A DNA stretch of 36,269 nt. Source: a virus. Under the pieces are notes generated by a model. The model was not told the origin of the DNA. It was given only the letters and a program-made list of their open reading frames with translations, and did not search any database. Shown piece after piece: positions 1-36,269 of this stretch; position 1 is the stretch's first letter, and the number at the start of each line of letters is the position of its first letter. The DNA lies in IMG/VR virus record IMGVR_UViG_3300045125_000075, positions 1 through 36,269 of that record; one strand, given 5' to 3'. The translations under genes were made by a program, and so were the position numbers.

Positions 1-266
1 GCGCGCGCGCGCCCGACCCCCTCCCCCATCGCTTTCAGCGCCGGCCACGCGGCCCAGCCCAGCCTGACCGGCATCCAGATCGGCCCACCCGTGGCATGGA
101 GTGTGACACGGTGCGGCATCTCCCTCGTATGAGGCCACATAAACAGCAGATTGCACATCCGCTGCACCGTGACACGCAGCCCCGCGCACCTGGTCACCGG
201 CACCGCCCTGGGCGATCCCGGCGAGCGCTGCCGCCGCGGCGGCCGCCATTGCGGAAACTTCCGCCC
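1..266. repeat. Terminal direct repeat, left copy
   Basis: The first ~266 bases match the last ~263 bases of the window (from 36007) in the same orientation, with roughly a dozen substitutions and small indels. Both begin in a GC dinucleotide run and end near a GAAACTT motif. This is the signature of a circular or terminally redundant genome linearised by assembly. The mismatches sit in a region that encodes the same protein in both copies, so sequencing error is the simplest explanation. A natural, diverged terminal repeat is the alternative. Confidence 0.85.
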
Positions 267-360
267 CAGCACAATCCATGCCGGCCACCTGGGCGGCCTC
301 AGCCACCGGCAGGCATGCCACATTGCAGGCCCCGAGTTGCACCACATTTGCGCAGCTCAT
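1..360 (-). CDS. Cys/Ala-rich small phage protein (5' part; runs off the left edge)
   Basis: Starts at ATG 360, overlapping the stop of the upstream HTH gene by ATGA, so it is probably translationally coupled. It begins MSCANVVQLGACNVACLPVA and contains a poly-Ala segment. The frame runs leftward into the terminal repeat. Joined to the right-end copy it would finish at 35996 with TAG, giving about 125 residues with at least eight cysteines. The 5' half is unique to this end; the 3' half lies in the repeat and shows frame changes in both copies. I do not recognise the family. The spacing of the cysteines could suit metal binding, but no standard zinc-finger pattern is clear. Confidence 0.5.
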   Translation of the reverse strand, partial: MSCANVVQLGACNVACLPVAEAAQVAGMDCAGAEVSAMAAAAAAALAGIAQGGAGDQVRGAACHGAADVQSAVYVASYEGDAAPCHTPCHGWADLDAGQAGLGRVAGAESDGGGGRARAR

Positions 361-758
361 GCCGTGGCCCTCCGTTTAGGGTCCAGCAGGTCCAGCAGCG
401 ACGACTCAGGCACCAGCACGGTGCTCGCCGCTGCGAGGCCCATTTTGCGGACTGGCAACCTGCCCGCCCTAATCCAGCCCTCCAGCGTCCTCTCGGACAC
501 GTCCAGCAAAGCGGCAGCGCTTTTGATCCTGTAATGAGGCTCCAGCCTGCCCGACAAAAACAAAAAAAGAGACCGCCCCGGCAGATGCCACTGGCCCGCC
601 CGATGGCAGCAGCCACGCACCACACCGAGGCGGGCCCAGCGCTCCACCAGCACCGCCGGCACATCCAGCAGCCCGGCCACCTCGGTGGCCGTCCAGGACT
701 GCGCACGCAGCAGCTCGGCCGCGTCGATTGTGTCGGTGGTTTTAGGTCGTCTCGGCAT
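357..758 (-). CDS. DNA-binding protein with two HTH_17/excisionase-like modules
   Basis: 133 residues from ATG 758, preceded by a good Shine-Dalgarno (GAGGA, about 5 bases before the start). Two helix-turn-helix units are visible. The first is around residues 20-40 (WTATEVAGLLDVPAVLVERW). The second is around residues 82-105 (IKSAAALLDVSERTLEGWIR), followed by a wing-like stretch RAGRLPVRKMG and the C-terminal LVPESSLLDLLDP typical of MerR/excisionase-type folds. An early phage gene with this fold usually acts as an excisionase or transcriptional regulator. It sits in an overlapping chain of early genes. The tandem duplication of the domain is unusual; a single wing-HTH is the norm for Xis proteins. 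The ORF is unbroken. Confidence 0.65.
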   Translation of the reverse strand: MPRRPKTTDTIDAAELLRAQSWTATEVAGLLDVPAVLVERWARLGVVRGCCHRAGQWHLPGRSLFLFLSGRLEPHYRIKSAAALLDVSERTLEGWIRAGRLPVRKMGLAAASTVLVPESSLLDLLDPKRRATA

Positions 759-945
759 GGTAGTCCTCAAAAAAAGAAAAGGGGGGCGCGGCACGCTCAG
801 GCGCAGCGCCGAAAATCGTTGATCGACGGCACACACCGCCGACCGTCTCTCGCACCTCATAAAAGCGCACTTTGGGCGAGTAGGTCGGCGCAGGCTTCCC
901 GGGCCAGCGCCGACCGTCCTCCACGTCCGCGGCTGCTCTCGTCAT
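742..945 (-). CDS. Small hypothetical early protein (67 aa)
   Basis: Opens with MTRAAADVEDGRRWPGKPAP and ends 16 bases inside the following HTH gene. No family recognised. Its 3' part crosses a polypurine/polypyrimidine tract (769-791 on the plus strand) that also recurs in other early genes. A dyad-symmetric site at 969-986 lies just upstream and could control it. Coding potential is moderate: the N-terminal half looks protein-like, while the C-terminal half is dominated by the tract. Confidence 0.4.
   Translation of the reverse strand: MTRAAADVEDGRRWPGKPAPTYSPKVRFYEVRETVGGVCRRSTIFGAAPERAAPPFSFFEDYHAETT
769..791 (+). repeat. Dispersed purine-tract repeat, copy 1
   Basis: A run of seven A, then GAAAA, six G and CGCGG on the plus strand. 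Four related tracts occur on the minus strand at 34052-34068, 34328-34345, 35656-35672 and 35917-35933, all in the early region. Confidence 0.5.
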
Positions 946-968
946 ACAGCCTGGAAATTTTTCGTTGA

Positions 969-986
969 GCCAGCGTCAACGCTGGC
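969..986. promoter_or_regulatory. Perfect dyad GCCAGCGT-N2-ACGCTGGC
   Basis: Eight-base perfect inverted repeat with a two-base centre, located between the small membrane-protein gene and the 742-945 gene and overlapping the end of the former. The centre is too short for a normal RNA hairpin and no T-run follows on either strand, so a protein-binding operator is more likely than a terminator. Function unproven. Confidence 0.4.
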
Positions 987-1110
987 CCGCGTCGTCACCG
1001 TCGCGGCCCTCCAGGTTGACCAGCTCGAAATCATCCGACCGCCAATCGCGCCGGATCGGGCAGACACACCACCAAGCCACCAAGCCCGAAAGCCCCAGGC
1101 AGCCCAGCAT
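976..1110 (-). CDS. Small single-pass membrane protein (44 aa)
   Basis: Start placed at ATG 1110. The N-terminus MLGCLGLSGLVAWWCVC is a short hydrophobic segment followed by a basic then acidic tail ending in GRDGDDAGQR. The same frame is open upstream to an ATG at 1266, but that extension is Arg-rich and low-complexity, and probably belongs to the upstream gene in another frame. Could be an inner-membrane early protein such as a superinfection-exclusion peptide; nothing in the sequence shows a function. Confidence 0.4.
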   Translation of the reverse strand: MLGCLGLSGLVAWWCVCPIRRDWRSDDFELVNLEGRDGDDAGQR

Positions 1111-1180
1111 GAACACAACAAAAAAACAACCTCCGCACAAATCACGTTGCCGCCGCAGCCGTCGCGGCCTGCGCCTCCGG

Positions 1181-1381
1181 TTAGCAGAGCCGAGCGGCTC
1201 GAAAGAAATTCCCAGCGGGCACGCAGACAGCGCACTGTCTTCGGCCAGTCCGGCTTGCGACTTCATGCGGTCGACAGCAGCGCACCCACCTCTCGGCGGC
1301 GAGTGCGTGCAGTAGGTGAGTAGAGCTCGGTTGCGCGCCAGAATCCGCCAGCAGCCGCCTCACGGCTTGCGCGCCCAGCAA
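1181..1381 (-). CDS. Possible early protein, probably frameshifted
   Basis: An ORF opening MLGAQAVRRLLADSGAQPSS looks protein-like for its first ~35 residues. The sequence then seems to continue more naturally in the adjacent frame (KSQAGLAEDSALSACPLGI), which would extend it towards 1115. It is the first minus-strand gene after the divergent intergenic region, so it would be the promoter-proximal early gene. No family recognised; the start and end are both uncertain. Confidence 0.3.
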   Translation of the reverse strand: MLGAQAVRRLLADSGAQPSSTHLLHALAAERWVRCCRPHEVASRTGRRQCAVCVPAGNFFRAARLC

Positions 1382-1505
1382 CTAACAGGCGTCAAACAAC
1401 ACTTCGGTGAGGTGTCCATGCCCACTGATGTAAAGCAACATCGCCTTCACACTCCTACGCCAAGTTTAATTTTACCTTTCCGATAAATTCATGCATTCTG
1501 CTAAC
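1382..1505. promoter_or_regulatory. Divergent intergenic control region
   Basis: This 124-base gap separates the leftward early genes from the rightward accessory genes and becomes AT-rich towards 1465-1500, unlike its surroundings. It contains a short hairpin-capable dyad (ACACTTC-GGT-GAGGTGT, 1399-1415). No confident -35/-10 pair is visible. By position it should hold the promoters and operators for both directions, but this is inferred from layout alone. Confidence 0.4.
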
Positions 1506-1942
1506 ATGTCACACGAGCACCCACAAACCGCCAAAGCTCCTCGCCACCACTGTCACTCACCTGGCGCACCGGCTGGAGCACAGAGCCACCTGCGCCAAAA
1601 GCCGCCAGTCGTCGCCTGAATCACCCAGCCCGTCAGCCACCATAAACGGCGCGCGGCCCATCCGCGATGACCACTTGGCGGCGTATCTCCCATGCCTCGA
1701 CCGCTCAGAGCAGCGGCAGCTCCTCGCCGCCTGGCTGCACGATCTGCCTGCAGAGGTCCACGCCGTAAGTTGGATCCCGTCCAGGGCACCGTGGCCGAGG
1801 AGGTGCAAAATGCACCTTCGGCCTCACCGCCGAGCAGCAGAGCATGCTCAGCTACTGGGCCCAGCGCCTCACCCATGACGACGAGCTCGGCGCAATTTTC
1901 GCCGCCATCACACGCCGCGCAGGCTGGCGGCCCACCGCCTAG
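1506..1942 (+). CDS. Hypothetical accessory protein, frameshifted (~145 aa)
   Basis: Starts at ATG 1506 (MSHEHPQTAK) just downstream of the AT-rich intergenic region. The protein continues by frame change into LLATTVTHLAHRLEHRATC, then DDHLAAYLPCLDRSEQRQLL AAWLHDLP, and by another change into FGLTAEQQSMLSYWAQRLTH, ending TRRAGWRPTA at TAG 1942. The three segments have consistent alpha-helical, Leu/Ala/Gln-rich character and lie in series on one strand, which supports one gene with two indels. No family recognised. The LTAEQQ-type C-terminus could be a small helical DNA- or protein-binding domain. Confidence 0.45.
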
Positions 1943-1986
1943 CCCCCAATTTTCCCTCACACTCAAGGCCAAACCATGCCCACCAA

Positions 1987-2005
1987 ATTAAATTATTAAT
2001 TTAAT
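1987..2005. promoter_or_regulatory. 19-base perfect AT palindrome
   Basis: ATTAAATTA-T-TAATTTAAT is a perfect 9+1+9 inverted repeat made only of A and T in an otherwise GC-rich genome. It lies 45 bases after one gene and immediately before a TTGACG hexamer. It could be an operator, an UP-element-like sequence, or part of an origin; the position just upstream of a candidate promoter favours regulation. Confidence 0.4.
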
Positions 2006-2006
2006 G

Positions 2007-2035
2007 TTGACGCCTGCCCGGCCCTGCCTTAATCA
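2007..2035 (+). promoter_or_regulatory. Candidate promoter (TTGACG-N17-TAATCA)
   Basis: A near-consensus -35 hexamer TTGACG at 2007-2012 is followed after 17 bases by TAATCA, which resembles the -10 consensus only at its first two bases. It lies upstream of the 2101 gene and abuts the AT palindrome. Weak evidence; included because spacing and position are appropriate. Confidence 0.3.
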
Positions 2036-2050
2036 TCCCTTGTCGCCACA

Positions 2051-2100
2051 AGGCACACACAACACCCACAAACCAAATCCAAATCCAAATCCAAAACATC
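2051..2100 (+). promoter_or_regulatory. CA-rich leader without Shine-Dalgarno
   Basis: The 5' leader of the 2101 gene is almost purely C and A, containing AACACCCACA and three to four CAAATC hexamers, with no purine-rich SD. Similar leaders precede the starts at 2408, 29629, 31219 and 32160. An alternative SD-independent initiation signal is possible. Confidence 0.4.
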
Positions 2101-2364
2101 ATGAAACTCACTGAAGCTCAAACCGCAGAAATCACCGCTCGCATCAACTCAGCATTCGGAAGCCGCGACATCATCACCATGAACACGGCGGGCCAGATCG
2201 GCCAAACCAACTTCTACGGAGATGACGACGAGCCAAAGCTCACCAAGAAATCGGTGTTTGGCCTCGTTGAGTGCGCCCTCAACAACTGGAATCAGCCCGA
2301 AGACAAGGACGATGCGGAATGGGTTGACGAAATCGTGACGGACATCATCAGCGACATCCTGTGA
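2101..2364 (+). CDS. Acidic small protein (87 aa)
   Basis: Intact ORF from ATG 2101 to TGA 2364, beginning MKLTEAQTAEITARINSAFG and ending in the acidic helix DDAEWVDEIVTDIISDIL. It is strongly acidic and mostly helical with no transmembrane segment or cysteine. A charge profile like this is seen among small phage anti-defence and DNA-mimic proteins, but also among many unrelated ones, so no function is assigned. It is expressed from its own CA-rich leader and precedes a second, very short ORF (2408-2449, 13 codons) that may be only a leader peptide. Confidence 0.7.
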   Translation: MKLTEAQTAEITARINSAFGSRDIITMNTAGQIGQTNFYGDDDEPKLTKKSVFGLVECALNNWNQPEDKDDAEWVDEIVTDIISDIL

Positions 2365-2454
2365 TGACTCCCAAACCACAACACAACACCCACCACCACC
2401 ACACGCCATGAGCAGCACCACCACCAAGCCCGCCATCACCACCGCCTAGCCCCG

Positions 2455-2492
2455 AACAAAAAGCCGGGCAGCCCCGCAACGGACTGCCCGGC
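2455..2492 (-). terminator. Rho-independent terminator, leftward
   Basis: A perfect 9-bp stem GCCGGGCAG/CTGCCCGGC (2463-2471 with 2484-2492) with a 12-base loop. Read on the minus strand it is followed immediately by TTTTTGTT. It would stop leftward transcripts entering from the integrase side before they reach the early control region. In the plus direction there is no T-run. Confidence 0.65.
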
Positions 2493-2535
2493 CCACAACA
2501 CGCAGCCACCACGGCCGCAGCATCTCCGCCACTCT

Positions 2536-2978
2536 ATGCCCCCACGTCCCCCCGTCAAGCCCCGCCGCCGTCGCCGCCTCGGCCGGCCGCCTGGCACCAC
2601 CAAAACGCCGCGCATCACCGCGCAGGCCCGGATCCTCGAGACCACCGCCGCCTGGCTGCTGCAGCAGCACCCCGGCGCCCGCAGCCTCCACCACGCCGCC
2701 GCCCTCGTCCTCGATGCCCTCGCCCAGGCCGCCCAGCCACCCCTGGCGACTGGACCCAGCGCGGCCTCTCCGTCGCCCTCCGCATCGGCCAGCCTGAGCT
2801 CTCCACCGTCCTCCGCCACCTCGTCGCCACCCACTACCTCACCACCCACCACCACCGCAGCCCCCAAACCGGGCGCGCAACCATTTTATATCGCCTCGCC
2901 GCCGCTCGGGACAAGGGCATCAAACAGGCCAAAGTCCTGAAAGGTTACTTTGGTATCCAGAACACCTCGGATCAGTGA
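2536..2978 (+). CDS. Winged-helix-like DNA-binding protein, frameshifted (~147 aa)
   Basis: Starts at ATG 2536 with a basic, proline-rich N-terminus containing RRRRRLGRPPG, which resembles an AT-hook. It continues ILETTAAWLLQQHPGARSLH, then changes frame near 2745 into DWTQRGLSVALRIGQPELST and VLRHLVATHYLT. That second half reads as a winged-helix: recognition helix QPELSTVLRHLVAT, then a His-rich beta-wing and TGRATILYRLAA. The stop TGA (2976-2978) lies inside the first attC-like hairpin, so the protein ends NTSDQ, almost as the next cassette product ends NVSDQ. Role is probably sequence-specific DNA binding. It is the first gene of the cassette-like array. Confidence 0.5.
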
Positions 2979-3047
2979 CCGCGCACCCATGAATATGAAT
3001 ACACGACAACCCGCCCAGAGCGGTTCACTGCATCCGATTTGTTCGGC
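2957..3047. repeat. attC-like site 1
   Basis: Ends CCAGAAC (2957-2963) and GTTCGGC (3041-3047) pair through AAC/GTT. An inner stem pairs CGGATCAGTGACCGC (2968-2982) with 3020-3036. The right arm carries two extrahelical bases, T3024 and C3031. The loop is 37 bases. About 80 bases are repeated nearly exactly in site 2, 300 bases downstream. Confidence 0.6.
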
Positions 3048-3054
3048 GTGGTGG

Positions 3055-3276
3055 ATGTATGATAACCACACCTTCCAGCCAGTGGACATAACCGCCCCAA
3101 AATGGCGAGAGTATGTGATGACGTGCTACGACATCGACGGTTTCGGCTCATTCTTCGTGCGCGAGACTCCAAATGGAAAAACAATCTTTGACCTGCACGG
3201 TAGAGGGAAGGAAGGCCGAGAATCATTTGCTGATGCACTTTATGCGTGGACTCCGCCGAACGTCTCGGATCAGTGA
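3055..3276 (+). CDS. Cassette-encoded hypothetical protein A (73 aa)
   Basis: The ORF between attC-like sites 1 and 2 starts at ATG 3055, eight bases after the site-1 core, and stops inside site 2. It begins MYDNHTFQPVDITAPKW and contains YVMTCYDIDGFGSFFVRETP and a Gly/Arg-rich turn before ending NVSDQ. The open frame extends upstream through site 1, but that part is the repeat and not conserved coding. Predicted as a small mixed alpha/beta soluble protein. I do not recognise it, which is usual for integron cassette products. Confidence 0.55.
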   Translation: MYDNHTFQPVDITAPKWREYVMTCYDIDGFGSFFVRETPNGKTIFDLHGRGKEGRESFADALYAWTPPNVSDQ

Positions 3277-3346
3277 CCGCGAACTCCATGAATACGAATA
3301 CACGACAACACGCCGAGAGCGGTTCACTGCATCCGATTTGTTCGGC
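3255..3346. repeat. attC-like site 2 (best example)
   Basis: Outer boxes GCCGAAC (3255-3261) and GTTCGGC (3340-3346) are perfectly complementary. Four-base unpaired spacers (GTCT and ATTT) follow. A 15-bp inner stem pairs 3266-3280 with 3319-3335, leaving two extrahelical bases in the right arm, and the variable loop is 38 bases. This R box, spacer, L box, loop order is that of an attC site. Confidence 0.65.
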
Positions 3347-3347
3347 A

Positions 3348-3632
3348 TTGGCTGACGACTCGGAGCCGATAACCGAGGAGTGGTTGCTTGCAAACGGCTT
3401 CCGACATGTGCCGTCCGACATGGGGCCTGAATACAAAGACCATCTCGAAAAGGATGGCCTGAACCTGTGGGAGTTTAACGGGACTGGAGCTTGGCTGTGG
3501 GACGTGCATGATTCCGTGGAAATGCGGACTCGTGGCAAGCTCAGGCTGCTGGCTTTATGGCTTGGTCTGGATTTGCCGAACGCTGGCGGTCTGGCAACCC
3601 AGCCAGCGCCACAAGATCCCGCTTCAAAATAG
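3348..3632 (+). CDS. Cassette-encoded hypothetical protein B (94 aa)
   Basis: Lies between attC-like sites 2 and 3. The likely start is TTG 3348, two bases after the site-2 core, because the frame is protein-like from there (ADDSEPITEEWLLANGFRHV) and no ATG occurs until residue ~29. It continues GLNLWEFNGTGAWLWDVHDS and ends in the loop of site 3 at TAG 3632. The ITEEWLLANGF opening followed by Trp-rich strands is a pattern I associate with small hypothetical proteins common on phages and mobile elements. No activity can be inferred. Confidence 0.5.
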   Translation: MADDSEPITEEWLLANGFRHVPSDMGPEYKDHLEKDGLNLWEFNGTGAWLWDVHDSVEMRTRGKLRLLALWLGLDLPNAGGLATQPAPQDPASK

Positions 3633-3676
3633 AACTCCCACGCTGGCAGGGGTTGCCAGCACCGACCTTGTTATGC
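3575..3676. repeat. attC-like site 3
   Basis: Left box GCCGAAC (3575-3581) and right box GTTATGC (3670-3676) are complementary at 5 of 7 positions. An inner long stem pairs 3591-3608 with 3641-3659 (10 bp plus 7 bp around a small bulge). An outer short stem GGCGGT/ACCGACC has one extra base (A3665). The stem sequence differs from sites 1 and 2 while the architecture is kept, as expected for attC sites. Confidence 0.5.
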
Positions 3677-3977
3677 CTCTTCGAGTTACCATTGAACTGA
3701 TCCCGCGGGGGGACGAATCCCGAAAAGAAAGCTCGCTGTCGTGGACATCGAGAACGACGGCACCGCTGGCGATATGCGCGGAGGTGGCGATGTTGGAAAC
3801 TACCTCGTCAGGGCTTCCGCTGAAATGCAGGGTGGCTTCGATGAGTTCGCCGCGTTCACGATGGGGCCGCTGAAACGCGGCGACTACATCGACACGGCGA
3901 TTGATGTTCTGGCCGTGATGCACTCCGCGAGGATGCCGCGCCGTGGATTCATCACGGGGCGCGTCGAGAGTGGATAA
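3673..3977 (+). CDS. Cassette-encoded hypothetical protein C, frameshifted (~100 aa)
   Basis: The ATG (3673) is part of the site-3 core GTTATGC. It begins MPLRVTIELIPRGDESRKE and, after a one-base frame change near 3725, continues KLAVVDIENDGTAGDMRGGG and DVGNYLVRAS, ending TGRVESG at TAA 3977. The opening TIELIPRGDE followed by a DIENDGTG-like strand and GNYLV matches a small beta-rich hypothetical family I have seen in phage genomes; its function is unknown. Seven bases after the stop is GCATAAC, the complement of its own 5' core, possibly half of a broken fourth attC site. Confidence 0.5.
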
Positions 3978-3983
3978 TTCTGG

Positions 3984-3990
3984 GCATAAC
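3984..3990. repeat. Possible attC half-site (GCATAAC)
   Basis: Exact complement of the GTTATGC core at 3670-3676, placed 7 bases after the cassette-C stop where an R'' box would be. No matching downstream core lies within a plausible distance, so the site would be truncated. A seven-base match alone is weak. Confidence 0.3.
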
Positions 3991-4047
3991 AGTGATTATC
4001 CAGAAGTCATTTCCAGATAGCACCCCCAAAACCGGAAAGACCACCTC

Positions 4048-4318
4048 ATGAAACTCGCCGAAATGCTCAGAACAAGTGCGCATCACCTGCCGCATGCGGC
4101 GGCTCTCCTACCACACCGAAACCTGTTACACCGGCTGGATCACCCGTTTCGCCAGGCACATCATCGACTGCCCACCCGAAAGCACCCGTGAAGAACGCGT
4201 CCGCAGCTACCTCGAAAATCTTGCTCCTCGGTGCTCCGCATCCACCCAAAACCAAGCCCTCAACGCCATCGTCTTCCTTTACCGCGATGTCTTGCAGCAG
4301 CCCCTCGCTCCTTTTTGA
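4048..4318 (+). pseudogene. Truncated integron-type integrase: N-terminal SAM-like domain only
   Basis: Starts MKLAEMLRT at 4048, changes frame once near 4073, then reads RRLSYHTETCYTGWITRF and SASTQNQALNAIVFLYRDVL, ending LAPF at TGA 4318. These correspond to the N-terminal core-binding region of IntI/XerC recombinases (HYSxRTExxYxxWIxRF; STxxQALxALLFLYxxVL). The protein stops exactly where the catalytic domain should begin, so the Arg-His-Arg-Tyr residues are absent. It is convergent with the phage integrase and follows the cassette array. Most likely a remnant of an integron integrase; a functional stand-alone DNA-binding or interfering domain is possible. Confidence 0.65.
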
Positions 4319-4319
4319 C

Positions 4320-5603
4320 TTAGGCTGGAAAGTGATGATCACTGCTGCCAAGAGGCGCGGCCTTCGCTCGCAGCCCCGCCACGGTGCCCGTCAATGAGCC
4401 TTCAGCCCACAGCCCCCACCGCATCCTCACCCAGGCCCACCGCACCCCCAGCCAGCTCGCATAAAATCTCTCCGTCGTGCTCGCACTATCGCCAAGGAAA
4501 TATGCCGCCGCCCCCAGCCCCTGCTGCATGTAAACTTGCGATGCCGCGTGCATGCGCAGCTCATGGTTCGACTTTGTGCGGTCAGGAATAAACCGCCTCA
4601 AAAACTCTGAATGGCGACGGTAAATCAGATCGTAGCGCGTCGTCTCCCCCAGCCCATCCGCAATCAGGAAACCCACCTTCTGCAGCAGCACCCCCGCCAG
4701 CTCCGCATCCAGCAGCAGTCGCCTCGGCTTCCCATGCTTCAGCACCTGCCAGCCCGGCCGGTCCTTCACCACCAGGCACCAGCGCCCCTGCGCATCCTGC
4801 TCCAGCCATTCGCGCCGCGCCGCCAGCAGCTCCTCAGCCCGCAGCCCAAGGCGACGCAAGCACACGTTAATCAGCCACAGCTCCGGCTGCGACTCCCGCA
4901 GCCCTTCCACCTCCGCCTTCATCCGCTCAAACACCCCAGCAGGCCACGGCACAAACCCATGGCGCGCCTCCCGCAGCTTCGGCAGCTTCCGCAATTCCAG
5001 CACATCCGGCACCTTCAGTCCCGGCATCAGCCTCTCACGATGAGACATCAGCGCCAGCGCATTCCGCACCGTCCCATTCAGTCCCGAGTTCACCGGCAGC
5101 GCATCCACCCAGTTCACCCCTTACCCTCACGACCCTGCCCCAGCGAAAACAACCGCTCCACCGTCACCCGCGCCAGCGCCTTATCCATCGTCACCTCGAA
5201 AGGCCGCACCTCATCCACCACCCGCGCCAGCCGCAGCAGCGCACTCTTATACGTCCGCAGCGTCCCCGAATCCACCACCTTATCCCCCTGATCCAGCACC
5301 GCCAGCACCTCACCCACCGTCGCCCACGCCCCCGCACCAGCGCCTTAGATCCCAGATTCAGGATCAGCCGCTTCACCTCCTCGATCCTACCCGCCGCCAC
5401 TCGTTCCGCCTCCGCAAGAGTCGTCCATCGCGTCGATTCCTGCACCCGCTCGGAAGAGCCCGGCACCATAAAATCCATCGTCCAGCTCGCCGCCGCCGTC
5501 CGTTTGTAAAACCGCACCGCCACCCCGCGATCCGTTTAGAAACCGTCTTACGGCCAGCCTTATCAGTCGAGGCAGCAGGGGCAGGGGAAAGCGTCGTGCT
5601 CAT
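4320..5603 (-). CDS. int: Tyrosine integrase (phage), frameshifted
   Basis: Catalyses site-specific recombination between attP and a bacterial tRNA-Leu site. The locus starts at ATG 5603 (MSTTLSPAPAASTDKAGRK) and passes through frames covering VRFYKRTAAASWTMDFMVPG, TYKSALLRLARVVDEV and NWVDALPVNSGLNGTVRNAL. The catalytic domain shows the first Arg in LRRLGLRAEELLA, the HxxR motif as HELR, and the C-terminal GDSASTTERFYA with the nucleophilic Tyr. The usual second His/Trp position is Asp in LGDSAS, worth checking. At least three indels occur. The true stop may be TGA 4402 (reading GLGEDAVGAVG) instead of 4320. It lies immediately downstream of attP, as is typical. Confidence 0.8.
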
Positions 5604-5819
5604 GTCACAGCGTCACACGCCATGTCACACTCAGCAAGCGCAAATTGCGCTTATTTGCACCCTTTAGAGCAAGATTAGAGCAAGATCAAAACCCCACACA
5701 ATCCTAGCAAAACTGCTTTTTCCCTTGATAACCAGTTAAAAACTAACTTGAGAGAGGTGCCGATGGCCGGACTCGAACCGGCAAACAAGTTTCCTTGTAG
5801 CAGATTTTAAGGCACTTGG
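5604..5819. other. attP: attP region
   Basis: The 216 bases between the integrase and the exported-protein gene contain the tRNA-Leu 3' fragment (core). Likely integrase arm sites are a tandem 11-base repeat TTAGAGCAAGA (5664-5674 and 5675-5685) and an inverted repeat GCAAAT/ATTTGC (5640-5658). Three TGTCACA-like copies lie at 5602-5630, next to the integrase start. A single tRNA fragment and no host genes mean this is the joined, excised form and not a prophage with two att sites. Confidence 0.7.
5756..5810 (-). tRNA. Partial tRNA-Leu(UAA): attP core
   Basis: On the minus strand this gives the 3' 55 bases of a class-II tRNA: anticodon TAA with loop TTAAAA and stem TCTGC, a variable arm ACAAG-GAAA-CTTGT, a T-arm GCCGG-TTCGAGT-CCGGC, and an acceptor 3' strand CATCGGC-A-CC. 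The 5' half (acceptor, D-arm, anticodon 5' stem) is absent, so it is not a functional tRNA gene. Such fragments restore the host tRNA 3' end after integration. Confidence 0.8.
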
Positions 5820-6242
5820 TCAGGCGCTTTGGAATGCACTCACCGTCAAGGCAAACGGCGCACTAGATGCACCTTCATGCCACGGCCGTGTCACATGCCG
5901 GAAGGCACTGGGCACAGACCGCTTCAATAAAGCTTCGTGCTCAGCTTTGTCGTTCATGTATTTGACCAGTGAATCGCGGTCGTGGATCTGTTTCCACATG
6001 AGGACTGTCTCATCGCCGAGGTTGACGGTGTCTGCGTAGGAGGCCCGGCCCGTCTTCGTGTCCAGCCGGATGACCGTCTTACGAGGGAGATGTGAGCCGT
6101 GAGCATCATCAGGAATCTCGGCCGCGATAACGGTGTAGCCGCCGGGCGAGTCTGAGACCGGTGGAGAAAGTGCCGTGATCGTGGTTTGAGCGGCGAGGGT
6201 GACGATGCCGAGGAGCAGCGCAGCAAAGAGAAGGCGTTTCAT
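5820..6242 (-). CDS. Exported small protein beside attP (140 aa)
   Basis: The N-terminus MKRLLFAALLLGIVTLAAQ is a clear Sec signal peptide: two basic residues, a hydrophobic core, and a likely cleavage near residues 18-24. The mature part contains GGYTVIAAEIPDDAHG, TVIRLDTKTGRASYADTVNL and MWKQIHDRDSLVKYMNDKAE. The ordered repeats of short beta-strands look like a periplasmic or lipocalin-sized domain, but I recognise no family. It is the last gene before attP, the usual place for lysogenic-conversion cargo, and its stop lies only ten bases from the tRNA fragment. The gene is intact as read. Confidence 0.65.
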   Translation of the reverse strand: MKRLLFAALLLGIVTLAAQTTITALSPPVSDSPGGYTVIAAEIPDDAHGSHLPRKTVIRLDTKTGRASYADTVNLGDETVLMWKQIHDRDSLVKYMNDKAEHEALLKRSVPSAFRHVTRPWHEGASSAPFALTVSAFQSA

Positions 6243-6264
6243 GGCCGACAGTTTAGCATGGGTG

Positions 6265-9200
6265 TCAAGGCACGCTCTCTACCCGCTCGCCGTCCTTGCG
6301 CACGCGGACGAGGTTCAGATTGCCCATCTGGGCTTCCTTCTTAGCGGCCAAGATCGTTTGGCGTGTGGGTGGCAGGCGTTTGAGATCCAGTTCAAACTCG
6401 GCCAGCTCACGTTGCAGGGCGGTGATGCGCGTGTTGGCCTCCTCCACGGCGCGGCGTGGGGCACCGGGCAGGTTCTCACCGAGCACGCGGTTGGCATCCT
6501 CACGCACGCCGCGATAGCGGCTGGCAAGCGAGCATACACACCCTTGATCATCGGCTCCCACTCGCGCGTTTGCGCACGCACGGCAAAGGCACGCTTCACC
6601 TCCTCCTCCACGCTGAAGGCACGGCCCCGGCGCTTGGCCTCGCGCAGCGCGTAGATCACGCGGGTCAGCTTATCGCTCACACCTGGCTCCAGGATGGTCT
6701 GCATGGCACTGTCCACGCGATCCGCCACCCCGGCGGCACCTTCGCGGTTGGTGATCGGCCTGCCTGAGCGGTCTTGATTGGCCACCGCGTTGAGGATGGG
6801 GCTCAGGTTCACTGAGCCAGCGGCAAACTGCTCCCACAGGCGGCCCATGATGCGCTGCACCGCCTCGTCGGGTGCCTCGCTTTCCATGGCGGCCTGCGCC
6901 AGCTCCTGCATGGTAATCTGCGGCAGCAGGTAGCTCGTGTTGAAGTAGCTCACCGTCTCCGGGGTGAAAGTATCAAAGGCTAGCACGGCATCCTTTTCCC
7001 ATGGCGCCGCAAACCAGCGGCGATAGATCCGGTTCCGTTCATCATCGGCACCTGCCGCACCGCCGGCAGTCAGCAGCGCGGCCAGGCCACCGCCCAGGGT
7101 CATGGAGCCGATCGTCACCAGCCCGCTCAGGCGGCGCAGTCCACGGGCTTGTTCAGCCGCATTGCTGCTGCGCAGCTCCTGCGCCATGTAGCGCACGTTC
7201 CAATAAAAGTTCCGATACACCTCATGCTGGAAAGCGATGAAGCTGCCCATTAGGCCCAGCTTGCTGGCCTCGCGCAGCGGCGCTGGCAGTGCGTTGTAGT
7301 TGGGAAAGGTGTTCAGCGTCCGCTCGGAGGCATACTCGGCCGCCTGGTCAGTCGTCAGGCCGCCAGCCAGCGCGGATTCGTAGTTTGTCAGCCAGCCCGT
7401 CACGCGGAAAAGGTTGTCCGGTTTTGTCATCACAAACTCCGCCACCTTTTGCCGCCACTTCTGGATGTTCTGCGCACCAGCCACCGCACCGCCGAGGCCG
7501 CCCAAAGCAGCCCCCACCGTCCGGCCGGCCAGCCCTAGGCCGCGCCCCATGGACTGGCCGATCACCGCGCCCTGTGCCATGCCCACGGATCGATCGCGTA
7601 GCTCATTGTCTGCCACCCATTGCAGCAGGTGGCGCGGGATGCTGGCCTCGATGTCTGCCAGCGTGATGCTACTGCCCACCACGCCGGATGATACCAGCCG
7701 GGTCAGCATCTCCCGGTAGCTGTCCATCAGCGCCTCTTGTGCGCTCAGGTTCTGGCGGGCGGCGCTGCTGCCCGTGATGCGCCCGGCCTCGCGCAAACGC
7801 TTGATAAAACTCCAGAAAAGACATCGCCAGACTGCACCGACGCCATCATCCCACCGATCACATTCACCAGCCACGAATCTGGATTCAGGGCCACCCGGTT
7901 CAGTTTGGCCTCATTGCCCAGCACCTTTAGCGTTTTGACCAGCCATCCTCCCAGCGTGCTGCCTTCTTGCAGCACACCAGCCGTGCCACGCAGGGCCTCC
8001 ATGAGTTGCGGCGTCGTCCACAGCCCGCCCAACCCGCTCCATTGATAGCCCTCGTCCGGAATCTGCACGGTATAAACGCCGCCGCGCTGCGGGCGGAGCA
8101 GATCCGTGGCCAAGCCCAGGGTGCGCATCGTCACCTGCCCATGATGGCGGGCGATGAGCTGCGCCTGGAACGAGGCGCTCTTGACCAGGCGGTGGATCAC
8201 ATTCGCTTCTTCCCCATCAGCGCGCGGATCTCCGGCGCGATGCTCTTGCGCTGCATCAGGCTGCCCACTTGCTTGCGCACCGTGCCCGTGGTCAGCGCTT
8301 GCTGCCAAGTGTTGCGGTCCATCAGGTCACGCATCGTGGCCTCCAGCTCGGCAGGCGTGATGCCCGGCTGCTGCGTGCGCAGGTAATTGCGCGCATCCGC
8401 CAGAATCTGCGCCGGGTCTTTGCCTCCCACCATCTGGCCCGCCTTGGCCTTTTCCACCAGCTTGTCATAGCTCCAGTCACTCTGCGGATCAAAGGCCGCG
8501 TAGCCGCGTTGCATCCATTCACCCCGGTTGGCCAGGATCGTCTTGCTCAGCGGGCCGACCGGCAGCGTGGCCGCCACAGCCGTCGAGAGGTCATCGAGGA
8601 TGTTGCGTGCCCGCCGTGTGCGCTCGCCCAGGTTGGCATCCATCTGGCGCAGCAGCACCATGGCACCGGGCTGGCCCGTCATCGCCTGCTCCACCAGTCC
8701 GAGGATTGCGCCCTCGCTTTGCCCGGTGCGCTTTTGCGCGTTGGTCATTGCCGCTTGCAGATCGCGGGAGATCATCGCCACCTGTTGATCCACCGCACGG
8801 CGTTCGTTCTCGGCCACATCCAGGGCGGCACGCAGGTTTGCTGGCAGCGGTGAACGCGTGAGAAAGGTCCGCAGCGTCAGATTCTCCACCTGGAAAGGCG
8901 TGCCCGCTTTGTGGAATGGAGAGGCCACAAAACCACCCGCACCCACCGTCACGGGGGCTGTGCCTTGAGGCATGCCGAGGCGCACGTTTTGGGCGGCATT
9001 CGTCTGCGGGCTGGTGATCTGCTGCCAGATACCCGCCAGAAACTCGCGGATGGCAGCGCCAAAACGCTGCACCATGGACCGGCTCCAGCTGGTGAAGTCT
9101 GTAACCCCGCGCCGGATCAGCGCCGCGCCCTCGGCGAGGATCTCCGTGTTAGGAAGCCCGCCGTGCGGCCGGAGGTGTCGAGGTTGCGGAAACCAGGCGC

Positions 9201-11304
9201 ACGCTGGGTGCCCCAGGTCACCTTGCCGCCGGCAGCTTCAATCTGGGCGGCGGCGTCGATGAGGGCGTCCTGGGCTTGCAGGGCCTGCTGGCCCACGAGC
9301 TTGATGATGCGGCCCGGCTCGGCGGTATCGCGCACGAGCACCTCGAGGCCGTTTGGGCCTTGGCGCACGCTGCGCAGCAGGCGCGGATTGTGCGGCACAT
9401 AGGTGCGGCCGCGTGCATCCTGAAGCGCGAGCGTGGTGCCCTGCGGCGCGGGGGTGAAGGTGGCCTCGCTCACGGTCACGCTGCGGGCGCTGCGCTGCAT
9501 TTCACCCAGGGTCACGCGCTGGCGCACGGCTGGATCGGTGAGGCGGGTGAGGCCGGCAGGATCTGCCACATCCACGAGGGTGCCCTCTGGTGTCTCCACG
9601 GTGAGGCGCTGGCCGTCCTGCGTGAGGCGGCCGGCATAACCTTCGTAGGTGACGAGTTCGCCGAGTTGCACGGCGGCAGGGGCGGCGGTAAGGGGGCAGA
9701 TGGTAAAACTGCTGCGCTCGACTCCGCTACGCCACCCGCCACGTCACCCACCCTCCGGCGTGGCCGCTGGTGCTGGTGTTGTTGTTGTGGCTAGCGTGCT
9801 GGGTGTGGGGCTGGCTGGCGTGCTGACCCCGCCCGCCCCTGCACCGGCGGCTGCCGTCGGGGGCGGCACTGGCATTGCGGTGCCCGTTTGCACATTGGAG
9901 CCAGTGAGGGTTTGCGGGGGAGTGGGCACGGCATCCGGCACCGTTTGATCGGCCGGGGGCGGAGTGCCCACAGGGTATTGGCCGGAACGCGGTCCGGCAC
10001 ATGGGTGAGAATGGGCTGGCGCGGCGTCAGCGCACGCGCCTCGGCGGCGGTGAAGTCGCCAGTGTCCTCCGGCAGCAGCGGCGGCACATCCACGCGACCG
10101 CCGCGTGCGGCGATGCCAGCCAGCGGGCTGGTCTGGGACACGGGTTGTCCGGTCTGGGACACGGGTTGTCCGGGGGCGGGGTGGCAGCCGCATCACGGCG
10201 GCTGGTTAGGAGGCTGGCGCCGCCTTTCACCCCGGCACCCATGCCGAGCATGAGCACCTGCGTGGCCACGGTGGCCGGTAGCACATCGGCGGCGGCTTGC
10301 AGGGTGCCGCCGGGGCGGTGACATACGGTCCCTGCTCCTGCTGCCAGCCGGGCCTACCCTGCGCATAGGCCTGCGCCTGGGCTGCAGCGGTGCCTGGCCG
10401 AGCTGGGTGATTGTTTCAGTGGCACCTTCCGCTGCTAGGCTGCCTACGGCGGCACCGGTCTTTTTGCCGAGGGTTTTCCACACGTTGCGGGCGATGTCGG
10501 TAGCGGTTTTCTTGCCAATGCCGAGAACATACTTGCCCGCTCCAAAGGTGATGGCGTTGCTCAGTGCCTCGGGCGCTGCCTCCCACTGGGAGGCGGCTTC
10601 TGCCAAGGGCAGCAGTTCCTGATAGGCCTCCTGCTGCTCCTGCTCACCCCAGGGCTGGCCCTGCTGCGCTCTCTCCTCGCCAAGGAGGCGGAAAGCATCA
10701 TCCAAAAATTGGCTCTTGGCGATGCGCTGCGTGACATAGTAGCTGGCAGCCATGCCTGCTGCTGTCTCCACCGAGGGCAGCACCCCAGGCCTGCCGTGGC
10801 CAGTGCGCCGGGTCCGCTGGGAGCACCTGCGATGAGGCCAGCCACTGCGCCCACGCCTTTGCCCGCGAGGCGGCCGCCGATGTTGGCGCCCATGCTCATG
10901 GCGCTGGTGCCGAGGCTGGGCGCGACCTCACGAAACGCCTCACCGGCGCTGGTAGCCTCGCCGCGCATGATGCGGTCCTGCGATTCCTGCTGCATGCGTG
11001 CCTGGTAGGCATTGGCCGCGTCAAAGGCGGCGCGGGCCTCGGGGCTGTACTCATCCGGCCCGCTTGTCTCCTCCATCATGCGATAGTAGGCGGCGGTGGC
11101 CGTGGTGGGCAGCCCACCCAGCGCCTGGCCGATGCCGCTGAGCGTGTCCACGCCAAAGAGCACGCTCTTGTTTTCCTCCCGCGTGGCGTAGTGCGCATCG
11201 AGCTGGGGCCAGATGCCATCCACATCGGCCTGCGTGGGCTCGCGGTCAAAATCCACGTCGTATTCGCGCCCGGTCTGCGGACTGGTAAGGGTATAGGTGG
11301 CCAT
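6265..11304 (-). CDS. Giant internal virion/ejection protein, frameshifted (~1,680 aa)
   Basis: Starts MATYTLTSPQTGREYDVDFD at 11304 and can be followed through about eight frame changes to TAG/TGA at 6265 without a convincing internal stop-start pair. Parts include Gly/Ala-rich amphipathic stretches (GRLAGKGVGAVAGLIAGAP; VGAALGGLGGAVAGAQ), a Pro/Thr linker near 9750-9980, a compact domain LGELVTYEGYAGRLTQDGQR, coiled-coil segments, and GVYTVQIPDEGYQWSGLGG, typical of large phage polyvalent proteins. Size, position after tail genes and membrane-active stretches fit podovirus ejection proteins that form a channel for DNA entry. Splitting into two or three polypeptides cannot be excluded because the indels obscure stops. 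Confidence 0.6.
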
Positions 11305-11322
11305 GAAGGGCGTGGGTCAGGT

Positions 11323-12249
11323 TTAATCTTGGGTGGTCTTGAGTTCCAAATGCCGCCGCTGGCCGTGGTGCCGGAGGGCACCTGCGGTGCGCCGCCTGCC
11401 GGAGGGGTGGGTGTGGCGGGCATGGTGCCCTGGAGCCATGGGCAGGGGCTTCCCACTGGCCGGTTTGCGGGTTGCGCTGCATGGAGACGCGCTGCGCCGT
11501 CCGGCAGCGCCAATCGTGCTGCACCTTGCGGCTCGTAGCAGGTGCCACATTCGGCACATAGAGGTCGCCCTCCTTGCGCCAGGTCTGGCTGCTGAATTTC
11601 TCGCTTCCGGCTCCGGTCATCACATACATCTCGGTGTTTGGGATTTTCTGCCAGCCTAGCGGCTCATCCCGGCTTGGCATGTAGCCACCCGCCATGTCAT
11701 ACGAGCCATCCGCCCGCACCGCCACCGGCACAAAGCCCTTGCCATCCGGCGTCGGCACATTCTCAAAGCGCACGATCCGGTTTTGCCCGCCTGCTCCTTG
11801 CGGAGCTGCTGAGCGTTCTCCGCCGCACGGCGCTCGGCCTCCAGTTGCTGCTGCTGCTGGAGTTGGCCGTATCTCGTTTTTGCCAGACCATGCTCTTGCT
11901 GCGATAGTTGGCCGCATCGCGTTGCTGTTGCCGCTGCCAGTCAATGTCGCGCGCGTTGATTCTGCACTTGCTGCTGTGCTTGAAACATGCGCTGCCCGTT
12001 GCGCAAAGTCTTGATCCGCCAAAGCCTGTCGGGTTTGTTGCTCCATGGCCGTCTGTCCGATTTGCAGGATCGGCTTGATAATTCCCGCGCCGCCGCTGCT
12101 GTTCGGCAATGCGCATGGGATCATTCGCGCTGCGGCCCACCTGTCGGCGGGGTTGACCGCTCAGCCCCGTTGCCATGTGGCGGTCCATCGCGCTGCCGGT
12201 ATTCACGATCGTCGCGCGCTTGCACAGGCATCGGTGGGTTTTCAAACAT
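11323..12249 (-). CDS. Virion-associated Gln-rich coiled-coil protein, frameshifted (~305 aa)
   Basis: Starts MFENPPMPVQARDDREYRQ at 12249. After frame changes it continues RIAEQQRRRG, ILQIGQTAMEQQTRQALADQ, DIDWQRQQQRDAANY and a further Gln-rich run, then an ordered region RIVRFENVPTPDGKGFVPVA and DGSYDMAGGYMPSRDEPLGW. It ends LKTTQD at TAA 11323, 19 bases before the giant protein's start. Gln/Arg-rich helices are common in phage internal core and scaffold-like proteins, and the co-directional position next to the ejection protein suggests an internal or tail-associated virion component. Family not recognised; at least four indels. Confidence 0.5.
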
Positions 12250-12260
12250 CGCTTGACGGT

Positions 12261-13043
12261 TTATTCGCCACGTTCATCGGCTTGTTGGTATTGTTGCTCG
12301 TAAGACGCCGCATCCTTGGCTGGATCGGTATTCTTGAGATAATCATTCCAGCGCGCATCCGCCTCAGTACGATACCTTGCCGCCTTTTGGCCGAGGCTCG
12401 ACCTGATCCACACCACTGCGTGAGTCACCACCGGCGCTTCTGATTCGCGGCGTTGTCCCGGCATCTGGATCGGGATCACAGTCGTCGGAGCCTGCGGCAC
12501 GATGATCTCAGGGCCGTTCTCTCCCACGATGCTAGCCGGCGCCCGCCGGAGCCACGCCGCCCTCGGCAAAGAAACCACCAAAGGGCAATGGAGCACCTAG
12601 CGGCCTGCCCCAGCCCGTAGCTCTCATACGCCGGTCGAGACAGGGGCTCTGCTGATCCAAGCCATTTGTATCCACTCGTGGTGCATTGACGCTCCGATCC
12701 GGCGCGCCCAGCGGCCTACCAAGCCCCTCCGTGCCCATTGGCCTACCAGTCAGCGGGTTGCTACTGTCCCAGCCCGCAGGTGTGGCCGGGCGTGCTTGCG
12801 GTGCCGCTGCACGGTTCACAGGCGCAGCGCCACGGTTCGCAGCAGCCGTTGGTGCTGGCATTGCCGAAGGTGCCGCTGGGCGATTCGCCCCCATCGGCAT
12901 AGCCGATGGCATGCGCGCCTATTAGGCCCAGCACTAGCGATCCGGCTATTCGCCGAGCGTGCCTCGACACGGCCCATGTTAGCAATGCTACTGCCCCGGT
13001 AACTTGTCAGCGTGGTAGCGTTTCGTGCAGATTGACGTGCCAT
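12261..13043 (-). CDS. Virion protein with Gly-Glu-Asn-Gly-Pro-Glu motif, frameshifted (~260 aa)
   Basis: Begins MARQSARNATTLTSYRGSS at 13043. Through frame changes it gives a hydrophobic segment RIAGSLVLGLIGAHAIG, a long Ala/Pro/Asn-rich region with repeats of RPMGTEGLGRPLGAPDR type, then FAEGGVAPAG and SIVGENGPEIIVPQAPTTVI. The last motif (GGxxxxxxIVGExGPEIIVP) is a common C-terminal signature of phage tape-measure and tail-associated proteins. The C-terminus is charged and ends QQADERGE at 12261. With no obvious tape measure elsewhere, this may be a tail/ejection cofactor. Homology beyond the motif is not visible. Confidence 0.5.
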
Positions 13044-13115
13044 AAAAGTAGTGAGGTTAAATTGGATTGGATTTTCTTATCGCAAATACATAAACGATAC
13101 AAGCAACGAATCATT
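13044..13115 (-). promoter_or_regulatory. AT-rich intergenic, possible late promoter
   Basis: The 72 bases upstream of the 13043 start are markedly AT-rich compared with neighbours and lie in an otherwise tightly packed late operon. A TTGCTT hexamer precedes GATAAG with about 19 bases between, a poor match to sigma-70. It may supply the genes for the ejection proteins. Confidence 0.25.
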
Positions 13116-13627
13116 CTAAACACCTAGCGGCAGCCATGGCCCGGCATAATCGCGGATCTCCGTGACCAGCAGCTCCAGGGATAAGTCAGTGCCGTCGTTC
13201 CCAGCCAGTTGCTCCACGACACCACCCGCTGGAATGGCCGCACTGAAAAAGCCCAAATCCGTCTGCGTATCGCCAGATTCAACTCACGCCATTTCAAGCG
13301 ACATCGGTAGCGCTGTGTAATAGCGATCATTGAACCGATAGCGATATTGCGCACCATAAGGTCCATCGTCGTCCGCAGAACATGGTTCCAATTTCTGGAT
13401 AACCATTGAAACACACCAAACCCATAGTGGTCAGCAGGCCCGCGCCATGAACCAGGCTGACTTACACTTGGATGTCTAAACTTTCAGTCTGTGTTCTGCC
13501 ATTGCTCCGCACCCCATGGGTCTAAACCACTGGACTTGAATCGCACTTGCACTTGCAGCCAGCTCGTCATCGGCGGGTCCCACGCCATGCCGTCGCGATA
13601 AGTATAATAAGGGATTTGCGCGCTCAT
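13116..13627 (-). CDS. Tail-region hypothetical protein, frameshifted (~165 aa)
   Basis: Start ATG 13627 overlaps the upstream stop region (TGAATG). It reads MSAQIPYYTYRDGMAWDPPM and VRFKSSGLDPWGAEQW, then by frame changes SVSQPGSWRGPADHYGFGVF, DDDGPYGAQYRYRFNDRYYT and GFFSAAIPAGGVVEQLAGND, ending YAGPWLPLGV at TAG 13116. All segments are in order on one strand and individually protein-like. Aromatic and Gly-rich composition suits a structural beta protein of the tail or fibre. No family recognised. At least four indels within 510 bases make this one of the most damaged loci. Confidence 0.5.
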
Positions 13628-14190
13628 TCAGGTGATCAGGTAAAGTTGTCCGCGTGCCGTCGCATCCCCACTGTCAATGACTTGCACGCTCACATAACCC
13701 GTCAGGTATTGAGCCGTCACCACACCATCTACCACCGTTGCCAGCCATACTTTGAATCGGCCGTTGCTTGTCAGTAGATTGGCAGGTGTGGGTGCAGTCG
13801 TATTCAATGTGATGCGCACCGCAGTCACCACCGGCGCAGCAATGTAAACACTTTCGACCGGTGTCCAATCCACCATCGATTTCGAGCACCACATAGCGCG
13901 TGCCACTGCTAGGAGAAACTCAGTGAAGGTGCAGGAGTGGCATCCAGTTGTGTGCCGCCAATCGTTGGCATGAAACCCGCCACTAACCCCGGTTTAACGG
14001 TTCCAGAACTGCTCACAGATAAAGGCGCACGCCCTCCTCCTCCATCACCTGCACCTTGCACGCGGAATGACCTCCAGCCCCTGCTCCGCACTCACCACCG
14101 CATTGCCGCGTGTGTCTCCCACATAGGCCAGGCCCAGCCCCGTGTAGCTCGTGGGCTTGCTGGCAAAAGAGTTCCGTGAGTGCGATCCAT
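13628..14190 (-). CDS. Tail/fibre-associated protein, frameshifted (~185 aa)
   Basis: Starts MDRTHGT at 14190, seven bases after the previous stop. It continues in another frame as FASKPTSYTGLGLAYVGDTR, then LSVSSSGTVKPGLVAGFMPT, SGTRYVVLEIDGG and finally SVYIAAPVVTAVRITLNTTA to ATARGQLYLIT at 13628. Composition is Thr/Ser/Val/Gly-rich and beta-strand-like, typical of phage receptor-binding or tail-surface proteins. The position between the multidomain tail protein and another tail gene supports this. No named domain is visible. Confidence 0.5.
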
Positions 14191-14196
14191 GGCAGG

Positions 14197-15887
14197 TTAG
14201 GGAGTGGTAAAGGTGTCCACCGTTGTGTAGGTGGTGCCTTGGCTGTTGGTGGCGTAAGCCTTGAAGCTGTAACCCGTCGCCGTCGTCAGGCCCGTCACCG
14301 CGATGGTGAAGATGCCAGGTCGTGCCCGTAGTAATCTCATCAGTGCAACCGGTGCCACCGATCGTCGGGTTGTTGTTGGTGGCCGTCTCCGCATACACCA
14401 CACCGCGCTCGGTGATGGTGGCACCGCCATCGGCGGTCACATTGCCGCCCAGCGTGGCACCCGTGCTCGTGATGCCCGTCTTCGTCGGGCTGGTCAGCGT
14501 CGGCACCGTCATGCGTGTCACCGTGCTGGTATAAGTCTTCTGCGTCGTGCCATCCTGCGCCGTCACACGCACATCCACCGTATTACTACCCACATTCAGG
14601 CTCAAGCGCGCCACTCGCCGTGCCACTCGTCACGCTGGTATAAGCACCCGCATTCACCCGCACTTGGATCGTCGCATTAGCCTGCTCCACCGTTGGCGTC
14701 ACCGTGATGCTGCTCACCGCATTATTCACGCTCGCTGTGTAGCTGGTCGTATTCGCGGCAAAGGCCGGGCTCAGCGTGCCGCTGCTCGGCACTAGCGCAC
14801 TCAGGTTTGCGTTGGTGCTCAGCGTGCTAAGCGTATCCAGCGCCGTGTAAACCGTGCCGCGCGGATTCGTCGCATAAGCCTTAAACGTATAAGCACTCCC
14901 TTGTGTTAGGCCCGTCACCGCCACCGTAAACACACCCGTCGTGCCCGTTGTCGTCACCTTCGTCACACCCGCCGCACCGATCGCAGGATCGGCATTCGCC
15001 GAGGTCAGCGCATAAATCACTCCACGCTCCGTAATCGTCGCGCCGCCATCCCGCGTCACATTACCCCCAGCGTCACCGTCGTGGTAGCGATGCTGGTCTT
15101 CGTTGAGCTTGTCACCGTCGGTGCCACCTCCCAGCTACCAGGCCGGTAGCCCGTCACCTTCCGCCGGATGTAGAGGCCATTATCAAACGTCTCACCATCA
15201 TCGACGGTGATCGTCGCAGGCCATGCCGTCACACTCGTCGTCGGAAACGTCTTACTGAACACTTGGTAAGGATACCGGCTATTGCTCGTCCCTGTCGAAT
15301 AACTCAGCGTCACTTGAGGATGCAGGCACTTCGGCAGATTCAACTGCCCCCACGCCATAGTAAAACGTGCCACCCTCCGGCTGCATCACCGTTGGCTACC
15401 GTAATGTTGTGCGGTTGATGGCTGGCAAAATACTCGATCAACACTTTCGTCACCCCATCGTAGCTGTCGCGCACGTCAAAATCCCAGATGCTATCCGCCG
15501 TGTAAGGCGCACCATCACCATCGTAAGCCTTGAACTGAAAGGTATTGATCCCACCCAGCACCGCAGGCCGGTAAATGCCACCGCGCAGCTCCGTCACACT
15601 GCGAAACGGCGTCGTGATTTCTCCCGCCGTAAAAGGCCGCGCAAACCAAAAGCCATGCCAGCCATTCTCCACCGGGCCGTTATCTGTGAACACATAGCTG
15701 CCAAAGCCGCGCACCAGCGCATCCCCCTTGCTCATGCCTGGCAGCGCATTGGCCAGCGTGGTGCCAGGGCTCAATGTAAATCGCCACGGATTGCCGATTC
15801 CGGCACCCACAGCAGGCCCGCCACCTCGCCAGGCTTCAGCGTGGCGACCGTTTGAAACGGGCAATCTTCGCGAGGATCTCGGGCCAT
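14197..15887 (-). CDS. Multidomain tail protein with FnIII-like and cadherin-like modules, frameshifted
   Basis: Starts MARDPREDCPFQTVATLKPG at 15887. The N-terminal ~280 residues (PFRSVTELRGGIYRPAVLGG; WDFDVRDSYDGVTKVLIEYF) look like a virion-attachment domain. Then come two copies of an Ig/FnIII-like module marked by GGATITERGV and SFKAYATNSQGTTYTT. Between them lies a cadherin-like beta-sandwich (NANLSALVPSSGTLSPAFAA to VRVTAQDGTTQKTYTSTVTR). Such modules mediate carbohydrate or surface binding and are frequent in Verrucomicrobiota and Bacteroidota secreted proteins, suggesting host-derived adhesion domains. Four or more indels. The ending DTFTTP at 14197 completes the second FnIII module. 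Confidence 0.65.
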
Positions 15888-15901
15888 AGACAGGGAAGGG
15901 G

Positions 15902-16351
15902 TTAAGATTCGTTTTCCAACAGGCGCAGCACCTGTTCGCGGTAATGGCGGCTCTCCTTGGCGCGCAGGCTGCCACGCATTGGGATGTCTGGGTGCATGAT
16001 GTAATCAGGCCAGTAGGCATGCGGGAGCTGCCACACATGGCCCAGCTCATGCAGCAGCGCGGCCACCGGATGAAAGCCGGTGCCCAGCATGCGCTGCCAC
16101 CAGCGGTGCGCCCACGGGCGGTCAGCCGCCAGCGTGATGCGCCAGGTGTCCGGCCCGCTGCGAAAACATTGCGCGATGCGTGTGGCGTCCTGGCTGCGGT
16201 CCACCACGCCGGGTGTGATCCAGATCATCGCATCATCCTCCGGCGCCGCGCGCAGCTCGATGAGATCCCGCAGCACAGCATTCCACTGCCGCACCGCTTC
16301 ATCAGCGGCTTGTTTCAATGGAGAGGCAGCAGCATACGTCAGGATCGTCAT
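15902..16351 (-). CDS. Metzincin-like zinc metallopeptidase (149 aa)
   Basis: Intact ORF whose start overlaps the endolysin stop (ATGA). Residues 101-111 are HELGHVWQLPH, an HExxHxxxxxH zinc site in which the Gly of the classical HExxHxxGxxH is replaced by Gln. Met119 in DYIMHP is a plausible Met-turn. The N-terminal half (QWNAVLRDLIELRAAPEDDA to WRITLAADRPW) fits the twisted sheet of matrixin-type proteases. Without a signal peptide it must act in the cytosol, in the virion, or after lysis. Coupling to the amidase suggests cleavage of cell-wall or virion proteins during lysis or entry. Confidence 0.75.
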   Translation of the reverse strand: MTILTYAAASPLKQAADEAVRQWNAVLRDLIELRAAPEDDAMIWITPGVVDRSQDATRIAQCFRSGPDTWRITLAADRPWAHRWWQRMLGTGFHPVAALLHELGHVWQLPHAYWPDYIMHPDIPMRGSLRAKESRHYREQVLRLLENES

Positions 16352-16939
16352 AGCTTCGGAGGTCGTTGATACCCAGTCACCAAGGTCAGCGCCAAATTCT
16401 GGCAGGCCAGCAGCATCAGCTGTTGGTCCATCATCCGGGCACGATCACCCTCGTGGTCGATGAACCCCAGCTCGATGAGGCACGCCGCAGGAAAGTTCAG
16501 CACCGCCAGCCGATTGTGCTGGCTCGCCGCCTCCGTCTTGATGCCGCGATCCTTCGTGCCCAGCGCCAGCCGCACCGCGTCATTGCAGGCTTGCGCCAGC
16601 TTGGCGTTCGATGCGTTACGGTAAAACGTCTCCGTCCCGCTGGCCTTGCCATTGTGCCGCATTGCAATGCAGGCTGATCAAAGCCGCGCAGCCATATTGA
16701 TGCGCGATGGATGCCCGCTCACCCACTGGTGCCCACATCGCTCAGAATTGATGCGCGTGCGGATCACTTTAGCTCCCCAGCATCTCAAGCTGGATTTTAA
16801 GCTCATTCGCCCAGTCCATCACGATGCCCGCCTCAGTGATCTCCGTGCTGCCCACACGCACCGTCGCACCTGGATCATACACACCCGGTTTACGGTTGGA
16901 CATGCCATGTCCAGGATCAATGCAGAAAGTCAGTTTCAT
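16348..16939 (-). CDS. N-acetylmuramoyl-L-alanine amidase (Amidase_3) endolysin, frameshifted
   Basis: Hydrolyses the amide bond between muramic acid and the stem peptide. It starts MKLTFCIDPGHGMSNRKPGV at 16939. Zinc ligands are visible as His11 in DPGHG, a Glu in GSTEIT, His in ISLHCN, and the catalytic Glu in CLIELGFI, in the expected order. Frames change between LEMLG and ERASIAHQYGCAALISLHCN, and again before MRHNGKASGTETFY. The total is about 195 residues, normal for a single-domain Amidase_3 lysin with no cell-wall binding domain. Start overlaps the stop of the small membrane protein and stop overlaps the protease start, so these are translationally coupled. Confidence 0.85.
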
Positions 16940-17043
16940 TTAGGGCGCACCAGGTAAAAGACAGCAAACACCAGCAGCAGCAGAGAGATCGGCACCAGCA
17001 CGATAACCGCCGCTTGGCTGAAGGAATGGAGGGCACTCAGCAT
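16936..17043 (-). CDS. Small transmembrane protein of the lysis cassette (35 aa)
   Basis: Reads MLSALHSFSQAAVIVLVPIS followed by a Leu-rich stretch and the basic end YLVRPK. One transmembrane helix spans most of the protein. Its stop overlaps the amidase ATG. By size and position it could be a second holin, an antiholin or a pinholin-like peptide. Below the size of most gene predictors; the coupling to the endolysin argues it is real. Confidence 0.6.
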   Translation of the reverse strand: MLSALHSFSQAAVIVLVPISLLLLVFAVFYLVRPK

Positions 17044-17052
17044 CGCGGCCAA

Positions 17053-17428
17053 TCATCGGGGCTGAACCTTGCGTGGATTCTTTGCTGCCACTCGCTCACG
17101 TTGTTCCAGCAGGATCGGGCCAGCGCTCACCAGTGCCGCCTTGCCACCCTCCAGCCATCCCGCACCGGTAATGCCGAGAAAAGTCGATTGCCCATCCACT
17201 GTCGTTGAGCACGAGGCCAGCGGCAGCACCGCCAGCAGCAGCGCCAGCAGTTTCACCGCCTGCTCTTGGCGCAGCACATTGATCAGGCCCACCAGCGATA
17301 AACCTGCCGTGGTAATCGCCGCGATTTGTTCTGGTTGCAGCGCGATGCCCAATCCCGTCAGGATCATAAACAGCCCGCGCCAAGTGGAGGACTCACCCAA
17401 TCGGGCAAGTAAGTAGCGTGTTAAACAT
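17053..17428 (-). CDS. Holin-like membrane protein, possibly fused to a lipoprotein
   Basis: The likely start is ATG 17428 (MFNTLLTCPIG) with one frame change; otherwise TTG 17400. The segment ESSTWRGLFMILTGLGIALQ PEQIAAITTAG gives a transmembrane helix plus the PEQ(I/V)AAI motif seen in small phage holins. The frame then continues QAVKLLALLLAVLPLASC, a signal peptide with lipobox LASC, and a soluble tail ending PRKVQPR. Two genes (holin, then a GTG-start lipoprotein resembling an outer-membrane spanin) are more plausible than one chimera, but no stop separates them in the sequence as given. Confidence 0.55.
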
Positions 17429-17462
17429 GCATTTTCATCGTGTTTGTTAAAGGTTCAAAAGT

Positions 17463-17909
17463 TCAGGGGCCTTGAGCCAAGTTTTCGCCATTTCCGCAGT
17501 CATCCGAATTTTGCGGAACAATGCGGAAATGTTCGGCAATCTCCCAGCTCTTACCGTTCTTGCGCGGGCTAGGCAGAATCATGCCGTGCTCGATGTAGTT
17601 CAGCACCGTGCGCTCCGTGATGCCCTCACGCTGCGCCACATCCTTCGTCGTCAGCCAGGTCTTGGCAGAGGTCATTTGCTCATCCAGCTCACCTTTAGCT
17701 TGGCCCACATTCACACTCTGCGTCACCTTGCCACTGCTTTGCAGCGCCAGTTGCATCTTGATCACCGCGATGTCTCGGTCGTGTGTGAGCACCGTGTTAA
17801 CCATCCACACCGAAAACACAGGCATCACCCATAGGGAAAATTTGAAGACCCATGCATGCACCGTCCCCAGTTTGATAATCTCTGTTTGGTCTGACTCCAT
17901 GATGCTCAC
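17463..17909 (-). CDS. Membrane-tethered HTH protein (148 aa)
   Basis: Start GTG 17909, overlapping the upstream stop (GTGA), with AGGAGAG five bases before it. Residues ~18-40 (AWVFKFSLWVMPVFSVWMV) form one transmembrane helix. A helical linker follows, then LTTKDVAQREGITERTVLNY, an excisionase/MerR-type helix-turn-helix with the wing IEHGMILPSPRKNGKSWEIA. The C-terminus is acidic. A phage protein joining a membrane anchor to a DNA-binding domain within the lysis/tail region is unusual. It might be a membrane-sensing regulator or a fusion created by a missing stop. The ORF is intact. Confidence 0.6.
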   Translation of the reverse strand: MSIMESDQTEIIKLGTVHAWVFKFSLWVMPVFSVWMVNTVLTHDRDIAVIKMQLALQSSGKVTQSVNVGQAKGELDEQMTSAKTWLTTKDVAQREGITERTVLNYIEHGMILPSPRKNGKSWEIAEHFRIVPQNSDDCGNGENLAQGP

Positions 17910-18227
17910 GGAAGCTCTCCTTTCATCGGCAACAGACCCAAGTCTGTGAGTTTTGCATAAGGACACACCGGATCAGTGTCGATGTCGTAAGCATAGCAAT
18001 AGGCCCACGGCAGTAGCATCGCTCAAACCTTGAATGGCATTCCAGTGCTCCGGTGTAAATAAACCGGCTGCCCAGTAATGCGTGGCAGGTGCATTCCCCG
18101 TCGGGCTACCCGCTGGCACAAACAATGCTTGAGCCTCAGCCTCCGTCAATGAAAACGGACTTGCCGTTGCCAGCGCCCTAGCGCTCAACAAATGCTCCGC
18201 CAAAATGATGATGACCGCGCGCGTCAT
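17906..18227 (-). CDS. Hypothetical tail-region protein, frameshifted (~106 aa)
   Basis: Start overlaps the LamG-like gene stop by ATGA (18227). It reads MTRAVIIILAEHLLSARALA, FSLTEAEAQALFVPAGSPTG and FTPEHWNAIQGL, then changes frame to LLPWAYCYAYDIDTDPVCPY and ends LGLLPMKGELP at 17906. The DIDTDPVCPYAKLTDLG portion is clearly coding. The SLTEAEAQALFVP stretch resembles small tail-associated or chaperone-like phage proteins, but no family can be named. It is in a chain of overlapping genes, so translation is coupled. Confidence 0.55.
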
Positions 18228-18947
18228 GGTGTTGCAGGGATGGCGGTCGCATACCGCGTGTTAAAATAAGACCACACCGCACTGCGCTGCGTGCTATTCA
18301 GCACACTGTTGTAGAACAACAATTCGCTGATCTCGTAATTCACATACAAACCATCCCCACGCCGGAACAAGCGCATCGGCGCAGCAGCCTTCGAATAATT
18401 TGCCGCCGTGCTGCCATTGCTGTTATCACTCGCACGCAGCGTGCCCGTCGTCGCATTCCCAGTGACACAATAACTGAAGTTGTTCCCCACCGACATCGGT
18501 GCCTTGTGAGATAGCCCCAGGATTGGCATTGATAGCTGCAAACCGAACTTCCAGCGTATTGCACCAAAATGTAGTTACCATCCGGGTCGTAATCGTCAAC
18601 GCTCACCACATTTTGAGCGCCTGTATCACTGATCAATTTGCCAACAAAGAACAATGTCCAATCCGTGCAGGCTCCAAGTGAACTCAGCAAAAGTCCATCA
18701 TCTACCCCATCCGCCTGCACCGCAGGCGCCCGTTGATGCGATTGGTGCGGAAAGTCGGCCTCGCCGTGCCGCTGCTAGTGAAATGGTTTCCGTTGCCGCT
18801 GCGGTCCGTAAACTGACCCACCGGATCGTTATCCAAAAATGTCTCTTGGTTCGCATCCAGCCAGATCAACGGCCCTGCCACTGGCGGCAGGGGTGCTGGC
18901 CGCGTCAAGCGATACACAGGCAAAGCTGGAGACAGGCCGAGCAACAT
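18224..18947 (-). CDS. LamG/concanavalin-like lectin-fold fibre protein, frameshifted (~240 aa)
   Basis: Starts MLLGLSPALPVYRLTRPAPL at 18947. It contains LIWLDANQETFLDNDPVGQF, DRSGNGNHFTSSGTARPTF, DWTLFFVGKLISDTGAQNVV and DGLYVNYEISELLFYNSVLN, the strand order of a LamG-like jelly roll (WLDA, D.SGNGN, G..L.VNG, EI.EL..Y). Two frame changes are needed, at about 18715 and 18535. Such domains bind glycans, and in phages occur in receptor-binding and tail-decorating proteins. The C-terminus QRSAVWSYFNTRYATAIPAT is the usual alpha-helical close of this bacterial family (SDAERQ.V..YL..KY). Confidence 0.7.
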
Positions 18948-18959
18948 GAGATCAGCGGG

Positions 18960-19226
18960 TTAAATGCGGCGGAGATAAGCGCGGACCTTGCCAGCACTCA
19001 GCGTGAAAGCCGTGATGCCTTTGCCATTGTAAAGAATCGTCCCGGCCGGAATGCTGAAACCGGTCATCGCATTACCCGTCGCCGCTGCCTCGGTGAAGGT
19101 GGTGAAGGTGGCAGCTTCCAGCACCTGGATGGCGAAGAAATCCCCCGTCACAACGGAAGTGTCCGTCACCGTTTGCACGCCATTCATGGCTGCGGCATTG
19201 CCAGCTAAATCGGTTGGTCCAGTCAT
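18960..19226 (-). CDS. Small virion decoration-like protein (88 aa)
   Basis: Intact ORF, MTGPTDLAGNAAAMNGVQTV to AGKVRAYLRRI. Thr/Ala/Gly-rich and beta-strand-like, with GFSIPAGTILYNGKGITAFT and LSAGKVRAYL, a pattern of small phage structural proteins in which PAGT..YG.I..(I/F)TLS.G.V.AY repeats form a beta-barrel. Probably a tail-fibre adaptor or decoration protein. Lies 12 bases upstream of the LamG-like gene and 12 downstream of the neck protein gene. Confidence 0.6.
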   Translation of the reverse strand: MTGPTDLAGNAAAMNGVQTVTDTSVVTGDFFAIQVLEAATFTTFTEAAATGNAMTGFSIPAGTILYNGKGITAFTLSAGKVRAYLRRI

Positions 19227-19238
19227 AAAGATACGTCG

Positions 19239-19944
19239 TTAAGTGTTCAGTGAAGTGTTTTCGTAGCGCAGCGCCACCTGTTCGAGTTGGCGCTCCATCA
19301 GTTGGATCAAACCCACTCGGCTTTGATCCTGTCCCGCCCACCCCGCAGGCTTGCCGCCACAGCGGTGCGGATGGGAATATTCAGAAAGGCGGGCACTTTC
19401 AGCGCCACCCAGCGGTTCGCCGCCAGATCCGCAGCAAAAGTGCCGCTCGTGTGTGCCGTCAGGCAGTAATAGCAATCATTGCCCTGGAGGCGTATATCCC
19501 CCACCGCGTAACTCGTCGCCGTCACCCAAGCCGTGTTCTCAAACACCGGCGGTGCTTCAATGTATTCCACAAACACCGTCGCAGGAATATCATTGCCACG
19601 CAGCACCACCCCCGCATTTGTGATTTGATATTCAAACGGCCTCGGCTGATCACTCGTATGCGGATGATTGCGCGTCACACGCAGCACACGGCTCACACCA
19701 AAGTAACCACTGCTCACCGCATCCAGATCCACGATCTGGTTCGTCACCACACGGCTGTCCACACGCGTCAGATCCGGCCAGCCCAGGCTCATCCATGGAT
19801 ATGCCATATCAAGGCTAAATTGATGCCCGCCGTCACCTGCGCCAGCCGCACCGCATCGGTCACGGTGCCCTCAGCGATGTCCACCATGATCCCATCCCGC
19901 AGCGTCTTGAAGGCGAGGGTCCTCACGCGGCCACCCCAGTCCAT
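19239..19944 (-). CDS. Head-tail connector/neck-like protein, frameshifted (~235 aa)
   Basis: Starts MDWGGRVRTLAFKTLRDGIM at 19944, two bases after the upstream stop. It reads VDIAEGTVTDAVRLAQVTAG, then in another frame LDMAYPWMSLGWPDLTRVDS, EYQITNAGVVLRGNDIPATV and TSYAVGDIRLQGNDCYYCLT, finishing in a third frame QSRVGLIQLMERQLEQVALR. The segment AYP..FPWP(E)LT at the start of a middle domain is common in podovirus neck proteins, and TSYAVGD..Y..G..YYC...HTSG is a carbohydrate-binding (CBM5/12-like) strand pattern. Position after the head genes suits a tail-adaptor that also carries a surface domain. Confidence 0.55.
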
Positions 19945-19946
19945 AC

Positions 19947-20352
19947 TTACTGCCCAGCACGATGCCCTGGCGTTCGCTTTGCATTTGTGGCGTCCAGCCG
20001 CTGCGCCGGTTTCGCGCTGCGATACCGAACCGCAAACTGAGGATTATCCCGCAGGAAATCGTTCACAAACTCTCGATGCCGCCAGAGGTTGCTCTCCCCC
20101 ATCGCCCGGCCTTTATGCAGCCAGTAGAAATACGAGGCCGCAGGCACATCCGCCATCACACGCCCCATGCCATCCACCGCCGCGCTTTCCAGCCGCGTGC
20201 AGGCCCTCCGCCATCCGGTTCTGCTGCATCTGCACCATCACCTTCTCCCGCTCCCACCCCAGCCGAAATTCGTCTTCCACCGCTTGCACGAGCTCGTGCC
20301 CGCCGACAGCGGCAATCGAATCCAAAAACGTCTCTGTGTGGGCCTCAGTCAT
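19947..20352 (-). CDS. Hypothetical head-region protein, frameshifted (~134 aa)
   Basis: Starts MTEAHTETFLDSIAAVGGHE at 20352, continues EREKVMVQMQQNRMAEGLHA, and after a frame change near 20190 gives DGMGRVMADVPAASYFYWLH, ESNLWRHREFVNDFLRDNPQ and a basic C-terminus. Helical and positively charged at the end. The ASYFYWLHKGR..G...W.D.EF..DFLRDNP motif looks like a head-completion or connector-associated protein of Verrucomicrobia phages, but that rests on pattern memory and context. Ends just before the neck gene. Confidence 0.5.
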
Positions 20353-20481
20353 CGTGATGATAAAAATGAAAAATCCCGCCTCACCCTCGAACGGCCCCGG
20401 TCACATGAAGAACCGAGACCGCCCGAGGTGTGTGTGCCGCCATAGCAAACCAGGCGGAAGCAGGGTGTAACTGACTTCGCT
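20353..20481 (-). other. Intergenic spacer with imperfect hairpin
   Basis: 129 bases between two structural genes. Read on the minus strand, CCTCG and GGTC segments can pair with GACC and CGAGG around a 14-base loop (about 20390-20435), followed after ~10 bases by ATTTTTCATTTTT. This is a possible weak terminator; nothing else is evident. Confidence 0.3.
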
Positions 20482-20968
20482 TTAGCTCAGGTCAGCCACG
20501 TCAATGAGTAGCAAGAACACATCAGCGACCCCTGCGGTAATGTTTGACGGGGCACCCGTGGCCGCTTGTGTGGTGAAACGCACGCAAAGGCCCGTGCTCG
20601 AAGTGCCAGTCGTCGCAGCCGCAGGCACGCCATTGGCGTTGATCACGCCAGCCGTTAGCGCCGTGGTGGCCGCAATGCTCAGCGCCGGGTTCGCCGTCGT
20701 GCCGAGGCTGATCGTCAGCGTGCCCGTCGTGGTAAACGCGGTGCTAATGTCAATCGTGCAGCGGTTCATGATCCAGCGCGCAGGGGTATTCCCCACTGTG
20801 ACCGTGACTGTATCGCCTGGGTAGTCCAAGCAGCGTTGTTCAGGATGTCAAACGGGATGCGGAACCAGTGTGAGTAACCCGTGTGGGCTTGTTGTTCCGA
20901 CGAAAGCTGCTCCATGCGGATGTTGCGAGTCGCGCTGGTAGCAGTAGAGTAACAGGAATGTCAGGCAT
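20482..20968 (-). CDS. Capsid-associated structural protein, frameshifted (~160 aa)
   Basis: Starts MPDIPVT at 20968, then a frame change gives YSTATSATRNIRMEQLSSEQ and SHWFRIPFDILNNAAW, and another gives DYPGDTVTVTVGNTPARWIM to DVFLLLIDVADLS at 20482. The Thr/Val/Ala-rich C-terminal half is a beta-sandwich-like structural domain. The location directly after the major capsid gene and its terminator fits a minor capsid, decoration or head-completion protein. No named family. Confidence 0.55.
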
Positions 20969-21001
20969 GATAGTGTCCTTTCAGAAATGAAGATGTAATG
21001 A

Positions 21002-21050
21002 ATTGAAAAAGAGAGAAAAGCCGGGGTGGAGAGCCAAAGCCCTCCACCCC
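21002..21050 (-). terminator. Rho-independent terminator after the capsid gene
   Basis: A perfect 9-bp stem GGGGTGGAG/CTCCACCCC (21023-21031 with 21042-21050) with a 10-base loop begins ten bases past the MCP stop. On the minus strand it is followed by a pyrimidine run CTTTTCTCTCTTTTTC. It would limit read-through from the highly expressed capsid gene to the tail genes. Confidence 0.75.
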
Positions 21051-21059
21051 AGTTCGAGA

Positions 21060-22058
21060 TTAGCTTGTTGCGCGGAAAGCAGCCAAGCCACGCGGGTTCT
21101 TCACGCAGAGTCCCACAATGGCGCTCAGCACCCCACGCGGGCCGCCACCCAGATCCGGCAGCGGATCATACTTCACCGGCTGTTGGTAGCGCAGCTCCAG
21201 CATATCCATGTCCAGCGCGTAACCGCGTTGTGGCACGTTTGCTCCGGTGGCATAGTTCCAAGCCAAAAAAGTCGAAAGCACCAGCTCATAGGTGCCAAAG
21301 TCACCCGTGAAAATCTGGATGTTATCGAGCCACTTGCCTTCATCGCCGCGAAGGCTGCGCTTGATCGCAGTATCGGAGCCCTGCGCAGGTTGGTAGCCCA
21401 CCATCGTGGTGAACTGCTTCTTCAGCGCGGTGCCGCAAACAAGCATGTAAGTGGTTTCTTTGCCCACTTCACGGAATTGGCTTTCCATGACGTTATTGAC
21501 TGCCGCCGTGGTCAGCGAAGCCATAGCCGTGCTGTTGATGCTGGTCGAGGGCGTGCGGAAAAGCACATCCACCGGCAGCGTCGTTTGTGCGGTGTTGCTG
21601 ATCCACGAGCCAAGGCCGTGACCGCGATAGCCCAAGGTGCCATCATCGGCGCGGGCCACGTTGTCACTGCTGAAAGCGGCTTCCATGTCACGCTTCAGCT
21701 CGATCTGTTTCTTGATGATGGCCTTCGCCATCTCCTTTTTCAGACCGATGCCAGCCACGTCAGACAGGTTGGAGCGCTTGCTCACCTTGGGCAGTCGGCG
21801 AAACTCCTCGGTGTAGTTCGAGAGAAGGCGGCGGTTTTCAGCAGCATCCTCCGTGGTGGAAACATCTGAACCATCCGGCACACCGCCCACTTGCGGCGCA
21901 GCATAAGCATCCGCTTGCCAAGAGAAAAGACTGTTGGCAGGGTCGGAGCCCTTCTTGATGGAGGTGATGATGGGAGTGGACTTTGCATCCACGACGGCAA
22001 TGACATCGGAGAGCGATTCACGCTTACCGACTTGTATACGTTCAAAGGTTTGAGGCAT
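21060..22058 (-). CDS. Major capsid protein, SU10/DUF5309-like (332 aa)
   Basis: Forms the icosahedral shell. Unbroken ORF opening MPQTFERIQVGKRESLSDVI, followed by TPIITSIKKGSDPANSLFSW, QADAYAAPQVGGVPDGSDVS, an acidic-basic helix KKEMAKAIIKKQIELKRDME AAF, and later DIQIF-like strands (WLDNIQIFTGDFGTYELVLS). The VGKRE.LSD.I, TPI.TSI.KG......FEWQ and ELKRDMEAA..S signatures are those of the HK97-fold SU10 major capsid family. Length is in the normal range. It follows scaffold and portal genes. Being one of the few long genes without an indel, it is a useful anchor for phylogeny. Confidence 0.88.
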   Translation of the reverse strand: MPQTFERIQVGKRESLSDVIAVVDAKSTPIITSIKKGSDPANSLFSWQADAYAAPQVGGVPDGSDVSTTEDAAENRRLLSNYTEEFRRLPKVSKRSNLSDVAGIGLKKEMAKAIIKKQIELKRDMEAAFSSDNVARADDGTLGYRGHGLGSWISNTAQTTLPVDVLFRTPSTSINSTAMASLTTAAVNNVMESQFREVGKETTYMLVCGTALKKQFTTMVGYQPAQGSDTAIKRSLRGDEGKWLDNIQIFTGDFGTYELVLSTFLAWNYATGANVPQRGYALDMDMLELRYQQPVKYDPLPDLGGGPRGVLSAIVGLCVKNPRGLAAFRATS

Positions 22059-22089
22059 TAGGATTTCCTTTCGAAAAGGGTATTGGGCT

Positions 22090-23264
22090 TTACATGCCGG
22101 GATGGTCTTCGAGCATCGCCATTGCGGCTTCTTCCGCTGCGCTGCTATCCCCCCGGTTCAGCCGATCCAGAAAGCTCTCTCCTCCAGTGCTGTGTGTGGC
22201 ACTGCGCCGCGGTGCGGGCGGTGCGGTCGAGACAGTAGGACGTGCGCTAGCAGCAGGCTTCGCCTTCTCAGCGGCAGCAGCGGGCTTGGCTCCGCGCTTC
22301 GTCAGGAAGTATTCGCCTGTCTCCACCAGCTTACCGATGGCCAGCCTACCCAGCAGCAGTGCCTTGTTTGGCAGGGCATTCAGGGCAGGGGTCTCCTTCA
22401 CCAGATCCAGCACGATGCCGTTGTGGCGGGCCTTGGCATCAAAGACGAAGGGTATTTCACCTTCGCTCGTGCCTCAGCTTCCGCGCTGATCTTCAACGCG
22501 TTCCGTGCTTTGTCTGCCAGCTTCACATTCGCTCGTGCTCCGCGCAGGTAGTCACGCAGTTGCTGCCGCGTGAAATCCCGCTCCTGGCCGTCGTGCGTGG
22601 CGAGGGTGTAAACCTCCTGCACTTCATCCAGTAAGGACTCTACATAATCGGCAAACTGCTGCTGCTGATCCTCGAGCTTTGCCACCTCATCGGCAGATTT
22701 CGCCTCCGCATAAATGCCGAGATCCGGCATCACCGTGGGCGTCGTCTCCAGCGTGGAAAGCTTGCGTTGCAGCTCCGCCTTTTCATCGGCGAGCGCTTTA
22801 AGCTGGGCCTCAAGCTCACGCTTCTTCTCGCGTTGCTTGAAGTTTTCCTTTTTCAGCGCTGCCACTTCAGGGGCGTCGTCATCGGAAGGAGTGTCATCGT
22901 CGTCTGTCTCGGCCGCGCCGTCCGCCTCACCAGCGCCTGCGGCTTCATCGTCATCGCCCAAAACAGGGGCGTCGTCGTTGAAAGCCTCATCAGCTTGTGT
23001 TGAGGTAGTTTCGGGTTTGGCTTGGGTGCCTTCATCGGGCGCGGACTTCGCGGCTTGCTTTTCCGTGTCAGGCTCGTCCATGTCGATGCCTGCCAGTTCA
23101 GCAGCCAGTTGTTCCGCCGCTTGCATGTCGGCGCGTGTTGATTCAGCAAGCTCAACACTTGGCTCGGCACGCCGTCCCGACGGCGCACGCCCTGCCGCAT
23201 CAGCGGCCTGGCTGGGTGTAACGGGAGCCGCAGAAGCGGCGGATGGTGCGGATTTCTTCGCCAT
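22090..23264 (-). CDS. Capsid scaffolding protein, frameshifted (~390 aa)
   Basis: Starts MAKKSAPSAASAAPVTPSQA at 23264. An Ala/Pro/Ser-rich N-terminus leads into an acidic stretch (DDDEAAGAGEADGAAETDDD) and then a strong coiled coil (ALKKENFKQREKKRELEAQL). A second helical region contains LEDQQQQFADYVESLLDEVQ. After a frame change near 22405 the protein ends GESFLDRLNRGDSSAAEEAA MAMLEDHPGM. Acidic low-complexity plus coiled coil between portal and major capsid genes is typical of phage scaffold proteins, which assemble the procapsid and leave before packaging. Family not identifiable from sequence alone. Confidence 0.75.
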
Positions 23265-23321
23265 AACAATGGCCACGCCCTGCGCAGCCACCGCCACCAA
23301 CTCACACCACCACCACCCCGG

Positions 23322-23400
23322 CAATCATCCGCGTTTCATCCGTGCGCTCTCCGTGTCGCATCCGTGCGCGTTTGTGTTTGTTTGTGCTTATCGGTGCCCT
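23322..23400 (-). repeat. Degenerate tandem repeats CACGGATG-type
   Basis: In the 148-base gap between the 89-residue gene and the scaffold gene, the minus strand carries GCGCACGGATG twice, ACGCGGATGA once, and CACAAACAAACACAAACG. Short repeats of ACGGATG/CACAAA form occur between genes of many environmental bacteria. No stem-loop or T-run is present. Confidence 0.4.
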
Positions 23401-23412
23401 GTTTGTAAGGCC

Positions 23413-23682
23413 TCATTCCCGCCGCTCGCTCACCAGCATTTCCTTGAGGTCTTCTCGCAGTTTGCGCAGGGCTTTGGCAGCTCCACAGGCTTCATCGCGG
23501 TCAGTGTCCTTTTTGTCTTCAGCGTCTTGATGCGCTAGGCCGATGTGATACTCGATCCACGAGATCGCGGCTCGCAGCTCGGGCATGCCGGCCTTGCCCG
23601 CCAGCACTTTCCGGCACTCGTCCTCCGTCAGGCTACCGCCCTCCACAATCGTCTCAATGATCATGCACATGACCTCCTTCAT
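23413..23682 (-). CDS. Small head-region protein (89 aa)
   Basis: Intact; the ATG at 23682 overlaps the portal stop (ATGA). It opens MKEVMCMIIETIVEGGSLTE and ends with a charged helix AAKALRKLREDLKEMLVSER RE. Entirely helical with an acidic-basic pattern, no cysteine pairs or membrane segment. Genes of this size between portal and scaffold are often assembly cofactors. No family recognised. Confidence 0.6.
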   Translation of the reverse strand: MKEVMCMIIETIVEGGSLTEDECRKVLAGKAGMPELRAAISWIEYHIGLAHQDAEDKKDTDRDEACGAAKALRKLREDLKEMLVSERRE

Positions 23683-25981
23683 GGCTCGCGCTCATCTGCT
23701 GCTGCATCTGCTCGCGTCGCCGTCGGTGTCGTCACCGTCGGCTCCCAGCCAGTCGCACCGATGCGGGCATTATCCTGCTGCGTCAGGTCAAACTCCCATT
23801 TTTGCAGACCGCGCGTTGACCGCCTCGGCAAAGGCGGGATCAGTCTGGTATTGCGTGGCGGCCTTGGCGTTGCGTTGCAGCTCGCGCTTGCAGCGCTTCG
23901 AGGCGCACGCGGGCATTGGCTCCTTCCGGCGGCACGGTCTCGATGCCGAGCATGCAGCTTGCCGAGCGCGGTGCGTTCCTCCTCCACTTCCTGCTGGCTC
24001 TTGGCCTGGGCATCGAGCATGGCGATGTCTGCCAGATTCGGATCGATGGCACTGAGCTTCCAGCGGGTGAGGGCCACATCGTTGAGCACGCCGCTGCGGT
24101 CTGTCTGAAAGGCCTGATTGATGGCCTCCAGCGCTTGCTCACATATTCGGTGTCCAGGCTGCGCACGTCAAAGGTGAGGTGCAGATCGTATTGCCCGGCG
24201 ATTTCCTCCCGCGTGACGCGGTAGGGCATGGGGCCGCTGCCGATGACACGGCTGACTTGGATCGGGCTCATGTATTGCTGATCCAGGCTGAGCACTCGCA
24301 GGAGCACCTCACGGCAAGAAGTGAGAAAGCAGTTGACCAAGCCATTGTCTTTGCAATTGCACCTTGCCGAGGTGGCAGCTCACGATGCTCCAGGCCGATG
24401 AGATTGGCTGCATCGCGGCGCAGATTGGACTCCATCACTAAGCTGGCTTGATCCAGCGCGGGCACGCGCAAGAACTCGGTGTCGTCTCCACTGCTGGCAG
24501 GGATCTTGGTGCCGGGCTTCAAATCCCAGCGGCCCTGATTGCCGGCCACGCGGCGCGGATTCACGCGGGCCGGTGGCATGGTGGCCAGCGCGGTGCGGTC
24601 CAGATTGCTGTCTTGCAGGTTCTTGATCTGCTGCTGCGTGCTGGCCAGCAGCTCGGGCTCGCCGCGTGCCTGCCAGATGGCGCGGGTCTTCCACTCGCGC
24701 CGGAAATCCACAAAGCATCCGCCCTCGTGCCAGTAATCCACCAGCCGGTCCAGGCCGATGAGCGTGTGCCCGGCGTCATCTTCGAGGTCGGGGCGGAGCA
24801 CGATCTCTTGCAGGCCCGGGATGCCGTCTTCGTCCACCGCTTTGACGTAAAGGTGAAAGCACTCGTAGGCCTCGCCCTCGCGCTCCAGCCTGCGGTTCAG
24901 GCTTTCATGGGTGCGCCCGTTGGGAATGCGATTGATGAGGTTGCTCAGGTTGCGCTCCAGTTGCCCGCTTTCCAGCACGGGGCTGGGCTGCGCGGCGATC
25001 ATGCGCGTCGATGAACTCTTGGCTCCAGCCTTCGTTCACCTTGGCCCGCAGATCGGGCTCGCTCGAGCCTCACCACCATGGCCACCCAGGGCGCATCCGT
25101 CACGTCGTCAATCCAGCGCGGGTAAACCACATCCACTCCCGGCGTGAGAGCCCGCACGGTGGGACGGCCAGGCTTGGCCACGGGCAGGCGAAACTCTGCC
25201 ACGCCCTCGGCGCGGATGTCCTTCACGATCTGCCGTGCCCGCCGCTCGCTGATCGTCGGGTATTGCCGCCGCACCAGCGCCTCGATCTCAGGGCTGCGCC
25301 CTTCGGCATCGAGCGCATCCAGCACGGTGGCCAGGCTGCTCTCCTGAATCAGCACCGGCCTGCTGCTCATCCGCAGGCTGCCCCGTAATGGCTTGCAGCG
25401 CCATCAGGCCTTCCTCGGCCAGCATCGCGGCCAGCTGTTCCTTCGCTCAGCCGCTCGCGTCCCGTGGTCCACTCCTGACTCCAGCCGACATGCATGACGG
25501 CGTGACCAAAGATGCGCGTCCATTGCGCGGCAAAGTTGAGTTCCCGCCACAGCTCCGCACGCAGCCGTTGCTTCACCTCGTAGTTGAGCAGCGTCTGCAC
25601 ACGACCGGCCGCATCCACATCGTTGGCTTCCATCGCCATCACGCGCAGATCACGTGCTGAAAAAGCTGCTCACTTGCAGGCAGGCCACCTCATCCATCAG
25701 CGGCGTCAATGAGACGCGACCTCGAATCCGCTGCGCCATCCCAGGGGAAAATGCGCTCGTTGTAGTTCTTCTCCCACTTGCGCCCATCGTCGCTTTGTCC
25801 GCTCCACATGGACAGCATGGCCTCCTCGTTGTTGCGGGCCTGCGCCAGCCATGAGCCGATGTCGGTCAGCTCTTGGTTGAGCTCACTCGATCACTCGATT
25901 GACCGGTAGGCTGGGGGTGCGTGTGGCATTGTCAGGCTGCACCGTGTCGCGGGCCAGCTCGTGCAGGGTCAGGATCATCAT
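23679..25981 (-). CDS. Portal protein, heavily frameshifted (~765 aa)
   Basis: Forms the dodecameric vertex for DNA passage. Starts at ATG 25981 or 25978 (MILTLHELARDTVQP), directly after an in-frame TGA. Successive frames give NYNERIFPWDGAADSRSRLI, PLMDEVACLQVSSFF, MAMEANDVDAAGRVQTLLNY and QWTRIFGHAVMHVGWSQEW, the N-terminal wing/stem pattern of portal proteins. Later come YECFHLYVKAVDEDGIPGLQ, YVSK-type helices and a long C-terminal helix DIAMLDAQAKSQQEVEEER, ending TRADAAADEREP. Eight or more indels. Position between terminase and scaffold and the large size agree with podovirus portals. Confidence 0.75.
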
Positions 25982-26073
25982 TCATAGCGGGTCATAGGGT
26001 AGCCCGCCGGTGCCATGGAACGGCACACACACACCGCATGATGCGTGAAGCAGCGGGCTTTGTCAATCTTCTG

Positions 26074-26308
26074 TCAGCCATCCAGCAGCTCCAGCACCCG
26101 CACGCGCACATAAAGCGGGCGCACGCGGCCGGGGTAGTATTTGCGCACGCCATCGGCTTGCAGCAGTTTGTTCAGCAGGCGACGCGGCACGCCGATTTCC
26201 TCGGCGATCGTCATCGACCTGTTTGCGCGTGAGCAGCTTTTGACTGTGCGCTGCACAGCAGCTGCGCTTCAAAGTGACGGCATGGGGATGGCGAGGTATC
26301 TGGCTCAT
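26074..26308 (-). CDS. Small HTH DNA-binding protein, frameshifted (~78 aa)
   Basis: Starts MSQIPRHPHAVTLKRSCCAA at 26308, continues HSQKLLTRKQV, then in the next frame MTIAEEIGVPRRLLNKLLQA and a wing-like DGVRKYYPGRVRPLYVRVRV LELLDG. The AEEIGVPRRLLNKLL helices with a tyrosine/arginine-rich wing are those of a small winged HTH, similar in outline to Xis or to terminase-associated HTH proteins. It lies between the terminase and portal genes, which is more in keeping with a packaging-related role than with excision. Confidence 0.5.
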
Positions 26309-26343
26309 GGTTTGATGAAGGGTTGAGTTTGGCGAGGGCGTCA

Positions 26344-26696
26344 TCAAACATAAATGTGGAGGACGCTGGTGCGGGACACTTTTTCGGCAAAGGTTAGTTG
26401 CAAAGACACTTCCTTGATGGCCTCGCGCATGGCTACCATTTCCATCTGGCATTCGGTCAGCTTGCCCTTTGTGGAGATCCGTGCGCCTGTTGCTCGTCGG
26501 CAAGTCTCGTCAATCGTGCGGCGGAAATGGATTCGGGCCTTCATCCCGCTCGCGCTCTAGCTTTGCTCGCAAACGCTGATGTCACATAAGAAAACTCTGG
26601 CAGGTTAAATCCATCCGGTATTCCATGACACTTACGCGCCTCCGCATTCGTCTCTGGCGTTGGTCGTGGTGGGGTGGTGTCCATGTTCGTGTTCAT
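26344..26696 (-). CDS. Coiled-coil hypothetical phage protein, frameshifted (~115 aa)
   Basis: Starts MNTNMDTTPPRPTPETNAEA at 26696, continues KCHGIPDGFNLPEFSYVTSA, then by frame changes AKLERERDE and ARIHFRRTIDETCRRATGAR to EAIKEVSLQLTFAEKVSRT. The sequence matches the general pattern of a widespread phage hypothetical (M..TPRTDA......FARKLERER DEAR) whose C-terminus is a coiled coil. Function unknown. Ends at TAA 26344, or possibly further downstream if another indel is present (DDALAKLNPSSNHEP follows in frame +1). Confidence 0.5.
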
Positions 26697-26710
26697 AAAT
26701 TTTTCATTCC

Positions 26711-28646
26711 TCATTCCTCATTCCTCATTTCAATAACTCCCTCCCCAAAGTCCCAGTTCCGCATGTCCACATGCCGAGGACCGGCGAGGCAGAAATACCG
26801 CCACACCGCATTGGCATCGCTGCATGCCTCGTCCTTCTTCTTGGTCGTCTCCGCGTAGTCAGGCACGGTGTAGTTCGCAAACATGAAGCGCGTGTTCGTG
26901 CATTCGCGGTTCACGCGCACCTTCGGCTGCTCAAGGATGGTCGTAGCTAGCGCATCTCGTATCAGCGCATTCCCCTCGGCCACGCGAACGCCTTCCGGCA
27001 GCAGGATGGTGATGCCAAGATCGTAAAACTCCTGCTGGATGGTCGCGCCGCCATTGCCGCGCCACTGCGCCCAGCGCGGATCTCCGTAAGTCTCATATGG
27101 CTGCGCCTCCTGCATCGTGCTGCCATCGCGCGAGCGGATGCTGCCTCGATGCTGCCTTGCCATGGCTCTCACCTGTTTCCGCCAGCTTTTCGAGCAGGCG
27201 ACGCGCGCATGCCGATGAATCATCTCGGCATACTGCCCAAAGCTCCACTTCAAACGCAGGCGCTGCGCTGGACCTTCATCGCCATTCGCCCGGTCCTTCT
27301 CACTCAGCACTGCCCACGGTCCCGGTAGCACGTCATCAATCGGCACATTCTCACAGGGCCACTCCATGGCCTGCCACCAGCGGCCCATGGCATCCACAAT
27401 CCACCAGCCAATGAAGAAGGGCTTGGCCTCCGCGCCGTCGATCACTTCATACAGCGTGCCTTCTCGTGGCAGATCGGCCCAATCACACAGGTGCGCCTCC
27501 GGCTGCCACACGGCCTCAAACTCACTGCGGCTGGCCGCCTCGGCATCGCCATACAACTTGATGCGGATCACCTTCTCCGGGCTGCTAATGTAATCCTTCG
27601 AAAGCTGCGGATAGACATGCACATACTTGTTGGCCGCCGTGTGCAGGTAGGCCACCAGCCGCGTCTCCTCCGCCGGGTAGGCGATCAGTGGCACCCGTGG
27701 ATCTTTGACACCAGGCTTGCCGACCAGCTCGGGGGCGATGATCTTCCACTTGTCTGGCTTCACCGCGCCCTGCATGAAGTAGCGCACCGTCGGCGTCCAG
27801 CCCTCCTCGGGCGTGTAGGTGATCAGATGCACGCCGTGCATCAGCGCCGCCAGCAGGGAGCCATGCGGCCGCCGTGCTCCGGGCCTGCGCTCCACCAGGG
27901 CACGCAGCTTGTCTTGCAGCGCCAGCATCTTCTTCCGGTGCTCCTCGGTATCCGTCTCGATGGCGCGTGACGCCAAGCGATCCTTCAGCGCCTTCACATG
28001 ATCCACCGGGATGCCCTCATCGCTCCACACACTCGTCAGCGCGTAGCCACGAAACGCTCTCCAGCTCTTGCGTAAAGAACCGGAACTGGATCATGCCGCC
28101 GCCCTGGTAGCGCTCGCCACCGGCATCCTCGACATACAGGAAGCGCTGGAGCTGGTTGTCGGTGAACTTCCCGCCGCTGAACTTGGCCTTCTCATGCTTC
28201 GTCTGCTTGATCTTCCCCGCCGCACCCCCCAGCACCTCCGGCGGCAGGAAGCTCTCGATCGGCTTTTGCTGAAGATTCTGCGAGTCCTCCTCACGCCGGG
28301 CCATGCAGAAGATCGTGGCCTTGCGCGCATACTTCCAGGCCTGCACGGTGAGCATCGCCGCCACATGCGTTTTGCCCGCACGAATGCCGCCGCTCACCAA
28401 CAGCTCCAGCACGCGCCCAGGATGCGCCAGCCGTTTCTCGCACAGCTCCAGCAGAAACACCCACCACTCCCACGGCACCCAGCCGCAATCCAGCGGCCGC
28501 TCCCGCATCTCCGCGATCGCCTGGTGCCGCGCATCCACCGCCAACGCCGCGCCCTCCTCCCCCAGCGCCCCCAGCTCCTCGAGCGTAACCCGCTCAATCA
28601 CCGGATGCGCCTCTTGCATGGCATGCAGTTGCTCGATCACGTTCAT
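26711..28646 (-). CDS. terL: Terminase large subunit, one frameshift (~645 aa)
   Basis: ATPase and nuclease that packages DNA. Starts MNVIEQLHAMQEAHPVIERV at 28646. Walker A is GGIRAGKT at residues 86-93; Walker B is LTSVWSDE, seen when the frame is corrected at about 28040 (FRGYALTSVWSDEGIPVDHV). Motif III-like LITYTPEEGWTPTVRYF follows. The C-terminal part (WWIVDAMGRWWQAMEWPCEN) matches the nuclease region, with candidate acidic metal ligands in VDAMG. One indel only. Preceded by and overlapping the small-subunit-like gene (ATGA), as in a standard packaging operon. Confidence 0.85.
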
Positions 28647-29215
28647 GCGTTCTCCTCCTTCGTCATTCGGATTTCTTCATTCCCACCTCCGGCGGGCATC
28701 ACTTCCGCCTCGACCACCAGGTCGCTGCGTTCGGCGAGTTTCGCGCGGGCCTGCTCACGCAGTTGGTTCAGCTTCTCCACCGCGCTCACCTCCCGCACCT
28801 CGCGGATCTCGGTCGGCATGCCATGCAGGCTGCGCTCGATGTCATGCGCCATCTTCGTGCTCATCGCCACCGCCATGAGGTCCGACTTCTTCGCATCGGG
28901 CAGCACTTCCACCAGCTTCGCCGTGCCCTGCATCACCGCGATCTGCGCGCTCACCGCATTGATCTGCGCCAGCTCCTCCGTGCTGAACTCGGTGCGGATC
29001 AGCGCCGTGATCGTCTGGCGGCTCTTGTCCACGCCCAGTTCCCTGAGCTGCCGTTGCAGCTCCGAGATGTTGGCAATGCCATGCTCACGCACCATCTCCA
29101 CGCACAGCGCGTAGCTGGCCGGATCGGTGCTGCGCCAGTTCTTGGCACTGTGCTTCCGCCACTCCTCGACAGGCGAGGGTGGCAGATCCAAAGGCAGCGG
29201 CGGGGTGAGGTCCAT
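28643..29215 (-). CDS. terS: Terminase small subunit-like protein (190 aa)
   Basis: Intact ORF, MDLTPPLPLDLPPSPVEEWR onward, overlapping the terL start. It contains an HTH-like segment ANISELQRQLRELGVDKSRQ TITALIR, where terminase small subunits bind pac/cos DNA, followed by helices (STEELAQINAVSAQIAVMQG; HDIERSLHGMPTEIREVREV) that could form the oligomeric ring. Identification rests on position and fold outline, without clear family homology. Confidence 0.6.
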   Translation of the reverse strand: MDLTPPLPLDLPPSPVEEWRKHSAKNWRSTDPASYALCVEMVREHGIANISELQRQLRELGVDKSRQTITALIRTEFSTEELAQINAVSAQIAVMQGTAKLVEVLPDAKKSDLMAVAMSTKMAHDIERSLHGMPTEIREVREVSAVEKLNQLREQARAKLAERSDLVVEAEVMPAGGGNEEIRMTKEENA

Positions 29216-29227
29216 GCAGGGGTGGCT

Positions 29228-29629
29228 TCAAAACGGGATGTCATCGTCCTCGAAGCCCTCGGTCATCACCTGGGCGGATTCACGGCTCTCGGCGCTAGCT
29301 GGCCGGGCGCTGCGCTGGCCGCCGGGCTCATACTCGCGCGCATTGCCGAGGAACGGCATCTGCGGCGGATTCGGCCCTTCCCGCTCGGCCTTGCTCACGC
29401 TCTCCTTGCACCAGTGCGTGTTGCCATACTCGTCCTTGCCGTCCTTGTTCGGCACAAAGTCCAGCGCCAGCCCCAGCCGCTCCGGGTTCCGCTCATTCAC
29501 GCGGATGCGCGACTTAGACAACACAATCACGAGGCAGTCCTCCGCCTCGCCGGTCTTGGATTTCAGCTTCATGCGAAACGCTCCTTGGAGCTTCGCGGGG
29601 TCAATGTAGGCATTCAGTTTGTTGGGCAT
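29228..29629 (-). CDS. Single-stranded DNA-binding-like protein (133 aa)
   Basis: Starts at ATG 29629 (MPNKLNAYIDPAKLQGAFRM) behind a CA-rich leader. The body contains short beta-strands (EDCLVIVLSKSRIRVNERN; GLALDFVPNKDGKDEYGNTH) and then a disordered linker, ending EGFEDDDIPF. A disordered linker followed by the acidic DDDIPF tip is the protein-interaction tail of SSB proteins. The OB-fold is compatible in size but not conserved enough to assign a family, so a phage-type ssDNA-binding protein is inferred. Lies near dnaB-type and replication genes in the same operon. Confidence 0.65.
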   Translation of the reverse strand: MPNKLNAYIDPAKLQGAFRMKLKSKTGEAEDCLVIVLSKSRIRVNERNPERLGLALDFVPNKDGKDEYGNTHWCKESVSKAEREGPNPPQMPFLGNAREYEPGGQRSARPASAESRESAQVMTEGFEDDDIPF

Positions 29630-29660
29630 GTGGGTGTGGGTGGTAAGTGTGAGTCTGGTA

Positions 29661-31219
29661 TTACTTGCTGGTGAAAAACGCCTTGAAGGTGTCGTGACCA
29701 TAGCAGCCGCGCGTTTCGTCGATGACGAATTGGACCGAGAGGCTTTCCCTTGTAGTTTTTGCTGCTCAGGAAATGAGACACGCCCTGCTGGCACGCACCT
29801 GTGATGGCGCGATACGCGACAATCATTTCCTTCAGCGAGGTTTTTGTCTCCGTCGTCCAAGTCAGATAAGGCTCTGTATCGCGCTTACCCATTTTGAGCA
29901 AAAGATCCGCGCGAGCTTCGCTTAGAGTTGATCCGTGCGCGGTGTAACCGTCACGTTGAACAATATAGCTTATTTTTGTTTGCCCAACGATCCGCACACG
30001 TTTGACGCCACCTCGAGAATCAATGACCCGAGCAAGGATACCATCGTCTAAAGTTAGATTATGCGAAGCAAGAGCACCCACTAACGCAGCACGACAAAAT
30101 GACTTAGCTGAAGGGCAATCTCTCTTTGCAAGCTTCGGAAACGCCGTCTGGGTGTTGGCATCTCTGACGTCAAGGCTGTCACCGATGGTTGTGAGTTTAG
30201 GAAACGCCGTCTGGATGTCGGCACCTCTGACAAAAAGGCCACCACCAATCGTCGTGAGTTTAGGAAACGCCGTCTGGGTGTTGGCACCGCTGACAAAAAG
30301 GCCACCACCAATCGTCGTGAGTTTAGGAAACGCCGTCTGGGTGTTGGCATCTCTGACGTTAAGGCTGTCACCAATCGTCGTGAGTTTTGGAAACGCCGTC
30401 TGGGTGTTGGCACCGCTGACGTCAAGGCTGTCACCGATGGTTGTGAGTTTAGGAAACGCCGTCTGGATGTCGGCACCTCTGACAAAAAGGCCACCACCAA
30501 TCGTCGTGAGTTTAGGAAACGCCGTCTGGGTGTTGGCATCTCTGACGTTAAGGCTGTCACCAATCGTCGTGAGTTTTGGAAACGCCGTCTGGGTGTTGGC
30601 ATCTCTGGCGTCAAGGCAGCCACCAATCGTCGTGAGTTTAGGAAACGCCGTCTGGGTGTTGGCACCGCTGACGAAAAGGCCGCCACCGATGGTTGTGAGT
30701 TTAGGAAACGCCGTCTGGGTGTTGGCACCGCTGGCGTCAAGGTAGCCACCAATCGTTGTGAGTTTAGGAAACGCCGTCTGGGTGTTGGCATCTCTGACGT
30801 CAAGGCTGTCACCGATGGTTGTGAGTTTAGGAAACGCCGTCTGGGCGTCGGCACCGCTGACGAAAAGGACGCCACCGATGGTTGTGAGTTTAGGAAACGC
30901 CGTCTGGGTGTTGGCACCGCTGACGAAAAAGGCCGCCACCGATGCTTGTGAGTTTAGGAAACGCCGTCTGGGTGTTGGCACCGCTGGCGTCAAGGTAGCC
31001 ACCAATCGTTGTGAGTTTAGGAAACGCCGTCTGGGTGTTGGCACCGCTGGCGTCAAGGTAGCCACCAATCGTTGTGAGTTTAGGAAACGCCGTCTGGGTG
31101 TCGGCACCGCATGCATAAAGAGTGCCGGTAATTGTTTCAAATTGGTAAACTATTCCAGGTTGTGCGAATAAGTCGCCTTGGTGCTTGTGTTCGATAGGGT
31201 TTTTGAATTTCTGTTTCAT
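29661..31219 (-). CDS. Repeat protein: sixteen 21-residue modules plus C-terminal domain, frameshifted
   Basis: Starts MKQKFKNPIEHKHQGDLFAQ at 31219. Sixteen tandem modules of consensus TIGGxLxVxxANTQTAFPKL follow. These vary mainly at GGGLFV/GDSLDV/GGYLDA and at SGANTQ/RDANTQ/RGADIQ, and should fold as a beta-solenoid or LRR-like rod. A frameshift at 30926-30930 comes from five A where sister modules have four. The C-terminal domain contains YIVQRDGYTAHGSTLSEARA, VAYRAITGACQQGVSHFLSS and, after a frame change near 29735, QFVIDETRGCYGHDTFKAFF, ending TSK at TAA 29661. Similar rods with this tail occur as uncharacterised phage proteins; function unknown. Confidence 0.75.
30123..31110 (-). repeat. 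63-bp tandem repeat array (16 copies)
   Basis: The motif GGAAACGCCGTCTGG (plus strand) recurs every 63 bases from about 30136 to 31082, once after 64 because of one extra A. Blocks of two or more units are duplicated nearly exactly (for example 30174-30290 and 30426-30542, four units apart), showing recent slippage or unequal recombination. The unit is a multiple of three, so several frames stay open. Confidence 0.9.
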
Positions 31220-31240
31220 GTCGGTGTGTGGTTGTGGGTG

Positions 31241-32160
31241 TTATTGGTTCTCCAATTCGTGACGGAGCCATGTGGCAAAAGCGCTTTCGTTAGGCGTCAG
31301 TTCCGTCGTGACGCTAGAGTTTCGTTAAAGATCTGGCGTCGTAGGCTGCCCGGAGAATGTTCAATGTGGCGTAAAACGCTTCCGTTTGTTGCGCCCCGCC
31401 TCCAGCTTGAGATTTGAATATATCCGTGCGCAATCTCAAAGCCGGTGAGCCTCTCTCCAAGGCTTCGCCTGTATGCACCTGCTTGGCAAAATCGACGGCA
31501 AAACGGGTATATTGCCACGCATACACCATCCAGGCGGCTATACGCGAAGCCGACCATTTGCGGTGATCAACACACATCAGCGGTTGAAACGCCTCGATTT
31601 CTTCTCGCAGCAAACTGATGACCAGGCTCATCTGATGCGCGCTCGGCTTAAAGGATGATGTTACAATGGAGTTATACGCGAACAGAACCAGCAATCGCGC
31701 GGTAGCAGCCACCCAGTTTGACACCTTCTGATCCAGCATCAAAGTAAGCACATCTGCGGAAGTGCGTTTCGCGTGCGAATCAATCACTGCAAGCGCTGCA
31801 CGGTCCACGCCCAAAAGTCAGATTGATCCAAATCGGTGGATAACCGGCCGTTTTGTTTGCCGTAACGCGGTGTCCACAATCAATGGTTTCTCCTTGAGTG
31901 TCCACGCTGAAGCCTTGCCCCGTGCAATACCAACGTCCCATTTCCATGGAATCAACCAGAGACTCAAGCTGTTTGGCTTTGATGGTCCGGTTCCGTGTGT
32001 TGTGCTCGTGAAGATAGTCGATCAGCGCAGGCCATGTTTGCAACTGCACTGTGATCGGATGCGGCTGCACCATCAGGCTCAAATCTTTCCGCAGCGCCTC
32101 GGCAAATTGATCATGCGCTTGCTTCAAGATTGCAGGTTGTAATGTCAATGAGGATGTCAT
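31241..32160 (-). CDS. ParB-like phage protein, frameshifted (~305 aa)
   Basis: Starts MTSSLTLQPAILKQAHDQFA at 32160 behind a CA-rich leader. It reads NTRNRTIKAKQLESLVDSME, GRWYCTGQGFSVDTQGETID and CGHRVTANKTAGYPPIWINL, the order of the ParB/Srx-type fold in which a D..G.(I/L)IDGQHRL.A motif holds the catalytic or nucleotide site. Here the usual Gln of GQH is Cys-Gly-His (CGHR). After frame change at about 31805: ALAVIDSHAKRTSADVLTLM, then a helical C-terminal domain, and finally ELTPNESAFATWLRHELENQ to TAA 31241. Known relatives are small phage and plasmid proteins of uncertain role; DNA binding is plausible. Confidence 0.65.
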
Positions 32161-32219
32161 GTGTGTAGTGGTTATGTGGTGGGTGTGGGTTGTGGTGATG
32201 AGCTCTCGCTCGGTGAAAC

Positions 32220-33893
32220 TCAGTCAAAGTCGCTGCTCCAATCCTCCGAGGATTTGCCCTTGCGGCCCACCTCGCGCGCGGTCTTGATGGCTTTTTCCTT
32301 CTTGGGGGTGGCGTAGCTGCCGAACTGCCAGTCACGCCAATCCGTGCTGTTGAGCCTCGGCATGCGGCTGCTGAACCAGGTGCGCCAGTCCTCAAAGCGC
32401 ACATGCAGCTCCGGCGTCGGCCCGCGTCGGTTCTTGCGTATGTAAATCTTCGCGTCCTGCTCGTAGTCCTGCCGCGCCCAGCCGCCGTCTTCCTCGCCAT
32501 ATTTATCGCCGCTGCTCCAGCACTGCGGATTGCGCTCGCGGCGCGGCTCCACGGCATCGGTCCACCCGCGTTTCTTCTCGTCGCTCAACGTGTGCCAGCC
32601 GAAGAAATACGGGTCGCGATGCAGCATCCAGACGTGATCGGCATACCACTCGATGCTGGCGCTGCCGCTCAGATCGGCAAGCACCGGCGGCTTGCCCGCG
32701 TTGCGGTCGGTCTCGCGGTTGAGCTGCACCATCAGCAGCACCACGAGCTTGTGATACTTCTTCACGAATTGCAGCGTCTCCATGACCTCCACCAGCGCCT
32801 CGCGCTCGTCCTTCAAACCGCGCTTGGTGACGGCTTTGATGAGGTGCAGGTGATCCACGACGATCCAGCGGATGCCATGCTTGCGCTTGGCCACCTGCAC
32901 CTGACTGCGAATGTCGGCCGTGGTGATTGCACCTCCATCGGAGATCAGCAGCGGAGAACGCTGCACCTCCCGCGCCTTGAGGTTCATGGCCTCTTGGTCG
33001 GCGCGGCTAAACATGCCGGTGATAGCTTTGCTGGTGTCCACCCCACCACCGCCGAGGATGATGCGATCGTAAAGCTGCACGCCGCTCATTTCCGCGCTGA
33101 AGACGAGCCCCGGCACTGCCGCGCAACACAGCCATATTGTGAATCAACGTGGTGGCCATGGCGGTTTTGCCCTGTCCTGGGCGGCCTGCGATGACCACGA
33201 TCTCACCCTGCGAATCATCGAGGCCATGCACGCTTTGATCCAGCTCCAGCAGCCCGGTCTCGATACCCATGATCTTGCCGCGATTGGCGATGGTGGCTTC
33301 AGTGCGTTCCACCCACTCCATCACGCCCTGCTTGGCGGACACCGGGCCAGTGCTGTATTCGCCGCTGGCCTGCATGGCCTACACGCAGTCAAACACGCGG
33401 CTCTCCGCCCGCGCAATGACGGCCACCGCATCGGCCGTCTCATCGTCTTTGCCATGGTCAAAGCATTCCTCGATGCTTTCGGCGCAGGCATGGATGGTGC
33501 AGCGCAGCATCCACTTTTCGCGCACCACTTGCAGGTAGTGCGGGTAATGCGCCGGCACAGGCGCATGACAACCGAGATCGGCAATCTCCGCCGCGCCGCC
33601 CACAAAATCGAGCCGCTCCCGCTCCCGCAGCGCATGCGTGAGGCGATGACCTCGACGGGCTTGTTCGCATCCAGCAGGGTGAGCATGGTTTCATACACAG
33701 TCTGGTAGGCCGGGCTGTAAAACGCCTCCGGCTTGAGCCGGGTCCGCACCTCAGTGAGGCGCTCCGGGTCTTGCAGGAGGCAGGAAAGCAGGCCTTTCTC
33801 GGCATCGCGTGCCTCAGGCATCGCCCGATTGATCCGCGCCAGCCGAGCCTCGGGGCTGTCTGGCCGGTGTTCGATAGGCAGGGTATCGCTCAT
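32220..33893 (-). CDS. dnaB: DnaB-type replicative helicase, frameshifted with in-frame TAG (~555 aa)
   Basis: Starts MSDTLPIEHRPDSPEARLAR at 33893 after a strong SD (AAAGGAGG). The N-terminal DnaB domain reads DAEKGLLSCLLQDPERLTEV and, after a frame change, LTHALRERERLDFVGGAAEI and VVREKWMLRCTIHACAES. A TAG codon at 33379-33381 interrupts the linker (FDCV-stop-AMQASGEY) in the same frame. The C-terminal RecA domain follows: GIETGLLELDQSVHGLD, Walker A GRPGQGKT, a frame change, and Walker B WIVVDHLHLI, then motifs around MVQLNRETD. Ends SSEDWSSDFD at 32220. Domain order and motifs make the identification firm; the stop codon needs confirmation. Confidence 0.85.
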
Positions 33894-34120
33894 GCGGCCT
33901 CCTTTCCATGCTCACGCAGCCAGGCGCGCACTTGCGATTTGTCGCTGGCAGTCATCTGCGGCCAAGCGGGACAGATCTGCTGCCACTCCTCGCCGAACAA
34001 AGCGGCCATAGCTTGCTCATAACCCACCGGCGGATGCTCAATCGTCAGCAACGCGCCCCCTTCTTTTTGCGCCCAAACCCGACCATGCAGGCTGCGGCAT
34101 GCCGCGCAGATCCCCGCCAC
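33890..34120 (-). CDS. Small hypothetical protein upstream of dnaB (76 aa)
   Basis: Apparent start GTG 34120, stop overlapping the dnaB start (ATGA). It contains AGICAACRSLHGRVWAQKEG, with a CxxC pair, then LTIEHPPVGYEQAMAALFGE and WPQMTASDKSQVRAWLREHG. Could be a small replication cofactor. It also carries one of the purine-tract repeats within its AQKEGGA segment. Its 5' end overlaps the YdaU-like gene by 83 bases if both are read as given; an indel may hide the true boundary. Confidence 0.5.
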   Translation of the reverse strand: MAGICAACRSLHGRVWAQKEGGALLTIEHPPVGYEQAMAALFGEEWQQICPAWPQMTASDKSQVRAWLREHGKEAA

Positions 34121-34891
34121 GATCCTGCTCTTTGGCCAGCCAACTCGTCACAAACTTGCGCCAGTTGCTCTTGCGCGCCTTCGCAGGATTGGCCTTCAGC
34201 CATTGCTCCATCGCCAGCATCTGCCGCCGGATGTCGCAGGCGGGATAGGCCTGCGAGGCTCATCCCACAGGTCGCCAGTGAACCCGGTCCACCCGCCCTC
34301 CGGCGCCCATGCCAAAGCATCTTGATCCGCGCCCCCCTTCTTTTTCTGGCCAGAATCCGGTTCGAGTTCAACGGCAGGCAAGCCACGGCAGCGCCGTCGC
34401 CGCTCGGTCCAGCACCGTCAGGTGCGGACAAGAAGGTGGTTGTTGGTTGTTGGTTGTTGGTTGTTGGTACGCGCGTGCGTAGCATACCGTTCGCATTGCG
34501 TTCGCTATGCGTTGGCATTGCGTTCGCATTGCGTTCGCTGTACGATGGCATCTGCGTTTGCATTGCGATTGCTTCTGCCATCGCACCGCTGCCGATGCTG
34601 CGGCTTTCTCGGCTTGGCTGCGAAACTCGGCGATCTCGCGCTGCACTCGACGCTGGGTGTAGCCCTCCTCACCGAGCTCAAAGAACTCATCGCGCACGGT
34701 GATGACAGCCTCGCGCTCAGCCTTGTCAAAGGCGGAGCACAAACGGAAAAGAGTGCGCTCATCCTCCGGCAGTGGCCGCTCGCTGGCATAGGCCCAATCA
34801 AGCATCAGGGTGAGTGCCCCGTGCTCCAGCATGGTCAGGTGCTTCGTGTATCTTTGGCATAGTCGCCAATGTGTCTCCAATATTTATGCAC
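34038..34891 (-). CDS. YdaU-like (DUF1376) replication protein, frameshifted (~285 aa)
   Basis: Start GTG 34891 with GGAGG upstream (HKYWRHIGDYAKDT). After a frame change it reads HLTMLEHGALTLMLDWAYAS, RTLFRLCSAFDKAEREAVIT and FFELGEEGYTQRRVQREIAE, the DUF1376 fold. A low-complexity linker made of tandem CGCATTG- and TTGTTGG-type repeats follows. The C-terminal half (DALAWAPEGGWTGFTGDLWD, RAYPACDIRRQMLAMEQWLK, ANPAKARKSNWRKFVTSWLA) matches the helical end of phage replication initiators that act with DnaB. At least three indels. Ends near 34038, or earlier. Confidence 0.75.
34052..34068 (-). repeat. Dispersed purine-tract repeat, copy 2
   Basis: Minus strand reads five A, GAA, five G, CGCG. 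Here it encodes QKEGGA in the small gene before dnaB. Confidence 0.5.
34328..34345 (-). repeat. Dispersed purine-tract repeat, copy 3
   Basis: Minus strand reads five A, GAA, six G, CGCG; within the YdaU-like gene linker, encoding QKKKGGAD. Confidence 0.5.
34437..34545 (-). repeat. Two microsatellite tracts in the YdaU-like linker
   Basis: A four-fold GTTGTTG tract (34437-34468) and a 12-base repeat based on GCATTGCGTTCG (about 34490-34545). They encode QQPTTNNQQP-type and RTANAMRTQ-type linkers and are likely hot spots for slippage and sequencing error. Confidence 0.7.
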
Positions 34892-35089
34892 GGGCAGTCT
34901 CCTCCTCGAGTAAAATGTTTCTCCAGCCAGGTGCGGCTCATCACGCCGTGGCCGTCAGTGGTAAGGTTCATAAAATCGACCGTGCCACGCGTGACATAAG
35001 TCAGCTTCAAACGCGTGGACTCATGGCGGTGACGCCACACAGATCCCACGACCACAAGGTCGCACCGAACGAGCAGAAGATTGACTCAT
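34884..35089 (-). CDS. Small hypothetical early protein, frameshifted (~68 aa)
   Basis: ATG 35089 overlaps the upstream stop (ATGA). It reads MSQSSARSVRPC, then by frame change VGSVWRHRHESTRLKLTYVT, FMNLTTDGHGVMSRTWLEKH, and by another ends LLEEETARA at TAA 34884, which overlaps the GTG start of the YdaU-like gene. Two indels. Mixed composition with LKLTYVTRGTVDFMNLTTD suggesting a small beta-hairpin; no family recognised. Confidence 0.5.
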
Positions 35090-35353
35090 AGGCCGGACTC
35101 CTCCTTCAATTCGCGCGCCTGATTCAGCGCATCGTGGATGCTTTGAGACGCTAATGCGACCGCGCTTTTTTGTCGCACGCAAAAGCGGCTCATAGGCTTT
35201 GCCAGCATCACCCCGAAAGGCAATGCGCCCTGCTTGATCAATCTCACAGGTGGCCACTGGCCATGGCTCAAGCACGCCGGTGTCAGGGTTGGGACGGTAT
35301 CGCAGCACTTGCACAGCCGCGACGAGAGGGATGGGTTTGGATTCAAGTGACAT
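35086..35353 (-). CDS. Small hypothetical early protein, frameshifted (~90 aa)
   Basis: Starts MSLESKPIPLVAAVQVLRYR at 35353, continues NPDTGVLEPWPVATCEIDQA GRIAF, and after a frame change near 35160 ends SQSIHDALNQARELKEESGL. The first part is beta-rich (VQVLRYRPNPDTGVLEPWPV) and the end is a helix, a layout common for small phage accessory proteins. No function assigned. Both ends overlap or abut neighbouring genes in the early operon. Confidence 0.5.
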
Positions 35354-35370
35354 GTGGAGAGAAAAGTGTG

Positions 35371-35653
35371 TCAAAGCAGCCAGCCATGTCGGCGCTGCAT
35401 CAGCTGCGCCTCGATGCGCATGCGTTCCTCGCATGCCGCCACGATGTTCTGGCAAGCGAGCAAATTGATCCGTGTCGTGGCACGCTCATTGAGTGAGAGC
35501 CAGCTTGTCTGCTGGGCTCACATCCTCGCGCGCCAGCAGCTCATCGATGTCGCGCAGGATAGCGGCGCACTCATCAATGCGCCGCCGAGCGTGCAGCAGC
35601 TCATGCAGCGGCCGCTGGGCAATGGCCTTTGTGGCGGGCGCGTAAACACTCAT
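35371..35653 (-). CDS. Helical early protein, frameshifted (~95 aa)
   Basis: Starts MSVYAPATKAIAQRPLHELL at 35653, overlapping the previous stop. It continues RRRIDECAAILRDIDELLAR EDVSPADKLAL. A one-base frame change at a CTCACTC stretch then gives NERATTRINLLACQNIVAAC EERMRIEAQLMQRRHGWLL. Two amphipathic coiled-coil helices are apparent. No family recognised. Confidence 0.55.
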
Positions 35654-35963
35654 GCCGCGCCCCCTTCTTTTTCAGACCACCCACAAGGTTGCTCATAGCA
35701 ATCCAAGTTGTGACGGGACAGGCACTGCGGGCAGCGTGGCTCCGGCACGGGCCCCGCGTAGATCCACGCGCCATCCACCTGTTGCGCCTGCAACCAGCAG
35801 GGAAATGGGAAACGCTCAGCATGCAGACCACGCCCCAGCTTCACCAGCACGATCTGCCCGGTGCGCACCACGCGCGCAAACACCGCCTTCCGACCATACG
35901 GGCGCACCGCCTCAACCGCGCCCCTTCTTTTTTGGGGCGGGGTCCGGCGTGAAGCCGAGCCAT
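35650..35963 (-). CDS. Zinc-ribbon-like small early protein, frameshifted (~103 aa)
   Basis: Probable start ATG 35963 (MARLHAGPRPKKEGA), with a frame change near 35910 into RPYGRKAVFARVVRTGQIVL VKLGRG. The C-terminal PRCPQCLSRHNLDCYEQPCG has a CxxC plus two more cysteines, suggesting a metal-binding ribbon. Two purine-tract repeats lie inside it, one at each end. Stop overlaps the next gene's ATG. Confidence 0.5.
35656..35672 (-). repeat. Dispersed purine-tract repeat, copy 4
   Basis: Minus strand reads five A, GAA, five G, CGCG; encodes EKEGGAA at the gene's end. Confidence 0.5.
35917..35933 (-). repeat. Dispersed purine-tract repeat, copy 5
   Basis: Minus strand reads six A, GAA, four G, CGCG; encodes PKKEGAR at the gene's start. 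Confidence 0.5.
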
Positions 35964-35995
35964 TGCGGAAATTTTCTGCGACACCTAATCCGATC

Positions 35996-36269
35996 CTATT
36001 GGCAGCGCGCGCGCGCGCGCCCGACCCTCCCCCCATCGCTTTCAGCGCCGGCCACGCGGCCCAGCCCAGCCTGACCGGCATCCAGATCGGCCCACGCGTG
36101 GCATGGAGTGTGACACGGTGCGGCACCTCCCTCGTATGAGGTCGCAATAAACAGCAGATTGCACATCCGCTGCACCGTGACACGCAGCCCCGCGCACCTG
36201 GTCACCGGCACCGCCCTGGGCGATCCCGGCGAGCGCCGCCGCCGCGGCCGCCATTGCGAAACTTCGCCC
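35996..36269 (-). CDS. Cys/Ala-rich small phage protein (3' part; runs in from the right edge)
   Basis: The second copy of the gene that starts at 360. Reading inward it gives ALAGIAQGGAGDQVRGAACH, then in another frame ATSYEGGAAPCHTPCHAWAD and LDAGQAGLGRVAGAESDGGR, ending at TAG 35996 after a (GC)7 microsatellite. Compared with the left copy it differs at several bases and indels, which change the frame in different places. Together the two copies allow the gene to be reconstructed; neither alone is reliable. Confidence 0.5.
   Translation of the reverse strand, partial: GEVSQWRPRRRRSPGSPRAVPVTRCAGLRVTVQRMCNLLFIATSYEGGAAPCHTPCHAWADLDAGQAGLGRVAGAESDGGRVGRARARCQ
36007..36269. repeat. Terminal direct repeat, right copy
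   Basis: Matches positions 1-266 in the same orientation. The GC dinucleotide run is one unit longer here. Differences include a CCC/CGC change, an ATC/ACC change, and GCCACAT versus TCGCAAT. Confidence 0.85.

Follow-up and report, generated by a model that had tools for sequence, protein, structure and literature searches.

A temperate phage genome with a probable decayed copy of a phage-resident integron

Integrons are platforms with which bacteria exchange genes in the form of cassettes, and clusters of attC sites that lack a working integrase are known as CALINs. The prevailing view treats integrons as bacterial platforms that are occasionally acquired by phages. Integron parts already known from phages are mostly captures of bacterial integrons or lone CALINs (PMC9892861). 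Qi et al. (2023) reported attC, attI, and IntI in phages, the cases being Vibrio, Shewanella, or class 1 captures or lone CALINs, and found that phage attC sites recombine with IntI1 and attI1 (PMC9892861). That paper describes neither a clade of phage IntIs nor reversed cassettes nor a genome in which a single IntI accompanies three attI sites, and in a non-exhaustive search of the literature we found no phage-specific IntI clade, systematically reversed cassettes, or phage with one IntI and several attI sites. Another phage record with an IntI-like gene is virus Rctr41k (KX853513), in which the gene is annotated as xerD and the protein is 43% identical over 82% of the query; it lies at 4680-5678 of that record among co-directional small genes and methyltransferases.

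We analyzed one stretch of 36,269 nucleotides (the window), the IMG/VR contig IMGVR_UViG_3300045125_000075, together with related phage contigs. With a probability of roughly 87%, the window is the genome of a temperate phage that carries a decayed, inactivated copy of a phage-resident integron, a system that is intact in sister phages. The window copy, flanked by the phage integrase on one side and further phage genes on the other, would consist of an attI site, three cassettes delimited by attC sites, and the initial quarter of intI. Like bacterial chromosomal integrons, the phage loci have an integrase of the IntI family (TIGR02249), attI on the 5' side of intI, the same attC polarity, and exchange at G/TT. 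They differ in that intI usually stands beside terminase genes and in that cassette genes run toward attI, whereas those of cellular controls run away from it.

The window holds the genome of a temperate phage in essentially complete form. Its ends overlap in a terminal direct repeat (1-266 and 36004-36269; 267 bases, 95% identical with gaps), and DNA of the nearest relative, G029 (IMGVR_UViG_3300043446_003888), connects window position 36269 to position 1 in alignment; the genome is thus essentially complete and either circular or circularly permuted. IMG/VR classes the contig as linear despite this repeat. G029 is collinear with the window at ~84-96% identity over most of the common DNA, including the phage genes that flank the array on either side. 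From a conserved block (window 2451-2575) to the stop of the phage integrase gene there are 268 bases in G029 versus 1,827 in the window, and the array, attI, and an intI stub fill most of the surplus; G029 itself has no IntI match. The phage integrase (4402-5603, minus strand) is split over several frames in the window and is an intact 405-residue protein in G029 (DNA alignment with G029 contig L075, 432-1649); it has a weak match to the integrase family phrog_1. Next to it, in G029 as well, we read from the sequence the 3' half of a tRNA-Leu(UAA) gene (5757-5818, minus strand), which tRNA prediction on the window did not call and which is likely the phage attachment site.

The sequence-only reading of this DNA had proposed a small cassette array with three hairpin sites, and a structural scan bore these sites out. 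We used a purpose-built scanner for AAC...GTT pairs that enclose an inner stem, and it returned exactly three sites in the 36 kb, compared with 0, 1, and 1 in three shuffled sequences. All three sites are read on the minus strand. Site 1 (2957-3047) closes the attI-distal cassette and has an unpaired C and T on its plus-strand right arm; site 2 (3255-3346) is nearly identical to it and has perfect GCCGAAC/GTTCGGC ends; site 3 (3575-3676) keeps the architecture of the other two with a different sequence, again as had been described. When each strand was folded singly, both strands of every site folded better than nearly all dinucleotide shuffles (z from -3.1 to -4.7). The complementary 7-base ends were confirmed throughout: the right end of site 1, GTTCGGC, pairs with the left end of site 2, GCCGAAC; sites 2 and 3 match likewise; and the right end of site 3, GTTATGC, agrees with GCATAAC at 3984-3990. 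The window thus has three attC sites with G/TT cores whose ends all agree, in support of a temperate phage that carries attC sites and cassettes of the integron type. It is extremely improbable that the hairpins are plain terminators or repeats that arose by chance: hairpins are frequent between short genes and terminator stems also fold well, but AAC/GTT cores, paired extra bases, agreeing ends, and a neighboring attI and intI set these sites apart. An Rfam scan of the window gave no match, and a DNA pattern of the attC right arm, searched in viral contigs, gave one chance match, in the halovirus-like contig L003. A MAFFT alignment of attC sites made for a covariance model misregistered the right arms and was left unused.

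Three cassettes result, all read on the minus strand, with matching ends and their genes on the plus strand. Cassette 3 (2963-3260, core to core) holds a 95-residue gene (2989-3276), and cassette 2 (3261-3580, core to core) a 114-residue gene (3288-3632), neither with a Pfam match; the cassette 2 protein (3288-3629) had no match in annotated phages. Cassette 1 (3581-3989) adjoins attI, and its gene (3673-3977, with one frame break near 3730) encodes a protein with a 65-78% identical relative in phage contig L044.

Two features beside the array, an attI site and an integron-integrase stub, had been overlooked. The attI site (3988-4032, minus strand) has its exchange point between G at 3990 and T at 3989; upstream of intI the minus strand reads TATCTGGAAATGACTTCTGGATAATCACTG, followed directly by the exchange point and TT. 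Relatives of the phage have an attI-like sequence upstream of intI in which conservation ends exactly at G/TT and sequences diverge beyond. We built an attI profile from this conserved sequence. It scored 37.4 bits against the site that stands beside intI in the window (E 5e-9) and recovered the intI loci of the phage group. Shuffled DNA gave no matches, and even the best match among the cellular loci was unconvincing (E 0.76). Positions 3982-3990 had also been considered as a fourth, truncated attC; the sequence beside them is conserved across phages as attI, which rules this out.

The stub (4048-4318, plus strand) keeps the N-terminal ~85 codons of a gene of about 335, and its frame is broken near 4070. 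Its open reading frame at 4076-4318 matches PF13495 (78 bits), the best NCBIfam match is TIGR02249, "integron integrase" (52.6 bits, partial), the best PDB match is IntI4 (2a3v), and the stub is up to 81% identical to full-length phage IntIs. A full-length IntI with a tyrosine recombinase catalytic domain was not found in the window, as the gene ends after ~85 codons, before that domain. Four plus-strand genes had been assigned to the array; the frame at 4076-4318 is the N terminus of intI and not a cassette gene, and the one at 2536-2940 lies beyond the array, its first bases being kept in a relative without an integron at that place. The label CALIN holds insofar as the window has no working integrase, and fails insofar as attI and an intI stub adjoin the array; their presence points to a decayed integron rather than bare captured cassettes.

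Small frameshifts were dropped as a sign of gene decay, since off-frame indels of 1-2 nt occur throughout the contig. Nearly all window-versus-G029 indels are of this size and are dispersed along the whole length; in the two longest aligned blocks, 63 of 68 and 37 of 41 are not multiples of three, and they break TerL, the phage integrase, and other genes. They look like sequencing errors from uncorrected reads, to judge from the alignment, and with so many in the contig, the boundaries of open reading frames are approximate. The missing three quarters of intI is a loss on a different scale, part of which could be an assembly fault in such an error-rich contig.

A search of IMG/VR with an 80-residue query from the stub found 27 loci with IntI relatives, 23 of them in one group in which nearly all have a complete integrase of ~335 residues. 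All phages compared here are metagenomic contigs. Representative full-length proteins score 331-354 bits against TIGR02249 (curated cutoff, 265), and the catalytic R, H-x-x-R, H, and Y are invariant. Terminase, portal, helicase, or phage integrase genes are present in 21 of the 23 group contigs, and intI usually lies directly upstream of terS, in contigs from separate metagenomes. The genome G011 has intI overlapping terS and terS overlapping terL, and in G009 a full intI converges with the phage integrase gene with an array upstream, which is the layout of the window with an undamaged gene. It is very improbable that these contigs are bacterial integron regions misclassed as viral or misassembled onto phage DNA. 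Arrays of small unknown genes can mislead viral classifiers, and the window contig is rich in errors; against this stand the overlapping genes of G011, the recurrence of intI directly upstream of terS in separate metagenomes, and the collinearity of both window flanks with G029.

In a phylogenetic tree the group IntIs clustered as a single clade (support 97/95), and the 80 closest cellular IntIs listed from GTDB fell outside it. Among the GTDB matches listed, the closest cellular IntIs are 42-50% identical to the phage clade, and among the matches listed from 388 Verrucomicrobiota genomes no IntI exceeds 51%. Judged from the GTDB matches listed, the clade is likely absent from cells. The best IntIs of annotated phage records are ~46% identical to it, and those of the phages of Qi et al. 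at most ~46%. Four viral contigs (L026, L027, L028, and L030) encode more distant IntIs, 39-52% identical to the stub, which fall outside the clade in the tree.

The polarity of the sites and of the genes does not coincide in these phages. Extra-helical bases on the R''-L'' arm of attC are known to determine which strand is recombined (PMC2727003). The unpaired C and T of sites 1 and 2 in the window sit on the right arm of the plus strand, which makes that strand the bottom one and gives the sites a minus-strand reading, in agreement with attI. The cassette genes lie on the plus strand, start at or inside attC (2989, 3288, and 3673), and are directed toward attI; the cassettes are therefore reversed relative to bacterial ones, and a Pc promoter at attI would read their genes antisense. 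The same arrangement was seen across the group. Extra bases fall on the right arm versus the left 22 to 3 in phages and 33 to 2 in cellular controls. Codon usage favored the intI strand as the coding one in 18 phage cassettes and the opposite strand in 0, whereas chain-matched cellular cassettes with attC polarity as in phages gave 0 and 6. The named proteins encoded next to attI, N6/N4 and Dam DNA methyltransferases and HTH proteins, are all on the intI strand and reach or enter attI.

Co-directional intI and cassette genes are also found in the inverted integron of Treponema (PMC3607928). We accordingly weighed whether polarity had been misread, the attC top strand being the plus strand and the genes normally oriented in an inverted-integrase integron of the Treponema kind. 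This is quite improbable, as the attI core GTT is on the minus strand with conservation on its intI side, and the extra bases sit on the plus-strand right arm with the bias seen in cellular controls. In addition, the Treponema intI is transcribed toward attI (PMC3607928), whereas the phage intI runs away from it and the cassettes themselves are reversed. With attI on the 5' side of intI in the window and its relatives, a Treponema-type inverted integron was ruled out.

These features also bear on the source of the array. It had been proposed that the phage carries captured cassettes that a host integrase could reshuffle, and a few cassettes taken from a host chromosomal integron, a plain CALIN either static or moved by host IntI, would accord with the absence of a working intI from the window and with the captures known in Vibrio and Shewanella phages (PMC9892861). 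We consider this origin unlikely. The window has an attI and an intI stub, and both are of the phage type; among the cellular IntI matches listed, identity does not exceed ~51%; the attI profile has no convincing cellular match; and the cassette genes are reversed relative to cellular ones. A system owned by the phages is the more likely reading, given the phage-type attI, the reversed cassettes, and sister phages with intact IntIs of a clade that is not among the cellular matches listed. On the best reading of these comparisons, what is novel in the phage-resident lineage is its IntI clade, its cassette polarity, and its multiple attI sites.

Whole cassettes, bounded by the cores, distinguish phages that are otherwise nearly identical. 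In one such pair, L009 and L012 (99.6% identical over 5.7 kb), a 520-base unit is common to both, and L012 has an additional 1.8 kb between this unit and attI; L010 lacks 2.6 kb present in L012, with the junction at CAGAAC; and L014 and L015 (98-100% identical) differ in a 304-base unit and in the content adjoining attI. Conversely, L012 and L018 are ~69-82% alike elsewhere, yet have 1,011 bases in common at 99.8% identity with ends at the cores. Neighboring ends matched in 17 of 27 cases across the phage arrays, versus a mean of 2.8 and a maximum of 10 in 2000 shuffles. Comparison of related phages had been set in advance as a test of the array, which survives it, since the AAC/GTT cores are where cassettes have been gained or lost. 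No recent movement was seen in the window array itself.

Several genomes have more than one attI. In G026 (L059/L060) one intI is accompanied by three attI sites at different places in the genome (9709-9667, 14349-14307, and 38397-38441), and the attC ends adjoining the second and third match. G011, G012, G014, and G022 have two attI sites each; at the second site, G011 and G014 are identical over 620 bases through GTT inclusive and then diverge. L034 and L037-L039 have attI with no IntI found in the stretch examined. The window array occupies the phage-integrase locus, where other phages have attI too.

Taken together, these sequence comparisons suggest that the phage group runs its own cassette-swapping system. 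Intact in sister phages, it would comprise a phage-clade IntI, attI on its 5' side, and a cassette array. By analogy with known integrons, IntI would fold and cut the single-stranded attC bottom strand, and circular cassettes would enter attI between G and TT. Cassette genes start at or inside their own attC and run toward attI, co-directional with intI and, where adjoining, with terS and terL; with this orientation, they are probably transcribed from phage promoters and not from an integron Pc. The methyltransferase and HTH cargo would plausibly serve counter-restriction and regulation. The odds seem to us about even that one IntI of the phage clade serves several attI sites per genome and trades reversed cassettes, carrying methyltransferases, HTH proteins, and unknowns, between co-infecting phages, remodeling their accessory genes. 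The window array would be frozen unless an IntI acts in trans. If phages do have a specific IntI clade, attI sites that belong to it, and multiple arrays in a genome, with cassettes of opposite polarity, they would be maintaining the platform themselves. The consequences would be a concrete mechanism by which phages rapidly trade genes, DNA methyltransferases for example; a second pool of cassettes, distinct from that of bacteria; and a natural test of what sets gene orientation in cassettes.

The phage belongs to a group that is poorly represented in GenBank, as the best annotated phage match of its SU10-type major capsid protein (21060-22058, minus strand) is only 32% identical. Terminase and portal proteins are mostly without a Pfam or PHROGs match; TerL was called from phrog_2 for G029 and from homology, and TerS was named from position and homology only. 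The tRNA-Leu half matches two Verrucomicrobiota genomes at 86-87%, and no relatives of the capsid protein were found in 68 genomes of the matched family. No host was identified by the IntI search of 388 Verrucomicrobiota genomes, the tRNA-Leu half, or the capsid protein. Between an ssb-like gene and a helicase gene, the window encodes tandem, leucine-rich-repeat-like protein repeats (DANTQTAFPKLTTIGG...; 29614-31140) that are missing in G029, whose flanks stand close together. A further insert lies between the ssb-like gene and terS of G028, which is 86-97% identical to the window: where the window has ~5 bases, G028 has 1.25 kb (L077, 427-1676) with two end-matching attC sites.
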